NCBI RefSeq assembly: GCF_003258515.1
Contig: NZ_QGEH01000002.1
Location: 124,001 to 188,000 of the forward strand
Direction: 5' to 3'
DNA length: 64,000 nucleotides
Source of the DNA: Marinobacter bohaiensis
GTDB taxonomy: Bacteria; Pseudomonadota; Gammaproteobacteria; Pseudomonadales; Oleiphilaceae
Part shown: piece by piece, positions 1 to 64,000 of the stretch
Position numbering within the stretch: the stretch's first letter is position 1
How the letters are laid out: every line of letters begins with the position of its first letter
Notes under the pieces: generated by a model
The model's database searches: none
What the model saw: only the letters and a program-made list of their open reading frames with translations
What the model was told of the DNA's origin: nothing
Translations under genes and position numbers: made by a program

Positions 1-210
1 CACCTGACCGCTGGCCCAGCAAAAGGACCAGTAGGCCGGCTCGGCCACCACCGCCTGGGCTTCGTCGTGACTGAGCGGCCCTTCCAGCACCGCCGGATCG
101 AACAGGTATAGAGGCAGCGTCGGGCAGCCGGACGGGGCGGTCCGGGCCACGCGTCCGCGGGCCAGGGTGCGCTGCATGCGCTGGTTGAGCAGGGCGTCGG
201 TTTTGAGCAT
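1..210 (-). CDS. Class I SAM-dependent methyltransferase, C-terminally cut by the window
   Basis: The ATG is at 210 and the frame is open for 70 codons to the window edge, so only the N-terminus is present. The translation contains LYLFDPAVLEGPL and, near the edge, PAYWSFCWASGQ. This acidic stretch followed by a Y/P-rich WxFxWA(S/G)GQ element is typical of the N-terminus of the METTL23/ETF-beta-lysine methyltransferase-like family, where it precedes the SAM-binding motif I. That motif would lie beyond the window. Substrate cannot be told. It is divergent from mnmH. Family assignment rests on a short motif and is moderate. Confidence 0.55.
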   Translation of the reverse strand, partial: MLKTDALLNQRMQRTLARGRVARTAPSGCPTLPLYLFDPAVLEGPLSHDEAQAVVAEPAYWSFCWASGQV

Positions 211-253
211 GCCGCATTCTAGCCCGCCGCGAGCGGCCCGGCCACAACGGGGA

Positions 254-282
254 CTGAAGCCGGCGCGGCCTTTCGTTATACT
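254..282 (+). promoter_or_regulatory. Possible sigma-70 promoter of mnmH
   Basis: A -10 like TATACT lies at 277-282 with CTGAAG at 254-259, spaced 17 bases, about 40 bases before the mnmH start. The -10 is good and the -35 poor, so this is a tentative call. Confidence 0.3.
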
Positions 283-320
283 CCAGACACACTTCGCAAT
301 CGCCGCAGACCGACAACCCT

Positions 321-1424
321 ATGGCCCGCCCCGACACCCAGGATTACCTCGACATCTTCCTCAACGACATCCCGCTGATGGACGTCCGCGCCCCCGTGGA
401 ATTCCACAAGGGCTCGTTCCCCCAGGCCATCAACGCGCCGCTGATGAACGACGACGAGCGCCATCGGGTCGGCATCCGCTACAAGGAACAGGGCCAGCAG
501 GCGGCCATCGAGCTGGGCCACCAGTTGGTGCGCGACGACATCAAGCAGCAACGCGTGGAAGACTGGGTCCGCTTCACCCGACAGCATCCGCAAGGCTACC
601 TGTTCTGCTTCCGCGGCGGCCTGCGCTCGCAGCTCACCCAGCGCTGGATTCACGAGGCGGGCATCGACTTCCCGTTGGTCAAGGGCGGCTACAAGGCACT
701 GCGCCGTTTCCTGATCGACACCCAGGAGCAGCTCCTGGAAGGCGGTCTGCCGCTGCACATCATCAGCGGCCGCACCGGCACCGGCAAGACACGCGTGCTT
801 CTGGAAACCCCCAACCCGGTGGACCTGGAAGGCATGGCCGAACACCGGGGGTCCAGCTTCGGCCGCACCCTGACGCCACAGCCCGGCCAGATCGATTTCG
901 AGAACCGCGTGGCCATCGCGCTGCTCAAAGCCCACCACAAGGTGGGCGGGCCGATCTACCTGGAAGACGAAAGCCGCCTGATCGGCCGCTGCGCCCTGCC
1001 CCACAACCTGCGCGAGCGCATGTCCGAGGCGCCGTTGCTGGTACTGGAGCGCCCGTTGGACGAGCGCACGGAGATCATCCGCCAGGACTATGTCACCGAC
1101 ATGCTGGCCGGCTTCGTCGCCCGGGACGGCGAAGACGCCGGCTGGTTCAACTTCCGCGACTTCCTGCTCAGCGCCCTGGACCGCATCCGCAAGCGCCTGG
1201 GGGGCGAACGCCACCAGCGCCTGCGCCAGATCATGATCGACGCCCTGGACCAACAGCAGGCCCACGGTGATCCGGGCGGTCACGACGAATGGATCCAGGT
1301 GCTGCTGCGGGACTACTACGACCCCATGTACGATTACCAGCTGAGTCACAAGTCCGGCCGTATCGCTGTGCGTGGGTGCGTGGACACCCTCCTGGAGTGG
1401 ACCTATCGCCAGACGGCAGCCTGA
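321..1424 (+). CDS. mnmH: tRNA 2-selenouridine synthase MnmH (SelU)
   Basis: The enzyme replaces the 2-thio group of mnm5s2U34 in tRNA Lys, Glu and Gln with selenium from selenophosphate, through a geranylated intermediate. The 367-residue protein is close to the usual length. An N-terminal rhodanese domain carries the catalytic Cys at residue 96 in FCFRGGLRS, and a P-loop ATPase-like domain has GRTGTGKT at 150-157. Starting at this ATG gives the typical N-terminus. No selD lies in the window; selenophosphate supply must be encoded elsewhere. It is a single-gene unit between a divergent methyltransferase and the mscS-like gene. Confidence 0.93.
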   Translation: MARPDTQDYLDIFLNDIPLMDVRAPVEFHKGSFPQAINAPLMNDDERHRVGIRYKEQGQQAAIELGHQLVRDDIKQQRVEDWVRFTRQHPQGYLFCFRGGLRSQLTQRWIHEAGIDFPLVKGGYKALRRFLIDTQEQLLEGGLPLHIISGRTGTGKTRVLLETPNPVDLEGMAEHRGSSFGRTLTPQPGQIDFENRVAIALLKAHHKVGGPIYLEDESRLIGRCALPHNLRERMSEAPLLVLERPLDERTEIIRQDYVTDMLAGFVARDGEDAGWFNFRDFLLSALDRIRKRLGGERHQRLRQIMIDALDQQQAHGDPGGHDEWIQVLLRDYYDPMYDYQLSHKSGRIAVRGCVDTLLEWTYRQTAA

Positions 1425-1507
1425 TAGACTGACTATATTCATCCAATCCCGCTAACGAACGTACCTCTGGTCGGCTGTCGTCGGCAGGACGATTTTTGCC
1501 AGCCGTC

Positions 1508-1536
1508 TTAGCGGTTTGCCATATTTCTGCTATAAA
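1508..1536 (+). promoter_or_regulatory. Probable promoter of the mscS-like gene
   Basis: An extended -10 (TGC then TATAAA, 1528-1536) stands 17 bases after TTAGCG at 1508-1513. It lies about 95 bases before the mscS-like start in otherwise GC-rich DNA. Confidence 0.45.
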
Positions 1537-1631
1537 AACCCGGGTAATCCCAGTCGTTGCGGCGATCAGTGCGCCGCCCCGCACCGGCCCCGGTCGACAT
1601 CCTGGATTCAAGAACGCAACAAGGAGTTCAC

Positions 1632-2471
1632 ATGGAAAACCTCTTCTCCGGCGACGGACAGCTCGCTGAACTGGCCCAGATGGCCTATGGCATGGTGATG
1701 GCCTATGCGCCCAAGGTGCTGCTGGCGATTGTGACGCTGATTATCGGCCTCTGGCTGATCAACCGCTTTGTCGGCGTCCTCGACAAGAAGCTGGGCGCCA
1801 AGGACCCGACCCTCAACAAGTTCCTGTGCGGCCTGATCAGTGCCATCCTCAAGATCATGCTGATCATCTCCGCCGCGTCGATGATCGGCATCGCCACCAC
1901 CTCGTTCATCGCCGTGGTCGGTGCCGCCGGCCTGGCCATCGGTCTGGCCCTGCAGGGGAGCCTGGCCAACTTCGCCGGCGGTGTACTGATCCTGATTTTC
2001 AAGCCGTTCAAAGTGGGCGACGTGATCGAGGCCCAGGGCTTCTTCGGCAGCGTGGTGGAAATCCAGATCCTCTACACCATCATCAACACCTTCGATAACC
2101 GCCGCATCATCATTCCCAACGGCGACCTGTCCAACTCCAGCCTGATCAACGTCAACGCCTACGAGCGCCGTCGTGCCGACATGGTGTTCGGCATTGGCTA
2201 CGGCGACGACATCGACAAGGCCAAGGCCATCCTCAAACGCCTGGTGGAAGCCGACGAGCGCGCCTACATGGACCCGGCTCCGGCCATCTTCGTGGGTGGC
2301 CTGGGCGACAGTTCGGTGGACATCAATGTCCGCGTCTGGACCGACACGCCCAACGTCTGGCCGCTGATCTGGGATATGCAGGAAAAGGTCAAGAAAGCGT
2401 TCGACGCCGAAGGCGTCACCATTCCGTTCCCGCAGCGCGACGTGCACCTTCACGAGGTGAAAGCCGGCTGA
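1632..2471 (+). CDS. Small-conductance mechanosensitive channel, MscS family
   Basis: Predicted inner-membrane channel that opens under membrane tension and releases solutes on hypo-osmotic shock. The ATG at 1632 is preferred over an upstream in-frame start because AAGGAG lies directly before it. The 279-residue product matches E. coli MscS in size: three membrane segments (about 25-50, 62-85 and 90-125), the third rich in Gly and Ala (AIGLALQGSLANFAGG, the pore helix), then the cytoplasmic beta domain with the IPNG motif and a C-terminal alpha/beta cage. A hairpin terminator follows, so the gene is monocistronic. A family member with other ion preference cannot be excluded. Confidence 0.9.
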   Translation: MENLFSGDGQLAELAQMAYGMVMAYAPKVLLAIVTLIIGLWLINRFVGVLDKKLGAKDPTLNKFLCGLISAILKIMLIISAASMIGIATTSFIAVVGAAGLAIGLALQGSLANFAGGVLILIFKPFKVGDVIEAQGFFGSVVEIQILYTIINTFDNRRIIIPNGDLSNSSLINVNAYERRRADMVFGIGYGDDIDKAKAILKRLVEADERAYMDPAPAIFVGGLGDSSVDINVRVWTDTPNVWPLIWDMQEKVKKAFDAEGVTIPFPQRDVHLHEVKAG

Positions 2472-2479
2472 TACCTGTC

Positions 2480-2508
2480 GATCCGGTCGCCCCGGCCGGA
2501 TCGCTTTT
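2480..2508 (+). terminator. Rho-independent terminator after the mscS-like gene
   Basis: Seven-base stem GATCCGG/CCGGATC with a nine-base loop, followed by GCTTTTCC, starting nine bases after the stop codon. Confidence 0.6.
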
Positions 2509-2638
2509 CCTCCCGTCTCCTCTCTCGCCGGTTCAACTTCTTCGCACCCTGAACTATGCTTGCCAGTGACAACAGGTGGCGCCTGGCCGGTCAACGGTGA
2601 GGGCGTTCGTGCTGACGTTGCTGGTTGGAGGTCGTCCC

Positions 2639-3145
2639 ATGCCGGTTCAGCAATTGAAGGAATTTCTCGAAGCGAAGGCGGTGCCGTATGACTGCCTCAC
2701 CCACCCCGCCGCTTTCTCGGCCCAGGAACTGGCACACCACGCGCATGTGTCCGGTGACGACGTGGTCAAGACAGTCATTATCGAACTCGACGGCAAGATG
2801 GCCATGCTGGTCATGCCCGCCACCTGGCGGGTGCGTTGGGACCGCCTGTCCCACGTGCTGGACACAGACTTCGTTCAGCTCGCCGACGAGGACGAGTTCA
2901 AGGATCGCTTTGCCCACTGCGAGGTGGGCGCCATGCCGCCCTTCGGCAACCTGTACGGGATGTCGGTCTATTGCAGCGAGGCGCTGACCGGCCAGGCCAA
3001 CCTGGTGTTCGCCGCCGGCAGTCACTCCGAATCGATCCGTCTGGCCACCGAGGATTTCCTGCGGCTGGTCAGTCCCATGGTCATCAACGAGGGTTTCCGG
3101 CGCCCGGACTCGCCGCGTCCAGCCTGGTTGCGCAAGGTTTCCTGA
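2639..3145 (+). CDS. YbaK/ProX-type aminoacyl-tRNA deacylase domain protein
   Basis: A free-standing YbaK-fold protein of 168 residues; this family hydrolyses mischarged aminoacyl-tRNA in trans, typically Cys-tRNA-Pro or Ala-tRNA-Pro. Family signs are the conserved lysine in DDVVKTVIIELDGK, the MLVMPA strand and the glycine-rich GAMPPFGNLYGMSVY loop. The ATG at 2639 is chosen because GGAGG stands about eight bases upstream; the frame stays open further upstream without a comparable site. Which mischarged tRNA it edits is not readable from sequence. No obvious operon partner. Confidence 0.8.
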   Translation: MPVQQLKEFLEAKAVPYDCLTHPAAFSAQELAHHAHVSGDDVVKTVIIELDGKMAMLVMPATWRVRWDRLSHVLDTDFVQLADEDEFKDRFAHCEVGAMPPFGNLYGMSVYCSEALTGQANLVFAAGSHSESIRLATEDFLRLVSPMVINEGFRRPDSPRPAWLRKVS

Positions 3146-3238
3146 GGCGACACCCGCGCCGGTCGGGCGATCGCAACAGCGGTTTGCGGTGCCTGCGAAC
3201 GGCCTCTAATATGGGGCCATTCGATTCAGGAAGCGGAT

Positions 3239-4525
3239 ATGACGCAGACTTTCGACGTGATCATCGTCGGCGCCGGCATGGTGGGCGCCGCCCTGGCCAA
3301 TGGTCTGGGCCGGGCCGGTTTGACGGTGGCCCTGCTGGACCGCCAGACACCTCCGGCCTTCCATGCCGACGAGACACCGGACCTGCGGGTCTCGGCCCTC
3401 AGCGCCGGCAGTGAAGCCTACCTGGAACGGCTCGGCGCCTGGTCGCGGATCCATGCCATGCGCCTGACGCCCTACGCGCGCCTCTCGGTATGGGACGCCA
3501 CCGAACACCCGTTGAGCCGCCTGCTGCCGCCCGGCCGTTTGCGCACCACCTTCGACGCCGCGCCGCTGGGCCGGAATCACCTGGGCCATATCGTCGAGAA
3601 CCGCGTAACCCAGGCAGCCCTCTGGGATCAGGCTGGCAGCACGAATACCATCACCCGGCTGACCCCGGTCGATATCGACTCCGTCAGCGAAAGCGGGGAA
3701 GGCGTTCACCTGCACCTGGCCGACGGGACCCAACTGCAGGGCCAGCTTCTGGTGGGCGCCGACGGCGCCCAGTCTGCCATCCGCCAGATGGCCGGCATCG
3801 GCGTCACCCGCGACCAGTACGGCCAACAGGCCCTGGTGGCCAGTGTGCGCTACGCCGGCGCCCCACAGGACATCACCTGGCAGGCGTTCCATCCCAGCGG
3901 GCCGCGTGCGTTCCTGCCGCTGCACGCCGACGGCGATCACAGCTGGGCGTCGCTGGTCTGGTACGACAGTCCAGCGCGCATTGCCGAACTGAGACAACTT
4001 CCCGATGACGCGTTCCTGGCCGAAGTCACCCGCGCCTTCCCCGCCGACCTGCCGCCGCTGCAGGCGCTGGCCGGTCGCGGCAGCTTTCCGCTGGCCCGGC
4101 AACACGCCAAGACCTACGCCAGCGGCCGCACGGTACTGGTGGGCGATGCGGCCCACACGATCAACCCGCTGGCCGGCCAGGGCGTGAATCTCGGCTTCCA
4201 GGACGCCGAAGCCCTGCAACAGCTGCTCGTGGAAGCACGGCGGGCCGGCCTGCCACTCTCCGATACGGCGCTGCTGCAACGCTACGAAGCCCGGCGCCGG
4301 CCGGCCAACCAGCGCATGATGCTGGCCATGGACCTGTTCTATCACGCCTTCAGCAACCGGCTGCCGCCGCTGCACCTGGCCCGCAACCTGGGCCTGGCGC
4401 TGGCCAATAGCCTGCCGTTCGCCCGGCACCAGGTGGCCCGCTACGCCATGGGCATCGACGACCGGCTGCCCGCGGCCCTGCAACCGCTTATCGACCGGGT
4501 CCCGCGCCCGGCCCTGTTACGCTAA
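3239..4525 (+). CDS. ubiF: FAD-dependent ubiquinone-biosynthesis hydroxylase, UbiF type
   Basis: Aromatic-ring monooxygenase predicted to hydroxylate C-6 of 2-octaprenyl-3-methyl-6-methoxy-1,4-benzoquinol, a late step of ubiquinone synthesis. The 428 residues show the Rossmann GAGMVG (11-16), the DG motif GADGAQS (173-179) and the second FAD motif VGDAAHTINPLAGQGVN near 300-318. The choice of UbiF over UbiH or UbiI rests on stretches recalled from E. coli UbiF: RQMAGIGV, GPRAFLPL, LVWYDSPARI and MDLFYHAFSNRLPPL. The gene is not next to pepP/ubiH, as expected for ubiF. No promoter was singled out. Confidence 0.85.
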   Translation: MTQTFDVIIVGAGMVGAALANGLGRAGLTVALLDRQTPPAFHADETPDLRVSALSAGSEAYLERLGAWSRIHAMRLTPYARLSVWDATEHPLSRLLPPGRLRTTFDAAPLGRNHLGHIVENRVTQAALWDQAGSTNTITRLTPVDIDSVSESGEGVHLHLADGTQLQGQLLVGADGAQSAIRQMAGIGVTRDQYGQQALVASVRYAGAPQDITWQAFHPSGPRAFLPLHADGDHSWASLVWYDSPARIAELRQLPDDAFLAEVTRAFPADLPPLQALAGRGSFPLARQHAKTYASGRTVLVGDAAHTINPLAGQGVNLGFQDAEALQQLLVEARRAGLPLSDTALLQRYEARRRPANQRMMLAMDLFYHAFSNRLPPLHLARNLGLALANSLPFARHQVARYAMGIDDRLPAALQPLIDRVPRPALLR

Positions 4526-4569
4526 CCCGGATTCCGAATCAACGGACGAGCCAATCCAGAGGAGCCATC

Positions 4570-4935
4570 ATGGCGGAAACCATTTTCGACAAGATCATCA
4601 ACCGGGAGATTCCCGCCGACATCGTCTATGAGGACGACATCAGCCTCGCGTTCAGGGACATCAACCCTCAGGCGCCGGTGCACCTGCTGATCATCCCCAA
4701 GACGCCCATCGCCACCATCAACGATCTGCAGGACGACCAGAAAGAGCTGGTCGGGCATCTGTTCACCGTGGCCCGGGACCTGGCCAAAGAGATGGGCTTC
4801 GACGAGAGCGGCTACCGGGTGGTCATGAACTGCGGGGAGCAGGCGGGACAATCGGTGTTCCACATCCACCTGCACCTGCTGGCAGGCAAGCCGCTGGGCT
4901 GGCCGCCGTATACGGACAAGATGAAACAGGTCTGA
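4570..4935 (+). CDS. hinT: HIT-family purine nucleoside phosphoramidase HinT
   Basis: Small soluble nucleotide hydrolase of the histidine-triad superfamily that cleaves AMP-lysine or other phosphoramidates. At 121 residues it is of normal length and carries the triad in FHIHLHLL (His98, His100, His102) with the C-terminal GWPPY segment of the HinT branch. AGAGGAG precedes the start. It lies 44 bases after ubiF and could be cotranscribed with it. Confidence 0.9.
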   Translation: MAETIFDKIINREIPADIVYEDDISLAFRDINPQAPVHLLIIPKTPIATINDLQDDQKELVGHLFTVARDLAKEMGFDESGYRVVMNCGEQAGQSVFHIHLHLLAGKPLGWPPYTDKMKQV

Positions 4936-4958
4936 GCCAGCGCGTCCAGCCTGCGCGA

Positions 4959-4981
4959 GAGCCGGCGACCCGGACCGGCTC
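4959..4981. terminator. Hairpin between convergent hinT and the GFA gene
   Basis: Stem GAGCCGG/CCGGCTC with a nine-base loop in a 54-base convergent gap. No proper T-run, so the terminator role is tentative. Confidence 0.35.
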
Positions 4982-4989
4982 CGTTCCCT

Positions 4990-5415
4990 TCATTCCGGTA
5001 GGCCGTAGCGTTCCAGCACCTCGGCCTCAGTCATCATCGGCGTCTGGTTGGCGAAGTCGTAGTAGCCCGGCTTGGCGTCGATGAAGATCTGACCGCACAT
5101 CACGAAATTATCCGCGCCGGACTGGAAGAATCCCGCCGGCACCGCATACTCGTTATTGCCCTTGAACTTGTAGAACAGGTGGGTCCCGCAGTGGCGGCAG
5201 AAGCCCCGCTCGGCCCAGTCCGACGAGTCGTACACCGTAATCGAGTCCTGCCCGGTCAGCAGGATGTCCTGGCCACAGTGCACCGCCAATAGAGGACTGC
5301 CGCCCCAGCGCCGGCACATGCCGCAATGGCAGACCTCCAGCTTGTCGCGGCGCTCGGCGCGAATCGAGACCGCGCCACACAGGCATTGTCCTTCCATCAT
5401 TTCTGTCGCTTCCAT
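4990..5415 (-). CDS. GFA (CENP-V/Gfa fold) family zinc protein
   Basis: A 141-residue single-domain protein with the Cys pattern of the Gfa fold: C11, C13, C29, C31, C34, then C73 and C76 (FCRHCGTHLF), which bind two zinc ions. The family was named for glutathione-dependent formaldehyde-activating enzyme, but most small members have unknown substrates, so no reaction is claimed. The true start could be one of the Met codons at residue 6 or 7. A Fur-like box lies 120 bases upstream and could serve this gene or the divergent porin. Confidence 0.8.
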   Translation of the reverse strand: MEATEMMEGQCLCGAVSIRAERRDKLEVCHCGMCRRWGGSPLLAVHCGQDILLTGQDSITVYDSSDWAERGFCRHCGTHLFYKFKGNNEYAVPAGFFQSGADNFVMCGQIFIDAKPGYYDFANQTPMMTEAEVLERYGLPE

Positions 5416-7035
<1,620 letters not shown>

Positions 7036-7051
7036 CGCCAGCCTAGGCAAC

Positions 7052-7090
7052 GATGCGGGCGGGCTGCCCCTTCCTCGGTCCGCCCGCATC
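7052..7090. terminator. Long GC hairpin between convergent porin and LysE genes
   Basis: Perfect eleven-base stem GATGCGGGCGG/CCGCCCGCATC with a 17-base loop. It overlaps the last two bases of the LysE gene and lacks a T-run, yet sits exactly at the convergent gene ends. Confidence 0.45.
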
Positions 7091-7712
7091 ACACTGGACG
7101 CGACGCCGTTTTGCTCCCCAACAACAGCGCTGCCCCAATCAGACACAGACCAGCGATCCGATCCAGCCGGCGTCGGGCCACCCCAGTCAACCGCTGCGCC
7201 AGCAAAGCCGCACTGCTGCCATAGAGAGCAAGAAAGGCGGCATCCATGGCCAGGTAAGTCACGCTGAGCAGCAGGAATTGCGGCCAGAACGCCAGCTCCG
7301 AGTCGATGAACTGCGGGAACAGCGCGGCGAAGAACAGGATCGCCTTGGGATTGGCGGCCGACGTTACAAACCCCTGCCACCACAGCTGGCGCCCGCTCGC
7401 GAAAGCCCCCCGCGTTATGCCGCCGGTTCCGGCCCGGCGAAAGGTACGCACACCCAACCACAACAGATAGGCCACCCCGGCCCATTGCAGGGCCGCAAAA
7501 ACAGAGCCTGACGCCAGCACCAGCGCACCAACACCCAGCCCGGCCGCCAGCATCTGCAACAGATTGGCGGACAGATCACCCGCCGCGGTCAGCAGCGATC
7601 GTCGGAAGCCGTTACCGATGCTGTTCGACAACATCAGCAGCTGGCTCGGCCCAGGCGTACACATCAGCACCAGGACCGTGGCCACATAGACACTCCATGT
7701 CTCCAGCGTCAT
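7089..7712 (-). CDS. LysE/RhtB family amino-acid exporter (second of tandem pair)
   Basis: Inner-membrane exporter of 207 residues with about six hydrophobic segments and family motifs TPGPSQLLMLSNSIGNG near the N-terminus and SAANPKAILFFAALFPQF in the middle. Members export basic, neutral or aromatic amino acids or derivatives. It lies 35 bases behind another LysE gene of equal length but only moderate similarity, suggesting an old duplication or two-substrate export unit. The substrate cannot be read from sequence. Confidence 0.85.
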   Translation of the reverse strand: MTLETWSVYVATVLVLMCTPGPSQLLMLSNSIGNGFRRSLLTAAGDLSANLLQMLAAGLGVGALVLASGSVFAALQWAGVAYLLWLGVRTFRRAGTGGITRGAFASGRQLWWQGFVTSAANPKAILFFAALFPQFIDSELAFWPQFLLLSVTYLAMDAAFLALYGSSAALLAQRLTGVARRRLDRIAGLCLIGAALLLGSKTASRPV

Positions 7713-7747
7713 CTTCGAATCCTCCCTGATTCTCGAATGTTATGGCG

Positions 7748-8371
7748 CTACCGATTCTGCGACGCCAGTAATCCCGCCCCCGCACAGGCCAGTGCTCCGG
7801 CGCAGCCGCGGTTGAAAAGACGCTGCCGGAGTGGTTGGGTGAACCAGCTCTGCAGCAGTTTTCCACAGACGCCGTATCCGGCGATGACCAGCCACTCCAT
7901 CAACAGGAATACCGCACCAAGTACCGCGAACTGAGCCGGCACCGGGGCTGAGGTATCGACAAACTGGGGAAAGAAAGCGGTAAAAATCAGGATGGCCTTG
8001 GGGTTGCCGGCAGCGATCAGAAATTCCCGTCGTGCACCGTCCAGCTGCCCCACAGGGCGAGCCGGTTCGGCATCCGGCATTGCGGCCACCTCCGAAGTCC
8101 ACATCTGGTAGGCCAGCCAGAACAGGTAGAGCGCGCCGGCTACCTTCAGCGCCAGGAAAAACAGTTCCGAGGTATACAGGATCACCGCCAGTCCGTAGGC
8201 GGCCAGCGCGATCATCAAGACGAACGCCACCAAGCGCCCCAGCCCGGCCAGCACAGCGTACCGCAGACCGTACCTTTGACCGTGGGTCATCGCCATCAGA
8301 TTATTGGGGCCGGGAAACGCATTCAGGGCGAAGCACGCGGGGATGAAGAGCCAAAGCGTTGAAAATTCCAT
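7748..8371 (-). CDS. LysE/RhtB family amino-acid exporter (first of tandem pair)
   Basis: A 207-residue integral membrane exporter with motifs FPGPNNLMAMTHGQRYG and AAGNPKAILIFTAFFPQFVD. GGGAG precedes its ATG. It follows a 13-codon leader ORF rich in aromatic residues and a hairpin that overlaps the leader's end, a layout that suggests translation- or transcription-attenuation by an amino acid. If the leader senses aromatic amino acids, these are a natural guess for the exported substrate, but that is inference. No Lrp- or LysG-type regulator is adjacent. Confidence 0.85.
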   Translation of the reverse strand: MEFSTLWLFIPACFALNAFPGPNNLMAMTHGQRYGLRYAVLAGLGRLVAFVLMIALAAYGLAVILYTSELFFLALKVAGALYLFWLAYQMWTSEVAAMPDAEPARPVGQLDGARREFLIAAGNPKAILIFTAFFPQFVDTSAPVPAQFAVLGAVFLLMEWLVIAGYGVCGKLLQSWFTQPLRQRLFNRGCAGALACAGAGLLASQNR

Positions 8372-8417
8372 GTTCCACTCCCTGGTCGATGGATAAAGGT
8401 TGGTTGTGGTCTCTCAG

Positions 8418-8436
8418 TGGCGCTCGCTCAGCGCCA
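8418..8436 (-). promoter_or_regulatory. Hairpin overlapping the end of the leader ORF
   Basis: Perfect seven-base stem TGGCGCT/AGCGCCA with a five-base loop. Its left arm contains the last Trp and Arg codons and the first base of the stop codon of the leader; GGTC and GACC outside could extend it. There is no T-run, so it may act on translation rather than termination. Confidence 0.4.
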
Positions 8437-8469
8437 GGCGGACCAGTGCAGCAAGCTGTATTCAAACAT
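8428..8469 (-). CDS. Candidate 13-residue leader peptide of the LysE operon
   Basis: ATG at 8469, peptide MFEYSLLHWSAWR, TGA at 8430-8428. The Shine-Dalgarno AGGAAGG stands about seven bases upstream, stronger than at many genes here. The composition is unusual: one Phe, one Tyr, one His and two Trp in 13 residues. The stop codon is 56 bases before the first LysE gene, and a hairpin covers the last two sense codons. This is how amino-acid-sensing leaders such as TrpL or PheL are built. No expression evidence exists. Confidence 0.4.
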   Translation of the reverse strand: MFEYSLLHWSAWR

Positions 8470-8509
8470 CGCGTCCCTTCCTGTCGGTGATCTCGCGCCG
8501 GCACCGCAA

Positions 8510-8532
8510 TGAATAACATTACAAATTATTCA
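8510..8532. promoter_or_regulatory. Inverted repeat in the divergent LysE/cyclase promoter region
   Basis: TGAATAA and TTATTCA separated by nine bases, in an AT-rich island. It overlaps a possible -35 (TTCACC, 8529-8534) that pairs with TAATCT (8553-8558, spacer 18) facing the diguanylate cyclase gene, and lies 40 bases upstream of the LysE leader. It looks like an operator shared by both directions; the regulator is unknown. Confidence 0.35.
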
Positions 8533-8648
8533 CCACTTCATCCAGAATCGTGTAATCTGCTTGGGCGTCCCTGCGCCCATCGTGATCCGGCACCGGACGA
8601 CGCAACCATGGATCCAGCTTATCAGTTAGCGGATGTCGGTGCCGTTCC

Positions 8649-10505
8649 ATGTCGATCAGCAATCCTTCTCGATCCAGCCTTTTTACTGGCCCGGTATGGT
8701 TCGCCAATGCCGCCCTTTATCTGCTGGTTTGCCTGCTGGCCCTGTTGCCGCGATGGAGTACGGCCCAGCCTGTAATCGATGTCACCGACCATGAGAACGG
8801 CCGTCAACGCACCGGCCAGGCCGCCATCTGGCACGACCCCGGCGCCCGGGCCACCCTCGACGACGCGCTGACCGCCCTGCGCCAGCAGCGCTTCACGGCC
8901 TTGGACAGTGCCGGCTCCACCGGCATGAAACCCGGCGCTTTCTGGTCCCACTTCCGCCTGCGCAACACCACCGATCGTCCCCTGACGCTGAACCTGGAAT
9001 ACGTGGATCACCAGCTCATCGAGCTGACCGCCTTCGCCCGCAGCGACGGCACGCCCTACGTCCCGATCGCCGACCTGTCGATGCACCGGCCATTCAACCA
9101 GCGGCCGGTGGTCCACAACCGGTTCGTGGTGCCGGTCGACCTGGCGCCGGGCGAGACCCGCGACCTGCTGCTGCGCCTGAGCTCCGACGAGCTGGGCTTC
9201 GTCTTCCCCAGCCTGCGCATCTGGTCGCGGGACAACCTCGTGGCCGCCCATACCACCGAATCCAGCGCCATCGCCTTCCTGTTCGGGGGATTCTTCCTGA
9301 TGGGCCTGTTCGCCTTCTGCGGCGGCGTGGCCACCGGCGAGCGTACTTTCTTCGCCTACGCGGTCTATTCCCTGTCCAAGATCACCTGCTGGGCGACGAT
9401 CCTGGGCTACACCCACCAGTACCTGATTCGCGATGATTTCCAGTGGCACTACATGTCCATCAGCGGGGCCGTCACCATTCTATGCGGTCTCACGTTCGCC
9501 CGGATTTTCCTCGCCACCCGCGAACACACCCCGCGCCTGGACCGCCTGCTCCAGCTGATGATGGCCAACGCGGGCCTGCTGCTGATCGCCGCGCTGTTCC
9601 AGATCAAGGTCCTCGCGCTGGCCACCATCACCCTGGCCCTGTTGCTGTACCCGGTGATGATCCTGGTGGGTCTGGTTCGCTGGCGCCAGGGTTCCCTGGA
9701 GGCCGCCATCTTCGCCGTCGCCTGGTCGCTGCTGGTCGTCGGCCTGGTGGTGCAGGCCTGCCGCGACCTGGGGCTGGTGGAACACAACCTGTTCAACTAT
9801 TACTGGCCGCCGGTGGCGTCCTTCACCGAGATGCTGACCATCATGGCCGCCATGGGCTTCCGGGTGCGGCGACTGCGCCAGGAGAGGCGCCAGTACCGGC
9901 GCCAGCTCGAACAGTCCAAGGCCGACCTGGAGGCCCAGGTGCAGGCGCGGACCCGGGAACTGGAAGACGCCATCCAGACCGCTGAGCGTGAGGCTCGCAC
10001 CGATGCCCTGACCGGCACCCGCAACCGTCGCAGCTTCCTTGGCGACTGCCGACAGGCGATTGAGCTGGCCCGGCGCCAGGGACGCCCGATCAGCCTGCTG
10101 ATGTTCGACATCGATCACTTCAAAACCATCAACGATACCCACGGTCACTCGCTGGGCGACGAATCCCTGCGCGCGTTTACCCGCGCCATCGTCGAGCAGA
10201 TCCGGGAGTCCGACGTATTCGGCCGGTTGGGGGGCGAGGAGTTCGGTCTGCTGATCAGCGAACATCCCGACGACGCCCTGGTCACCGCAGAGCGCCTGCG
10301 CACGCGCATCGGCCGGATCCGGGTGCTCAACGGCAAGCGCACGATCCGCTTCACCTCCAGCATCGGCGTCGCGCACATGACGCCGGACAGCGACATCGAC
10401 AGCCTGCTAAAACAGGCCGACCAGGCCCTCTACCAGGCCAAGCGTGACGGGCGTGACAACGTGGTGGGTCTGGACTGGGGCGGCGAGCCGCAGGCGGTCT
10501 CCTGA
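8649..10505 (+). CDS. Membrane diguanylate cyclase: 7TMR-DISMED2, 7TM and GGDEF
   Basis: Predicted to make c-di-GMP from two GTP in response to an extracytoplasmic ligand. The 618 residues begin with a signal/anchor segment, followed by a beta-rich periplasmic domain (about 45-190, 7TMR-DISMED2 type, often carbohydrate-binding), seven membrane helices (about 205-400), a short coiled coil, and a GGDEF domain (about 450-610). The active site is GGEEF near residue 528, and RESD nine residues earlier matches the inhibitory I-site, so product inhibition is expected. The metal-binding DIDHFKTINDTHGH segment is intact. Monocistronic, with a hairpin after the stop codon. Confidence 0.88.
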   Translation: MSISNPSRSSLFTGPVWFANAALYLLVCLLALLPRWSTAQPVIDVTDHENGRQRTGQAAIWHDPGARATLDDALTALRQQRFTALDSAGSTGMKPGAFWSHFRLRNTTDRPLTLNLEYVDHQLIELTAFARSDGTPYVPIADLSMHRPFNQRPVVHNRFVVPVDLAPGETRDLLLRLSSDELGFVFPSLRIWSRDNLVAAHTTESSAIAFLFGGFFLMGLFAFCGGVATGERTFFAYAVYSLSKITCWATILGYTHQYLIRDDFQWHYMSISGAVTILCGLTFARIFLATREHTPRLDRLLQLMMANAGLLLIAALFQIKVLALATITLALLLYPVMILVGLVRWRQGSLEAAIFAVAWSLLVVGLVVQACRDLGLVEHNLFNYYWPPVASFTEMLTIMAAMGFRVRRLRQERRQYRRQLEQSKADLEAQVQARTRELEDAIQTAEREARTDALTGTRNRRSFLGDCRQAIELARRQGRPISLLMFDIDHFKTINDTHGHSLGDESLRAFTRAIVEQIRESDVFGRLGGEEFGLLISEHPDDALVTAERLRTRIGRIRVLNGKRTIRFTSSIGVAHMTPDSDIDSLLKQADQALYQAKRDGRDNVVGLDWGGEPQAVS

Positions 10506-10545
10506 CGACCACGGCCACCCCGGCAACGGGAAGATCAACGCAGTG

Positions 10546-10575
10546 ACCCGCCGCGGCTGAAGCCGCCGCGGGTCG
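10546..10575. terminator. Hairpin between convergent cyclase and lipoprotein genes
   Basis: Thirteen-base stem with one mismatch around a TGAA loop (GACCCGCCGCGGC on the left), placed between the two convergent stop codons. No T-run. Confidence 0.45.
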
Positions 10576-10580
10576 TGGGA

Positions 10581-11252
10581 TCAGCGGATCCAGTAACCGG
10601 ACAGGTCGGACGCCGGCAGGTACACCGCCAGGGCGTCGTCGTCCGTATACAGCGGCTCGGCCTCCAGGTAGCCCCGTGCCAGGCTGCCACCACAGTCATC
10701 GCCGGTGATCGCCACCGCCAGCACCTGGCCGTCCAGGGCCGGGCTCACGGTGCCCACGGTTTCGCAGCCGTTCGCCGCCAGGCTGAACTGGCCGTCGCTG
10801 GCCAGGGTCAGCGGATACAGGGCGCCGTCGATGCGCAGCTGGTAGTCGCCCGCCAGGTCGGATACCGCCGGGGCGGTGGCGTCGTTGACCGCGTCCAGCC
10901 GCACCGACACGCCGTCGATGTCGCAGGTCAGGTGGTCACCGCCGGTGTCGCATTCCGCGCCGGCAAAGCTCACCGCACCGCTGCCGGTGTCGAACGTGCC
11001 GCTGTACTCGGTGCGCCGGTCCTGCTCATCCAGCCCGACAAACGTCAGGTTGTCGTTGCCGATCAAAGTCACCGTGGCCAGGTTGGGCTGGCCGTCCGCA
11101 TCCTGATAGACGCCGCTGTACTGGCCGACGACGCTGTCCAGCGCCACGCTGTCGTCGTCACTGTCGGATCCGCCGCAGGCCGCCAGGGCCAGTGTCGCGC
11201 CGAGCATCGTCAGGCCCCGCAGATACGGGAATCGCTTGGTGTCCGTCATCAT
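10581..11252 (-). CDS. Putative lipoprotein of unknown function
   Basis: About 223 residues. A signal peptide ends in a lipobox LALAAC followed by GGSDSDDDS, an acidic linker usual for surface-exposed or outer-membrane lipoproteins. The rest is beta-rich with four cysteines (near ECDTGG, CDIDG, GCETVG and DDCGG) that could form two disulfides. I do not recognise a domain. Starts are ambiguous: GTG at 11264 overlaps the SurE-like stop by four bases, ATG at 11261, or the tandem ATGs at 11252/11249, which give the most standard signal peptide. Translational coupling to the upstream exported SurE-like gene suggests a joint role. Confidence 0.7.
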   Translation of the reverse strand: MMTDTKRFPYLRGLTMLGATLALAACGGSDSDDDSVALDSVVGQYSGVYQDADGQPNLATVTLIGNDNLTFVGLDEQDRRTEYSGTFDTGSGAVSFAGAECDTGGDHLTCDIDGVSVRLDAVNDATAPAVSDLAGDYQLRIDGALYPLTLASDGQFSLAANGCETVGTVSPALDGQVLAVAITGDDCGGSLARGYLEAEPLYTDDDALAVYLPASDLSGYWIR

Positions 11253-11260
11253 GGCCCCCA

Positions 11261-12256
11261 TCACTCGCTCAGTGCGTTGAGTTTCTGGGCGGTCAGCGCC
11301 ACCTTGGCGCGACTGGCCTGCACGTGGGCATCGATGGTGCTGATGGTGACGTAGCCTTCCTGCACCCGTTTGCCTTCGGCATTGGCGCTGTCGTCATCAA
11401 CCAGTCCGCCCGTGAACGAAATCCCGGACGCGCCCGCATAGGCGGCCCGCGCCTGGGCCAGGGCCTCGGCTTCGGTCAGGGAGCTGTCGGCCGCCATGAT
11501 GCTGGCTGCCACATAGCTCATCATCAGGTCGTTCTCGGACATATCCTCGACGAACATGGCGTCGTAGCCGCCGGCGTTCCAGGCCACGTCGGTGAAGCGG
11601 TAGCCCAGGTGGTTGGCCACGTCGTCCGGCGTATTGACGTTGAGGCCGGTGAACGGCGGCAGCAGCGCCTCGCCGGCGGCGCGGCCGGCGTCCAGTTGGT
11701 CGACGATGTCGATGACGATCTGGGCCACGGTCGTCGCCTTGGTGGCGTCCCCGTCGGCCGCGCTCACCGCGATCGCCGGGATGCCCCGCGCGATGCTGAT
11801 CATGGCGGCGCCGAGGGTGCCGGAGTTGTTGTTCATGTAGCCCAGGTTATTGCCCTCGTTGGGACCGGAAATCACCAGATCCGGCGCTGCGCCCCAGACC
11901 GCGGGCGCCACCACGTCCAGCCCGTGCAACACCGCCATCACCGGGGTGCCTTCGGTGAAATCCTCAAAGGCGACGGTTTCATCGGTGTCGCCGACGCAGT
12001 ATTCCTGCTGGCCGGCCTTGCTGTCGTCCACGGAGACCGGTTTGAGGAAATTCAGGGCACCGCCCTTTCCGCTCTGGCCGGTACACGGCGCCGACATGAT
12101 CACGTTGTGACCGGCCGCCTGCAGGGCGCTGAACATCGTCTGGATGTTATCGGTCTCCCAACCGTCGTCGTTGGTCAGCAGAATGTTGAGGGCGGACGCC
12201 TGCCCGCTGAAAATCAGGGTGCCGGCCAGGGCCAGCGGGGCGAGGGATGTTTTCAT
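11261..12256 (-). CDS. Exported SurE-like 5'/3'-nucleotidase (acid phosphatase)
   Basis: SurE-fold metal-dependent phosphatase of 331 residues. Unlike canonical cytoplasmic SurE (about 250 residues, beside pcm), it begins with a signal peptide cut near SGQASA. The metal-binding NDDG (29-32) follows at once; SGKGGALNF, SGPNEGNNLG and NNSGTLGAAM correspond to the other active-site loops. Periplasmic or secreted location implies action on external nucleotides or phosphate esters. The ATG at 12256 is chosen because it starts the signal peptide and has AGGAG upstream; the frame extends further without such support. It is followed by a coupled lipoprotein gene. Confidence 0.8.
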   Translation of the reverse strand: MKTSLAPLALAGTLIFSGQASALNILLTNDDGWETDNIQTMFSALQAAGHNVIMSAPCTGQSGKGGALNFLKPVSVDDSKAGQQEYCVGDTDETVAFEDFTEGTPVMAVLHGLDVVAPAVWGAAPDLVISGPNEGNNLGYMNNNSGTLGAAMISIARGIPAIAVSAADGDATKATTVAQIVIDIVDQLDAGRAAGEALLPPFTGLNVNTPDDVANHLGYRFTDVAWNAGGYDAMFVEDMSENDLMMSYVAASIMAADSSLTEAEALAQARAAYAGASGISFTGGLVDDDSANAEGKRVQEGYVTISTIDAHVQASRAKVALTAQKLNALSE

Positions 12257-12374
12257 GGGTTTACTCCTGTCATTGGGTGAAAAGCAGGAGCAGCTTCGGC
12301 CCGGCGCATGTCCGAACCGTGAAAAAGACATCCCAGAACGCTTTTGGATATCTCCGGAACGTGCCGTGAGAGGA

Positions 12375-13583
12375 TCAGGTGACGATTTCTTCCAGGTGCC
12401 GCAGCGCCGGCTCGATGGCTGAGGCCGGCAGGGCCAGCCGGTAGCGGGACTGGGCACGGGTGGACACACGCTCACTCTCGAACAGGTAGGGCGCCGCCAG
12501 CGACTCGCCGAATCGCTGGATCAGCTCGTCCTTGATGCGATTGCGGTTCTGGTCGAGGGTCTTGGAGCGCAGGCCGTTCTCGCGCAGGTCGTTGATCGCC
12601 TTGGCGTGGCCGTCATGGGCGGCCATGAAGTCCGCCAGCCAGCGCCCGGCCGCCCGGTCGGGCCGGTTCGACGGCGGGTTGGCGTACCATCCGTCGCCAT
12701 CAGAGCCACCCTCGCAGCGCTGACGCGCGTACCAGAGGTAATAGAACAAAGGCGTTCGCGGCAGCGCCACGGCACTGCCGCGCACCCGCACTTCGGCCCG
12801 TTCCAGATCAAACGCAAGATGGTCGTCCCGGCGGGCCACGGCCAAGGCCGCTTCGGCATCCCCGGCGTGATGGGTCAACGCCCACAGGAACCAGGCCTGG
12901 CGACGTTCGTCCAAGCCCTCCCGGTGCAGCATCAAGGCCAGTGCCAACTGCTCGGGGAAGGGCCACTCAATGCGCTCGCGCAGCCGTTCCAGCAACGCCG
13001 ACGGATCAGTCTCGCAGCTCGCAAGCGGCGCCACCCAGCGTCGCGCCCGGGAGGCCGACACGCCCTCGCCGCGCAGCGTTTGATACCAGGCCTGCTGAGA
13101 CCCGGTCAGCGGTGTCGGCAATAGCCGTATCAGGGCAAGCGCCAGCACCGCAAGCACGCCGCCCTGCCCCAGGGCCGCCCACCACGCGGGCTGACAGTTC
13201 ACTGTAAAGGCCGCATGCAGCGTCGTGTCCTCATGCCGCCAGCGAATGTCGATATCCGCACCCACCGTAGTCTCCCGCGTAGCGGGGCCCAGGGCACTCA
13301 CCGTCGTCCGGCAGCTCTGGATAGCCGGCCGCAGCCCGCCCTGGACATCCAGCCTGTCCAGGTCCGCCTGCAACTGGCCGGCGATGGTGCCGTAGAGGCT
13401 GTCACGGTCATCGCCGTTGACCAGAGCCTGATCCACCGCGCCTGGCAGCGACGCCTGCAGTTGCCCCTCCAGGCTGGCCAGCGCCGACTGCCGCGCCACG
13501 ACCACCATCAGCAGCGCCAGCCCCCCGGCCAACACCAGCGCGGCGAGACCGGTCCACCACGGACGCGCACTCACAGAACGCAC
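12375..13583 (-). CDS. Two-TM membrane protein with a winged-helix-like C-terminus
   Basis: A 402-residue protein without a family I can name. One membrane helix (about 10-30), a periplasmic segment of about 100 residues holding exactly two cysteines (C91, C130), a second helix (136-155), then 245 cytoplasmic residues. The C-terminal 258-386 has the order of an OmpR/PhoB-like winged helix: strands DLERAEVRVRG and AVALPR, LFYYLWYARQR, then LRSKTLDQNRNRIKDEL as recognition-helix region and RYRLALP as the final hairpin. It overlaps the upstream binding-protein-like gene by 13 bases, so the two are made together. Inference: a membrane-bound transcription regulator of the ToxR kind, with reversed domain order. 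Confidence 0.6.
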   Translation of the reverse strand: MRSVSARPWWTGLAALVLAGGLALLMVVVARQSALASLEGQLQASLPGAVDQALVNGDDRDSLYGTIAGQLQADLDRLDVQGGLRPAIQSCRTTVSALGPATRETTVGADIDIRWRHEDTTLHAAFTVNCQPAWWAALGQGGVLAVLALALIRLLPTPLTGSQQAWYQTLRGEGVSASRARRWVAPLASCETDPSALLERLRERIEWPFPEQLALALMLHREGLDERRQAWFLWALTHHAGDAEAALAVARRDDHLAFDLERAEVRVRGSAVALPRTPLFYYLWYARQRCEGGSDGDGWYANPPSNRPDRAAGRWLADFMAAHDGHAKAINDLRENGLRSKTLDQNRNRIKDELIQRFGESLAAPYLFESERVSTRAQSRYRLALPASAIEPALRHLEEIVT

Positions 13584-14413
13584 TCCGGGTCCTGGACGCG
13601 GAAACCGGGATGGATACGGCGATAGATCGGGGCCATCACCGCCAGCGCCGCCAGCAGATCACAGCGCGCGCCCGGCTCGAGGACGCGGCGGCTGGCGAAC
13701 CAGGCGCCGGTGGACAGGCCCTCGGCAATCACCAGGCGGCGTTCCGGCGGCACGGCCTGCTCACCGACCCATTTCAGGCCGCTGATGATATCCACGTCGC
13801 CGGTGTTGAAGGCCTGATAAAGACTGCGCCGGTCGGCGAAGAAATGCAGCTGCTCCGGCGCCAGTTCGATACCCGCCTGGCGCAACTGTCCCATGGGCTG
13901 CTGGAAAGACGACTGACTCTGGCTGTCCTGAATCAGACCCACCCGCTTGTCCGCGAAGTAGTCCGCCGTGAGCCGCGGCTTGTCCGTCCGGCTCAGCCAG
14001 TAAACGGAATAGGTGGGCGTCTGCAACAGGCGCTCGTAGTACTGGTCGACGTTGGCCAGCAGCCCCCGCAGCACCCGGTGCCGATTCCACAGCAGGTCGT
14101 AACGCTGGTCCGCCAGGTCGCGGGTGTCCAGTAAGGCGCGGGGTTGCCAGGAAATGTCCACACCGCCGAAGCGGTCGGCCAGCCAGCCCGACTGGCACAG
14201 GTGATCCGCCAGCGCCGGCGCCAGGTAGTTGGTGGTGGTCAGGATGCGGAAATCCCGCCCGCCCTGTGCGGCGCCGGTGTCACAGCGGTAGTGGTCGTAG
14301 GGGCCCAGCGTCGCATTCGCCACGCGCACCTGCCCCAACAGCAGAGCCAGGCCGGTGGCGGCGAGCACGACCAGCGCCACCAGCACACGGTAGACAAGCG
14401 GCGATAGAGGCAT
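13571..14413 (-). CDS. Membrane-anchored periplasmic binding-protein-like protein (PhnD/SsuA-like fold)
   Basis: 280 residues. A long N-terminal hydrophobic segment (8-27) without a clear cleavage site suggests an uncleaved anchor. The rest resembles type-2 periplasmic binding proteins: FRILTTTNYLAPALADHL opening strand, DLADQRYDLLW, KRVGLIQDSQSQSSFQQPMGQLRQ, then SLYQAFNTGDVDIISGLKWVG, the typical hinge and ligand-pocket order of PhnD/SsuA folds. No ABC permease or ATPase is adjacent; the partner is the overlapping two-TM protein, so sensing rather than import is likely. A PHO box with a matching -10 ends 55 bases upstream. Confidence 0.6.
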   Translation of the reverse strand: MPLSPLVYRVLVALVVLAATGLALLLGQVRVANATLGPYDHYRCDTGAAQGGRDFRILTTTNYLAPALADHLCQSGWLADRFGGVDISWQPRALLDTRDLADQRYDLLWNRHRVLRGLLANVDQYYERLLQTPTYSVYWLSRTDKPRLTADYFADKRVGLIQDSQSQSSFQQPMGQLRQAGIELAPEQLHFFADRRSLYQAFNTGDVDIISGLKWVGEQAVPPERRLVIAEGLSTGAWFASRRVLEPGARCDLLAALAVMAPIYRRIHPGFRVQDPECVL

Positions 14414-14452
14414 GAACGGAACCAGATCATTCGGGAAAACGGAATGTTACGG

Positions 14453-14486
14453 AGGTTAGGTCAATCCTGTGACAGTTCTGTGACAC
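14453..14486 (-). promoter_or_regulatory. PHO box and -10 of the binding-protein/regulator pair
   Basis: On the minus strand, GTGTCACAGAACTGTCAC (14486-14469) is an 11-base direct repeat of TGTCAC, matching the E. coli pstS box at 14 of 18 positions. After ten bases comes TAACCT (14458-14453) as -10. The pstS box of this window has the same ten-base spacing, so PhoB activation under phosphate limitation is the simplest reading. Confidence 0.6.
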
Positions 14487-14504
14487 AGCGCGAACACCGG
14501 CCAG

Positions 14505-15416
14505 TCAGTAGCCGGCCGCCGACTGCATGGCCCAGAGGTGGGCCGCCACCAGCGCGCGCCAGGGGGAAAAGTCCGCCAGCCAGTCGCGGGTTTCCTGCTG
14601 CGTGGGTTTGTCCTCCCGGCCCAGCAGGGTCTGGAGGTTGCGCCGTACGGCCACGTCGCCGTCGAGGGAGCCGTCCAGCCAGCCGTAGCCGCGCAGCAGA
14701 GCGTAGCTGACGGTCCAGGGCCCGATGCCACGCACCGCGTTGAGCCGTTCCTGGATGGTGTCCGCCGGCGTGTCGGACAGCCATTGGTCCAGGGGCAGCT
14801 CGCCGCCCAGGATCTGTTCGCTGACCGTCTGCAGGGTGCGGGCCTTGGTGCGCGACAGCCCGGCGCCCCGCAGGGCTTCCGGCGCCGCGCCCGCCACCTG
14901 CTCCGGGCCCGGCGGGCACCACAGGCCGCTGCTGTGGCGTAGGCCGAGCGCGCGGATAAAGCGCCGGCGCACGGACACCGCCGCCTAGACGCTGATCTGC
15001 TGGCCGGTCACCGCCCAGGCCAGAGCCTCGAACGGGGTGGCGGTCTGGGGCACGCGCAGTCCGGGCTGGCGCGCAATCAGGGGCCCCAGCGCCGGGTGAT
15101 CGGCCAGCGCGGCGGCAAACTCGGCCACCGGCTGATCGAGGCCGACCATGCGCCGGACCTGCGCGGTCAACCGGTCGCGGCTATCGGGTCGGGGCGCGCC
15201 GTCCACGTGCAATGCCGCCCGCATCCGGCCGTCATCGAACGCCAAAGCCAACAGCGCCGGCTGGCCATCCCATATCTGCCCCTTGGCGATACGCGCCCCG
15301 TCCACCCGTTCCGCCACCTCTTCAGCGTCGCGGCGATGAAAGGCCAGGATGTCCTCCGCCCGGAAATCCGCCGGCAGGGGCAGGTCGACACTTAACGCGG
15401 GCACGTCAGTCGGCAT
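14505..15416 (-). pseudogene. alkA: DNA-3-methyladenine glycosylase II (AlkA) interrupted by an in-frame amber codon
   Basis: AlkA excises alkylated purines. Read from ATG 15416, the frame gives a normal AlkA N-terminal domain up to AWAVTGQQISV, then TAG at 14987-14985, then in the same frame AAVSVRRRFIRALG and the rest of the enzyme through the HhH motif (VRGIGPWT) and the catalytic-Asp region (LDGDVAVRR) to 14505. Read-through length is 303 residues, as expected for a whole gene, so a single base change explains it. A GTG (14978) six bases after the stop, with AGGCGG before it, could restart a 157-residue C-terminal half. The start overlaps the ada stop by 11 bases. Confidence 0.85.
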
Positions 15417-16518
15417 CGTTGTCTCCAGCCTGGGCCGCGGCCTCCCGCTGCAGCAGCGTGCGTTTGCGCTCCAGCCCCCAGCGATAGCCGGACAGCCCGC
15501 CGTCGCTGCGCACCACGCGGTGACAGGGGATGGCGCAGGCGATGGCGTTGGCGGCACAGGCCTGGGCCACCGCCCGGAACGAGCGTGGCGCGCCGATGCG
15601 ACGGGCCACGTCGGTGTAGCTCAAGGTCTGGCCCGCCGGGATCTGGCGCAGCACCTCCCAGACGCGGCGCTGGAAGGCCGTACCCCGAATGTCCAGCGGC
15701 AGGTCGAGGCCAGTCCGCGGCTGCTCCACGAACGCCACCACCTGGTCGATGACGGCCTGAAAGCCGGCCTCGGCGGGTCTCAGATCCGCCGCGTCGAAAC
15801 GCTGCGCGAGGTCCTGCGCCAGCGCGTCCGGATCGTCGCCCAGCAGGATGGCGCAGACGCCGCGGTCACTCTGGGCCACCAGCACGTGACCCAGCGAACA
15901 GGGCGCCACGCCGTAGTGAATCTCGACCCCTTCGCCGCCACGGCGGTAGCGGCCCGGGGTCATGCCCAGCACGGCGTCGGACTCGGCGTAGAAACGGCCG
16001 CTGGAACCGTAGCCGGCGGCGTAGACGGCGTCGGTGACGCTGGCGCCCTGGCCCAGCGCGTCCTGCAACCGCCCGGCGCGATGAGCGGCGGCGTAGTTAC
16101 GCGGCGTGATGCCGGTCGCGGCCTTGAAGGTGCGTTGCAGGTGATACGGGCTCCAGCCGACATGGCGCGCCAGCTCGTCCAGGGTGGGCACACCGTCGGC
16201 CCCTTCAATGTAACGGCACAGCGCCGCCACTTTACCGGCCCGTTCCCGGTCGGGGGCGGCCTGCTCGGGGCGACAGCGCTTGCAGGGCCGGAAGCCGGCG
16301 GCCTCGGCGGCGGCCGGGTCGCTGTGGAAGCTGACGTTCTCGCGCCGGGCCGGACGCGACGGGCAGGTTGGCCGACAATAGACGCCGGTGGTGCGCACGG
16401 CGTACACGAACGCACCATCCGCCTCAGGATCCCGCGCCAGCAGCGCCTGCCAGCGCGGATCATCAACCAGCGGCCGGGCATCGCCGGATGGGGTGGAGCG
16501 GATGTTGGGGGCAGTCAT
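15406..16518 (-). CDS. ada: Ada: methyl-DNA repair enzyme and transcription activator
   Basis: Bifunctional adaptive-response protein of 370 residues. The N-terminal domain has the zinc/methyl-acceptor cysteines C48, C52, C79 and C82 (YCRPTCPSR, CKRC) that take methyl groups from phosphotriesters. An AraC-type helix-turn-helix region follows (HVGWSPYHLQRTFKAATGI). The C-terminal O6-methylguanine methyltransferase has PCHR with acceptor Cys332. It heads an operon with the broken alkA. A well-formed Ada box lies upstream, so self-activation by methylated Ada is expected. Confidence 0.95.
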   Translation of the reverse strand: MTAPNIRSTPSGDARPLVDDPRWQALLARDPEADGAFVYAVRTTGVYCRPTCPSRPARRENVSFHSDPAAAEAAGFRPCKRCRPEQAAPDRERAGKVAALCRYIEGADGVPTLDELARHVGWSPYHLQRTFKAATGITPRNYAAAHRAGRLQDALGQGASVTDAVYAAGYGSSGRFYAESDAVLGMTPGRYRRGGEGVEIHYGVAPCSLGHVLVAQSDRGVCAILLGDDPDALAQDLAQRFDAADLRPAEAGFQAVIDQVVAFVEQPRTGLDLPLDIRGTAFQRRVWEVLRQIPAGQTLSYTDVARRIGAPRSFRAVAQACAANAIACAIPCHRVVRSDGGLSGYRWGLERKRTLLQREAAAQAGDNDAD

Positions 16519-16591
16519 GGCGCAGGTCTCCTTCGCTGTCTCAATGCTACGCCAAAACTACCCCCCGAACGAGGCGCAAACACTCCGCTCC

Positions 16592-16604
16592 TTGCGCCCG
16601 AATT
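16592..16604 (-). promoter_or_regulatory. Ada box
   Basis: Minus-strand AATTCGGGCGCAA keeps the A box (AAT), a six-base spacer and the B box (GCAA), matching the E. coli ada operator at ten of 13 positions. TTTGCG follows as in E. coli. It lies 74 bases before the ada ATG and inside the 97-base gap after the chemoreceptor gene. Confidence 0.65.
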
Positions 16605-16615
16605 CAACGCCGGCG

Positions 16616-18589
16616 TCAGGCCTGCAGACGGAAACCCTGGGCGAGGGTCTGGAGCTCCTGCGCCAGTTCCGCCTGATCGGCCGTCACCTGGGATATCTCC
16701 TGCGAACCGGTCAGGGTCAGCCGCGAGGTTTCCCGCACCGACGCCAGGTTGCCGGAGATGTCCCGGGTCACCGACACCTGCTGCTCGGCCGCAGCGGCGA
16801 TCTGGGTCGCCATGCCGGAAATCCGGTCCACGTCACCGCGAATGTCGGCGAAGGTCCCCTCCAGCGCCTCGGCCTGGTCGGCGCTGGCGTTGGCCAACTG
16901 GTGACTGTCCTGCACGGACGCATCGACGGCGTTGGCCACGTCCCGGAAGCCGGCGATCATGCCTTCGATCTCGACGGTGGAGGTGTGGGTCTGCTGGGCC
17001 AGGGTGCGCACTTCTTCGGCCACCACGGCGAAACCGCGCCCATGTTGACCGGCCCGGGCCGCTTCGATGGCGGCGTTCAGCGCCAGCAGGTTGGTCTGGT
17101 CAGCCACGCCCTTGATCACGTCCACCACCCGGGTGATGGATTCGCTGTTGGTCTGCAGCTGGCGCATGTGTTCGCTGACCTGTTCGATCGACCCCGCCAG
17201 CTCGCGGATCCGCGCCACGCTGTCGCGCACCACCTGCTGGCCGGCTTGGTTCTTGGCACTGGCGTCCCGGGCGGCACCGGCCACGTCCTGGGTATTGCGG
17301 GAAATGTCCTCAGCGGTGCTCGACATCTCCTCCGCCGCGGTCGCCACCTGTTCCACCAGGGCCTGCTGACTGTTGACCTGGTCGGTGTTCTGGCCGGCGG
17401 TGGTACGGGTCTGCTCGGACGCGGCGGCCAACTGCACACTGGCCCGGTCGATCTGTGTCAGGGCGCCGGCGAAGGTGTCCATCAGGCCGTTGAGCGCCTG
17501 ACCAATGCGCCCCATTTCATCCCGCGTGCAGATACTCGTGCGCAGGCCCAGGTTGCGCTGCTCCATGATCTGGTGGAAGTCCCCCAGCAGGCGCGACACC
17601 TGACCGCTGACGCCACGAATGATCAGGACCGTCAGCAAGGCCACGCCCAGGATTACCAAGCCGCCCACGGCCGCAGCCCGATAGAGTTGCGCCTCGGCCA
17701 CTTCCATCGACGCCGTGGCCTGCACCATCATGTCGCTGACCAGCGTCTGTTTGAAGGCATAGAGCGGATCCACCGCCTGACTGCCGGTCTCGAACCAGTC
17801 GAAATTGGTCATGCCGATAAAGCCGAATTCGGAGCCAATCAGTTGGCCGCGCATGGCGTCGTAGGCCTGCACCGCATCGGTCTGATCGATGGCCAGCAGA
17901 GCCTGCCGCTCGGCATCGGCCAGGAAATCGCCGGCCAGGGCCATCAGCGTACGCTGACGGGCGTGATCGGCGGCGACCGTCGACACCGCCGCCAGTCCGG
18001 CGTTGCCTTGCTGGATGATCGACGCGCCGGCGAGTACACCGCGTCCGGCCCATTCCGAGGCCCGGGTCAGGGCCAGGTAGGCGCCCATCTGCCGGGCCAG
18101 CACAGCGTCGTTCGCATCCCGCAGGATCACCGGCAGGCGGTCGATCAGCCGGCTCAGGGTTTCGGTGTAAGCCTGGAAGACCGAATCCACCGTCATCTCC
18201 CCGCCACGCACCTGCTGGCGCAGGGTGGCCAGCTGGTCCAACGACCCTGAGAGCTTGGCAAGGCCATCGTCGCCGATTCCGTCGCGGAACGTCACCAGGT
18301 GCTCATCGGTGCGGGCCTGCTGACTGTCGAGCCGGTCCACCACCCGGCCATCGCTGCCCTGGGTGGCGATAAACAAGGCGCTGAGTCCGCGTTCTTTCTG
18401 CAGCGACTCCACCAGCGGATCCGCCAACCGGACCTGCTGGAAGCGGTCCAGCAAGTGCCGGGTGCCCGCCAGGTTGTCGTAACGGTCACCAATCGTGGTC
18501 ACGGCGAAATACAGAACCCCCAGCAGGGCGGGCAGGATCAGCAGCAACAGCTTGCTGCGCATGGACAGATTACGAAGCAGATACAACAT
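16616..18589 (-). CDS. Methyl-accepting chemotaxis protein with NIT sensor domain
   Basis: 657 residues from the ATG at 18589, which starts directly before the first membrane helix (about 10-32). The periplasmic region (about 45-300) contains [14 protein letters not shown] and many helices, the hallmark of the NIT (nitrate/nitrite-sensing type) domain. A second helix near 310-335 leads into a HAMP-like linker and the antiparallel signalling coiled coil with the conserved hairpin tip [34 protein letters not shown]. No C-terminal CheR-docking pentapeptide is present. It presumably talks to CheA/CheW encoded elsewhere; the ligand is not proven by the domain name. Confidence 0.9.
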
Positions 18590-18894
18590 GGACTCGGGCC
18601 TTCGAAAGAACAAACCCGGGGCCTTCAGCAAGAACGGGGCCATGACCGGAGCGAGCGAGCAGACCGCGCCAGAGCCGCTTCCGGGCACCTGCTGTGCGCC
18701 GTATCGGTGCGGCGCGCCAGATCATGGTGCCAGGAGCGACACACGGCAACAGAATGCCTTCGCTATGGCGATACATCGACGCACCTTACAGACCTTTAAC
18801 CGGATCCCCTCGCACCCGCACACAGAATCATTACACTTTTGAACACTGCGTCACGCAACAAACAAACCCAACAAGTGCAATCAGGAGTTTGCAG
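18590..18894. other. Intergenic region between the divergent chemoreceptor and PA2779-like gene
   Basis: 305 bases. It holds a hairpin GCGCCG/CGGCGC at 18696-18715 and an AT-richer stretch 18785-18870 that should carry the PA2779-like promoter, though no hexamer pair is convincing. The Shine-Dalgarno CAGGAG for that gene is at 18883-18888. No RNA gene or extra ORF is evident. Confidence 0.55.
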
Positions 18895-19296
18895 ATGGAC
18901 ACAATCCGGCAATGCAGTCGCCCCATCGCGGGGTTCATGTCGTTGATGATGTTGTGTTTCACACTGTTCGCCGCCCCGGCGTCAGCCAGCGTGGTGGGTA
19001 CCGGCGAGCTGCTCAACCAGCAGCAGGCGGACATCGACCGTCAGGCCCTCATGCAGATGCTGGAACGGGATGACGTCAAACAGACGCTGGTGGACATGGG
19101 TGTGAGCCAGGATGAAGTCCGCGACCGCATCCAGAGCCTGACACCGTCCGAGCTGGCCTCTTTCAAGCAGCAACTGGCCGATGCACCGACCGGCGAAGGC
19201 GTGGTGGGCATTATCGTGCTGTTCCTGGTGATCTTCATTGTCACCGACATGCTGTGCGCGACGGACATCTTCCCGTTCGTGAACTGCATCCGCTGA
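18895..19296 (+). CDS. PA2779-family small membrane protein
   Basis: 133 residues: a signal peptide (to about residue 32, ending SASA), a helical middle with QQADIDRQALMQMLERDDVKQTLVDMGVSQDEV and TPSELASFKQQLADAP, then a hydrophobic segment (about 102-118, VVGIIVLFLVIFIVTDMLC) and a short tail ending FVNCIR. This order matches the PA2779 family, which is found next to PA2778-type cysteine peptidases; the next gene here is exactly that, three bases away. The function of the pair is unknown; the small protein may be a substrate, anchor or chaperone of the peptidase. Confidence 0.8.
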   Translation: MDTIRQCSRPIAGFMSLMMLCFTLFAAPASASVVGTGELLNQQQADIDRQALMQMLERDDVKQTLVDMGVSQDEVRDRIQSLTPSELASFKQQLADAPTGEGVVGIIVLFLVIFIVTDMLCATDIFPFVNCIR

Positions 19297-19299
19297 TCC

Positions 19300-20277
19300 A
19301 TGGGCGATCGTCGTCCATACGGAGCCGGCCGCTTGCGGTCGGCCCTGACCCTCATGCTGGCGCTGGCCCTCGGCGGCTGCGCCAGCACGCCACCCTGGCC
19401 AGACACCCCGACGAACACCGACCGGACGCTGCTGACCCACGTTCCCTTCTATCCCCAGGAACAGTACCAGTGTGGCCCGGCTGCCCTGGCCATGATGCTC
19501 GGCAGTCAGGGCGTGAGCGAGACACCGGATGCGCTGGTGGACAAGGTCTACCTGCCGGAACGCCACGGCTCACTGCAGGTGGAAATGGTGGCCGCCGCCC
19601 GCCAGTACGGCCTGCTGGTGTATCCGCTGGCGCCAACGCTGGACGCTGTTATCCAGGAAGTGAACCACGGCAATCCCGTGCTGGTGATGCAGAACCTGCG
19701 CTTCGGCTGGTGGCCACAATGGCACTTCGCGGTGGTGATCGGTTACGACGAGGCCGCCCAGGAACTGATTCTGCACAGCGGCACCGAGCGCAACTACCAC
19801 CAGCCCCTGGCGGCGTTCATGGCCACCTGGGATCGCACCGACAACTGGGCCCGGGTGATGCTGCCGCCGTCACAGCTGCCGGCCACCGCCGAGCCCCTGC
19901 CCTTCCTGCGCGCCGCCAACGATCTGGAAACCACGCACCAGACTGACGCGGCCCGAACCGCCTACGCCACGGCGCTGGCCACCTGGCCGGACCAGCCGGC
20001 GGCGCAGTTGGGACTGGGCAACATCGCGTTTGCGGAAGGAGACTGGCCGCAGGCCGCCGGGCGCTATGCATCGCTGACCCGGGATTTCCCGCGCCTCAGT
20101 GCCGGCTGGAACAATTACGGCGAGGCTCTGGAGCAACTGGATTGCCCGCAGGCGGCGCAGCAGGCACGCCACTGCGCAGCGACACTGAACCCCGAACGTT
20201 TCGAGGCGGCCGCTGCGGAGGTCGGGGACGACGAGACCGGCAGGGATTGCCCGGTGATTGATTGCCCGGCCCCTTGA
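19300..20277 (+). CDS. PA2778-family lipoprotein cysteine peptidase (C39-like) with TPR tail
   Basis: 325 residues. The signal peptide ends in a lipobox ALGGC (Cys27). A papain-like C39 domain follows: catalytic Cys58 in QYQCGPAALAMML, His142 in QWHFAVVIGYD, then HSGTE. The C-terminal part (about 205-300) has TPR-like helices, e.g. AYATALATWPDQPAAQLGLGNIAFAEGDWPQAAGRY. It is thus a lipid-anchored envelope peptidase; C39 relatives cut double-glycine leaders inside ABC exporters, but no exporter is near. It is coupled to the PA2779-like gene. Substrate unknown. Confidence 0.82.
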   Translation: MGDRRPYGAGRLRSALTLMLALALGGCASTPPWPDTPTNTDRTLLTHVPFYPQEQYQCGPAALAMMLGSQGVSETPDALVDKVYLPERHGSLQVEMVAAARQYGLLVYPLAPTLDAVIQEVNHGNPVLVMQNLRFGWWPQWHFAVVIGYDEAAQELILHSGTERNYHQPLAAFMATWDRTDNWARVMLPPSQLPATAEPLPFLRAANDLETTHQTDAARTAYATALATWPDQPAAQLGLGNIAFAEGDWPQAAGRYASLTRDFPRLSAGWNNYGEALEQLDCPQAAQQARHCAATLNPERFEAAAAEVGDDETGRDCPVIDCPAP

Positions 20278-20304
20278 TAGCGGGCCGGACCGGGATGGAC
20301 GGGA

Positions 20305-21174
20305 TCAGGAGCCGGAGCGGCCCGGATTGAGCAGCCGCACCAGTTGGCCGCCGACGTTTTCCACCGGCTCAAGGATCGCCTTCTGGATGCTGTCGGTGAC
20401 CACCCGGTTGAAGGCGCTGCCGGCATCCGAGCCCATGAAATCCAGATAGGTGTCGATCTCGTCGGCACTGAAATCCTGGTAGGTGTACAGATAGGCCGCG
20501 TAGACCTGCTGTTCCACCGCGCCTTTGAGCATGAAACGCTGATCCTCGATCTGCTGCTTCATCTGGTCATAGGTCGGCCCCTGCCCACCACTGAAGGCGC
20601 TCATGGCCGAGGCCAGCCCCAGCTGCACCGCCACGGCCGTGTCCACCGTGCTTTCGGTGGCACGGGTGACCCGGTCAAAGCGGGAGAACATGTCCGCGCG
20701 CTGGCTGCCTTTGTAGCGATCGACCAGGGATGAGCCCTGCGCCTGGATCGTTTTCCAGGCCGACGGGCTGGACGCGGACACTTCCGCCTGCGCCATACGC
20801 TGGCCCAACGGCGTCTCGTACCAGTCCTGCACCGCCTGCAGCTGACCGTCGCCGAGGCCAGCGTCGAGATCCTCCACCACCTGGCGGCGAATGGCCGCAC
20901 TGCTGAAGGCGTTGCTGACGATACCGCCCACTGTGTTGGCGACCATCGGGTCCACCTGGCCGGTCTGCTTGAGACCCTCGCGGATGCCTTCGCTCATCAT
21001 CGCCGGATACTGTTCGATGATTTCGCCCAGCGGCGACACCCGCACCACGGATTCCGCACGGGTTTCCGCCTCGGCCAGGCCGCCGGCCATCACCAGCGCC
21101 AGCAGGGTCAGTGACCGCAGCGCCGTCAGCCGATACAGCGGAGCGAACAGGTCAATTCGGGGGGATACACGCAT
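20305..21174 (-). CDS. DUF2059-like periplasmic protein
   Basis: 289 residues from the ATG at 21174, which has AGGAGAG upstream and begins a signal peptide ending near GLAEAE. The mature chain is helical. It has two DUF2059-like stretches, near LQAVQDWYETPLGQRMAQAE and SADEIDTYLDFMGSDAGSAFNRVV: helix pairs in which a Y.(S/T)P.G or FM.S..G turn is followed by a long helix. No catalytic motif is visible. It is convergent with the cysteine peptidase gene and 151 bases downstream of phoU on the same strand. Confidence 0.7.
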   Translation of the reverse strand: MRVSPRIDLFAPLYRLTALRSLTLLALVMAGGLAEAETRAESVVRVSPLGEIIEQYPAMMSEGIREGLKQTGQVDPMVANTVGGIVSNAFSSAAIRRQVVEDLDAGLGDGQLQAVQDWYETPLGQRMAQAEVSASSPSAWKTIQAQGSSLVDRYKGSQRADMFSRFDRVTRATESTVDTAVAVQLGLASAMSAFSGGQGPTYDQMKQQIEDQRFMLKGAVEQQVYAAYLYTYQDFSADEIDTYLDFMGSDAGSAFNRVVTDSIQKAILEPVENVGGQLVRLLNPGRSGS

Positions 21175-21325
21175 ACTTGATTCTCTCCTGTTTCGATGGG
21201 CCCCGTTATGCCATGGCACCGCCCGCCCGGCAAGGGAATGGCGGGCCCACCAGATGACGGTTTGGAGAGAAAGGGGCAGGAAACGGCGCGAAGCGGGCCT
21301 CCACCCGCCTCGCCGGACGTCGGCG

Positions 21326-22048
21326 TCAGTTGCCGACCACCTTTTCCGCTTCTTCCATCGGGGTGTGGCGCACGTCCTCGCCCTTGGCCATGAAGATCAC
21401 GTGCTCGGCCACGTTGCAGGCGTGGTCGCCGATGCGCTCCAGCGCCCGGAACACCCACATGACCGACATGCAGCGGGAAATATTGCGCGGGTCTTCCATC
21501 ATGAAGGTGATCAGCGATCGGGTCGCGGCCTGGTATTCCTCGTCCACCCGCTTGTCTTCCTTCATGATGCGCAGGGCCTGCTCGGAGTCCAGCCGGGCAA
21601 ACGCGTCCAGCGCGTCCCGCAGCATCTGGCCGACGTGGTTGCCGATGTGGCGCACTTCCACGTAGCCGCGCGGGGCCTGGCCTTCTTCCGACAGGCGCAG
21701 GGCCAGCTTGGCGATTTTCTTGGCCTCGTCGCCGATGCGCTCCAGGTCCGCCACCATCTTGATCACCGACAGCACCAGGCGCAGGTCCCGCGCCGCCGGC
21801 TGACGCCGGGCGATGATGCGGGTGGCTTCCTCGTCGATCTCCAGCTCCAGCTTGTCCACCTGCTTGTCGCGGGTACGGATCTCATCCGCACGGTGGCCGT
21901 CGCCGTCGATCAGCGATTCGATGGCGTCCACCACCTGCTGCTCGACCATGCCGCCCATGCGCAGGAAATCTTCCTTGAGACCGGACAGGTCTTCATTGAA
22001 CTGGTGGGAAATGTGATCGCCGTATACGTCTTCCTGTTTGTTACTCAT
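21326..22048 (-). CDS. phoU: Phosphate-signalling regulator PhoU
   Basis: 240-residue cytoplasmic protein made of two similar three-helix bundles with the metal-binding E/D-rich motifs (IGDEAKKIAKLAL and IGDHACNVAEHVIFMAKG). It links Pst transport activity to the PhoR/PhoB two-component system and limits phosphate uptake. It is the last gene of the pst operon, 23 bases after pstB. phoB and phoR are not in this window. Confidence 0.96.
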   Translation of the reverse strand: MSNKQEDVYGDHISHQFNEDLSGLKEDFLRMGGMVEQQVVDAIESLIDGDGHRADEIRTRDKQVDKLELEIDEEATRIIARRQPAARDLRLVLSVIKMVADLERIGDEAKKIAKLALRLSEEGQAPRGYVEVRHIGNHVGQMLRDALDAFARLDSEQALRIMKEDKRVDEEYQAATRSLITFMMEDPRNISRCMSVMWVFRALERIGDHACNVAEHVIFMAKGEDVRHTPMEEAEKVVGN

Positions 22049-22071
22049 CTCGTTCTCCGCAGTCCGTCGGA

Positions 22072-22956
<885 letters not shown>

Positions 22957-22971
22957 ACTTTCAATCTCCTG

Positions 22972-24246
22972 TTACCACCGGCGCTCGAGGCGACGGCGCA
23001 GCCAGATGGCCAGGGCGTTCATGCCAATGAGGAAGGTCAGCAGGACCATAATGGCAGCGGACGCCCGTTCAATAAATGCCAGTTCGGGGCTGCCCGCCCA
23101 GAGGAAGATCTGGACCGGCAGGACGGTGGCGGAATCGGTAAAGCCGCCGGGTACGTCGACGATAAAGGCGACCATGCCGATCAGCAGCAGCGGGGCGGTT
23201 TCACCCAGCGCCTGGGCCATGCCGATGATGGAACCGGTCAGCATGCCGGGCATGGCCAGCGGCAGCACATGGTGCAGCACCACCTGCATTTTGGACGCGC
23301 CAATACCCTCGGCCGCCTCGCGGATCGACGGCGGTACGCTCTTGATGGCGGCGCGACTGGAAATGATGATCGTCGGCAGCGTCATCAGGGTCAGCACCAG
23401 GCCGCCCACCAGCGGCACCGAGCGCGGCAGGCCGAACAGGTTGATGAACACCGCCAGGCCCAGCAGACCGAAGATGATGGACGGTACCGCCGCCAGGTTG
23501 TTGATGTTGACCTCAATGAAATCGGTCAGCTTGTTCTGGGGCGCGAACTCCTCCAGGTAGATGGCCGCCGCCACCCCGATCGGGAACGACAGGGCCAGGG
23601 TCACCACCATGGTGAGCAGCGAGCCGACCATGGCCCCCAACACACCGGCGTTGGCCGGCTCGCGGCTATCACCGCTGGAGAAGAAGACGTCGTTGAAGCC
23701 GTTCTCGATGATGCCGCGCTGTTCCAGCTCGTCGACCCAGCCCTGCTGCTCCTCGCTGAGCTTGATGGAATAGCGGTCGTCGTCGGCGTGCTTGACGTAG
23801 ACGCTGACGTCGTCGTTCACCAGGAACGTCATGGTCTGGGTGGTACCCAGCAGGTCCGGATCGGCCTTGATCGCGTCGCGCAGCTTGTTGGAGGCGTAGC
23901 TGTTGAGCAGCCCCTTGAGCGCGCGGTTGTCGTCTTCCCCGGTCTGCGGCAACGCGTCATGCAGCGCTTCGATCAGCGGTGCGGTGAAGTCCGCCATGGC
24001 CAGGGCGTCGGTATCGGTGGCGTCTTCCAGATACATCGACTGGGGATCGTAGGTAACCTCCAGGGTGATGGTGGTCTTGATGAACCCGGTGTAGCCCTTG
24101 CCGATAATGTCGGCAAACAGGATCACCAGGGCGGCGATCGCAATGGCAATCGCGGTGATGCCGTACATCCGGAAACGGCGTTCCTTGCGATAGCGACGCT
24201 TGAGCGACTGACGGACGAGTTCCGCCTGATTCTCTGGCTTATTCAT
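22972..24246 (-). CDS. pstA: Phosphate ABC transporter permease PstA, enlarged form
   Basis: 424 residues against about 296 in E. coli. After the first membrane helix (about 28-48) comes an extra periplasmic domain of some 150 residues (ITLEVTYDPQSMYLEDATDTD through NGFNDVFFSSGDSR), then the canonical permease core with VLGAMVGSLLTMVVTLALSFPIGVAAAIYLEEFAP and the EAA loop EGIGASKMQVVLHHVLPLAMPGM. The start overlaps the pstC stop by eight bases. The extra domain may contact PstS or PstC's own insert. Confidence 0.94.
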   Translation of the reverse strand: MNKPENQAELVRQSLKRRYRKERRFRMYGITAIAIAIAALVILFADIIGKGYTGFIKTTITLEVTYDPQSMYLEDATDTDALAMADFTAPLIEALHDALPQTGEDDNRALKGLLNSYASNKLRDAIKADPDLLGTTQTMTFLVNDDVSVYVKHADDDRYSIKLSEEQQGWVDELEQRGIIENGFNDVFFSSGDSREPANAGVLGAMVGSLLTMVVTLALSFPIGVAAAIYLEEFAPQNKLTDFIEVNINNLAAVPSIIFGLLGLAVFINLFGLPRSVPLVGGLVLTLMTLPTIIISSRAAIKSVPPSIREAAEGIGASKMQVVLHHVLPLAMPGMLTGSIIGMAQALGETAPLLLIGMVAFIVDVPGGFTDSATVLPVQIFLWAGSPELAFIERASAAIMVLLTFLIGMNALAIWLRRRLERRW

Positions 24247-25627
24247 ACTGTTCCCGATATTTGCGAACCACTTTCAGGGCGACGACGTTCAGCAGCAGCG
24301 TAACGATGAACAGCATCATGCCCAGGGCAAAGGCGGACAGCGTCTTGGCACTGTCGAATTCCTGGTCACCGGTCAGCAGGGTGACGATCTGCACGGTCAC
24401 GGTGGTCACGGCGTCCAGCGGGTTGACGGTCAGGTTCGCCGCCAGGCCCGCGGCCATGACCACGATCATGGTCTCGCCGATGGCGCGGGACACCGCCAGC
24501 AGGATGCCGCCCATGATGCCCGGCAGGGCCGCCGGGAAGATCACCTTGGTCATGGTCTCGGCCTGGGTGGCCCCCAGGGCAAGCGAGCCGTCACGCAGGG
24601 TCTGGGGCACGGCGTTGATCACGTCGTCGGACAGGGAGGAGACGAACGGGATGATCATGATGCCCATGACCAGCCCGGCCGCCAGCGCGCTCTCGGTCGA
24701 GGCTTCCAGCCCCAGCCAGGCCGCCGCGTCGGCAATGAAGGGCGCCACGGTCAGAGCGGCGAAGAAGCCGTAGACCACCGTCGGCACACCGGCGAGCATT
24801 TCCAGCATCGGTTTGACGATGCCGCGCACCCGCTTGGTGGCGTACTCGGACAGATAGATCGCCGACATTAAACCCACCGGCACGGCCACAACCATGGCGA
24901 TGAGGGAAATCAGCAGCGTACCCACGAACAGCGGGATCATCCCGAAGGCACCTTCCGCCGCCACCTGATCGGCGCGGATGGCCGTTTGCGGGCTCCAGGT
25001 AGTCCCGAAGAAGAACTCGACGAAGGAGATCCGCTGGAAGAAGTGGATCGTCTCGATGATGACCGAGAAGATGATGCCCACCGTGGTCAGGATCGCCAGA
25101 CCCGCGCAGCAGAAGAAGATCTTGCGCAGGATGGACTCGACCTTTTCCCGGGCGTTGATGTGCGGCGCGATCCGCAGCCAGGCGACGAAGGCGCCCAGCA
25201 CCGCCACACACACCACCAGCAGGGTCATCATCAGTTTGCTGTCTTCGCGCAGCGTGGTCAGCCGGCCCGCCGCCTCAGCAATGGGGCCCGGCACGAAATC
25301 CGCCGGCAGCGCGCCGGACGCGACGTTACTGATCTGCGACAGGATCAGGCTGGCGCGCCCCGGGGAATCCGGTTGCAGGTCCGCCGGCAGCGAACCGACC
25401 ACCAGAAACTGGATCACCTTGTGTTCAAAGCCGAGCCACAGGGCAAAGATCAACAGCGCCGGAATGCCACACCAGAAGGCGGCGCGGGCGGCGTAGTAAA
25501 AAGGCAGGGATTTGAGGTGACGGATACCACCCAATGGCATCGCGACCGCTCGCGAGCGGGCATAGCCCAGCCCGAAGGCAATCGCAACCATCACCACAAT
25601 CAGCGGAAACAGGTTGCCCGGTTGCAT
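24239..25627 (-). CDS. pstC: Phosphate ABC transporter permease PstC, enlarged form
   Basis: 462 residues against about 319 in E. coli. Three additional N-terminal membrane segments and an inserted periplasmic stretch (GSLPADLQPDSPGRASLILSQ) precede the usual core, which has FGTTWSPQTA, YLSEYATKRVRGIVKPMLE and the EAA loop LRDGSLALGATQAETMTKVIFPAALPGI. Both permeases being long is a paired feature. It is separated from pstS by a hairpin that should lower its expression relative to the binding protein. Confidence 0.94.
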   Translation of the reverse strand: MQPGNLFPLIVVMVAIAFGLGYARSRAVAMPLGGIRHLKSLPFYYAARAAFWCGIPALLIFALWLGFEHKVIQFLVVGSLPADLQPDSPGRASLILSQISNVASGALPADFVPGPIAEAAGRLTTLREDSKLMMTLLVVCVAVLGAFVAWLRIAPHINAREKVESILRKIFFCCAGLAILTTVGIIFSVIIETIHFFQRISFVEFFFGTTWSPQTAIRADQVAAEGAFGMIPLFVGTLLISLIAMVVAVPVGLMSAIYLSEYATKRVRGIVKPMLEMLAGVPTVVYGFFAALTVAPFIADAAAWLGLEASTESALAAGLVMGIMIIPFVSSLSDDVINAVPQTLRDGSLALGATQAETMTKVIFPAALPGIMGGILLAVSRAIGETMIVVMAAGLAANLTVNPLDAVTTVTVQIVTLLTGDQEFDSAKTLSAFALGMMLFIVTLLLNVVALKVVRKYREQYE

Positions 25628-25781
25628 TGATGTCTCTCTTTCAGCGTTGCAAGAAGTCCCTGGAACAGCCCGCCCACGGCAGTACCGTTTCAGCGGCTCC
25701 CTTCTGGCGCGACAGTGTATCGCTTCGCCAGAACAACGTCACAAGTGCATTTAATGGCTTTCTTCGTCCTTGAATACGCGA

Positions 25782-25811
25782 AAAGTGCGGAGCCCTGCGG
25801 CCCCGCACTTT
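25782..25811 (-). terminator. Attenuating hairpin between pstS and pstC
   Basis: Perfect nine-base stem AAAGTGCGG/CCGCACTTT with short tracts of A and T on both sides, 27 bases after the pstS stop. Partial termination here would give the usual excess of PstS over the membrane subunits. Confidence 0.6.
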
Positions 25812-25837
25812 GCAGTTTCACACGCCTGGCGTGCTGC

Positions 25838-26884
25838 TTACAGCTCGTCGCCCGTCATCGGCGTCAGGCTCTGGGCGTTCTTGGCCGCAGCCATGCGAGC
25901 GTCACGCGCCAGCGGGATCAGGCCAACGTCAGCCAGGTAGCCGTTCGGGCCCCAGGTGCCTTCGCTGGTGAATTCCTTGACGTATTCGCTCATGCCCGGA
26001 ATGACACCCACGTGGGCTTTCTTCACGTAGAACCACAGTGAACGGGCCAGCGGGTATTCATCGCTGGAGATGGCTTCCTGAGTCGGCTCTTCACCGTTGA
26101 TGGTGGCGGCCTGCAGGGTGCCGGAGTTCTCTTCCAGGAAGCTGTAGCCGAAGATACCGAAAGAGCTCTTGTCGGCGGTCAGCTTCTGGACGATCAGGTT
26201 ATCGTTCTCGCCCGCTTCGATGAAGGCGCCGTCTTCACGGAAGGTCATGCAGACTTCTTCGCGCTTGCTTTCTTCCATGTCGGCGATCATGTCGATCTCT
26301 TCACAACCGGCTTCCATGGCCAGTTCGTTGAAGGCGTCGCGAGTACCGGAAGTCGGCGGCGGCCCCATCACGCGGATCGCTTCGTTCGGCAGGCTGGAGT
26401 CAACGTCGCTCCAGTTTTTGTACGGGTTGGCCACCAGGCCGTCGCCGTTCGGGTTGGGAACCTGCTTGGCCAGGGCCAGGTACAGCTGCTCCAGGCTGAT
26501 GTCCAGGTTCGGGGCGCCCTTGGCGCTGGCCAGAACGATGCCGTCGCTGCCGATCTTCACTTCGGTGATTTCTTTAACGCCGTTGCTCTGACAACGCTCG
26601 AATTCGCTCGACTTCATGCGGCGGGACGCGTTGGTGATATCAGGATGCTGGGTACCCACGCCGGCGCAGAACAGCTTCAGACCACCACCGGAACCGGTTG
26701 ACTCCAGCTTCGGTGTCGGGAAATCCGTGTTACGACCGAAACGCTCGGCGACCACGGTAGCGAACGGGTAAACGGTCGAGGAACCGACGATGTTGATGGT
26801 GTCACGGGCCAGAGTCGGGGTTGAGATGGTGGCCATGGCGCCGGCTACTGCAACGCTGGCGACAGCTGTTTTCAGTTTATTCAC
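25838..26884 (-). CDS. pstS: Periplasmic phosphate-binding protein PstS
   Basis: 348 residues. Signal peptide to about residue 26, then DTINIVGSSTVYPFATVVAERFG, the phosphate-binding start, and later GSGGGLKLFCAG, TSGTRDAF (phosphate-contacting SGTRD) and EYPLARSLWFYVKKAH. Binds inorganic phosphate with high affinity for PstCAB. A PHO box lies upstream. Unlike E. coli PstS it has four cysteines (CAGVG, CQSNG, GCEE, EVCMTF), which could form disulfides. Confidence 0.96.
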   Translation of the reverse strand: MNKLKTAVASVAVAGAMATISTPTLARDTINIVGSSTVYPFATVVAERFGRNTDFPTPKLESTGSGGGLKLFCAGVGTQHPDITNASRRMKSSEFERCQSNGVKEITEVKIGSDGIVLASAKGAPNLDISLEQLYLALAKQVPNPNGDGLVANPYKNWSDVDSSLPNEAIRVMGPPPTSGTRDAFNELAMEAGCEEIDMIADMEESKREEVCMTFREDGAFIEAGENDNLIVQKLTADKSSFGIFGYSFLEENSGTLQAATINGEEPTQEAISSDEYPLARSLWFYVKKAHVGVIPGMSEYVKEFTSEGTWGPNGYLADVGLIPLARDARMAAAKNAQSLTPMTGDEL

Positions 26885-26991
26885 GTTGAGCCTCCATAAT
26901 GCGATTTATTCACGGGTTCCGCTGATCTCCGGAAGTCGGACACGGCATTCGGACCCGTCTTCGAAACCGGCAGTGGTCAGCCGATGTGTGA

Positions 26992-27025
26992 AGCCTAAGG
27001 GGTCTTTATGACACTTAGATGACAC
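26992..27025 (-). promoter_or_regulatory. PHO box and -10 of the pst operon
   Basis: Minus-strand GTGTCATCTAAGTGTCAT (27025-27008) is an 11-base direct repeat of GTGTCAT. Ten bases later TAGGCT (26997-26992) serves as -10. It lies 124 bases before the pstS start. The rest of the 329-base gap to the dctQ-like gene (26885-27213) holds an AT-rich stretch near 27035-27130 and a GGAGGAA at 27180-27186 too far from the dctQ start to be its ribosome site; nothing else is evident. Confidence 0.7.
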
Positions 27026-27213
27026 ACGTAGCCGATGTAATGTTTTTTGCAACATCCCGTGAAATCCGGCCCCTTTCCCCTGTTTTCAGAGGCCGAAAAG
27101 AAATTGATCTCCTCAATTATTAGCCTTTCGTCGGTTATGCCCCCTGTTTTTGTTGCACCCGCCGCCGAGGCCCTTAACATGGAGGAATAACTCGACAAAC
27201 CAATAAAAACATC

Positions 27214-27765
27214 ATGAATCAGAACGCGCTTCTCGTCCGCCTTACCGGCTACCTCGACGGTTTCACCGAGGTGACCGGCCGTACCCTCGCCTGGCTCAAC
27301 ATCGGCATGGTGTTACTGACGTTCACCGTGGTTGTCATGCGTTACCTGTTCAACAGCTCCTCCATCTTCATGCAGGAAAGCGTGATGTATCTGCACGCCA
27401 TCGTATTCCTGCTGGCCAGCGCTTACACGCTCAAGCACAACGATCACGTGCGGGTGGACATCCTCTACCAGCGCCTGTCCGGCAAGGGCAAGGCGGTAGT
27501 CGACCTGCTCGGGACCCTGCTCCTGCTGATGCCGGTGGTGATCTTCATTCTGGTCAGCAGCTGGGACTATGTGGCCCGCTCCTGGGCGATCCTGGAACGC
27601 TCGCCGGAGACCAGCGGCATCCCCGCGATATTCCTGCTCAAGAGCCTGATTCCGGCGATGTGCGTGCTGATGATCATCCAGGGCGTCGCCGAATCCCTGC
27701 GTAACATTGCGGTCCTCGCCGGGGCCATTTCCAAGGAGAACGGCCCTGCGGAGGACACGCTGTGA
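27214..27765 (+). CDS. TRAP transporter small permease (DctQ family)
   Basis: 183 residues with four membrane helices and the conserved FMQESVMYLHAIVFLLASAYTLKHNDHVRVDILY segment of DctQ proteins. It pairs with the large permease to import an organic acid with sodium. An in-frame stop lies just upstream, so this ATG is forced although its ribosome site is weak. The matching binding protein is probably the dctP-like gene at 31.3-32.4 kb on the opposite strand, separated by two enzymes. Confidence 0.9.
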   Translation: MNQNALLVRLTGYLDGFTEVTGRTLAWLNIGMVLLTFTVVVMRYLFNSSSIFMQESVMYLHAIVFLLASAYTLKHNDHVRVDILYQRLSGKGKAVVDLLGTLLLLMPVVIFILVSSWDYVARSWAILERSPETSGIPAIFLLKSLIPAMCVLMIIQGVAESLRNIAVLAGAISKENGPAEDTL

Positions 27766-29147
27766 GTGTATTCATCGAATTCCTGCCGCTGGTGATGTTT
27801 GCGGCGGTCTGTATCGTGCTGATGGCCGGTTTCCCGGTGGCCTTTTCCCTGGCCGGCACCGCACTGGCGTTCGCCCTAGGCGGTGCGGCGTTCGGCGTGT
27901 TCGACATGAGCTTCCTGGGCGCCACGCCCAACCGCCTGTTCGGCCTGATGACCAACGAGACCCTGATCGCGGTGCCGCTGTTCGTGTTCATGGGCTGCAT
28001 GCTGCAGCAGTCCAAGATCGCCGAGAACCTGCTCGAAAGCATGGCCGAACTGTTCAAACGCATGCGCGGCGGCCTGGGCATCTCGGTGGCCATCGTCGGT
28101 ATGCTGCTGGCCGCCAGCACCGGCATCGTCGGCGCCACGGTGGTGACCATGGGGCTGATCTCACTGCCCACCATGCTCAAGCGCGGCTACAGCCCTTCCC
28201 TGGCAACCGGCACCATCTGCGCCACCGGCACCCTGGGCCAGATCATCCCGCCGTCGATTGCCCTGGTCCTGCTGGGGGACGTGATGTCCAGCGCCTACCA
28301 GCGGGCCCAGCGCATGCAGGGCATCTTCAGCCCGGACACCGTCTCGGTGGGCGACCTGTTCGTCGGTGCGCTGATCCCGGGCCTGGTGCTGGTGCTGCTC
28401 TATATCGTCTATATCGTGCTGGTCGCCTACTTCAAGCCGTCCGCCGCGCCGCCCCATGATGACGATATCAACGGCGAAAACGGCCGGAAGTTGAACCTGT
28501 GGCATGACCTCACACCGCCGCTGATCCTGATTGTAGCTGTGCTCGGCTCTATCCTCGCCGGTGTCGCCACCCCCACCGAGGCCGCCGGCGTCGGGGCTCT
28601 GGGCGCCACGCTGCTGGCCGGCCTGCGGCGTCAGTTGGGCATCGGCGTGCTGCGCGAAGTCTGCCAGCAGACCACTCGGGTCACCTGCATGGTGTTCCTG
28701 ATCCTGGTGGGTGCGGCGATCTTCTCGCTGGTGTTCCGCGGCTACGGCGGCGACGAGTTGATCCACGGCATCTTTGCGGACATGCCCGGTGGCGTGGTAG
28801 GCGCGATGATCGTGGTCATGCTGGTGATCTTCCTGCTCGGCTTCATCCTCGACTTCATCGAGATCACCTTCGTGGTGGTGCCGATCGTGGCGCCGGTGCT
28901 GCTCAACATGGGCCTGGATCCGGTCTGGCTGGGCATCATGATCGCCCTGAACCTGCAGACCTCGTTCCTGACGCCGCCCTTCGGATTCTCGCTGTTCTAC
29001 CTGCGTGGCGTGGCGCCGCCGGAAATTGCCACCTCGCAGATCTATCGTGGCGTGATTCCTTTCATTATCATTCAGCTGATCATGCTGATCCTGCTGTCGA
29101 TCTGGCCGGTACTGGCCACGGGCCTGCCCGATTACCTCTACGGCTGA
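27762..29147 (+). CDS. TRAP transporter large permease (DctM family)
   Basis: 461 residues, about twelve membrane helices, with the DctM signatures ATGTLGQIIPPSIALVLLGD and NLQTSFLTPPFGFSLFYLRGVAP. A hydrophilic insert of about 30 residues (KPSAAPPHDDDINGENG) sits in a cytoplasmic loop. It starts at GTG overlapping the small-permease stop by four bases, so the two are coupled. It resembles the TakP-associated branch for 2-oxo acids, in keeping with the nearby binding protein; the substrate is inferred. Confidence 0.92.
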   Translation: MSVFIEFLPLVMFAAVCIVLMAGFPVAFSLAGTALAFALGGAAFGVFDMSFLGATPNRLFGLMTNETLIAVPLFVFMGCMLQQSKIAENLLESMAELFKRMRGGLGISVAIVGMLLAASTGIVGATVVTMGLISLPTMLKRGYSPSLATGTICATGTLGQIIPPSIALVLLGDVMSSAYQRAQRMQGIFSPDTVSVGDLFVGALIPGLVLVLLYIVYIVLVAYFKPSAAPPHDDDINGENGRKLNLWHDLTPPLILIVAVLGSILAGVATPTEAAGVGALGATLLAGLRRQLGIGVLREVCQQTTRVTCMVFLILVGAAIFSLVFRGYGGDELIHGIFADMPGGVVGAMIVVMLVIFLLGFILDFIEITFVVVPIVAPVLLNMGLDPVWLGIMIALNLQTSFLTPPFGFSLFYLRGVAPPEIATSQIYRGVIPFIIIQLIMLILLSIWPVLATGLPDYLYG

Positions 29148-29228
29148 TTTTGGCCGTAGGGGCCGGACCCGCGCCTCGCACACGACACGCTGAATAATGA
29201 AAACTCTGAAAACCGGGCGAAACGATTC

Positions 29229-29630
29229 ATGAACCTGACGGATGACGACAAACCGAACCCCCGGGGCCAGCTTGCACTGCAAGTGGTGCCCTACCCTTCC
29301 GACACCAACGCCAACGGCGACATCTACGCCGGCTGGCTGGTGAGACAGATGGACGTGGCCGCCGCCACGACCGCCGGCCGCATCTCCAAGGGCCGCAACG
29401 CCACCGTGGCCATCGAGCGCATGGAATTCCTCTCGCCGCTGCGGGTGGGCTCCCAGGTGGCGGTCTACACCGACCTGGTGGACATCGGCCGCAGCTCCAT
29501 GAAGATCCACGTGGAAGTCTGGACCCGCGACCGTGACCGGGAACGCATGCGCAAGGTGACCGAGTCGCTGATCGTGTTCGTGGCCATCGACGAACACGGC
29601 CGCATCCGGGAAGTGCCGCAGCGGGACTGA
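29229..29630 (+). CDS. yciA: Acyl-CoA thioesterase, YciA/hotdog family
   Basis: 133 residues of one hotdog domain, with the YciA-type opening PYPSDTNANGDIYAGWLVRQMDVAAA (catalytic Asp in the PSDTN segment) and the strand RMEFLSPLRVGSQVAVYTD. Hydrolyses acyl-CoA thioesters in the cytoplasm, broad in chain length. It follows the TRAP permeases by 81 bases and may be read through from them. Confidence 0.82.
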   Translation: MNLTDDDKPNPRGQLALQVVPYPSDTNANGDIYAGWLVRQMDVAAATTAGRISKGRNATVAIERMEFLSPLRVGSQVAVYTDLVDIGRSSMKIHVEVWTRDRDRERMRKVTESLIVFVAIDEHGRIREVPQRD

Positions 29631-29728
29631 ACCGATCTGTCCGGCGCTCGTGCACCGGGCGCTTGCCATTGAGCAAGTGGCCCACTGGCGTTGCGGTCGC
29701 GGCCTTTGTCATGGTGGGGCTTTACACG

Positions 29729-29744
29729 CTGATCGACCGATCAG
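29729..29744. promoter_or_regulatory. Palindromic operator candidate before the aldehyde dehydrogenase gene
   Basis: CTGATCG-AC-CGATCAG, a perfect seven-base inverted repeat ending 30 bases before the ATG. Short GATCGxxCGATC palindromes are typical of TetR-family operators, but no regulator gene is adjacent. Confidence 0.3.
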
Positions 29745-29774
29745 TCACCCGAGAACAGACAAAGCGAGACCGCC

Positions 29775-31172
29775 ATGACTTTCCAACGCGTCAATCCGGT
29801 GACCGGTGAGGTGGCCAGTGAAGCCGCCGCCATGAAAGCGGCCGACGCTGTCGCCATCGCCGAGCGGGCCCAGTCCGGCTTCGAAGCCTGGTCACAGGTC
29901 GGCCCCAACGCCCGCCGGGCTGTACTGTCGAGTGCCGCCACGGCGCTGGAATCCCGCCGCGACGATTTTGTCCGCGCGATGATGGACGAGACCGGCGCCA
30001 CCGAGGGCTGGGCGCTGTTCAACCTGAACCTGGCGGCCTCCATGCTGCGCGAGGCGGCGTCCCTGACGACCCGCATCAACGGCGAGGTGATTCCGTCCGA
30101 CAAGCCCGGCTGCCTATCCATGAGCCAGCGCGACCCGGTTGGCGTCATTCTCGGCATCGCGCCGTGGAACGCGCCCATCATCCTGGGCGTGCGCGCCATC
30201 GCCACCGCCCTGGCCTGCGGCAACGGTGTCGTCCTCAAAGCCTCCGAACAGTGTCCCCGTACCCACAGCCTGATCACCGAAGCGCTTGGCGAGGCGGGTT
30301 TCCCCGACGGCACGGTCGGGCTGGTGACCAACGCGCCGGAAGACGCCGCCGACGTGGTGGGCGCGCTGATCGACCACCCGGCGGTCAAGCGCATCAACTT
30401 CACCGGCTCCACCGAGGTCGGCCGCATCATCGCCAAACGGGCCGCCGAGCATCTCAAACCCTGCCTGCTGGAACTGGGCGGCAAGGCGCCCTTCGTGGTG
30501 CTGGCTGACGCTGACCTGGATGAAGCGGTCAACGCCGCCGCCTTCGGTGCCTTCATGAATCAGGGGCAGATCTGCATGTCCACCGAACGCCTGATCGTTG
30601 TCGATGAGGTGGCCGATGCCTTCGCCGCCAAATTCACGGACAAGGTGCGCAGGCTGAAAACCGGCGATCCCCGGGAGGGCAACGCACCGCTGGGCGCCGT
30701 CATCGATCGCAACACCGTGGACAAGATCAACGCCCTGATCGACGACGCTCAGGCCAAGGGCGCCCAGACCCTGACCGGCGGCAAGGCCGACTCCCTGCTG
30801 ATGCCCGCCACGGTGCTGGATGGCGTCACCGCCGACATGAACATTTACCGGGACGAAAGCTTCGGCCCCGTGGTGGCCATGATCCGTGCCCGGGATGAAG
30901 AAGACGCCGTCGCCATTGCCAACGACAGCCGCTACGGCCTGAGCGCCTCCGTCTTCACCCGGGATCTGTCCCGCGGTCTGAAAGTCGCCAAGCGCATCCG
31001 CTCCGGCATCTGTCACGTCAACGGCCCAACGGTGCATGACGAAGCCCAGATGCCCTTCGGCGGCCTCGGCGACTCCGGCTACGGGCGCTTCGGCGGCCAG
31101 GCCGGCATCGACCAGTTCACCGAACTGCGCTGGATCACCGTGGACACCGAACCCGGCCAGTTTCCGTTCTGA
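29775..31172 (+). CDS. NAD(P)-dependent aldehyde dehydrogenase, salicylaldehyde/vanillin-type
   Basis: 465 residues of the ALDH superfamily: cofactor region GIAPWNAPIILGVRAIATALACGNGVVLKASE, FTGSTEVGR, general base Glu233 in LLELGGKAPF and nucleophile Cys267 in NQGQICMSTER. The GQICMSTER/EAQMPFGG pattern is that of benzaldehyde, salicylaldehyde and vanillin dehydrogenases rather than SSADH. It oxidises an aldehyde to the acid; the natural substrate is not determined. It is followed by a strong bidirectional terminator. Confidence 0.85.
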   Translation: MTFQRVNPVTGEVASEAAAMKAADAVAIAERAQSGFEAWSQVGPNARRAVLSSAATALESRRDDFVRAMMDETGATEGWALFNLNLAASMLREAASLTTRINGEVIPSDKPGCLSMSQRDPVGVILGIAPWNAPIILGVRAIATALACGNGVVLKASEQCPRTHSLITEALGEAGFPDGTVGLVTNAPEDAADVVGALIDHPAVKRINFTGSTEVGRIIAKRAAEHLKPCLLELGGKAPFVVLADADLDEAVNAAAFGAFMNQGQICMSTERLIVVDEVADAFAAKFTDKVRRLKTGDPREGNAPLGAVIDRNTVDKINALIDDAQAKGAQTLTGGKADSLLMPATVLDGVTADMNIYRDESFGPVVAMIRARDEEDAVAIANDSRYGLSASVFTRDLSRGLKVAKRIRSGICHVNGPTVHDEAQMPFGGLGDSGYGRFGGQAGIDQFTELRWITVDTEPGQFPF

Positions 31173-31235
31173 TCCGGGACACGCCGGCGGCCATTGCTGG
31201 CCCGGCGTCAACGGGCTGCCCCGTGCCCACAGAAC

Positions 31236-31270
31236 AAAAAACCCCGGCCTGTCTCCAGACCGGGGTTTTT
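31236..31270. terminator. Strong bidirectional terminator
   Basis: A-tract, stem ACCCCGG-CTG/CAG-CCGGGGT, four-base loop and T-tract, symmetrical, between the convergent aldehyde dehydrogenase and dctP-like genes. Confidence 0.9.
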
Positions 31271-31283
31271 ATTGAGACCGGTT

Positions 31284-32435
31284 TCAGCCCTCGTCGGCGG
31301 AGTCCGGTTCGCGGATCTCAACATAGGTCTGTTCGGAGATCTCGGTGTAAGGCACCACCTTGTCGCGGAACGCCTTGTAGGACTCGTAGGCCTTGCCGGC
31401 CATTTCGTCCCGCTCGGCGAGATCCCTGACCACGTCGTCGGAAATGCTGCGCAGGCGGTTGAGCACGTCGTCCGGGAAGCGGCGCAGCTTCACGTCCTTC
31501 TCTTCCACCAGTTCCCGCAGGGCCTCGTTGTTGCGGGCGGTGAATTCCGCCAGCATGTCGGCGTTCATTTCCCGCGCCGCCACGTCGATGATCGCCTGCA
31601 AGTGCTCCGGCAGCTTGTTGTAGGCGTCGGCGTTGACGATGGTTTCCAGCGCGGTACCCGGCTCGTGCCAGCCCGGATAGTAGTAGTACTCGGCGATCTG
31701 GTGCAGGCCGAACGCCAGGTCGTTGTAGGGGCCGACCCACTCGGTGGCGTCGATGGTGCCGGTCTGCAGCGCGGTGAAGATCTCGCCGCCCGGCAGGTTC
31801 ACCGGCGTGCCGCCGGCTTTTTCCAGTACGTCGCCGCCAATGCCCGGAATCCGCATTTTGAGGCCGTTCAGGTCCTCGACGCTGTTGATTTCCTTGTTGA
31901 ACCAGCCGCCCATCTGCACGCCGGTGTTGCCGCCCGGCCAGGGAATCACGCCGAACGGTTCGTAGGCTTCGCGATAGAGCTCCAGGCCCCCGCCGTGGAA
32001 CATCCAGCCGTTGTATTCCTGGGCGGTCAGGCCAAAGGGAACGGTGGCGAAGAACTGGCCGGCGGGAATCTTGCCTTTCCAGTAGTAACCGGCGCCGTGA
32101 CCCAACTCGGCGGTGCCCTGGGAAACCGCGGAGAAGACTTCGAGGGCCGGCACCAGGTCACCCGCGCCGTAGACGGTGATGTCGATCTGACCGTCGGTCA
32201 TCGCGCGGACCCGGTCGGCAAAGTGTTCGGGACCGGTGCCCAGACCCGGGAAATTCTTGGGCCAGGTGGTGACCATCTTCCACTTGTAGGTCTGCTTCTC
32301 GGTGGCCGGGGCCGCCGCCTGGTCGGACGAGCCGTTGGCCGCGGCGGAGTCATTTTCCGCTTCCTGGGAACAGCCCACCAGCCCGATACCCAGCACACCC
32401 GCGACCAGAGCAGCCAAAAGATTGCGACGCTTCAT
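31284..32435 (-). CDS. TRAP transporter substrate-binding lipoprotein, TakP-like
   Basis: 383 residues. The N-terminus ends in a lipobox GLVGC with Ser at +2, then an Asp/Ser/Ala-rich linker to about residue 45, so it is predicted to be lipid-anchored rather than free. The body is DctP-type: WKMVTTWPKNFPGLGTGPEHFADRV, LQTGTIDATEWVGPYNDLAFGLH and the conserved Arg in LKMRIPG. Those stretches recall TakP, which binds 2-oxo acids with sodium. AAGGAG precedes the ATG, and a TATAAC -10 lies at 32530-32525. The permeases are on the other strand 2 kb away. Confidence 0.85.
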   Translation of the reverse strand: MKRRNLLAALVAGVLGIGLVGCSQEAENDSAAANGSSDQAAAPATEKQTYKWKMVTTWPKNFPGLGTGPEHFADRVRAMTDGQIDITVYGAGDLVPALEVFSAVSQGTAELGHGAGYYWKGKIPAGQFFATVPFGLTAQEYNGWMFHGGGLELYREAYEPFGVIPWPGGNTGVQMGGWFNKEINSVEDLNGLKMRIPGIGGDVLEKAGGTPVNLPGGEIFTALQTGTIDATEWVGPYNDLAFGLHQIAEYYYYPGWHEPGTALETIVNADAYNKLPEHLQAIIDVAAREMNADMLAEFTARNNEALRELVEEKDVKLRRFPDDVLNRLRSISDDVVRDLAERDEMAGKAYESYKAFRDKVVPYTEISEQTYVEIREPDSADEG

Positions 32436-32627
32436 GTTTTCTCCTTACTTTCTTTTATCGTTGTTGTTGCGCGCCGCCACGCAGGAATGGCGGCGCTGAA
32501 CCGATACGGACGACCCAATGTGTCGTTATATCAAGTCTGTAAGGATGTAAGATAACCCCGCAGGCTGCCTTTATTCAAAAGTATGAGTTTTCGAACCAGC
32601 TGATCCCGTGTCGCGACACCGGGGCTC

Positions 32628-34793
32628 CTACAATCGCTCCAGTGGAGCATAGGCCAGAACCAGCCATTTCGCCCCGTCGTCGAAGTTCACCTGGACGCGG
32701 GTGTGGTGGCCGGAACCTTCGCAGTTCATCACCACGCCCTCGCCGAACTTGGGATGCCGCACCCGCTGGCCCAGCTGCAGCCCCGCCTGAGACGCGGCGG
32801 AATCGTCGAACAGCCCCTCGTTGGGTCGCTGCACCAGCGCCGGACGCGTCACCGTGTTGCGCAGGCGCACTTCCTGGATGAACTCCGGCGGGATCTCCCG
32901 CACGAAGCGCGACACCGCGTGGTACTTCTCCTGACCGTAGAGGCGGCGGGATTCGGCGTAGGTCATGACCAGCCGCTGCATGGCCCGGGTGATGCCCACG
33001 TAGGCCAGACGCCGCTCTTCCTCCATGCGCCCCGGTTCTTCCAGGGACATGCTGTGGGGGAACAGGCCTTCCTCGACCCCGGCCAGGAACACCAGCGGGA
33101 ACTCCAGGCCCTTGGCCGAGTGCAGGGTCATCAGTTGCACGCTGTCCTCGTTGGCGTCGGCCTGGGACTCGCCCGCGTCCAGCGCCGCCTGGGCGATGAA
33201 CTCCGACAGCGGATCGATGCCGTCTTCCACCTCGAAGTCGGCCATGGCGCTGACCAGCTCTTCCAGGTTTTCCACCCGGGCCTGGGCCTTCTCGCCTTTT
33301 TCGTTAGCGTGGTGATCGCGCAGGCCGCTGTCCTGGATGGCACGCTGGGTGAGCTGCTTGAGGTCCAGTTCGTCCTGGTCCGCCGCCAGCGCCTCGATCA
33401 TGGCGATGAACTGCTGCAGGCCGGTGCGGGCGCGGCCCTTCATGGCGTCGGCTTCGAGCAGTCGTTCCGCCGCCTGCCACAGGGAAATGCCCTGGCCGGT
33501 GGCCAGTTCGCGCAGCTCCGCCAGGCTCTTGGCGCCGATGCCCCGGGCCGGCGTGTTGACCACCCGCTCGAAGGCGGCGTCGTCGTGGCGGTAGTGGACC
33601 AGGCGCAGGTAGCCCAGGGCGTTGCGGATTTCCTGGCGGTCGTAGAAACGCAGGCCACCGTAGACCCGGTAGGGAATGCCCTGGCGCAGCAGCGCTTCCT
33701 CCAGCACCCGCGACTGGGCGTTGGAACGGTACAGGATCGCCGCCTCGCTGCGCAGGTTGCCCTCGTCCACCCAGGCGCTGATGGAATCGGCGATGTAGTT
33801 GGCCTCGTCCTGCTCGTTGAAGGCGGAGTAGAGACTGATCGGCTCGCCCTCGACGCCGTCGGTCCAGAGCTCCTTGCCCAGCCGACCCTGGTTGTTGGCG
33901 ATCACCGCGTTGGCGGCCTTGAGGATGTTCTGGGTGGAGCGGTAGTTTTGCTCCAGACGCACCATGCGGGCGTTGGGCCAGTCCTGCTGGAAACGCTGGA
34001 TGTTCTCGATCCTGGCACCACGCCAGCCGTAGATGGACTGGTCGTCGTCGCCGACGATGGTCAGCGGCACCCGGTTACCCGCCAGCACCTGCAGCCAGGC
34101 GTATTGAATGGTGTTGGTGTCCTGGAACTCGTCCACCAGGATGTGCTGGAACCGGCGCTGGTAGTGAGCCAGCACTTCCGGCCGGTGCAGCCACAGCTCG
34201 TGGGAGCGCAGCAGCAACTCGCCGAAATCCACCAGGCCGCTGAGCTGGCACTGCTTCTCGTACTGGCGGTAGATCTTGAGCATCACCGAGGTGAAATGGT
34301 CGCCCGGATTCTCCTGAATGTGATCGGCACGCAGCCCTTCGTCCTTCTGGCCGTTGACGAACCACTGCACCTGCTTGGGCGGCCAGCGGCTCTCGTCGAC
34401 CTGCTGCTCACGCATGACGCGCTTGATCAGGCGCAGCTGGTCGTCGCTGTCGAGCACCTGGAAGTTCTCGGGCAGGCCCGCGTCCTGCCAGTGAGCCCGC
34501 AGCAGGCGGTGGGCGATGCTGTGGAAGGTCCCGAACCACATGCCGTAGCCCGGCAGGTTCATCATCTCGCCGATCCGGTTGCGCATCTCGCGCGCGGCCT
34601 TGTTGGTGAAAGTCACCGCCAACAGCCCCGTCGCCGGAATCCGGTCCACCTGCATCAGCCAGGCCATGCGGTGCACCAGCACCCGGGTCTTGCCCGAGCC
34701 GGCGCCCGCCAGGACCAGCAGATGGTCGTTCTGGGCGGTGACCGCCTCGCGCTGGGCATCGTTGAGGGGATCGATAATCGGGGAGACGTCCAT
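32628..34793 (-). CDS. uvrD: DNA helicase II UvrD
   Basis: SF1A 3'-5' helicase of mismatch and nucleotide-excision repair. From the ATG at 34793 the product has 721 residues, almost exactly E. coli UvrD. Motifs: Walker A LAGAGSGKTR, VTFTNKAAREM, GTFHSIAHRLLR, VDEFQDTNTIQ, GDDDQSIYGWRGA, LEQNYRST, and VTLHSAKGLEF-like VQLMTLHSAKGLEFP with VGITRAM. The C-terminal GQRVRHPKFGEGVVMN...KWLVLAYAPLERL is the UvrD-type Tudor-like tail that binds RNA polymerase and UvrB. No SOS box was recognised upstream. Confidence 0.95.
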   Translation of the reverse strand: MDVSPIIDPLNDAQREAVTAQNDHLLVLAGAGSGKTRVLVHRMAWLMQVDRIPATGLLAVTFTNKAAREMRNRIGEMMNLPGYGMWFGTFHSIAHRLLRAHWQDAGLPENFQVLDSDDQLRLIKRVMREQQVDESRWPPKQVQWFVNGQKDEGLRADHIQENPGDHFTSVMLKIYRQYEKQCQLSGLVDFGELLLRSHELWLHRPEVLAHYQRRFQHILVDEFQDTNTIQYAWLQVLAGNRVPLTIVGDDDQSIYGWRGARIENIQRFQQDWPNARMVRLEQNYRSTQNILKAANAVIANNQGRLGKELWTDGVEGEPISLYSAFNEQDEANYIADSISAWVDEGNLRSEAAILYRSNAQSRVLEEALLRQGIPYRVYGGLRFYDRQEIRNALGYLRLVHYRHDDAAFERVVNTPARGIGAKSLAELRELATGQGISLWQAAERLLEADAMKGRARTGLQQFIAMIEALAADQDELDLKQLTQRAIQDSGLRDHHANEKGEKAQARVENLEELVSAMADFEVEDGIDPLSEFIAQAALDAGESQADANEDSVQLMTLHSAKGLEFPLVFLAGVEEGLFPHSMSLEEPGRMEEERRLAYVGITRAMQRLVMTYAESRRLYGQEKYHAVSRFVREIPPEFIQEVRLRNTVTRPALVQRPNEGLFDDSAASQAGLQLGQRVRHPKFGEGVVMNCEGSGHHTRVQVNFDDGAKWLVLAYAPLERL

Positions 34794-34887
34794 TGGGAAC
34801 CACTGATTCAGGAAAATGAGAGCGCCGATTATAACAAGCCGGCACACAGGATCACGCCGGGACAGTGCCCGGCGAGGGGAGGGAGGC

Positions 34888-34909
34888 GCCTGACCCAGAC
34901 GGGTCAGGC
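34888..34909 (-). terminator. Hairpin downstream of gabD
   Basis: Perfect nine-base stem GCCTGACCC/GGGTCAGGC with a four-base loop, 40 bases after the gabD stop on the minus strand. No T-run; tentative. Confidence 0.4.
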
Positions 34910-34948
34910 ACTTACGGTGTCAAAAAACGGGTAGGCGGGCCGCCGGGA

Positions 34949-36403
34949 TCAGTTTCCGCGCGGCACCGTCTGCGGCTCGACAAACTCGAACAGGCCTTCG
35001 ATACCGCCCTCGCGGCCGACGCCGGAGGCTTTCATGCCGCCGAACGGCGCTTCCGGGGTGGGGCCGGTGCCGGTGTTCCAGCCGACGTGGCCGAAACGCA
35101 GGCCGCCGATCACGCGCGCGGCACGGGCCTCGTCTTTGGTGAAGACGTAGGCGGCCAGGCCGAACTCGGTGTCGTTACCGGCCTCAATCACCTCGTCCTC
35201 GCCCTTGAACAGCGCCATGGGCACGAGGGGACCGAAGGTCTCTTCCTGGGAGCAGGCCATATCCCGCGTGATGCCGCTGACCACCGTGGGCGGGTAGAAC
35301 AGGTCGTTGCCGCTGAGGCTGTCCGGCTGGGGTCCGGCCACCAGTTGGCCGCCCTTTTCGAGCGCGTCGGACACGTGACGGCGCACCTTGTCGAAGCCGG
35401 CCTTGTTGATCAGCGGGCCGATGTCCACACCGTCCTTCATGCCGTCGCCGACAGTCATACGGTTGACCCGCTCCGCCAGTTTTTCACCAAAGGCGTCGGC
35501 CACCTTCTCGTGCACGAAGATGCGGTTGGCGCAGACGCAGGTCTGGCCGCCGCCGCGGAATTTGTTGGCGATCAAATTGTCCGCCGCCGCGTCCAGGTCG
35601 GCGTCGTCGAACACGATAAACGGCGCGTTACCGCCCAGCTCCAGGGCCAGTTTCTTGACCCAGCCGGTGCTGTCGGCCATCAGCGTACGGCCCACTTCGG
35701 TGGAACCGGTGAAGCTGATCATGGGCACGTCCGGCGACTCGCAGAACAGCTTGCCGATCATGCTGGATTTGCCCATCACCAGGCCCAGCATGCCCTTGGG
35801 CAGGTCCAGTTCCTGATGGATCAGGCTGAACATCGCGATCATGGTCAGCGGCGTCTCGCTGGCCGGCTTGATGATCGACGGACAGCCGGCCGCCAGCGAC
35901 GCGGACAGCTTCTTGGCGATCATGCCGATGGGAAAGTTCCAGGGGGTGATCAGCGCCGCCACACCGATGGGCCGGTAGTGGATGGTCCAGGTGCAGTTCT
36001 TGGGCTGCTCGTCGATGGTGTGCGCATCGAGGGTGTCGATGTTCCGGGCGCAGTAATCGAAGAAACCGGCCGCGTACTCCACTTCCCCCTGGGCTTCCTT
36101 CAGGGGTTTGCCGTGTTCCATGCAGAGGATGCGACCGACTTCCTCCTTGTGCTTGAGCAGGGCATCGCGGATGCCTTCGAGCCAGCCCCGGCGGGTATCC
36201 AGGTCGTAGGGCTCGGTCAGCCGCAGCGCCTGTTTGGCTTCGTCGATGGCGCGCTGCACGTCCGCTTCGGCCATGGAGGCCACCTGGGCGATGACCTCGC
36301 CGGTGGCGGGGTTGTAGACGTCGATGGTCTGGCCCGTCGACGTGCTGATCCACTGTCCTCCGATGTACCCGTCTAGGTTCGTCAAAAGCGGTGACTGAAT
36401 CAT
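34949..36403 (-). CDS. gabD: Succinate-semialdehyde dehydrogenase GabD
   Basis: 484 residues from the ATG at 36403 (AAGGAG upstream), the usual GabD length. Motifs: PWNFPIGMIAKKLSASLAAGC, FTGSTEVGRTLM, general base Glu255 in LELGGNAPF, and nucleophile Cys289 with Cys291 in GQTCVCANR; the second Cys forms the redox switch in E. coli GabD. It oxidises succinate semialdehyde to succinate, the last step of GABA breakdown. Divergent from an acetylpolyamine amidohydrolase gene, which fits a polyamine-to-succinate route. No gabT or puu gene is in view. Confidence 0.88.
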   Translation of the reverse strand: MIQSPLLTNLDGYIGGQWISTSTGQTIDVYNPATGEVIAQVASMAEADVQRAIDEAKQALRLTEPYDLDTRRGWLEGIRDALLKHKEEVGRILCMEHGKPLKEAQGEVEYAAGFFDYCARNIDTLDAHTIDEQPKNCTWTIHYRPIGVAALITPWNFPIGMIAKKLSASLAAGCPSIIKPASETPLTMIAMFSLIHQELDLPKGMLGLVMGKSSMIGKLFCESPDVPMISFTGSTEVGRTLMADSTGWVKKLALELGGNAPFIVFDDADLDAAADNLIANKFRGGGQTCVCANRIFVHEKVADAFGEKLAERVNRMTVGDGMKDGVDIGPLINKAGFDKVRRHVSDALEKGGQLVAGPQPDSLSGNDLFYPPTVVSGITRDMACSQEETFGPLVPMALFKGEDEVIEAGNDTEFGLAAYVFTKDEARAARVIGGLRFGHVGWNTGTGPTPEAPFGGMKASGVGREGGIEGLFEFVEPQTVPRGN

Positions 36404-36549
36404 GTCGGCTCCTTGCGATTGGGCGTATTGGCGTAGTGAGTTATCCAGCGCTAACCGGTGACATTGGACTGATCGCTTCATAGTGGCTGAAGCGGGCACG
36501 TTGGACAAGTGCGCGCCCGGCCCCGGTCAAAAATGAGTCAAATCATGGG

Positions 36550-36578
36550 TTGAGCCGGACTTTAAACGATGCTTATAC
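36550..36578 (+). promoter_or_regulatory. Sigma-70 promoter of the acetylpolyamine amidohydrolase gene
   Basis: TTGAGC (36550-36555), 17-base spacer, TTATAC (36573-36578), about 58 bases before the ATG; the best -35/-10 pair noted in the window. Confidence 0.6.
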
Positions 36579-36636
36579 TCGACCCACGTGTTCAGAATTC
36601 GCCCGGCCCAACCGGCCGTTCCAGGGAGGCAGTGCC

Positions 36637-37662
36637 ATGCGTGCATACTTTCATCCCGCGCAGGATTTGCATGTTCCGAAGACGTATTTCACGCGCGGCC
36701 AGATGCGCGAGCCACAGGAGGTTCCGGCGCGCACGGCGGAGATGATCGCCGGCCTGCACAGCCTCGAATTCGAGGTGCTCGAGCCCTGCGACCAGGGTGC
36801 CGGCCCCATCTCCAAAGTCCACGACCTGGGTTACCTCCGTTTCCTCGAATCCGCCCACCGGCGCTGGAAGGCGATTCCGGACGACTGGGGCGATGAGGTG
36901 ATGTCCAACATCTTCGTTCGCTCCCCCAACGCCATGCGCGGCATCCTCGCCGAAGCCGCCCGCTACCTGGCGGACGGCAGCTGCCCCATCGGCCCGGACA
37001 CCTGGAAAGCGGCCTACTGGTCCGCCCAGACCGCGCTGGGCGCCGCCGACGCCCTCAAGGCCGGCGACCGCAGCGCCTACGCCGTGTGCCGCCCGCCCGG
37101 ACACCACGCCCGCCGCGACGCCGCCGGCGGCTTCTGTTACCTCAACAACGCGGCCATCGCCGCCGAAGCCCTCAAGAAACGCTTCCCCCGGGTGGCCATC
37201 CTCGACACCGACATGCACCACGGTCAGGGGATCCAAGAAATCTTCTACGACCGGGACGACGTGCTCTACATTTCGATCCACGGGGACCCCACCAATTTCT
37301 ACCCCGTGGTCTCCGGTTACGAGGACGAACGCGGCGAAGGCAAGGGTTACGGCTACAACATCAATATGCCCATGCCCCATGGGTCCTCCGAGGACGACTT
37401 CTTCGAGAAACTGGAAGAAGCCATGATCGCCATCCGCCTGTTCCAGCCGGACGCGCTGATCCTCACCCTGGGCTTCGACATCTACAAGGACGACCCGCAG
37501 GCCAAGGTTTCTGTCAGCTCCGAAGGCTTTGCCCGGCTTGGCAAACGGATCGCGGCGCCGGCCCTGCCGACCCTGGTGATCCAGGAAGGCGGCTACGACA
37601 TCAGCACCCTCGCGGAGAACGTGCGCCAGTTCCTGCACGGGCTGGAGGGACGCTCACCCTGA
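36637..37662 (+). CDS. Acetylpolyamine amidohydrolase (class II histone-deacetylase-like)
   Basis: 341 residues, the size of Mycoplana/Pseudomonas acetylpolyamine amidohydrolases. Catalytic His156/His157 in RPPGHHARRDAAGGFCYLNN, zinc ligands Asp190 or Asp192 and His194 in ILDTDMHHGQG, a third in LGFDIYKDDP, and the transition-state Tyr in QEGGYDIS. It releases acetate from acetylputrescine, acetylcadaverine or similar. The start at 36637 has GGGAGG upstream and its own promoter. Divergent gabD suggests joint use in polyamine catabolism. Confidence 0.88.
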   Translation: MRAYFHPAQDLHVPKTYFTRGQMREPQEVPARTAEMIAGLHSLEFEVLEPCDQGAGPISKVHDLGYLRFLESAHRRWKAIPDDWGDEVMSNIFVRSPNAMRGILAEAARYLADGSCPIGPDTWKAAYWSAQTALGAADALKAGDRSAYAVCRPPGHHARRDAAGGFCYLNNAAIAAEALKKRFPRVAILDTDMHHGQGIQEIFYDRDDVLYISIHGDPTNFYPVVSGYEDERGEGKGYGYNINMPMPHGSSEDDFFEKLEEAMIAIRLFQPDALILTLGFDIYKDDPQAKVSVSSEGFARLGKRIAAPALPTLVIQEGGYDISTLAENVRQFLHGLEGRSP

Positions 37663-37807
37663 CGCCCCGGGCGACGGATTCAGGCACGGTGTTTGCTGAC
37701 TTTTCTCTACCTGAAGTGTGACCTGACGACAAAGGGCTTCAGATCCGGCAACAGGCTGGCTGAAGCGCGCTAAAAAGCACAATCAGGGGGCGGATGGTGG
37801 CCAGATC

Positions 37808-37841
37808 CGGTCACTGTCCTGTCACAGAGTGGGAGTACGCT
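37808..37841 (+). promoter_or_regulatory. Weak PHO-box-like repeat before the small charged gene
   Basis: CGGTCACTGTCCTGTCAC (37808-37825) has GTCAC half-sites spaced 11 bases (12 of 18 to consensus, with a GC-rich centre). TACGCT at 37836-37841 stands ten bases after, the same spacing as at the two good PHO boxes. Confidence 0.25.
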
Positions 37842-37906
37842 TTTGCTGACCGGATGAGGGATCCGGGACGCAATCGGGTTGGATTTTCCTAGGGAGGATG
37901 TGACAC

Positions 37907-38122
37907 GTGCGATCTTCAACAGCAAACACCGCCAACCAGCAACCGGTCGAATCCGTTCAGGCCGAAATTCTCTCCATTTTCGATCACCTGCAGCGCGATG
38001 AGCAGCGCGACCGCGAGAAAGCGGCCGCCAAGCGCCGTCTGGCCGCGCGCCGTGCGATCGAGCAGCACTTCGAGCGCAAGGCACTGGAAGATTCCATCCG
38101 CGACGGCTGGCTGGACGACTAA
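37907..38122 (+). CDS. Small charged protein, possibly PA3496 family
   Basis: 71 residues from a GTG start with GGGAGG upstream. Strongly charged and helical: FDHLQRDEQRDREKAAAKRRLAARRAIEQHFERKALEDSIRDGWLDD. The end (RR..IE..FE.K.L.D.I.D) resembles the PA3496-like putative envelope-integrity family, but the match is from memory and short. No signal peptide or membrane segment, so it is cytoplasmic or peripheral. A weak PHO-like repeat lies upstream. Confidence 0.6.
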   Translation: MRSSTANTANQQPVESVQAEILSIFDHLQRDEQRDREKAAAKRRLAARRAIEQHFERKALEDSIRDGWLDD

Positions 38123-38130
38123 CTGGGCCT

Positions 38131-38162
38131 GACGGCGGACGCCTCCGGGGCGCCCCGCCGTC
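38131..38162. terminator. Hairpin between convergent small gene and thiI
   Basis: Eight-base stem GACGGCGG/CCGCCGTC in the 46-base convergent gap; no T-run. Confidence 0.4.
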
Positions 38163-38168
38163 CCCGGA

Positions 38169-39617
38169 TCAGGCCGGGGCGTAGACGAGGATGTTGTCGC
38201 GACCGGTGGCCTTGAGATGGCCCGCGTGCATGCGGCTCATGGTCCCCTTGTCGCAGTAGAGGAGGTAACGCTGGTTGTCAGCCAGTTCCTCGACCCGCTG
38301 GTTCAGCTCGTAGAACGGAATGTGCAGGATTTCGTTGTTGGTCAGGTGCAGCGGCGAGCGCTCTTCCTCGTTGGGATGACGCACGTCGATCACCACATCA
38401 CCGACCGCCGGCGTCTGCACCAGCTCCACGTCTTCCGGGGTGCTGACCGTATCCAGGATCTTCTGGATCGGCGTTTCCACCCGATCCTCGATGGCCTGCT
38501 CGATCACCGCCATGTCCATCTTGGCTTCTTCCGCCTCAACCCGGTGCAGCTTGGCGCGGGTCACCGGCTTCTGGGAAATCACGCCACAGTACTCCGGCAT
38601 GTTGCGGGCGTAGCTCTCGGTGCCGATTTCGTCCGCCAGGCGGATGATGTCCACCTTATCCATGGTGATCAGCGGCCGCAGCACCACTTCCTCGCTGGCC
38701 CGATCCACCACGTTCAGGTTGGCCAGCGTCTGGCTGGACACCTGTGCCACCGCATCGCCGGTCACGATCGCCTTGCCCAGACCGGTGGCGGAAATCCGCG
38801 AGGCCACCTTCAGCATCATGCGTTTTAGGACGACGCCCATGTGACGGTGGTCCACGGAACGCATGATCTCACCGACCACGCCCTCGAACGGCACGGAAAT
38901 GAACTTCACCGAGTGGGAGGCGCCGTAACGCGACCACAGATAGTGTGCCACCTGCTTCACGCCCACCTCGTGGGCATCCCCACCCAGGTTGAAGAACAGG
39001 AAGTGGGTACGCAGACCGCGGCGCATGGTGAGGTAGGTGGCCACCGAGGAATCGTAGCCGCCGGACAGCAGGCTCACGGCCGTCTCCACGCTGCCCAGCG
39101 GATAGCCGCCCAGGCCTTCGAAACGACGCTCGACGATGTGGAAGCGGTCGTGGATGACCTCCACGCGCACCTGTTCGTCCGGGTTCTTGAGATCGACCCG
39201 CGCCGCGCCGGACTCGGCCAACAGCACGGCGCCTACCTGACGCTCCACGTCGGAAGAGGTAAACGGATGCTCGCCCGTGCGCCGCGCACGCACCGCAAAG
39301 GACTTGCCGTCCAGAGCCTGGCCCCAGATCGCCAGCGTGCGTTCGGCCACCTCGTCCAGGGTGGTCAGCGGGTAGTCGCGCACCTCGAGAAAGTTGCTGA
39401 TGCCGGGCACACAGCGCAGCAGGTCCACCAGGGGGGCGCTGTCGGCATCGTCGGGAACCCGCACATCGAGGCGATCCCAGTTGCCCTCCACCTTGATGCG
39501 CTCATCGGCGCGGCGAAGAATCTTGCTGACGTTCTGGCGGAGCTGGCGGATCTGCTGGCGGCGGACGGGCTTGCTCTTGATGGCCACTTCCGCACTGGGT
39601 CGAATCAGGAAATTCAT
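38169..39617 (-). CDS. thiI: tRNA 4-thiouridine synthase ThiI with rhodanese domain
   Basis: From the ATG at 39617 the protein has 482 residues, identical to E. coli ThiI. Order: ferredoxin-like and THUMP domains (1-165), PP-loop AANH domain with SGGYDSSVATYL, and a C-terminal rhodanese with active Cys455 in LLYCDKGTMS. It adds sulfur to U8 of tRNA and, through the rhodanese part, to ThiS for thiamine. The frame is open further upstream but lacks the family N-terminus. Confidence 0.95.
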   Translation of the reverse strand: MNFLIRPSAEVAIKSKPVRRQQIRQLRQNVSKILRRADERIKVEGNWDRLDVRVPDDADSAPLVDLLRCVPGISNFLEVRDYPLTTLDEVAERTLAIWGQALDGKSFAVRARRTGEHPFTSSDVERQVGAVLLAESGAARVDLKNPDEQVRVEVIHDRFHIVERRFEGLGGYPLGSVETAVSLLSGGYDSSVATYLTMRRGLRTHFLFFNLGGDAHEVGVKQVAHYLWSRYGASHSVKFISVPFEGVVGEIMRSVDHRHMGVVLKRMMLKVASRISATGLGKAIVTGDAVAQVSSQTLANLNVVDRASEEVVLRPLITMDKVDIIRLADEIGTESYARNMPEYCGVISQKPVTRAKLHRVEAEEAKMDMAVIEQAIEDRVETPIQKILDTVSTPEDVELVQTPAVGDVVIDVRHPNEEERSPLHLTNNEILHIPFYELNQRVEELADNQRYLLYCDKGTMSRMHAGHLKATGRDNILVYAPA

Positions 39618-39818
39618 GCTGAAAAGTTCGGTCGCTTGGTGAAAAAAGCAGCAGTTTACCGATTTGCCCCGACAAAGAAAAATAGGGAACCGCCGAAGCC
39701 GCCGCCTGACTCGTGCAGGGACACTGATCACCCGGCCGCAAAACCGTTACACTCAGGGTAAGACCGGTGGCCCATCGGCCGGACGGTCGCTCCCCAGTCA
39801 CCAAATGGACGACATTAC

Positions 39819-41192
39819 ATGGCGCAGGAAACCATCAATGCCCTGGTCTCACCCGAGGGCAGCCTGGAGATCCTTTCCAGTCACGAAGTGAACCGCCTCA
39901 AGGATAAAAGCGAGGGCGGGCTGTATCGCCTGTTTCGCCAGTGTGCGCTGGCCGTCATGAACATCGGCACCGACACCGACGACTGCAAGAACCTGATGGA
40001 GCAGCACGCGGATTTCGACATCCGTCTGGTGCCCCAACCCCGTGGCCTTAAACTGGAGCTGATCAACGCCCCGGCCCAGGCGTTTGTCGACGGCGAAATG
40101 CTGCGCGGCATCCGCGAGCACCTGTTCTCGGTGTTACGCGATATCATCTACGCCCACTCCATCGTCAGTAACTACCCCGGCCTCAAACGCGACGACCCCG
40201 ACACGGTCACCAACCTGATCTTCCACGTGCTGCGCAATGCGCGAGTGATGCACGCCGGCCGCCAGCCAGACCTGGTGGTGTGCTGGGGCGGCCACTCCAT
40301 CGGGCGCGAGGAATACGTCTACAGCAAGGAGGTGGGCCACGAACTGGGCCTGCGCGGGCTGAGCATCTGCACCGGCTGCGGGCCGGGCGCCATGAAGGGC
40401 CCGATGAAAGGCGCGACCATTGGCCACGCCAAACAGCGGGTCAAGTCCGGGCGCTACATCGGCATCACCGAACCGGGCATCATCGGCGCGGAACCGCCCA
40501 ACCCGATCGTCAACGAACTGGTGATCATGCCGGACATCGAGAAGCGCCTGGAAGCCTTCGTCCGCGTCGGACACGGCATCATCGTGTTCCCCGGCGGCGT
40601 GGGCACAGCCGAGGAGATCCTCTATCTGCTGGGCATCCTGCTGCACCCGGACAACCGCGACCTGCCCTTCCCGCTGGTGTTCACCGGCCTGCCGGAGAAC
40701 GCGGAGTACTTCGAGATGATCGACCGCTTCATCCGCAACGCCCTGGGCGAGGAAGCCGCGGCGCGCTACCAGATCATCATCGACGATCCGGAAAAGGTGG
40801 CCCAGGCCATGAAACAGGGCATGCACGAAGTGCAGTCGTTCCGGCGCACCAACCAGGACGCGTACTACTTCAACTGGATGCTCAAGATCGACCCGGTGTT
40901 CCAGGCGCCGTTCGAGCCCACCCACGAGAGCATGCGATCGCTGGAACTGCACCGCAACCAGCCGGCGCACCTGATCGCCGCCAACCTGCGCAAGGCCTTC
41001 AGCGGCATCGTCGCCGGCAACGTCAAGGAACAGGGGGTGCGTCAGGTGGAAGAGCACGGCCCGTTCGAAATCGCCGGCGACCCGGAGCTGCTGCAACCGC
41101 TGGAAGAGCTGCTGACGGCGTTCGTGCAGCAAAACCGGATGAAGCTGCCGGGGGCGGCGTACAAGCCGAGCTACCGGATTGTGAATCCGTAA
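39819..41192 (+). CDS. ppnN: Nucleotide 5'-monophosphate nucleosidase PpnN (YgdH)
   Basis: 457 residues. Cleaves purine and pyrimidine mononucleotides to base and ribose-5-phosphate and is stimulated by (p)ppGpp in E. coli. An N-terminal regulatory region (MAQETINALVSPEGSLEILSSHEV) precedes the LOG-type Rossmann domain with CTGCGPGAMKGPMKGA and the signature VFPGGVGTAEEILY. Length and both termini match the E. coli protein. Confidence 0.93.
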   Translation: MAQETINALVSPEGSLEILSSHEVNRLKDKSEGGLYRLFRQCALAVMNIGTDTDDCKNLMEQHADFDIRLVPQPRGLKLELINAPAQAFVDGEMLRGIREHLFSVLRDIIYAHSIVSNYPGLKRDDPDTVTNLIFHVLRNARVMHAGRQPDLVVCWGGHSIGREEYVYSKEVGHELGLRGLSICTGCGPGAMKGPMKGATIGHAKQRVKSGRYIGITEPGIIGAEPPNPIVNELVIMPDIEKRLEAFVRVGHGIIVFPGGVGTAEEILYLLGILLHPDNRDLPFPLVFTGLPENAEYFEMIDRFIRNALGEEAAARYQIIIDDPEKVAQAMKQGMHEVQSFRRTNQDAYYFNWMLKIDPVFQAPFEPTHESMRSLELHRNQPAHLIAANLRKAFSGIVAGNVKEQGVRQVEEHGPFEIAGDPELLQPLEELLTAFVQQNRMKLPGAAYKPSYRIVNP

Positions 41193-41349
41193 TCGGGCAA
41201 ACCAGTGCTTTACGGCGGCCGCCCGGAGGCCGAATGGAAGCGGATGGAGGCCGTCCATTCGCTTCGCGCCGGAACGGGTCGTCCTGTCAGGCGAAAACAC
41301 CAACATGTCTGCCCGTCCCGTGACGGGAGACATGCCTGGATACCGGCGC

Positions 41350-41676
41350 TTACTCCTTGGCCGCCGGCAGGTTGGCGTAGTAAGCCGCCAGGTTGGCGAT
41401 GTCCTGATCGTTCAGGGCCGCCGCCTGGGCCTGCATCACCGCCGCCTGGCCGCCCTGGCGCTGGCCGGCCTTGTACGCTTTCATGGCCGTGACCAGATAC
41501 TGCTCGTTCTGGCCCGCCAGGTTGGGATAGGTGGGAATCTGGGCGTGCCCGTCCTGACCGTGACAGGCGGCGCACACCGCCGCTTTCTGTTTACCCGCCT
41601 CGGCGTCACCCGCCGCCTGGGCGGCCACCGGAAGCACCGATACGGCAAGCATCGGTAACGTGTACATCCACTTCAT
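41350..41676 (-). CDS. Class I c-type cytochrome, periplasmic
   Basis: 108 residues: signal peptide to about residue 22 (AAQAAG), one heme site CAACH (Cys35, Cys38, His39), [24 protein letters not shown] and a Met near 80 as likely sixth ligand. It is of the small soluble c5/c553/c4-half type that shuttles electrons to oxidases or peroxidases. No cytochrome oxidase is adjacent. The start is preceded by GAGGG. Confidence 0.9.
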
Positions 41677-42023
41677 AAAAAGCCCTCAATCTGGTCTCTC
41701 TGGGTGATCCCTGGTGCCCATGCAATCGATTTGCGGCATCCAGCGACCCCGTGATTCTTCTGTTGGAATCGTCGTTGTTGGCACAAAGCTTATACCACAG
41801 GGCAGAAGTCCCGATAAATCCGCCACTTGATGTGGGCTTTTGGTCGTAGAGCGAATTCGACCTTGGTCGCATTCATCGCCACCGGGCCGGAGTGACATCG
41901 TGAGGGCAAGCTGGCCCCCTGTACGCCGCCCCGCAACCGGGTATGCTGTAGGGCTGGCCGCACCGGAACGAACCGGCCGGATGACACCGCCCAGGCGCAC
42001 TGTTTCAGGAGTACCGTCTATTC
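41677..42023. other. Divergent promoter region between cytochrome c and the CoA hydrolase-like gene
   Basis: 347 bases. Toward the cytochrome there is an extended -10, TGGTATAAG on the minus strand near 41790. Toward the hydrolase, TATGCT near 41942 is a weak -10. Two open frames cross the region but lack ribosome sites and family features. No structured RNA is evident. Confidence 0.5.
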
Positions 42024-43130
42024 ATGTCCATTCGCACTGAAGTCCGCCCCTGCACCGAAGGCCAGATCGGCCTGATCACCCTGGACGCTCCGCGCAGCCT
42101 CAACGCGCTGTCGGAGCCCATGATCCGCCAGATGCAGGCCACCCTGGACCAGTGGGCGCAGGATCCCTCCGTGTGCCTGGTGCTTATCTCCGGTGAAGGC
42201 GACAAAGGCTTCTGCGCCGGCGGCGATATCCGCCAACTGCACCAGGCCATCGATGCCGGGCAGGGCGACAGCCACGCGATCCAGTATTTCGCCGCCGAGT
42301 ACCGGCTGGATTACACCCTGCACCGCTATCCCAAACCGCTGGTGTGCTGGGCCCACGGCCTGACCCTGGGTGGCGGCCTGGGCCTGCTGGCCGGCAGCCG
42401 CTACCGACTGGTCTCGCCCTCGGCGCAGCTGGCGATGCCGGAAATCAGCATCGGCCTGTTCCCGGACGTGGGCGCCGGCTATTTCCTCAATCGCCTGCCG
42501 GAAGGCATCGGCCTGTTCCTGGGCCTGACCGGCGCGCGCCTGAACCAGAGCGACGCCCTGCGCATCGGCCTGGCCGACCTGGCGGTGGCGGATGAGAAAC
42601 CCGATGCCCTGATCCAGCGCATCGTCGACACCCGCTGGACCGGCGACCGCGCCGCCGACGACAACCGCCTGTATCGCCTGCTCAACCGGTTCGCCGTGGA
42701 GCAGGCCCCCACCCTGCCGGACAGCCACCTGGCCGACCACGAACAGCGCATCGCCCAGCTGTGCCGTGGCGAATCACTGCCGGAAGTGGTGCACAAGCTG
42801 ACTGGGGAGGACGCCGAAGACGACTGGTGGCAAACGGCCATCGCCAACCTGGAGAAGGGCTGCCCCACCACCGCCTGGCTGGTGTGGGAGCAACTGCGCC
42901 GGGCCCGGCAGCTTTCGCTGAAGGAAATCTTCCGCATGGAGCTGGTGATGGCGGTGCGCTGCTGCGCTGAAGGCGACCTGCGCGAAGGCATCCGCGCGCG
43001 GGTGATCGACAAGGACCAGAACCCGCAGTGGCAGTTCGGCCGCGTCGATGCGGTGCCGGTCGAGCACGTGGAGCGTCACTTCACCGCGCCCTGGCTGCCG
43101 GCGGACGATCCCCTGGGGGATCTCCACTGA
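42024..43130 (+). CDS. Crotonase-fold protein, 3-hydroxyisobutyryl-CoA hydrolase-like
   Basis: 368 residues, longer than simple enoyl-CoA hydratases and fitting 3-hydroxyisobutyryl-CoA hydrolase of valine breakdown. Features: FCAGGDIRQLHQA (oxyanion hole), GLTLGGGLGLLAGSRYRLVSPSAQLAMPEISIGLFPDVGAGYFLNRLP with the catalytic Glu in PEISIG, and a C-terminal helical region with MELVMAVRCCAEGDLREGIRARVIDKDQNPQW typical of this branch. No valine-pathway gene is adjacent. Confidence 0.85.
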   Translation: MSIRTEVRPCTEGQIGLITLDAPRSLNALSEPMIRQMQATLDQWAQDPSVCLVLISGEGDKGFCAGGDIRQLHQAIDAGQGDSHAIQYFAAEYRLDYTLHRYPKPLVCWAHGLTLGGGLGLLAGSRYRLVSPSAQLAMPEISIGLFPDVGAGYFLNRLPEGIGLFLGLTGARLNQSDALRIGLADLAVADEKPDALIQRIVDTRWTGDRAADDNRLYRLLNRFAVEQAPTLPDSHLADHEQRIAQLCRGESLPEVVHKLTGEDAEDDWWQTAIANLEKGCPTTAWLVWEQLRRARQLSLKEIFRMELVMAVRCCAEGDLREGIRARVIDKDQNPQWQFGRVDAVPVEHVERHFTAPWLPADDPLGDLH

Positions 43131-43137
43131 ACGCCAG

Positions 43138-45288
43138 CTATCCCGCCGGCGTATCGACCTGATCCAGCAGCTGGCGGGCCAGACGCCGCAGCGTCTGTTC
43201 GCCGTCACGCCGCCCCTGACACAACCCGGCGGCCTGCAGATCGGCCCAGCCCCAACCCTGCAGGATCGCGCGGCACCAGAGCGCGCCGTCGTCGTGATCC
43301 AGCAGCGTGCGGACCACGCCCGGCTGTCCGGTCAGCCGCTGCAGCGGCAGGCGCGACAGCTCGAACAGCCGATAACCGTCGGCAAACGCCGCCAACTCCA
43401 CGTGATCCATGGCCCCGAGGGCGTCGGTGTGCAGCCAGGAGCCACTCAATGACAGCGCCAGCGTCGCCTCCAGTTCCGTAAACTCCCGCGCCAGCAGCAG
43501 CGGCCAGTGCTCCGAGAACCGCTGTTGCAGCGTCTGTTGCAGCACCGCCCCTTCCTGGGTCAGCGCCAGACTCATCTGCAGGGTGTGTTCGCCACTGCTG
43601 GCGGACCGGTGCAGCCCCAGGCGCAACGGGTGCATGCCCGCCCGGCGCCAGAAGCCCAGCAGCGGACCGGTCACGCCGAAGCTGGTGCCCAGCAGATCGG
43701 AGCCTTCCCGCTGGGCGTTCTGGGTAGCGGCGCTCAGCAACCGGCGCCCGATGCCCCGGCGGCGCAGTTCCGGCACCACCGCAATCCGCACCACCCGGTC
43801 GATCTGCAGGCTGGCCACCGCCGCGATGCCACCGTGGCTGGCCAGGGACTGCGCCAGCAGATGCCCGCGAATCCGGCGCTCGCCGCGCATGACCCGGCGC
43901 GCCAGTTCCGGCGGCAACCCACCCTCGCGACTGGCCCAGAGCACGCCGACGACCGGTCCGTCGTCTCCGCCTTCGCGCGCCAGCCAGCTGCGCGCGCCGG
44001 TATCGTCCAGCCACTGGCGCAGGTCCGCCGGCGTGGTGCGGTAGTGGGCATCGGTGAGCAACCCGAAGGCCTGGGCCAGGGTGACGGCGTCCGCCTCCGA
44101 CGGCTGCCAGGGATAGATGCCCACCTCCGCGTCCGCCGGCGTTGCCGCGACGCTGTCGGCATCCAGCAGGAACAGGTCGTTGACCAGGGCTTCGAACGGA
44201 TCGCCCTCGGCCCAGCGGATCGGCTGGTTCAACCGACACGGGCGCCACTGGGGCGTGTGCCGGTCCAGCGCCGCCCGGAAGCGCACGTCAAACCCGCGCC
44301 CGGTGCCTTCATAGCCGTGAACGGTGGTGGCAAACACCACCCGGGGCCAGCCGGTGAGAATGGCTTCCAGCATCGGCGCGGGCAGCCCAGCCGCCTCGTC
44401 CACCAGCACCAGGCCCGCTTCGGGCCGTTCCCGCAGCAGCACGTCCGGCGGCACGAAGCGCAGCTCGCGCTCGCCGTCGCTCAGCGCCAGGCCGCTGCGT
44501 TCGGCCTCCGGCCAGCTTTCGGCCGCCGCTGTCATCAGCGTCTCCACCGCCTCGGCCTGGGGCGCGGTCACCAGCACCCGTTGCCACTTGTCCTGCAGCA
44601 GACGGGCGGCGGCGCGCCCCAGCGCGGTGGATTTGCCCCGGCCCCGATCGGCCCGCACCACCAGCGGGCGGCGTCGGCGGCCGCGGCCGGTCTGGTCGAT
44701 GGCATCGATGGCGGCGATCTGATCGGCGCTGTCGGCCAGGGCAAACGCCTCACGCCGGGGACGCACCGACAGCGACCCCCACTGACCATCGGCGTCGAGC
44801 CGGACCACGGCGGGATGGTTTGCCAGCGTCTGCGCAAGGCGGGCCAGGAACGGGTGATCGCCGGGACGATCCAGACCGGTGCGGGCGTAATCCGGATCGG
44901 CGAACTGTGGCCAGTCGGCGCGGGGCGGCATCAGCCAGATGAACAGGGCACCGGCGCCGAGGGTGCCCATCAGGGCCGCCAGGCTGTCCGGCGGGTTGCC
45001 GTGCCAGCCGTCCCAGATCACCAGATCCAGCTCCCGGCCCAGCCAACGGCTGGCCTTGAGGGCACCGGTCACGGGCAAGACGTCGTCCGCGGCAGCGGCC
45101 GGATCACCCACCCACAGACGGCGGCTGGCCGGCAGGTGACCGCACAGATGACGCGCGTAGGCCCGGGCAGTGTCCGGATCGGATTCGATCAGCAGCAACC
45201 GGCGCTCACCGGCGTGACGCAGCAGGCCGCACCAGCGCTGGATATCGTCCGGCTGCGGCCAGCCGGTGGGCAGAGACGGCGTGGCCAC
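43138..45288 (-). CDS. tmcA: tRNA(Met) cytidine acetyltransferase TmcA
   Basis: 716 residues. Makes N4-acetylcytidine at the wobble position of elongator tRNA-Met using acetyl-CoA and ATP. Order: N-terminal DUF1726 region, an RNA-helicase-like ATPase with Walker A RADRGRGKST and VLVDEAAGLP, a GNAT domain with VVPELRRRGIGRRLL, and a tRNA-binding tail. It starts at GTG five bases behind the DUF2237 gene, so the two are translationally linked. It converges on the crotonase-fold gene with a seven-base gap. Confidence 0.93.
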   Translation of the reverse strand: MATPSLPTGWPQPDDIQRWCGLLRHAGERRLLLIESDPDTARAYARHLCGHLPASRRLWVGDPAAAADDVLPVTGALKASRWLGRELDLVIWDGWHGNPPDSLAALMGTLGAGALFIWLMPPRADWPQFADPDYARTGLDRPGDHPFLARLAQTLANHPAVVRLDADGQWGSLSVRPRREAFALADSADQIAAIDAIDQTGRGRRRRPLVVRADRGRGKSTALGRAAARLLQDKWQRVLVTAPQAEAVETLMTAAAESWPEAERSGLALSDGERELRFVPPDVLLRERPEAGLVLVDEAAGLPAPMLEAILTGWPRVVFATTVHGYEGTGRGFDVRFRAALDRHTPQWRPCRLNQPIRWAEGDPFEALVNDLFLLDADSVAATPADAEVGIYPWQPSEADAVTLAQAFGLLTDAHYRTTPADLRQWLDDTGARSWLAREGGDDGPVVGVLWASREGGLPPELARRVMRGERRIRGHLLAQSLASHGGIAAVASLQIDRVVRIAVVPELRRRGIGRRLLSAATQNAQREGSDLLGTSFGVTGPLLGFWRRAGMHPLRLGLHRSASSGEHTLQMSLALTQEGAVLQQTLQQRFSEHWPLLLAREFTELEATLALSLSGSWLHTDALGAMDHVELAAFADGYRLFELSRLPLQRLTGQPGVVRTLLDHDDGALWCRAILQGWGWADLQAAGLCQGRRDGEQTLRRLARQLLDQVDTPAG

Positions 45289-45292
45289 TCGC

Positions 45293-45676
45293 TCAGCTCA
45301 GATCGACCGCGTGACGCTTCAGGGCGTCGAGGTCGCAATGCGCCAGGGCGGCCTGGTGTGTGGCACGCAGTCGCACCCGGGGCGCCTGCCCGGCGTTGAA
45401 CGCCTCCTGCCAGCGACCGGCGCACAGGCACCAGGGATCGCCCGCGCGCAGGCCCGGGAAGCCGAACTCCGGACGCGGTGTGGACAGGTCGTTGCCGCGC
45501 GCCCGGGAGAACTCGAGAAAATCGTCGGTGACCACGGCGCACACGGCATGAACCCCGAAATCGTCCGGGCCGACGTTGCAGCAGCCATCGCGATAGAAAC
45601 CGGTCTTGGGATCGTAGCCGCAAGCCTCCAGGGGTTCGCCCAGTACGTTGCGTGCGTCGTTTTGTGCTTGCTCCAT
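45293..45676 (-). CDS. DUF2237 family protein
   Basis: 127 residues. The typical family pattern is clear: NVLGEPLEACGYDPKTGFYRDGCCNVGPDDFGVHAVCAVVTDDFLEFSRARGNDLSTP and PGLRAGDPWCLCAGRWQEA. Cysteines (Cys19, the CC pair, WCLC) are conserved in the family and might bind a metal. Function unknown. It precedes tmcA closely and is divergent from the UvrD-like helicase with an 87-base gap that must hold both promoters. Confidence 0.88.
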   Translation of the reverse strand: MEQAQNDARNVLGEPLEACGYDPKTGFYRDGCCNVGPDDFGVHAVCAVVTDDFLEFSRARGNDLSTPRPEFGFPGLRAGDPWCLCAGRWQEAFNAGQAPRVRLRATHQAALAHCDLDALKRHAVDLS

Positions 45677-45763
45677 GATCGTGCCTCCTGACCGAGCGTT
45701 TTTGCGGAATCCGGGGGGAATCCATTATGGATGAGCGCCCGGGACCATGCCAGAATAGCGCCC

Positions 45764-48040
45764 ATGCCAACAGCCCTCCCCCCGCACCTGACCGACGAAC
45801 AGCACGCCATCATCACCGCCGGCTACGAGCACGCCCTGATTACGGCGGTGGCCGGCAGTGGCAAGACCACCACCCTGGCCTGGCGCATCCGCTACCTGCT
45901 GGAACAGGGCCACGATCCCAATCGCATACTGGTGCTGATGTTCAACCGCAGCGCGCGGGACGACTTCCAGAAGAAGCTGCAGTCAGTGGCTAAGGACACC
46001 GGCCTGGGGCTGCCGGAAATCCGCACGTACCACGCCATGGGCTTCCGCCTGTACAAGCGTTTCGTGCGCGAGGGTTACCTGCCGGATTTCGTCGACAACA
46101 TCCTCAGCGAGCAGGAGATCCAGTTCCAGGTCTGGCTGCTGACCCGCCAGCTGGCGCCGGAATCGCTGCAGGACGAGATCAAGCGCAACAAGAAAGACTA
46201 CGTGGAAACCGCCGCCGGCTTCATCGACCGGGTCAAGACCACCCTGTCGCCGGTGGAGATCGTCTTCGAGCAGCTCGACTACAGCCCCAAGCACCGTTAC
46301 CTGATCGACCTGTTCCACGGCTTCGAGCAATGGCGCAAGCGCAATGCCCGAATCAGTTACGCCGACATGCTCTACGAGCCGGTGATGGCGATCCACCAGA
46401 ACCCGCCGCTGCAACGCCTGGTGGCCAACAAGATGGACCTGGTGATGGTGGACGAGTACCAGGACACCAACGAGATCCAGCACCTGCTGCTGCGCTACAT
46501 CGCCGGCGACCGCGCCCGGGTGACGGTGGTGGGCGATCCGGACCAGACCATCTACGAGTTCCGCGGCGCCCAGCCGGAGTTCATCCTCAACCGCTTCAGC
46601 GAGGAATTCGAGAGCCCCATCGAGCAGACCCTGAGCTACACCTTCCGCTACGGCCATCGGGTCGCGCTGTTGGCCAACCACCTGATCAGCCACAACAGCG
46701 GGCGTAAGAACGTGCTCTGCCACGCCCACGAGGCCACGCCGGCCACCACCATCGAGCGGCATGAGAGCAAGGACGACAGCGAGGTGATCCTGCGTCTGGT
46801 GGAAGCCCGACGCGACGCCGGAGAACCGCTGGAGGCCATCGCCATCCTGTTCCGGGTTTGGAGCCAGAGCGTGCCGATCGAGCTGCGCCTGCTGTCACGC
46901 GGCGTGCCCTACCGCATCGACAGCAACAAAGGCGCCCTGTTCACCCGCGAAGTGGAGGCGGTGACGCACCTGCTGCGGGTCTGCGGCGGCCAGTTGGCGA
47001 TCCTGCCCGAAGAGAGCCGGCTGGACGTGGCGCGCGCCCTGCTGCGTTTCCCCCACGTGGGGCTCAAGGAAGCGGAGCTGCAGAACCTGGCGCAGATGCT
47101 GGCGCGCTTCGAAGGCCAATGGGGCGCCCGCCTGCTGGACCTGGATTTCGACAGCCTCGGCCCCATGCCTGCCCGCAAGCTGCGCAAACTGGGCCAGTGC
47201 CTGCAGACGCTGGACGGCTACAGCGGCCGCGCCCACACCCTGGTCAAACGCTACGCCGAGGACACCGAGCTGTTCGACGGCATCCGCAGCCTGGCCATGA
47301 CCCACGAGGCCGCCGACGAGCGCATCGAAACCGTGCGCGGCTTCCAGGCCTATCTGTACGGGCTGGACTGTGGCGTGGGCGAGGCCCTGGCCCACCTGGA
47401 CACGCTGCGCGATCAGGCCCGCCAGCCCGGACGCGGCGGGGTGCAACTGTCCACCATGCACCGCACCAAGGGGCTGGAGTGGCCGATGGTGATCATCCCC
47501 GGCCTGCAGGAGAAGTACCTGCCCTACACCGCGCGCCAGACCGACGACCTCAAGGGCCTGCTGGAAAGCGAACGGCGCCTGCTGTACGTGGCCCTGACCC
47601 GCACCCGCGATGCCCTCCACCTGATCACCCGGCCGGACCAGGGCACACCGCACCTGGACGGCGATCAGGGCCCCAGCCGCTTCATGCACGAACTCTGCTT
47701 CCCGATCAGCGATGCCCTGGGCTCAGCGCTGGACGACGGCGTCGGCAACGACGGGGCCATCGAGCTGGACCAGCCGCTCACCGCCATCAGCGAGCGCTAC
47801 GCCGAGCGCGCCGGCGTCACCCTGGTGGGCGGCGATACAGGCGAGACCGACAGCGGTTCCGGCCCCATCTGGTGCCGCCCGCGTCTGGTTCACGCCCTTC
47901 TCGGTGCCGGCCGGGTCACCGACGAATCCGAAGGCGCCTTCGACGTCTGCTTCGACAACGGCGACACCCTGACCTTCAGCAAGAAGAGCGCGCATCTGTA
48001 TTTTCGCGAACCGGATTTCCGCGAACCGAACCTTTCCTGA
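45764..48040 (+). CDS. UvrD/Rep-like SF1A helicase, second copy type
   Basis: 758 residues from the ATG at 45764. Motifs: Walker A VAGSGKTTTLAWR, LVLMFNRSARDDF, TYHAMGFRLYKRFV, VMVDEYQDTNEIQ, VGDPDQTIYEFRGA, YTFRYGHRVALLANHL, STMHRTKGLEWPMVIIPGLQE and VALTRTRDALHLIT. It differs clearly from UvrD in the same window (tYHAMG for tFHSIA, MHRTKG for LHSAKG), so it is a separate subfamily, not a recent copy. Its C-terminal 90 residues form a small beta domain (IWCRPRLVHALLGAGRVTDESEGAFDVCFDNG) like the UvrD tail. Role in repair or replication restart is inferred. Confidence 0.88.
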   Translation: MPTALPPHLTDEQHAIITAGYEHALITAVAGSGKTTTLAWRIRYLLEQGHDPNRILVLMFNRSARDDFQKKLQSVAKDTGLGLPEIRTYHAMGFRLYKRFVREGYLPDFVDNILSEQEIQFQVWLLTRQLAPESLQDEIKRNKKDYVETAAGFIDRVKTTLSPVEIVFEQLDYSPKHRYLIDLFHGFEQWRKRNARISYADMLYEPVMAIHQNPPLQRLVANKMDLVMVDEYQDTNEIQHLLLRYIAGDRARVTVVGDPDQTIYEFRGAQPEFILNRFSEEFESPIEQTLSYTFRYGHRVALLANHLISHNSGRKNVLCHAHEATPATTIERHESKDDSEVILRLVEARRDAGEPLEAIAILFRVWSQSVPIELRLLSRGVPYRIDSNKGALFTREVEAVTHLLRVCGGQLAILPEESRLDVARALLRFPHVGLKEAELQNLAQMLARFEGQWGARLLDLDFDSLGPMPARKLRKLGQCLQTLDGYSGRAHTLVKRYAEDTELFDGIRSLAMTHEAADERIETVRGFQAYLYGLDCGVGEALAHLDTLRDQARQPGRGGVQLSTMHRTKGLEWPMVIIPGLQEKYLPYTARQTDDLKGLLESERRLLYVALTRTRDALHLITRPDQGTPHLDGDQGPSRFMHELCFPISDALGSALDDGVGNDGAIELDQPLTAISERYAERAGVTLVGGDTGETDSGSGPIWCRPRLVHALLGAGRVTDESEGAFDVCFDNGDTLTFSKKSAHLYFREPDFREPNLS

Positions 48041-48245
48041 ACGGCCGCAAAAGATTTCCATTCTGCAATAAAGTCCCGAAAAGACTGACCTTCAGGCATC
48101 CCGTTACTAAAATTGTGCGTAAACGCACAGGGACGTGGCGCATTCGCGGCGGCCTGTGTCCGCCGGACAGGGCCGCAGGCGACGTTCGGCCAACAATAAT
48201 AATTCACCAGAAAAATGACTCGAATGAAACGAACAGGAGGTTCCT

Positions 48246-49433
48246 ATGACATTTCCACAACCACTCAGCTGGCGCCCGCTGGGCATCGCGGTCCTGGCCG
48301 CCAGCGTCGCTGCGCCGGCGCTGGCGGACGAGCAGCACATCTACCTCAACCCGTTCATCGGTTACCAATACTTCGATGACAACCGGGATCTGAGCGAGTC
48401 CGACACCTACGGCGGCGGTATCGAATATCGCTTCCTGCCGCGCTGGGCGATCGAGGCGGTCTACTCCCGCGGCGACGCCGACCGCAAGTACATCTCCGGC
48501 AGCAGCGATTTCGACGACTACCGCCTGGATGGCCTGTACTACTTCGGCGATCCGGACGAAACCTGGAATCCGTATCTGGCGACCGGTGCCGGCCACACCG
48601 AATTCGAGAGCGTGGGCAGCGGCATTGCCGGGGAAACCCGCCTCAACCTGGGTGGCGGTATCCGTTACAACATCAGCGAGCTGATCTCCCTGCGCGGCGA
48701 CGTGCGCGAGTTCTACAGCCTCGACGAGGAATCCTTCGACACCCTGGCCTCGGTGGGCATGAGCTTCGCCTTCGGTGTCGGGTCGTCCGAACCGGAGCCG
48801 GTGGACACCGATAACGACGGCGTCACCGACGACCGCGACCAGTGCCCGGGCACCCCCTCCGGCGTCGGTGTCGATGCCAATGGCTGCGAGCCGGACGGCG
48901 ACAACGATGGCGTGCCCAACCGTCTCGATGAATGCCCGAACACCCCGGCCGGCGCCAGCGTCAACAGCCGTGGCTGCGAACTGGACAGCGACAACGACGG
49001 CGTCGTCGACAGTCGCGATCAGTGCCCCAACACCACGGCCGGCGCGGACGTGGACGAAACCGGCTGCCAAGGCGTGATGGAGGAAGTGGAAACCTTCACC
49101 CTGGAAGTGATGTTCCCCACCAACAGCGCCACCATCGACGACCGTTACGACGATCAACTTCGCCGGGTGGCGGATTTCCTGGAAGAGCATCCGGACACGG
49201 TGGTCGAGGTTGGCGGTCATACCGACAACACCGGTGCGGCCAGCTACAACCAGACCCTGTCCCAGCGCCGCGCGGAAGCGGTCGCCGACCGTCTGGTGGA
49301 AACACTGGGCGTCGATGCCGACCGGGTCAGCGCGCGTGGCTATGGCGAAGCCGAGCCCATCGCCGACAACAGCACCGCCCAGGGCCGGCGCGAGAATCGC
49401 CGCGTCGAGGCGTCGGTGCAGATGGCGCGCTAG
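48246..49433 (+). CDS. OmpA/OprF-like outer-membrane protein with TSP3 repeats
   Basis: 395 residues behind a strong site (CAGGAGG). Signal peptide to about residue 26, an eight-strand barrel (27-180, opening IYLNPFIGYQYFDD), three calcium-binding thrombospondin-3-type repeats (DTDNDGVTDDRDQCPGTP, DGDNDGVPNRLDECPNTP, DSDNDGVVDSRDQCPNTT) and a peptidoglycan-binding OmpA C-domain with VGGHTDNTGAASYNQTLSQRRAEAV and RVSARGYGEAEPI. It links outer membrane and wall. GTGCGT-AA-ACGCAC at 48115-48128 in the upstream gap is a possible operator. A long hairpin follows. Confidence 0.92.
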   Translation: MTFPQPLSWRPLGIAVLAASVAAPALADEQHIYLNPFIGYQYFDDNRDLSESDTYGGGIEYRFLPRWAIEAVYSRGDADRKYISGSSDFDDYRLDGLYYFGDPDETWNPYLATGAGHTEFESVGSGIAGETRLNLGGGIRYNISELISLRGDVREFYSLDEESFDTLASVGMSFAFGVGSSEPEPVDTDNDGVTDDRDQCPGTPSGVGVDANGCEPDGDNDGVPNRLDECPNTPAGASVNSRGCELDSDNDGVVDSRDQCPNTTAGADVDETGCQGVMEEVETFTLEVMFPTNSATIDDRYDDQLRRVADFLEEHPDTVVEVGGHTDNTGAASYNQTLSQRRAEAVADRLVETLGVDADRVSARGYGEAEPIADNSTAQGRRENRRVEASVQMAR

Positions 49434-49435
49434 GC

Positions 49436-49474
49436 GCGATACCGCCGATTCCACCTGGGAGTCGGCGGTATCGC
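49436..49474 (+). terminator. Long hairpin after the OmpA gene
   Basis: Thirteen-base perfect stem GCGATACCGCCGA with a 13-base loop, starting two bases after the stop. There is no T-run, but it ends 23 bases before the next gene and should reduce read-through or stabilise the ompA mRNA. Confidence 0.55.
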
Positions 49475-49497
49475 CGCGTTCGAATTGAGAGGTATCG

Positions 49498-49983
49498 ATG
49501 CGTACGGTTCTGGTTTTACTGCTCCTCGGTCTGGCGCCAGCCGGCGTCCAGGCGGACATCTACCGGTGCAGCGAGGGCGGGACCGTACGCTATTCCGACA
49601 CGCCCTGCGGCGGCGACGCCGAAACCGTCACCATCCAGGACAACCGCATTGGCGGCGCCTTCGACAGCAACCTGCCGGAATCCCGGCCACAGCCGCAAAC
49701 GTCCGAGCCCGACGAGGCCACATCTTCCGCCGAAAGGCACGACGATTCACCCTGCCGGTTCATTCCCTCCACCGACCTGCGCCGTTACATCATTCGCGAA
49801 CAGGTAGTGCGTGGCATGACCCGCGAGAACGTGATCGACGCGTTCGGGCGCACCCCGGAAACCTACCCCACGCCCCAGGAAACCTGGGTCTACACGACCG
49901 ACTACTACGGCCGCCTGTACGAGCTGACGTACGTTTACTTCAAGGACGGCTGTGTGGACAAAGTGGTCTACCGCAAACCCTGA
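49498..49983 (+). CDS. DUF4124-domain secreted protein
   Basis: 161 residues: signal peptide ending near GVQA, then DIYRCSEGGTVRYSDTPCGGDAE, the DUF4124 pattern with two cysteines, a Pro/Ser-rich linker, and a C-terminal part (VRGMTRENVIDAFGRTPETY...WVYTTDYYGRLYELTYVYFKDGCVDKVVY) resembling SmpA/BamE-like repeats that respond to envelope state. Function unknown. Its last 16 bases overlap the 3' end of the convergent methyltransferase gene. Confidence 0.8.
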   Translation: MRTVLVLLLLGLAPAGVQADIYRCSEGGTVRYSDTPCGGDAETVTIQDNRIGGAFDSNLPESRPQPQTSEPDEATSSAERHDDSPCRFIPSTDLRRYIIREQVVRGMTRENVIDAFGRTPETYPTPQETWVYTTDYYGRLYELTYVYFKDGCVDKVVYRKP

Positions 49984-51212
49984 GCCGGCACCCGCTCGGC
50001 ATCCAGTAACAGGTTACGGGGCGTCAGCGCCCGCTCGCAGAAGGTCCCCAGCCGCACCCGGTAGCCCCGTTCTTCCAGGAACACCGCGTAGTCCAGCACC
50101 ATCCACACCTCCAGCGGTCGCCGGAACAGGTGACGCAGCAGTTCATGGCGTCTGACCTGACGCTGTCGTCGCCCGCCTTCCGCCAGCCAGCGATCCCAGT
50201 CGACATCGTGCGGGAGGGGCACACCGCGCCGGTCGGCGGCCCAGCGACAGAAGGCCGCAAACCCCTCGTGGTTCAGCCGGGTCGGATGCGAGGGCACCGG
50301 CAGGTACTCCTCGACCCCGCGCAGGTGACGCTGGAGCGCATCGAACCCCAGCCGCCAGACCTGTTGCTGCACGGTCTGGCGCCGCACCCGGGCCGGCGCG
50401 GTGACCGTCTCGCGCACCGCCAGGCGCAGCATGGCGCGGGACAGCTCCGGCATCCGGCTGTGATCCGCCGCCAGCCGGGACAGCGGGGTGTAGCGCGCCT
50501 CGCCAGTGAGGTGGAAACAGCAGGGGGACACGCTGAGCCGGGGCCAGCACTGGGTGGCGGCGCCGCGGATCAACCGCCGGTGCAGGTCGCCGCAGGCGTG
50601 CAGGGCCACACCATGGTGGGCATCGGGCCAGGGCAGATCGTCGGCGAGGACGTCCTGATGTTGCAGGGTGACATGATCATGGTAGCGGCGCGCCAGGTCG
50701 TTGCCGTCGCGCACCAGCGCCGCGTCCCATTCGAACCCGCTGACCGGCCCATCCACGTGCGGCGCCAGGGTCCGTGCCAGGTGGCCTTTGCCACAGCACC
50801 AGTCAAGCACGGGATGCGCCAGCGGTTTCAGGGCACCGGCCAGGGCACCGGATTGCAGGCGTTTGCGACCAGGCATGTCGACGGCCTGGGTCTCCGGCAA
50901 CGGGTCCGGCGTACCGCCCAGGAAGGGCAGGTCCAGCAGTGCCCGGCGCTCGGCCAGGGCCGGCAGCAGCGGTGCCAGGGCCTCCGTCAGCGCGGCACCG
51001 TCCGTCTCGTAAACGGCCACCGACGCCTCGTCCAGTGCCTCAAGCCACCGCGCCAAGGCCGGCTGCTCGCGCGTCCAACCCGGCTCCGGCGTAGCGAACG
51101 GTACCGGCAGCCAGAACGCATGCTGGGCGGCAAGCCAGCGATCCATCGCCAGCCAACGCTCGCGCCAATCCGTTTTCGCCGGCGGGATCTCCGGAGCCGG
51201 GGCTGGGGTCAC
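49968..51212 (-). CDS. SAM-dependent methyltransferase, unassigned substrate
   Basis: 414 residues from a GTG at 51212 that overlaps the SelW-like stop by four bases. Motif I VLDWCCGKGHLARTLA, an acidic motif-II segment SGFEWDAALVRDG, then VALHACGDLHRRLI and SPCCFHLTG, the pattern of the GSTCD/methyltransf_25-like family whose members modify RNA or small molecules. The C-terminal 150 residues are Arg-rich (RRQRQVRRHELLRHLFRR), suggesting nucleic-acid binding. The reaction is not known. Confidence 0.75.
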   Translation of the reverse strand: MTPAPAPEIPPAKTDWRERWLAMDRWLAAQHAFWLPVPFATPEPGWTREQPALARWLEALDEASVAVYETDGAALTEALAPLLPALAERRALLDLPFLGGTPDPLPETQAVDMPGRKRLQSGALAGALKPLAHPVLDWCCGKGHLARTLAPHVDGPVSGFEWDAALVRDGNDLARRYHDHVTLQHQDVLADDLPWPDAHHGVALHACGDLHRRLIRGAATQCWPRLSVSPCCFHLTGEARYTPLSRLAADHSRMPELSRAMLRLAVRETVTAPARVRRQTVQQQVWRLGFDALQRHLRGVEEYLPVPSHPTRLNHEGFAAFCRWAADRRGVPLPHDVDWDRWLAEGGRRQRQVRRHELLRHLFRRPLEVWMVLDYAVFLEERGYRVRLGTFCERALTPRNLLLDAERVPAQGLR

Positions 51213-51496
51213 GACGGCTCTTTCTTGCGGTCGGCATGCCCCAGCGAGCGATCCGGGGCGATGGCATCGCGCACGACCTGCTTGAGTTCGGTGATCTCGG
51301 GAAAGCGCCCCGCTTCCTTACGCGACCAGATCAGCCGGTCATCGGCGCGCACTTCGAACACACCGCCGGTCCCGGGTTTCAGGGTCAGCTCGGCGATCTC
51401 GTCCTCGAAGGTGGTCAGCAACTCCTGGGCCATCCAGGCGGAACGCAACAGCCAGCGGCATTGCGTGCAGTAGTGAATCTCGATACGACTCGACAT
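51209..51496 (-). CDS. SelT/SelW/SelH-family thioredoxin-like protein
   Basis: 95 residues from the ATG at 51496. The redox motif CTQC near residue 10 has Cys where selenoprotein W has selenocysteine (CxxU). The sequence IEIHYCTQCRWLLRSAW, LKPGTGGVFEVRADDRLIWSRKEAGRFPE and the C-terminal helix are typical of the bacterial Rdx family. Likely a small thiol redox protein; partners unknown. Coupled to the downstream methyltransferase by a GTGA overlap. Confidence 0.85.
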   Translation of the reverse strand: MSSRIEIHYCTQCRWLLRSAWMAQELLTTFEDEIAELTLKPGTGGVFEVRADDRLIWSRKEAGRFPEITELKQVVRDAIAPDRSLGHADRKKEPS

Positions 51497-51531
51497 GGCG
51501 GTCTCCAACAATCAGAAACGAAGCGACAGCG

Positions 51532-53448
51532 CTATTGTCCCGCGCCGTAGGCGGTCTGGCCACCCTCCGCCACCTGCAGCAGCCCCATGGCGGGCACCTG
51601 GCGAATCAGCTCGTCCACCGGCAGTGGCCGGCTGAACAGGAATCCCTGGCCCATGGTCGCACCCAGCCCCATCACGCAGCTGAGCATGCGCTCGGTCTCG
51701 ATGCCTTCCACCACCACCTTCAGGTGCAGCCGCTCGCACAGGGCGATGACCATCTCCAGGATGGCGCGTTTCTCGGCGTCGCGGTCCAGGCCGGACACTA
51801 GGGAGCGGTCGATCTTGAGGTAGTCCAGCGGCAGCTGGCGCAGGTAGCCCAGCGAGGAATAGCCGGCACCGAAATCGTCCAGCGCCACCGCGATACCGCC
51901 CTCTCGCAATTGATCCATCAACCGCACCGCCAGCCGCGAGTCGGCCATGACGGCGGTTTCGGTGATTTCCACCTTGAGCCGGCTGGGACTGACGCCGGCG
52001 TCGGCCAGGCGTCGGAGCAGGTTGTCGGCCAGGTGCGGGTCGTGCAGCTGCACGGCGGACAGATTGATTCCGAGGTTGAAGTGTTCGCCGTAGGCCTGGA
52101 GCAGACGCGGGTCGGTGAACAGCGGGATGAGTTTGTCCTGCAGCTGCTCGCTCAGCTCGCGGATCAGGCCGGTTTCTTCCGCCACGCCAATGAACTGCCC
52201 TGGCCCGATCAGACCGCGTTCCGGGTGGCGTATCCGGGCCAGGGCCTCGAAGCCGGTGATCCGTCCGTCGTACAGGTTGACCAGCGGCTGCAGAAACGGC
52301 TCGACCCAGCCCAGCCGCAGAGCGTTGCGCAGCAGTTGCTCGGTTTCCAGGCGCTCCAGGTTCTCGCGACTCATGTCGTCCTGGTAGCGCAGGCAGTGCC
52401 CGGTGCCCTGCTGCCGGGCCTTGCGCATCAGGGTGCGCAAGGCCTGCAGCACGGCCGCGGCGGAGTCCAGATGGGTCTCGCGCACCGCCATGGTGCCGAC
52501 CACCGCCGACAGCCAGACGCTGCGCTCGCCGATGGAGAAGATGCGGTCGAAACGCGCCAGTATCTGGCGGGCACGCTCTTCCAGGGACTCCCGGCGCGGT
52601 CCGCGCAGCAGGATCGCCGTGGAGCTGTCGGACAGCGTGGCGATCAGCTCGCCGTCGCGGACGCATTGCTCCAGGCGCCGGCGCAGCTCGGCCGTCAACA
52701 GTTCGTTCTCCCTGCGACTCAGCGTCTCCCGCACCAGCGCATGGTTGGGCAGGGCGATGGCCAGGATATCGATGTCCGCGCCGTCGGCCTGCCGCAGACG
52801 GTCGGCCAGTGTGGTTTCCAGGTAATGGACGTTGGCCAGGCCGGTGCCGGGGTTGATGAACTTCTGCCGGGTGATGTCCGCCTGGGTGCCGGAGATCATG
52901 CGCGCCGTACCGGTGGCCGGATCGTGGTCGCAGATCCCCCGCGCGACAACCCAGCGGTAACCGCCGCGACCGTTGGCCAGGCGGTACTCGGCCCGAAATC
53001 GGGGTATCAGGCCGTTGATGTGGTCGTGCAGTTGCTGGCGCACCCCGGACACGTCCGCCGGATGAATCATGTCGAGCCAGTGGGAGGGCGCGAACGAGGT
53101 GCCCAGATCGGTGCGACCGCACATCGCCAGCCAGCGTTGCGACACCTGCAACCGCTCTTCCTCAAGATTCCACTCCCAGACGCCGTCGTTGGCCCCTTCG
53201 ATCACCAGGTTCAGGCGCCGCGTGCGCTCCGCCACGCGCTGCTCCAGATCCGACTTCACGCGTTCCAGCTCGGCGAGGTTGCGGCGCACCGACTCCAGCA
53301 CGAAGTTGGACAGTACCGACAGTTTCTGGATATCCAGGTCGTCGGAAGCCGAGTGGACGTGAAAGTCGAAGCGGCCGTCCACCGCCTGGCACAACTGGTC
53401 GGCAATGGCGTTGATCTCGTCGCGCAGGCGTTTTTCGGCGTCAGTCAC
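51532..53448 (-). CDS. H-NOX-associated PAS-GGDEF-EAL protein (c-di-GMP phosphodiesterase)
   Basis: 638 residues from GTG 53448, inside an eight-base overlap with the H-NOX stop. Order: helical N-terminal region and coiled coil (1-75), PAS (about 78-200, VIEGANDGVWEWN), GGDEF-like domain (about 205-370) and EAL domain (about 385-630). GGDEF is degenerate: SDSST stands at the active site and the metal Asp of the FDIDxFK region is lost. EAL residues look complete: FEALARIRHP, INLSAVQL, EITET, DDFGAGYSS, YLKID, VVVEGIE and GQGFLFSRP. It should hydrolyse c-di-GMP, with rate set by bound H-NOX as in the HaCE systems of Shewanella. Confidence 0.88.
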   Translation of the reverse strand: MTDAEKRLRDEINAIADQLCQAVDGRFDFHVHSASDDLDIQKLSVLSNFVLESVRRNLAELERVKSDLEQRVAERTRRLNLVIEGANDGVWEWNLEEERLQVSQRWLAMCGRTDLGTSFAPSHWLDMIHPADVSGVRQQLHDHINGLIPRFRAEYRLANGRGGYRWVVARGICDHDPATGTARMISGTQADITRQKFINPGTGLANVHYLETTLADRLRQADGADIDILAIALPNHALVRETLSRRENELLTAELRRRLEQCVRDGELIATLSDSSTAILLRGPRRESLEERARQILARFDRIFSIGERSVWLSAVVGTMAVRETHLDSAAAVLQALRTLMRKARQQGTGHCLRYQDDMSRENLERLETEQLLRNALRLGWVEPFLQPLVNLYDGRITGFEALARIRHPERGLIGPGQFIGVAEETGLIRELSEQLQDKLIPLFTDPRLLQAYGEHFNLGINLSAVQLHDPHLADNLLRRLADAGVSPSRLKVEITETAVMADSRLAVRLMDQLREGGIAVALDDFGAGYSSLGYLRQLPLDYLKIDRSLVSGLDRDAEKRAILEMVIALCERLHLKVVVEGIETERMLSCVMGLGATMGQGFLFSRPLPVDELIRQVPAMGLLQVAEGGQTAYGAGQ

Positions 53449-54004
53449 CGGCGGCCTCCACCTGCAGGCAGAAACGGCACGCGGCGTCGCCGCGCTTGCG
53501 GCAGCGTTCCACCACGAACTGGCCGGTTTCGCCATACTCCTGCAACAAGCGCCGGAACAGCGCTTCATAGAGCCCGCACAGGCGATTCGGGGAACCGTAG
53601 GTGACCAGCAGGCGATCGCCCTGCTCCCGCACCGAAAACTTGTCCCGCACCCGGTCGCGCTCGTCTTCGTCGCGCAGGCCGGCGGCGAGGGTGGCGTGCA
53701 CGGCCGGCTGGCGCTTGAGGAAATCCCGCGCCGAACCGGACACCTGATAGAACATGGGGAACATGCGCCGGGAAATGTTGATGAAATAGTCGGCGTAGAG
53801 CGCCCAGAGGGCCTCTTCGTCCAGCTGGAAATGGCTTTGGGCCGCCCGGATCAGACGCAGGCACTGCCCGTCGTCGTAGTCGGTGTCGATCCGGAAATCC
53901 TGGCCCGGGGCCAGTTCCGCCTTGGCCCGGACCTCTGCCAGGGCCTCCGGTCCGCCTTCGCTTTCCACCAGTTCCAGTAAGACTTTCTGGATCAATCCAA
54001 TCAT
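53441..54004 (-). CDS. H-NOX heme nitric-oxide sensor
   Basis: 187 residues, the standard H-NOX length, from ATG 54004. Opening MIGLIQKVLLELVESEGG and the fold order match Shewanella/Vibrio H-NOX. The proximal heme ligand is His103 (AVHATL). The heme-propionate motif YxSxR reads YGSPNRLCG: Tyr136 and Ser138 are kept, but the Arg position is Asn140, with Arg at 141. The C-terminal cysteines (ERCRKRGDAACRFC) match the zinc-site cysteines of the family. It overlaps the c-di-GMP enzyme gene. A heme-bound NO sensor that switches its partner is expected, subject to the altered motif. Confidence 0.85.
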   Translation of the reverse strand: MIGLIQKVLLELVESEGGPEALAEVRAKAELAPGQDFRIDTDYDDGQCLRLIRAAQSHFQLDEEALWALYADYFINISRRMFPMFYQVSGSARDFLKRQPAVHATLAAGLRDEDERDRVRDKFSVREQGDRLLVTYGSPNRLCGLYEALFRRLLQEYGETGQFVVERCRKRGDAACRFCLQVEAAGD

Positions 54005-54200
54005 GCCTATCGATACTCTACCGTGCCGGGGCCGGGCAACGTCGGGTGGTTCCGGCCAGGCCCCCAGTCTAGGCGAACCTCCGGACCGATGCAGGGCCAC
54101 TTTATAAGGTTTTACACTCACCTTTAGCCGCCATGACGGGCCGAAGCGCGTATTCAAGAGCGTCCCGACTTGCTCCGGCCCGCCAAGCTGTTTATGCTCC

Positions 54201-54393
54201 ATCCGTCGGTTTCCTTCGGGAAGCACGGAGCATCGCAAGACGCTCCCGACCAGGGAATTCGCCGCGGCCCCGCCGCGAAACGAAACTGCCCCCGCAACTG
54301 TAGGCGGCGAGCCACGCCCATCCGCGCCACTGGGAATCCCCGGGAAGGCCGGGCGCAGCCACGACCCGTCAGTCAGGAGACCTGCCGACACGA
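54201..54393 (+). ncRNA. Cobalamin riboswitch
   Basis: Contains the class-typical blocks in order: GGTTTCC(TTCG)GGAAGCAC with GCATC, AAACGAAACTGCCCCCGCAACTG, CCACTGGG, GGGAAGGCCGGGCGCAGCC and the B12 box region GTCAGGAGACCTGCC at 54369-54385. It lies about 160 bases before a corrinoid-type ABC transporter on the same strand and should repress it when adenosyl- or other cobalamin is abundant. A GC-rich stretch 54405-54437 may form the expression platform. 54005-54200 holds the divergent promoters; no hexamers stood out. Confidence 0.9.
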
Positions 54394-54507
54394 CGTTCAC
54401 CCATCCGGGCGGGGTGCCCCGGGGTTCAGGAAGGACGATTCCCATCTCAGCGATCTGCCAGCCGACCCGACGCGTTTCCATCCCCCCGATTGCAACCTCA
54501 GCTAACT

Positions 54508-54525
54508 GTTATGTTATAACATAAC
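54508..54525. promoter_or_regulatory. Perfect 18-base palindrome between riboswitch and transporter gene
   Basis: GTTATGTTATAACATAAC, a perfect dyad in a GC-rich context, 30 bases before the ATG. It recalls Zur-type sites (TGTTATA/TATAACA half-sites) but lacks the central base of the Zur consensus. It is downstream of the riboswitch, so it could block transcription elongation or a local promoter. Confidence 0.5.
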
Positions 54526-54555
54526 CATATAGCGACAACGGAGATCGGGACTGAC

Positions 54556-55626
54556 ATGACTTCCCCTCAATCAGCAGGCCATCAAAACAGCCGTTTTCAA
54601 CGGGCCGCAGACGCGACTCGACCGCTGCGCGGCTTACTTCTGGCGATAGCGGCCCTCTACACGCCGCTTGCAGCGGCCACCGACTACCCATTGACCCTGA
54701 CCAACTGCGGCCGTGACATCGAATTCGACGCCGCCCCGCAGAGCACCGTCACCATCGGCCAGTCCGCCACCGAGATGCTCTACTCGCTGGGGCTGGGCAA
54801 CAAAGTGTCCGCCACGTCGGTGTGGTTCAACCCGGTGCTGCCGGAATACAGGGCCCTCAACGACCAGATAGAGCGCATCGCCGACAACGACCCCAGCTTC
54901 GAAGCCGTGGTCAATCACAAGCCGGACCTGGTGGCGGTCCAGTACGAGTGGCACGTTGGCCCCACCGGCATCGTCGCCACTCGCGACCAGTTCCACGACC
55001 TGGGCATCAACACCTACATCCTGCCGGCGGACTGCGACACCAAGGACAACTCCACCGGCGGTGACGGCACCCGCGTCGCCGCGTTTTCAACGGATTCCGT
55101 CTACAAGGGGATCCACGAACTGGCGACCATCTACGACGTGGAAAACGCCGGCGACGAGCTGGTGGCCGACCTCAAAGCCCGCGAGAGCAAGGCTGTCGCG
55201 CGCGCCCGCGACCTGGATCTGCCGGACGACCTGTCCGCCGTGTTCTGGTTCTCCTCCGCCGACCTGGAAATCGATCCCTACGTCGCCGGCCGCCTGGGCG
55301 CACCGGGCTACATGATGGACAAACTGGGCATCCGCAACGTGATCGAGTCCGATGAGGAATGGCCCACCGTGGGCTGGGAGTCCATCGCCAAGGCCGACCC
55401 GGACATCATCGTCGTCGCCCGCATGGACCGTCGCCGCTTCCCCGCCGACGACGTGGAAAAGAAACTGGAGTTCCTGCGCACCGATCCCGTCGCCAGCCAG
55501 ATGACCGCCGTCAAGGAAGGCCGCATCGTGCAGATGGATGCCCACGCCATGAGCGCCACCCTGCGCACCATCTTTGGCCTGGAAGCGCTGTCTGAATCCC
55601 TGGCGGAGATGACCTTCGACCGATGA
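54556..55626 (+). CDS. ABC transporter substrate-binding protein, probable corrinoid (BtuF-like)
   Basis: 356 residues. An N-terminal hydrophobic segment (about 26-42, LLLAIAALYTPLAAAT) acts as signal peptide after a long hydrophilic n-region. The fold is the helical-backbone class III binding protein: YPLTLTNCGRDIEFDAAPQSTVTIGQSATEMLYSLGLGNKV and WESIAKADPDIIVVARMD. This class binds vitamin B12, siderophores and heme. The cobalamin riboswitch upstream argues for a corrinoid. Cysteines at TNCG and ADCD could pair. First gene of a three-gene coupled operon. Confidence 0.82.
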   Translation: MTSPQSAGHQNSRFQRAADATRPLRGLLLAIAALYTPLAAATDYPLTLTNCGRDIEFDAAPQSTVTIGQSATEMLYSLGLGNKVSATSVWFNPVLPEYRALNDQIERIADNDPSFEAVVNHKPDLVAVQYEWHVGPTGIVATRDQFHDLGINTYILPADCDTKDNSTGGDGTRVAAFSTDSVYKGIHELATIYDVENAGDELVADLKARESKAVARARDLDLPDDLSAVFWFSSADLEIDPYVAGRLGAPGYMMDKLGIRNVIESDEEWPTVGWESIAKADPDIIVVARMDRRRFPADDVEKKLEFLRTDPVASQMTAVKEGRIVQMDAHAMSATLRTIFGLEALSESLAEMTFDR

Positions 55627-56690
55627 TCCGCGCCCTCGCGACGATCTGGCCACTGACGGCACCGCGCCTGCACTGGTTCTGGCTGGCGCCGACGGTACTG
55701 CTGACTGCGCTGGTCGCCGGTACCGCCATCGGCGAGACCCGGATTCCCATCGAGACCATCCTCAAGGTGCTCGCCAACCACCTGTGGGGAGCGGGCTACG
55801 CCGTGGACCGGATCGATGCCGGCATCATCTGGAGCTACCGGCTCAGCCGCGCCATCGTCGCCGCCTGCTGTGGCTCCGGCCTGGCGCTGGCCGGGGTGGT
55901 GCTGCAGGCGCTGCTGCGTAACGCCCTCGCCGACCCGTTCCTGATGGGCATCTCCGCCGGCGCTTCCACCGGCGCCGTGGCGGTCACGGTGATCGGCGTT
56001 GGCGCCGGAGCTGTCACCCTATCGGCGGGTGCCTTCGCCGGCGCCACCCTGGCGTTCGGGCTGGTGGTGATGCTGGCCCGGGCGGCCAGCGGTGGCAACG
56101 GCGGACGCGGCATCCAGACCGCCGGCGCCATCATCCTCGCCGGCATTGCCGGCTCCCAGTTGTTCAACGCCCTGACGGCTTTCATCATCGCCAAATCCGC
56201 CAACGCCGAGCAGGCCCGGGGCATCATGTTCTGGCTGCTGGGCAACCTGTCCGGCGTGCGCTGGGAGGACGTCACCCTGGCGGTTCCCACCGCCCTGGCA
56301 GGCCTGCTGGTGTGCCTGTGGCACATGCGCGCGCTGGACGCCTTCACCTTCGGCGCCGACAGCGCCGCCTCCCTGGGCATCGCCGTGCGCCGGGTGCGCG
56401 GGCTGCTGATCGGCATCACGGCGCTGGTAACGGCGGTCATGGTGTCCATGGTCGGCGCCATTGGCTTCGTGGGGCTGGTGATTCCCCACGCCATGCGCTT
56501 CATCGTCGGCAGCCGTCACGCCCGGCTGGTACCCGCCTCGGCCCTGGCCGGCGCGGTGTTCCTGATCGGCTCGGACATCCTGTCGCGCATCCTGGTGCCC
56601 GGCCAGGTGCTGCCCATCGGCGTCATCACCTCGCTGATCGGCGCGCCGGCGTTTGCCCTGATCCTGATCCGGGGGAGCGGAACGCGATGA
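55623..56690 (+). CDS. FecCD/BtuC-type ABC transporter permease
   Basis: 355 residues with about ten membrane helices. Signatures: GSGLALAGVVLQALLRNALADPFLMGISAGASTGAV, GIMFWLLGNLSGVRWEDV and GAIGFVGLVIPHAMRFIVGSRHARLVP. It forms the membrane channel of the importer as a homodimer. Its ATG overlaps the binding-protein stop by four bases. Confidence 0.92.
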   Translation: MIRALATIWPLTAPRLHWFWLAPTVLLTALVAGTAIGETRIPIETILKVLANHLWGAGYAVDRIDAGIIWSYRLSRAIVAACCGSGLALAGVVLQALLRNALADPFLMGISAGASTGAVAVTVIGVGAGAVTLSAGAFAGATLAFGLVVMLARAASGGNGGRGIQTAGAIILAGIAGSQLFNALTAFIIAKSANAEQARGIMFWLLGNLSGVRWEDVTLAVPTALAGLLVCLWHMRALDAFTFGADSAASLGIAVRRVRGLLIGITALVTAVMVSMVGAIGFVGLVIPHAMRFIVGSRHARLVPASALAGAVFLIGSDILSRILVPGQVLPIGVITSLIGAPAFALILIRGSGTR

Positions 56691-57451
56691 AGCTGTGTGC
56701 CGAACACCTCGACTGGACCGTCCACGGCCGCAAGCTGGTGGATAACGTCAACCTGAGCATCGAGCCGGGGGAAACCTTCGGTCTGGTGGGGCCCAACGGG
56801 TCGGGCAAGACCACCCTGCTGCGCCTGCTGGCCGGCCTGCGCAAGCCCCGCGCCGGCATGGTCCGGCTGGACGGTCGCCCCATGGCGCGGCTGCGCCAGC
56901 GCGACATCGCCCAGTCCGTCGCCCTGGTGGAACAGCAGGCGGACACCGGTGAGCGGCTCAGTGTGCGCCAGGCGGTGGAACTGGGGCGCACGCCGTTCCT
57001 GTCGCCGCTGCGGCCCTGGTCGGACGCCGACGAACGCATCGTCAACCGCGCCCTGGACGACGTGGAAATGCGCCACTTCGGCGACCGTCTCTGGCACACC
57101 CTGTCCGGCGGCGAGCGCCAGCGGGTGCACATTGCCCGCGCCCTGGCCCAGCAACCGCGCATCCTGCTGCTGGACGAGCCCACCAACCACCTGGACATCC
57201 ACCACCAGCTGTCGATCCTGGACCTGGTGCGGCGGTTGCCGATCACCGTGGTGATCGCCCTGCACGACCTCAACCAGGCCATGGACTGCGACCGGCTGGG
57301 CGTGATGGAACGCGGCCGCCTGGTCGACCTGGGCCCGCCCACCGGTGTACTGAGCGCCGAGCGCCTGCAGCGCACCTTCGGCGTCCAGGCCGACGTCATC
57401 GACGATCCGCTGGACGGCCGTCCGATCCTGCGTTTCCGACAAGCCATCTGA
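56687..57451 (+). CDS. BtuD/FecE-type ABC transporter ATPase
   Basis: 254 residues from ATG 56687, overlapping the permease stop by four bases. Walker A GPNGSGKTTLLRLLAG, signature LSGGERQRVHIARAL, Walker B ILLLDEPTNHLDIHHQ and H-loop VIALHDL. The sequence is complete and normal for the class. It energises corrinoid (or metal-chelate) uptake. Confidence 0.92.
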   Translation: MKLCAEHLDWTVHGRKLVDNVNLSIEPGETFGLVGPNGSGKTTLLRLLAGLRKPRAGMVRLDGRPMARLRQRDIAQSVALVEQQADTGERLSVRQAVELGRTPFLSPLRPWSDADERIVNRALDDVEMRHFGDRLWHTLSGGERQRVHIARALAQQPRILLLDEPTNHLDIHHQLSILDLVRRLPITVVIALHDLNQAMDCDRLGVMERGRLVDLGPPTGVLSAERLQRTFGVQADVIDDPLDGRPILRFRQAI

Positions 57452-57464
57452 TTCCGGAAGACCC

Positions 57465-57881
57465 ATGCGACTGACCCTGTTTCTGATCCTGTTGATCCCC
57501 ACCCTGGCCCAGGCCGAAACCCACACGGTCAACATGCTTACCCGCGCCGGCAGTGAGGCCATGGTGTACCAACCCGACCACCTGACCATCGCGCCGGGAG
57601 ACAGCGTGCACTTCGTGGCGACCCAGCGCGGCCACAACGCCGCGGCCATCAAGAGCATGTTGCCGGCCGGCGCCGAGCGCTTTATCGGCGGCATCGACGA
57701 GGAAATCACCGTGACCCTGGATGAACCCGGCGTCTACGGCGTGAAATGCTCGCCCCACTACGCCATGGGCATGGTGATGCTGATCGAGGTGGGTGACGCC
57801 CACGCCAGCGCCGGCGAATTGCCCGATGACCTGCCCAACCGGGCGCGGCAACGGTTTGAATCGATTCTCGCCGCCGACTGA
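57465..57881 (+). CDS. Pseudoazurin-like cupredoxin
   Basis: 138 residues with a signal peptide to about residue 17 (LAQA). Type-1 copper ligands are all present: His57 (RGHNAAAI), Cys95 and His98 (GVKCSPHYAMGM), Met103. Pseudoazurins carry electrons in the periplasm, typically to copper nitrite reductase or N2O reductase. No such reductase is in the window. It is 13 bases behind the ABC ATPase gene and ends in a terminator, so it appears to belong to the cobalamin-controlled operon, which is unexpected. Confidence 0.88.
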   Translation: MRLTLFLILLIPTLAQAETHTVNMLTRAGSEAMVYQPDHLTIAPGDSVHFVATQRGHNAAAIKSMLPAGAERFIGGIDEEITVTLDEPGVYGVKCSPHYAMGMVMLIEVGDAHASAGELPDDLPNRARQRFESILAAD

Positions 57882-57889
57882 TCCGCCAT

Positions 57890-57917
57890 AAAAAACGCCC
57901 GCAATCGCGGGCGTTTT
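57890..57917 (+). terminator. Rho-independent terminator of the corrinoid/pseudoazurin operon
   Basis: A-tract, stem AACGCCCGC/GCGGGCGTT, short loop and T-tract. Symmetrical enough to serve the convergent nuclease gene as well. Confidence 0.85.
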
Positions 57918-57942
57918 CATTTCCGGTGGTGCTTCCTCCGGG

Positions 57943-60432
57943 TCAGGCGATACGACGCGCCTCACGCCCGGCCTGGATCAACGCGAACAGGTCGCGCACG
58001 CTGACCCGGCCGTCGCCGTCAATGTCGTGGCGGTCGACGCTGGCGCGGCCGAACAGCAGCGCCAGGGTCAGCCGTGTCAGATCGCGACCGTCGATGCGGC
58101 CATCGCCGTTGAGGTCCGCCGACGCCACCGGCGCCGCTTCGCCCATCGCCAGCGCGATCACCACCGGGTCGTGGTCCGAGGCCCGGTAGGCGTCCGGCGC
58201 GTAGAAGCTGGCCTGCTGCTCGGCGGTCTGGTACTCCAGGTTGTAATCCAGCACCTTGGGCTCGTCGGCGTTGATGGGCCAGACGGTGGCGTCCACGACC
58301 TTGTCCGCCAGCGCCTCGTTGGCCAGGGCGTGGTCGAGGGTGCCGGCCGCACCGTAGTAGACATAGGAGTACGCCTGGGGCCCGACGAACTGGTCCACCA
58401 GGTTGGTGTAGCCGCTGTTGCGCAGGGTCGTGATCGGGTCTTCCAGGGCGTAGGCATTCATGTCGCCGATCACCAGCACGTCGTCCTCACCGCTGCCGGT
58501 GGCGTCGTTGGCCAGCCAGCTGGAGAGCGCCCGGGCCGCCTCGGTGCGCGAGGCATTCCAGCAGCCCTGGCCGTCGCCCTGGGCGGCGTTGGCGCCCTCG
58601 GCATCGCCACAGCCCTTGGACTTGAGGTGGTTGACCACCACGGTCACGCCATCGTCGCTATCGAGCCCTCGGAACGTCTGGGCCAGGGGCTGACGGTTGA
58701 GGTCGACGAACGGGGCACCGGTCAGGGTCGCCGCGTCGCCCACGGTCTCGACCCGGTCACTGCGATACACCAGCGCCACGGCGATGGCGTCGCCGCCCAA
58801 CTGCGCCAGGCCCGGATCCACATAGGACCAGTGGCTACCCAGCGCATCGGCCAGTTGGGCCACCGCGCTGTTCTCGCCGTAGCCGTCGTTCTCGATCTCC
58901 ATCAGCCCCACCACGTCGGCGTCCAGGGCGCGGATGGCGCTGACCAGTTTGTCGGTCTGGCGCTGCAGCTCTTCCGCGTCGTTGGCGCCGCGTGCGGTCG
59001 GGAAGCCGCCGCCCAGGCCATCGCCGTTGAAGAAGTTGAGTACGTTGAACGACGCCACCACCAGATTGCCGCGGTCCTGCAGGTCCGGAGCGCCCGGGCG
59101 CGGGTTGTCGGCCACGAAGGTCGGCGCCTGCACCGGCTGCACGCGCCAGGCGTCGAAGCGATAGTCCAGCACGCCGGTCAGGCCGCTGACCCGATCCCCA
59201 TCGCGCACGGTATTGGCGGCGCTCAGCTGCGGCGCCGGATAGGGCACGACCTCCGGATTCTGGGTGTTGGAGGCGTCGTCCAGGATCACGCTATCCAGGG
59301 CGTTCATCTCCGCCACCAGTTGCGCATCGGTGCCCGGAGCCACCACCTGGGTGGGGATGAAATGACGGCCGCTGCCGAGGGTGAGGCTGCCGTAGCGGCC
59401 CAGGTCGTAGGTGTCGTTGACCGTCAGCGGCTGGTCGAAGGTGACCCGCATGCTTTCCCTGGCTTCCGGCGCGTCGGCGTCAGCCCAGGGCAGCTGGATG
59501 GACACCGGCTCAATGGCGGCTCCGGCGCCGCACACGGTCAGGTCGCTGACCGAACTCAGCTCGGTCAGGCCACTGTACTCGACCACCTGGCCGGCGATGC
59601 GTACCCGGTCGCCCACGCTCACGGCCGCGCCCGGCTCGTACACGAACAGCCCTTCGGAGGTGGCCGGGTTGCCGTCCTGGTCGTCGGCTTCCTCCTGGAT
59701 GTAGAAACCGCCCAGGCCGTTGTCGCCGGCGGCGTAGGCGGTCACGGTGGCTTCCACCACCACGCCGGTGTCCACCAGCGGGCTGGTGGCGCCGCTGCCC
59801 TGGATCTCGGAGATCCGGGTCGCGGACGCGCCGCAGGTCATGTCCACATCCCCCGGATCGGTCGGTTCGCCGCCGTTGCCATCAGCGGCACCGAGATCGT
59901 CAAAGCTGTCCTGGCCGTAGGCGTCGTAGCTGACGGCGGGGTCGAAAGCGTTGTAGGGATCGGCATCCGGATCAGTGCCGTCACGGCGGCGCAGGGTCTG
60001 GTTCTGGGTCCTGACGTCGTCATTGCCCCAGTAGCTGCCCGGGTCCTCGCCCACCTGGCCGATGCTGTCGACAATCGCGCCGCCGTTGAGCAGCACCACC
60101 GCGTCGTCGCCGTTGAACAGGCCGGCGCCGGTGGTCTGGTCGGCGACCGCCAGGATCGCGTCGTCCGAGGCGCTGTGGGCGTAGACGTGGTTGGCGCCGG
60201 CGGCCACCTCGCCTTGCAGGTCGAGGGTCACCCCGGCAGAGGTACTGCCGTTGAAGAAGACCTGGATTTCCCAGGCGGTCAGGTCCACCGGGTCGCTGCC
60301 GGTGTTTAGCAGCTCGATCGCCTTGTTGTTGCCGGAGCCTTCGATGTACTCGCTGATGACCAGGCCGGCCTGGGCCGGACCCGCCAGCAGCCCCGCCACG
60401 GCGGCCGCCAGCGTGAGTTTGCGTGAGCGCAT
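57943..60432 (-). CDS. ExeM/NucH-family extracellular endonuclease with dockerin-like tail
   Basis: 829 residues: signal peptide (cut near AQA), lamin-tail-like domain (23-170, LVISEYIEGSGNNKAIELLN), OB-fold region (about 205-330), and an endonuclease/exonuclease/phosphatase domain (about 455-770) with VASFNVLNFFN, MEIENDGYG, VVVNHLKSKGC, VIGDMNAY and SDHDPV. The end has two EF-hand-like loops, DLNGDGRIDGRDL and DIDGDGRVSVRDL, as in dockerin type I. It should degrade extracellular DNA for phosphorus or biofilm release. Two GTCAT half-sites 22 bases apart lie upstream (60516-60542), too weak to call a PHO box. Confidence 0.9.
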   Translation of the reverse strand: MRSRKLTLAAAVAGLLAGPAQAGLVISEYIEGSGNNKAIELLNTGSDPVDLTAWEIQVFFNGSTSAGVTLDLQGEVAAGANHVYAHSASDDAILAVADQTTGAGLFNGDDAVVLLNGGAIVDSIGQVGEDPGSYWGNDDVRTQNQTLRRRDGTDPDADPYNAFDPAVSYDAYGQDSFDDLGAADGNGGEPTDPGDVDMTCGASATRISEIQGSGATSPLVDTGVVVEATVTAYAAGDNGLGGFYIQEEADDQDGNPATSEGLFVYEPGAAVSVGDRVRIAGQVVEYSGLTELSSVSDLTVCGAGAAIEPVSIQLPWADADAPEARESMRVTFDQPLTVNDTYDLGRYGSLTLGSGRHFIPTQVVAPGTDAQLVAEMNALDSVILDDASNTQNPEVVPYPAPQLSAANTVRDGDRVSGLTGVLDYRFDAWRVQPVQAPTFVADNPRPGAPDLQDRGNLVVASFNVLNFFNGDGLGGGFPTARGANDAEELQRQTDKLVSAIRALDADVVGLMEIENDGYGENSAVAQLADALGSHWSYVDPGLAQLGGDAIAVALVYRSDRVETVGDAATLTGAPFVDLNRQPLAQTFRGLDSDDGVTVVVNHLKSKGCGDAEGANAAQGDGQGCWNASRTEAARALSSWLANDATGSGEDDVLVIGDMNAYALEDPITTLRNSGYTNLVDQFVGPQAYSYVYYGAAGTLDHALANEALADKVVDATVWPINADEPKVLDYNLEYQTAEQQASFYAPDAYRASDHDPVVIALAMGEAAPVASADLNGDGRIDGRDLTRLTLALLFGRASVDRHDIDGDGRVSVRDLFALIQAGREARRIA

Positions 60433-60570
60433 GATGCCTGTCCTTTTGCAGTGATGGCTTTGCAGTGCTTGTTGTTGCGAATTTTTCAGGGCATCAACGA
60501 CTGTGCCCGCCGCAGATGACGGGCAGATTGGGAAACGATGACCGGCGTGTGGCGGTTTTAAGACAGGACG

Positions 60571-61386
60571 TCAGGTCAGCAACTTGCGGTAGGCCTTGAG
60601 GGTTTTCTCGTCCGCCTCCGGGTAGTCCGGTGCCAGGGCCTGGAGCTGTTCGTCCAGCATGGCCGCGACGACGGCCCGGGCCACCGGCTTGCGGTCGCCG
60701 GGAATGATGAACCACGGCGCCTCGGCGGTGTGGGTGGCGGCGATGGCTTCCTCGGCACGGGCCAGGTACTCATCCCGCCGCTGCCAGGCCTCGACGTCGG
60801 AGGGGTCGAACTTCCAGCGCTTGCGGGGCTTGTCCAGGCGGGTAACCAGGCGGCGGCGGTGCTCGTCTTCGGTCAGGCGCAGCCAGCACTTGATGACCGT
60901 CGTGCCCTCGCGCACCAGGTTGTTTTCGAAACCGCGAATGGCTTCGTAGCGGGCCTGCCAGTTGTAGTGATCGTCCGCGTGGATCGGCCACAGGCGCTCG
61001 GCGATCACACCTTCGTGGTGACTGCGGTTGAAGGCGGTCAACTCGCCAAACGCCGGCAGCATGGGCACCACGCGCCACAGGAAATCGTGACGCGCCTCCA
61101 CACCCTGGGGGCGGCCGAAGGACCAGGCGTGGAAGCCCGCCGGATCCATGTAGGTGGCCAGGGTGCGGATCAGGCTGTCCTTGCCGCTGGCGTCGAGGCC
61201 GTGCACGATCAGCAGCACCGCGCGCTTGCGGTTGGCCCAGAGCCGGCGCTGGTACTCGCCGATGTTCTCCAGGCTGGTTTCCAGCGTGGGCAGCGCCGTC
61301 TCGTCGGCCACGTCCACGGCGTAGTCGGCCAGGGTCTGCCGCGTGGGGTCGTAGCGCCAGGTTTCGTTGAACGGGGTGGTCATCAT
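60571..61386 (-). CDS. Polyphosphate kinase 2 family (PPK2)
   Basis: 271 residues. Walker A GLDASGKD (63-70), Walker-B-like FNRSHHEGV and the lid region KPRKRWKFDPSDVEAWQRRDEY place it in PPK2, most like the class that phosphorylates AMP/ADP (class III) by its length and KxWKF(D/S)xxD segment. It moves phosphate between polyphosphate and nucleotides in the cytoplasm. The usual Arg/Tyr stretch after FNRS is HHEG, as in many class III members. Single gene, divergent from tatD. Confidence 0.88.
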   Translation of the reverse strand: MMTTPFNETWRYDPTRQTLADYAVDVADETALPTLETSLENIGEYQRRLWANRKRAVLLIVHGLDASGKDSLIRTLATYMDPAGFHAWSFGRPQGVEARHDFLWRVVPMLPAFGELTAFNRSHHEGVIAERLWPIHADDHYNWQARYEAIRGFENNLVREGTTVIKCWLRLTEDEHRRRLVTRLDKPRKRWKFDPSDVEAWQRRDEYLARAEEAIAATHTAEAPWFIIPGDRKPVARAVVAAMLDEQLQALAPDYPEADEKTLKAYRKLLT

Positions 61387-61511
61387 CGCCGTGCTTCCTC
61401 TTCCCGCTGCGGGCTTTGCGGATTGGGATCGCCTTTGCTGGAAATGGTAGACTGCCCCACATCTGATTCACAGTTCCCATTCACCGCATCAAGACAGGCA
61501 AGTGTCTGGCC

Positions 61512-62324
61512 ATGAGCAAGAAGAAACGTCGCGAGATTCCGGTTTTCGAGCAGCCGATCATCGAAACCCACTGCCACCTGGATTACCTCAAGGACCGCCC
61601 CCTGGCGGAGACCCTGGCCGAGGCGCGCCGGGTCAACATCGAGCGCGTGATCACCATTGCCGTGGCGCCGGATAACCTGGCCACCGTGCGTGAACTGACC
61701 GGCGAGGCGGATTTCGTCTACGGCACCCAGGGCATCCATCCGCACGAGGCGGAGACCTACAGCGACGCCGTGGAAGCGGAAATCCGCCAGCACGTAGGCG
61801 GCGACAAGATGGTCGCGGTGGGCGAAATCGGCCTGGACTACTTCTACGACAACGCCGACCGGGACGTGCAGCGCGAGGTGTTCCGGCGCCAGCTGCAGAT
61901 CGCCTGTGACACCGATCGCCCGGTGGTCATCCACAGCCGCGAGGCGGACGACGACACCATCGAGATCCTGAAAGAGTTCGAGGGCACCCTGAAACGTCGT
62001 GGTGTGATCCACAGCTTCACGTCCGGCCCCGGCCTGGCGCAGTACGCCCTGGATCAGGGCTGGTGCCTGGGCTTCAACGGCATCTCCACCTTCAACAAGG
62101 CGGAGAACGTGCGCGACATCATCCGCATGACACCCATCGAACAGCTGCTGCTGGAAACGGATTCGCCGTTCCTGACGCCGGTGCCCTACCGCGGCCGCGA
62201 GAACGCCCCCTTCTACATCCCGTTCGTGGCGGAAAAAGTGGCCGAGGTGAAAGACCTGCCCCTCGACACGGTGCTGGAAACCACCTACGCCAACAGCCTG
62301 CGCACCTTCTTCCCCGCCGGCTGA
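61512..62324 (+). CDS. TatD-family metal-dependent hydrolase
   Basis: 270 residues of the TIM-barrel deoxyribonuclease family. Metal ligands: THCHLD near the start, Glu in AVGEIGLDYFYD, His in VIHSREADDD, His in VIHSFTSG and Asp in LLLETDSPFLTP. The family removes nucleotides from DNA ends and acts in repair or D-aminoacyl-tRNA editing, depending on the member. Between ppk2 (divergent) and the HD-GYP gene. Confidence 0.88.
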   Translation: MSKKKRREIPVFEQPIIETHCHLDYLKDRPLAETLAEARRVNIERVITIAVAPDNLATVRELTGEADFVYGTQGIHPHEAETYSDAVEAEIRQHVGGDKMVAVGEIGLDYFYDNADRDVQREVFRRQLQIACDTDRPVVIHSREADDDTIEILKEFEGTLKRRGVIHSFTSGPGLAQYALDQGWCLGFNGISTFNKAENVRDIIRMTPIEQLLLETDSPFLTPVPYRGRENAPFYIPFVAEKVAEVKDLPLDTVLETTYANSLRTFFPAG

Positions 62325-62472
62325 CGCCGGCCCCGCATCCCGGCTGGCCAAACGGCTCGCCGCCGGCACATGAACGGATTTTTAGTCGTCCCCTTCGCCA
62401 ACTCGACTAGACTCGGGGTACGTAACCGTTCCATCGCCAAAGTCAGATGACGACCATCGGTATGCCAAAGCC

Positions 62473-63681
62473 ATGATCAAGCGGATACCCGTTTCAGCCC
62501 TGCGGGTCGGCATGTTCATCTCCGACCTGAACAACGATTGGATACCCCACAACAACAACCGCCGCCGGGGCGTGATTCGCCGTGAGGAACTGATCGCCCG
62601 GATTGCCGGTCTGGGTGTGGACTACGTCTATATCGACACCGACAAGGGGCTGGACGCCCCCGACGCGGAACCTGCCCAGAACGTGGATCGCGCCAATGAG
62701 CGTCTGTTGCAGGAGGTGGGCGCACTGGCCCCCTACACCCAGGCCCGGACCGCCCTGGAGGAGGAGATGGTAGCGGCCCGCCGCGTCCACAGTGAGGCGG
62801 AAGGTCTGGTGGGCAACCTGATGCAGGACGTCAAACTGGGCAAGGCCATCGACCTGGCGCCGGTGCAGGAGCTGGCCGAAGCCCTGCAGGGCTCGGTGTT
62901 CCGCAACCCCAACGCCATGGCCTGCCTGGGCCGCATCCGCGAGAAGGACAACTACCTGCTGGAGCATTCGGTCAACCTGAGCGTGTTGATGTCCATTTTT
63001 GGCAAGGCCATGCAGCTGTCCCCGCAGGTGATGACCGAAACCGTGGTGGGCGCCCTGCTGCACGACATCGGCAAGATCCTCATTCCCGACAACATCCTGC
63101 ATAAACCCGGCCGCCTCAATCCCGGCGAGTTCGAGATCATGAAACAGCACGCGGTGCATTCACACACGCTGCTGGCCAGCATCGAAGGCATTGGCGAGTT
63201 GACCCTGCTCACCGCGGCGCAGCACCACGAGCGGGTGGACGGTGGCGGTTATCCGGCAGGGCTCAAAGGGGAGGAAATCTCGATCTACGGCCGAATGGTT
63301 GCCATTGCCGACGTCTACGACGCCATCACCGCCAACCGCGTCTACCACGAGGGCCTAACGCCGACACAGGGGCTCAAGAAACTCATGGAGTGGAGCGGCA
63401 GTCACCTGGATCCGGAGCTGGTGCGGCAGTTCATCCGCTGTATCGGGATCTATCCGGTGGGGTCAACGGTACTGCTGGAAAGCGGTCGCCTGGGCGTGGT
63501 GGTGGAAACCAACGCGGACGACCAGCGCCTGCCGGTCGTCCGCCTGTTCTATCACACCAAATTTCGCATGCCGGTCACCCTGGAGACCCTGGATCTGGCC
63601 GCCCCCGGCAACCAGGACCGGATCGTGCAGGCGGTGGACCCGGCGGCCTACAAGCTCGACATACGGCGGGTGCTGGCCTGA
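62473..63681 (+). CDS. HD-GYP phosphodiesterase with N-terminal DUF3391
   Basis: 402 residues. DUF3391 (1-130, IKRIPVSALRVGMFISDLNNDWIPH) is followed by a complete HD domain (HDIGKILIPDNILHK) and a GYP motif (HHERVDGGGYPAGLKG; Gly replaces the common Ser/Thr), so it should hydrolyse c-di-GMP to GMP. No receiver or membrane segment is present, so its input is through DUF3391. It is the second likely c-di-GMP hydrolase of the window. Confidence 0.9.
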   Translation: MIKRIPVSALRVGMFISDLNNDWIPHNNNRRRGVIRREELIARIAGLGVDYVYIDTDKGLDAPDAEPAQNVDRANERLLQEVGALAPYTQARTALEEEMVAARRVHSEAEGLVGNLMQDVKLGKAIDLAPVQELAEALQGSVFRNPNAMACLGRIREKDNYLLEHSVNLSVLMSIFGKAMQLSPQVMTETVVGALLHDIGKILIPDNILHKPGRLNPGEFEIMKQHAVHSHTLLASIEGIGELTLLTAAQHHERVDGGGYPAGLKGEEISIYGRMVAIADVYDAITANRVYHEGLTPTQGLKKLMEWSGSHLDPELVRQFIRCIGIYPVGSTVLLESGRLGVVVETNADDQRLPVVRLFYHTKFRMPVTLETLDLAAPGNQDRIVQAVDPAAYKLDIRRVLA

Positions 63682-63684
63682 ACC

Positions 63685-64000
63685 TCAGCTGTCGTCCAGG
63701 TGCTTGCCCAGCATGGCGTGATACAGCTCGCGGTCGCCGATGGCGCCGATGATGGCACCGCCGTCTTCAACCAGCAGGCTGTGGCCGGTGAAGTAACGGA
63801 TTTCCACGGCGTCGCGCAGGGGCGTGCCAGGGGCGATGCAGGTGGGCTTCTGCTCCAGGCTGTCGATGGCCTGGCCCTCCTGCCAACTCTGGGTCTGGAA
63901 GGTCTGCCCCTGACTGGTGACCACCGCCTCCATGGCGCTTTCCGGCGAATGCAGCCAGGTGTCGTAGCGCTTGTTGAGGCAGCGGTTGCCCTCGGCGTCC
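63685..64000 (-). CDS. C-terminal part of an ABC ATPase with CBS domain, probably quaternary-amine uptake
   Basis: Partial: the frame is open across the window edge, so the N-terminus is missing. The visible 104 residues contain a CBS-like half (APGTPLRDAVEIRYFTGHSLLVEDGGAIIGAIGDRELYHAMLGKHL). The upstream stretch (EGNRCLNKRYDTWLHSPESAMEAVV) resembles the tail of choline/betaine ABC ATPases of the CbcV/ChoV type. That identity is from memory and only moderate. It ends three bases from the convergent HD-GYP gene. Confidence 0.5.
   Translation of the reverse strand, partial: DAEGNRCLNKRYDTWLHSPESAMEAVVTSQGQTFQTQSWQEGQAIDSLEQKPTCIAPGTPLRDAVEIRYFTGHSLLVEDGGAIIGAIGDRELYHAMLGKHLDDS

Follow-up and report, generated by a model that had tools for sequence, protein, structure and literature searches.

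A membrane-tethered binding-like protein and a predicted one-component regulator apparently linked to phosphate starvation in Marinobacter bohaiensis and other marine bacteria

Introduction

AioX is a periplasmic-binding protein with a PhnD-like fold that serves signalling rather than transport and whose gene lies beside regulator genes (PMC5908839). In Vibrio cholerae, a periplasmic protein, CBP, is reported to activate, likely directly, the membrane-embedded, promoter-binding ChiS, and a second regulator, TfoS, shares one ChiS promoter (PMC11856585). Here, we analyzed two overlapping genes, PBP and REG, in a 64-kb stretch of Marinobacter bohaiensis DNA, referred to as the window. No description of this pair was found in the literature searched, most subscription papers lying outside the reach of that search. 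In our judgement, it is largely open how bacteria select the organic phosphorus that they use, over and above the PhoB response to low phosphate in general.

The pair resembles AioX–AioS–AioR (and ArxXSR and ArrXSR) in that PBP shares, according to its model, the PhnD-like fold and is encoded beside a predicted regulator. AioX, however, works through a histidine kinase with its response regulator and controls arsenic metabolism enzymes, whereas neither a kinase nor a receiver was found in PBP–REG, where the membrane protein itself holds a putative DNA-binding domain. With CBP–ChiS, the pair would share the combination of a binding protein, a membrane regulator, and a second regulator at the promoter, which for PBP–REG is proposed to be PhoB. 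Whereas ChiS, a hybrid sensor kinase, responds to chitin, REG is a small two-TM protein with a domain of another family, and no kinase part was found in it. ToxR and CadC carry an N-terminal OmpR-type winged helix-turn-helix (wHTH) and one TM segment. REG likewise unites membrane segments and a predicted wHTH in one polypeptide, but this domain is C-terminal, behind two TM segments, and matches no OmpR-type profile; because of this placement, the term ToxR-like, used in an earlier sequence-only reading of the window, fits only as an analogy. The C-terminal domain is homologous to that of Cas_NE0113 proteins (TIGR02584/PF09623), which differ from REG in being soluble and CRISPR-linked, in having an N-terminal CARF domain annotated as ring nuclease, and in not keeping the DQNRN of the predicted REG recognition helix. 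Finally, the pair shares with the PHO regulon a PHO box followed at 10 bp by a −10 hexamer, the arrangement of the local pstS gene, although its target promoters would carry an extra regulator and operator on top of PHO architecture.

The reading that we favor, and hold to be likely, is that of a phosphate-starvation-induced pair in which a membrane-tethered PBP controls the two-TM one-component regulator REG, activating phosphoester scavenging, probably together with PhoB. We see roughly even chances that a PhnD/AioX-type binding protein directly switching a two-TM regulator with a CARF-shared winged helix, which draws phosphoester-scavenging promoters towards the membrane and acts only in concert with PhoB, represents an undescribed signalling class.

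Results

The PBP–REG locus and its conservation

The reading frames of PBP and REG share 13 bp on the minus strand, in agreement with the overlap reported by the sequence-only reading (Table 1). That reading left out the SurE and lipoprotein-like genes that follow, the operator, and the dual promoter; both genes downstream of the pair are part of the extended unit, and relatives of the lipoprotein-like gene follow SurE in other loci. The SurE product matches PF01975 with an E-value of 3.9e-39 and is called divergent because its 117 bits against TIGR00087 lie below the equivalog cut-off of 135. Among 369 genomes of the wider class, no SurE of the window type was found beyond the own genome (E≤1e-50).

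Table 1. Positions in the window of the PBP–REG locus and its predicted regulatory elements
Feature	Position	Strand	Description
PBP gene	13571-14413	-	280 aa, membrane-anchored type-2 periplasmic-binding-like protein, predicted phosphonate/phosphite-binding fold
REG gene	12375-13583	-	402 aa, two-TM, periplasmic loop and C-terminal winged-helix-like domain (predicted cytoplasmic)
REG residues 255-390	12414-12821	-	predicted winged-helix domain
PHO box of PBP-REG operon, GTGTCACAGAACTGTCAC	14469-14486	-	
-10 hexamer of PBP-REG promoter, TAACCT	14453-14458	-	10 bp past PHO box
Distal operator palindrome, GAGATATCCA	12345-12354	-	consensus AGAGATATCTCT
Proximal operator copy, GGGATGTCTT	12325-12334	-	20 bp downstream of distal palindrome
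PHO-like second half-site, CGGACAT	12308-12314	-	degenerate in M. bohaiensis genome
Weak -10-like hexamer of SurE promoter, GAAGCT	12292-12297	-	at PHO spacing
SurE-family 5'/3'-nucleotidase gene	11261-12256	-	331 aa, N-terminus resembling a signal peptide (by eye); predicted to be a regulated gene
Small lipoprotein-like gene	10581-11264	-	by eye; overlaps SurE gene

The pairing is conserved: PBP adjoins REG at 43 of 44 REG loci, the remaining one being cut by a contig end, and the unit occurs in several marine families. Set A3 leaves out L025, the same locus as L012, and L010, the same as L016. SurE or a TonB receptor adjoins the REG unit in all 43 loci with a visible neighbor. SurE lies downstream in 13 of the 44 loci, one of which (L048) also has a divergent TonB receptor; a TonB receptor lies downstream in 26, and 4 have a divergent TonB receptor only. 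The earlier statement that no transporter genes are present thus holds near the pair within the window, but not for related loci, 31 of 44 of which have a TonB receptor beside the pair, so that PBP could in principle also serve uptake.

Structure prediction for PBP

The model of PBP (pLDDT 92.6) displays a bilobed type-2 periplasmic-binding fold closest to the PhnD/PtxB/AioX group, in line with the earlier assignment as a type-2 periplasmic-binding-like protein. In Foldseek searches, the best match was PtxB (4.3e-8), along with PhnD and XAC2383, with HtxB and AioX close behind; TM-scores were only about 0.4-0.5. Structures of AioX and ArrX were among the nearest folds. Sequence support for the predicted phosphonate/phosphite-binding fold is weak: PF12974 gave 14.6 bits for the window PBP, under the curated cut-off of 27, and matched 20 of 41 PBP members at E≤1 (best E 0.001), and the PDB returned a weak match to 5ub3 (E 0.022). 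An S-x-S segment is conserved, with a near-invariant D163 and an invariant S166, and W89, R92, R111, and D208 are invariant as well. Pfam identified no histidine kinase or response regulator domain in either PBP or REG.

PBP might also act without sensing a ligand, as a chaperone-like or stabilizing partner of an operator-binding, PhoB-controlled REG, the unit then only amplifying the starvation signal. ToxS is such a stabilizing partner for ToxR, and both the mostly overlapping, co-conserved arrangement of the pair and the PF12974 score under the cut-off would fit. We nevertheless regard this as unlikely, as PBP has kept its fold and its conserved and invariant residues, more than a scaffold seems to need, and as its nearest folds include signalling proteins, AioX and ArrX.

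REG and its C-terminal domain

REG has hydrophobic segments at residues 8-36 and 133-156, consistent with the two TM segments proposed earlier; two such segments are present in the window REG and in 37 of 46 members on a simple scale. In the model, its last ~135 residues form three strands, helices, and a closing hairpin, with block pLDDT values of 93-98 except for one loop at 82, and the order of elements in this model fits an OmpR-like winged-helix fold with an extra helix. The helix KTLDQNRNRIK (residues 341-351) is strongly conserved, and the fully invariant REG residues all fall within 277-347, a stretch that includes the predicted recognition helix. With hydrophobic segments and a predicted winged helix in one polypeptide, REG is a candidate transmembrane one-component regulator.

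A winged-helix-like domain, as the sequence-only reading had it, is accordingly what the model shows; the OmpR-type label, in contrast, found no support in the sequence. Foldseek of whole REG placed BaeR, AdeR, OmpR, and CadC at E 2.2-4.1, amid noise, with no match at E≤0.001. Pfam and NCBIfam scans returned no match, and sequence searches of the PDB returned chance-like matches only. REG is absent from the 16 PF00486 matches in its own genome, and hhalign of its C-terminus against 12 of these domains gave a probability of 2.4% (E 0.02). A profile of the C-terminus had two matches (E 2.1e-4 and 4.0e-4, per genome), both Cas_NE0113, and hhalign against the NE0113 C-terminus gave a probability of 98 and a single-pair E of 5e-13 for a template of 2 sequences. 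As judged from these profile comparisons, REG 245-392 is homologous to the C-terminal ~140 residues of two Cas_NE0113 CARF proteins. No relatives of REG were found in viral contigs or plasmids.

A PHO-type promoter precedes the pair

We reproduced the PHO box of the PBP–REG operon noted earlier. It agrees at 14 of 18 positions with the box of E. coli pstS and at 15 of 18 with CTGTCATAWAWCTGTCAY, which we take as PHO reference strings. At the local pstS gene, the PHO box (27008-27025) is followed by TAGGCT at 10 bp, a spacing equal to that of the PBP–REG promoter, which thereby has PHO-regulon architecture (a PHO box and a −10 about 10 bp on). The 64-kb window holds 3 sites at 15/18 or better, whereas first-order-Markov shuffles (n=100) average 0.04 such sites and never exceed 1. 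PHO-type promoters precede PBP in other genera too: sites of at least 13/18 were found in 37 of 46 PBP upstream regions, 36 of the 37 on the sense strand, the other 9 lacking a site of 13/18. TAnnnT occurs exactly 10 bp past the PHO box in 24 of 33 PBP promoters and at most twice at any of 27 other offsets (near-duplicates L010, L012, L041, L042, L046, and L057 left out).

An operator shared by the target promoters

The target promoters have in common an operator of the form TTTTAGAGATATCTCTTT-N8-AGATATCTTTTTCAC-N3-ACTGTCAT. Among 51 promoter rows, GAGATATCTC is matched at 8/10 or better in 46 of 47 target promoters, some of them near-duplicates, and reaches 6/10 in the other 4, which are close relatives of one another and drive a peptidase (M28) gene behind REG. 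Removal of seven near-duplicate, divergent, or truncated rows from the 47 leaves 40 reference promoters, and set A6 (38 rows) also leaves out the atypical L053 and L058. Within the order, each of 18 REG loci, including 16 new ones, has the palindrome at 8-10/10.

A profile of the full element, R1, matched 12305-12355 in the own genome, the only match listed at E≤1. Outside training, it found one site each in 16 of 18 REG genomes, between REG and the target; some of these genomes are congeners of training genomes. The remaining two, G275 and G359, lack an R1 site at E≤0.01 and have palindromes of 8/10 and 9/10. Away from known loci (E≤0.001), R1 found 5 sites, before SurE (1), TonB receptors (3), and Y_phosphatase3 (1). 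Four of these have a second REG gene next to them; the fifth (L175) stands before a SurE gene with a reading frame that, in that assembly, breaks off near codon 45. Two weak matches, with E-values of 0.055 and 0.071, have unrelated genes nearby. Two simpler scans were uninformative: a loose operator pattern gave 30 matches in the own genome versus 6 in a reversed control and missed the real site, most of its matches falling within a coding motif that recurs; R1 took the place of this pattern and of a scan with a short palindrome in 12 genomes.

That unrelated neighbors acquired a PHO-like site and a palindrome by luck seems scarcely credible. Short motifs are indeed common, 286 of 4000 random 250-bp windows containing the palindrome at 8/10 or better, but the elements are conserved over several families, are locked in sense strand and spacing, and are matched outside training. 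Because neighboring genes share ancestry, common descent could account for some of the promoter conservation; the operator was, however, retained across at least 3 changes of target type on a quick tree with many weak branches (six near-duplicates left out; 5 of the 18 further loci yielded no motif-based row), which argues against mere inheritance.

The palindrome could alternatively be bound by another factor or by PhoB, REG being a membrane adaptor or stress protein that travels with the targets. This view draws on the lack of a DNA-binding Pfam match for the REG C-terminal domain, whose DNA binding is a prediction. Against it, R1 had no match in 11 REG-minus genomes at E≤0.01 (REG-minus status rests on one search for G004 and G005 and on another for the rest, assuming the same 390 genomes throughout), and the operator is missing from both window-type SurE genes in REG-minus genomes, one of which (G160) matches this SurE type only in part. 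This absence test is confined to 2 SurE genes because no TonB-receptor/phosphatase pair was found without REG: 20 phosphatase loci in REG-minus genomes and 2 paralogues, 22 of 60-odd further matches, had no TonB neighbor. Moreover, the operator follows REG across target types, the fully invariant residues all fall in a stretch that includes the predicted recognition helix, and NE0113, the sequence kin of REG, is described as a predicted direct transcription regulator (PMC4012209). We consider binding by another factor very unlikely. The operator itself thus rests on conservation, tracking of REG, and blind matches, and REG is the candidate to bind it; the one-component reading of REG, put forward earlier, gains strong indirect support from this tracking.

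Discussion

In the mechanism that we favor, phosphorylated PhoB would bind the PHO box, the anatomy of which is observed, and PBP–REG would be transcribed; the unit is apparently on under phosphate scarcity. PBP, facing the periplasm, would bind a phosphorus compound and thereby switch the state of REG's loop of ~100 residues in the periplasm, a signalling route for which the PBP fold, gene overlap, and co-occurrence speak. The ligand, the PBP–REG contact, and DNA binding by REG are all inferred. The REG winged helix, tethered to the membrane in dimeric or higher oligomeric form, would bind two GATATC-type dyads 20-21 bp apart, the element AGAGATATCTC being the predicted site. REG and PhoB probably act together in an AND-type feed-forward manner, as the proximal dyad runs into a PHO half-site, albeit a degenerate one, with a weak −10 following at PHO spacing; against this, the best PHO match in the window SurE promoter is 12/18, at a different offset. 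Their targets would be a secreted SurE, a TonB receptor with a secreted phosphatase, or a TonB receptor with PI-PLC, so that costly scavenging proteins would be made only when a phosphate shortage coincides with the presence of a useful substrate.

Conversely, REG might be a repressor, relieved or enforced by PBP. A repressor could keep PhoB off the PHO-like box, with which the proximal dyad is in contact. If PHO spacing holds, however, the dyads lie near −43 and −64, the usual positions of activators, and the −10 hexamers of the targets (mostly nAnnnT; spacing counts leave out the six near-duplicates and divergent rows) are weaker than the TAnnnT of the PBP promoter, as at promoters needing help. 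Repression therefore seems improbable to us.

Across several marine families, the activating pair would add a substrate-level layer to the PHO response, with SurE, Y_phosphatase3, PI-PLC, and TonB receptors as predicted targets and with a defined operator and DNA-binding candidate; our analysis suggests that it turns on, from a common DNA mark, secreted enzymes for releasing phosphate bound in organic matter. If true, marine bacteria would possess substrate-specific, AND-gated control of phosphorus scavenging. The REG C-terminal domain, matched by no Pfam model, would at the same time gain a functional lead, and a solute-binding-protein sensor would be coupled, with no kinase involved, to a membrane regulator of the one-component type. 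A kinase/response-regulator cluster common to the loci was not found; one kinase gene (c19) lies near the pair in Pseudoalteromonas loci only.

Locus and PHO-type promoter

The sequence-only reading had proposed an overlapping gene pair, encoding a type-2 periplasmic-binding-like protein (PBP, 280 aa) and a putative two-TM regulator (REG, 402 aa), behind a PHO box with a −10 element spaced as at the local pstS promoter. Both overlap and spacing were borne out: the genes share 13 bp, and the −10 lies 10 bp from the box at both promoters, the pstS-like gene carrying GTGTCATCTAAGTGTCAT followed by TAGGCT. Scored against a PHO-box consensus, three sites in the window reach 15/18, compared with a mean of 0.04 in shuffled sequence; they precede PBP-REG, pstS, and a predicted secreted LTD/Exo_endo_phos nuclease, which is likely a further PHO-regulon member for DNA-phosphorus scavenging. 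Downstream of REG lies a SurE-family gene (PF01975, E 3.9e-39) with a signal-peptide-like N-terminal start, overlapped by a small lipoprotein-like gene.

Features of the PBP-REG region and of related loci (window positions unless a locus from another genome is named)
Feature	Position	Strand	Remarks
REG gene	12375-13583	minus	
PBP gene	13571-14413	minus	
PHO box of PBP-REG	14469-14486		GTGTCACAGAACTGTCAC; TAACCT 10 bp further on
AlkA-like DNA glycosylase	14505-14978 + 14985-15557	minus	apparently split by in-frame TAG; HhH-GPD in first part
Ada-like gene (by eye)	15406-16518		adjoins the apparently split AlkA-like glycosylase
pstS-like gene	25838-26905		PBP_like_2 domain
Predicted secreted nuclease	57943-60435	minus	LTD + Exo_endo_phos + dockerin
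PHO-like box of nuclease	60549-60566		15/18
Cas_NE0113 CARF protein	L113:1492-2616	minus	C-terminal domain like that of REG
Cas_NE0113 CARF protein	L114:784-1938	plus	C-terminal domain like that of REG

Searching genome contigs with four REG sequences yielded 44 loci from Marinobacter, Microbulbifer, Bowmanella, Pseudoalteromonas, Vibrio, Catenovulum, Endozoicomonas, Thalassolituus, and other genera. As anticipated, the pairing is conserved: PBP adjoins REG in 43 of the 44, and the sole locus without a visible PBP, L053, stops at a contig edge. The distance from PBP stop to REG start is negative in 34 of the 42 loci with both genes called, the longest frames overlapping. In the window's order, REG matches occur in 27 of 390 sampled genomes (25 after removal of two weak Cas_NE0113 matches), and PBP is present in three of six genomes of the genus, the window's own included; the unit is therefore patchy.

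The PHO box recurs as well. The best site upstream of PBP scores at least 13/18 in 37 of 46 regions, on the sense strand in 36 of these 37, and the mean best score, 13.3, exceeds both that of shuffled sequence (11.6) and that of other parts of the same loci (11.4). No site of 13/18 was found before PBP at L017, L019, L020, L021, L030, L031, and the Vibrio loci L055-L057. PHO sites were chosen without use of the −10, and TAnnnT follows exactly 10 bp after the site in 24 of 33 PBP promoters (those of 41 non-duplicate loci with a best sense-strand site of at least 12/18), against at most two at each of 27 other offsets.

Structural models of PBP and REG

The nearest solved folds to the PBP model (pLDDT 92.6) include PtxB (phosphite), PhnD, XAC2383, HtxB, and AioX at E ~1e-7, with TM-scores of only ~0.4-0.5; sequence support is weak, at 14.6 bits against PF12974 (cut-off 27). 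In alignment with 5ub3, the S-T-S-G stretch of that protein falls opposite a candidate ion-binding stretch of PBP in which S166 is invariant and D163 near-invariant. Only 4 of 41 members have an A-x-A motif close to where the N-terminal hydrophobic stretch ends, and 2 of 41 a lipobox-like motif, so most PBPs look anchored, although single members may be cleaved.

In the REG model (pLDDT 92.9), TM1 is followed by a periplasmic loop that contains helices and three strands; after TM2, a helical linker leads to the C-terminal domain. All fully invariant residues in 46 members fall within 277-347. The C-terminal domain had been read as an OmpR-type winged helix. It is modelled with three strands, helices, and a hairpin, an order that would fit such a fold; profile comparison with 12 OmpR-type domains of the same genome was not significant. 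Foldseek of the whole model gave no match at E≤0.001; those at E 2.2-4.1 include BaeR as well as the DNA-binding domains of AdeR, CadC, and OmpR. Profile comparison aligns the REG domain over its whole length with the C-terminal region of two Cas_NE0113 proteins, which is homologous to this putative DNA-binding domain, a domain that no Pfam model matches. A 2014 analysis counts NE0113 as one of the CARF families that have no effector domain and for which a direct role in transcription regulation is predicted (PMC4012209).

Predicted target genes and operator

A TonB-dependent receptor lies downstream in 26 of the 44 REG loci (that of L045 falls outside the main receptor cluster, yet was confirmed as a TonB receptor), and SurE of the window's type in 13, one of which (L048) also has a divergent TonB receptor. 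Four loci have a divergent TonB receptor only, and in L036, whose sequence ends early, no neighbour is visible. All 26 downstream receptors are followed by a Y_phosphatase3-family gene (PF13350, assigned by scanning one representative), in which a C-x5-R motif is invariant (28 sequences). The arrangement PBP-REG-TonB receptor-phosphatase was found in 18/18 REG loci from genomes of the window's order, selected for carrying both REG and phosphatase; two of these genomes, G292 and G366, appear to be the ones that contain L023 and L018. At 20 phosphatase loci in genomes without REG, and at two paralogues, no such TonB receptor was found beside the phosphatase.

A conserved element, the predicted operator, lies between REG and its neighbour; noticed by eye and then aligned, it has the consensus TTTTAGAGATATCTCTTT-8 bases-AGATATCTTTTTCAC-3 bases-ACTGTCAT. 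The distance between the two dyads is 20 or 21 bp wherever both could be placed. Of 47 target promoters, 46 match the palindrome GAGATATCTC in at least 8/10 positions, as do 286 of 4000 random 250-bp windows of the same loci, which may themselves contain operators. The match falls to 6/10 in a closely related set of four promoters that belong to a peptidase gene behind REG. In four Pseudoalteromonas loci (L037, L041, L042, L046), the TonB receptor diverges from PBP-REG with the palindrome in the shared promoter, and the palindrome is missing from the M28 peptidase gene that lies behind REG. In 19/34 promoters, those whose best PHO-like match is at least 12/18, the start of this box falls 29-31 bp from the distal dyad, and a −10-like nAnn[AT]T lies 10 bp after the second PHO half in 21/38 target promoters (next best offset, 6). 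The window's own SurE promoter has a weak PHO-like part.

The six SurE genes of the window's type from REG genomes carry palindromes of 8 or 9 of 10, and those in G121 and G160 reach 7/10 and 6/10 at best; these two genomes are the ones that lack REG (the G160 SurE match covers part of the length only). R1, a sequence-only profile from 38 promoters, lists a single site for the window's genome at E≤1, at window positions 12305-12355; this promoter belongs to the training set, so the notable result is the lack of a second site. Among 18 REG genomes outside the training set, some of them congeners of training genomes, 16 have one site each at E≤0.01, always behind REG and before a target (~700 bp behind REG in G369); none was found at this threshold in G275 and G359, or in 11 genomes without REG, five of which, searched at E≤1, gave best E-values of 0.056 and 0.117.

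Five R1 sites at E≤0.001 lie away from known loci, and four of them adjoin a second REG gene and hence a REG paralogue. In Pseudoalteromonas (L176, L177), the operator stands between this gene and a TonB receptor; the preceding frame looks by eye like a PBP end, and tblastn at 1e-5 detected no PBP there. In Bowmanella (L219, reverse-strand frames), it separates a second PBP-REG pair from a TonB receptor with an internal stop, behind which lies a PI-PLC-C1 protein (PF16670); in Oceanobacter (L218), it separates a second pair from a Y_phosphatase3 gene that follows directly, no TonB receptor intervening. The fifth (L175, Catenovulum) precedes a SurE gene with a frame change near codon 45 in that assembly, and PBP-REG was not found in the surrounding 3-kb stretch.

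Proposed mechanism and known systems

Comparative genomics establishes the pairing, promoter anatomy, operator, and target classes. We infer that PhoB binds the PHO boxes, that PBP senses a ligand and contacts REG, that REG binds the dyads, and that regulation is positive. With its PHO box and good −10, the PBP-REG promoter should answer phosphate starvation alone. In target promoters, a PHO-like box is combined with a −10 of poorer quality and with two putative REG dyads, which would be centred near −43 and −64 given the usual PHO spacing; such a layout would suit joint activation. The most obvious candidate ligand would be a phosphorus compound, given that the targets are predicted to be either secreted phosphoesterases or receptors of the outer membrane; inositol phosphates or nucleotides are candidates that would fit the enzymes.

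AioX-type proteins, whose fold PBP is predicted to share, demonstrate that such a binding protein can act in signalling by way of a kinase (PMC5908839). In CBP-ChiS, a binding protein activates, likely directly, a membrane-embedded regulator; ChiS and TfoS act at one promoter, and DNA is brought to the membrane by ChiS (PMC11856585). One survey that covers transmembrane regulators appears to be based on known domains and TM prediction (PMC10269533), and REG, having no Pfam domain, would probably escape it. Searches of the openly accessible literature gave no description of the pair. We rate it as a transmembrane regulator coupled to a binding protein, with a predicted C-terminal winged helix of an unlisted family and a regulon linked to PHO. 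In a quick tree of REG, the target type changes at least three times while the operator is retained, a pattern that fits a portable control module.
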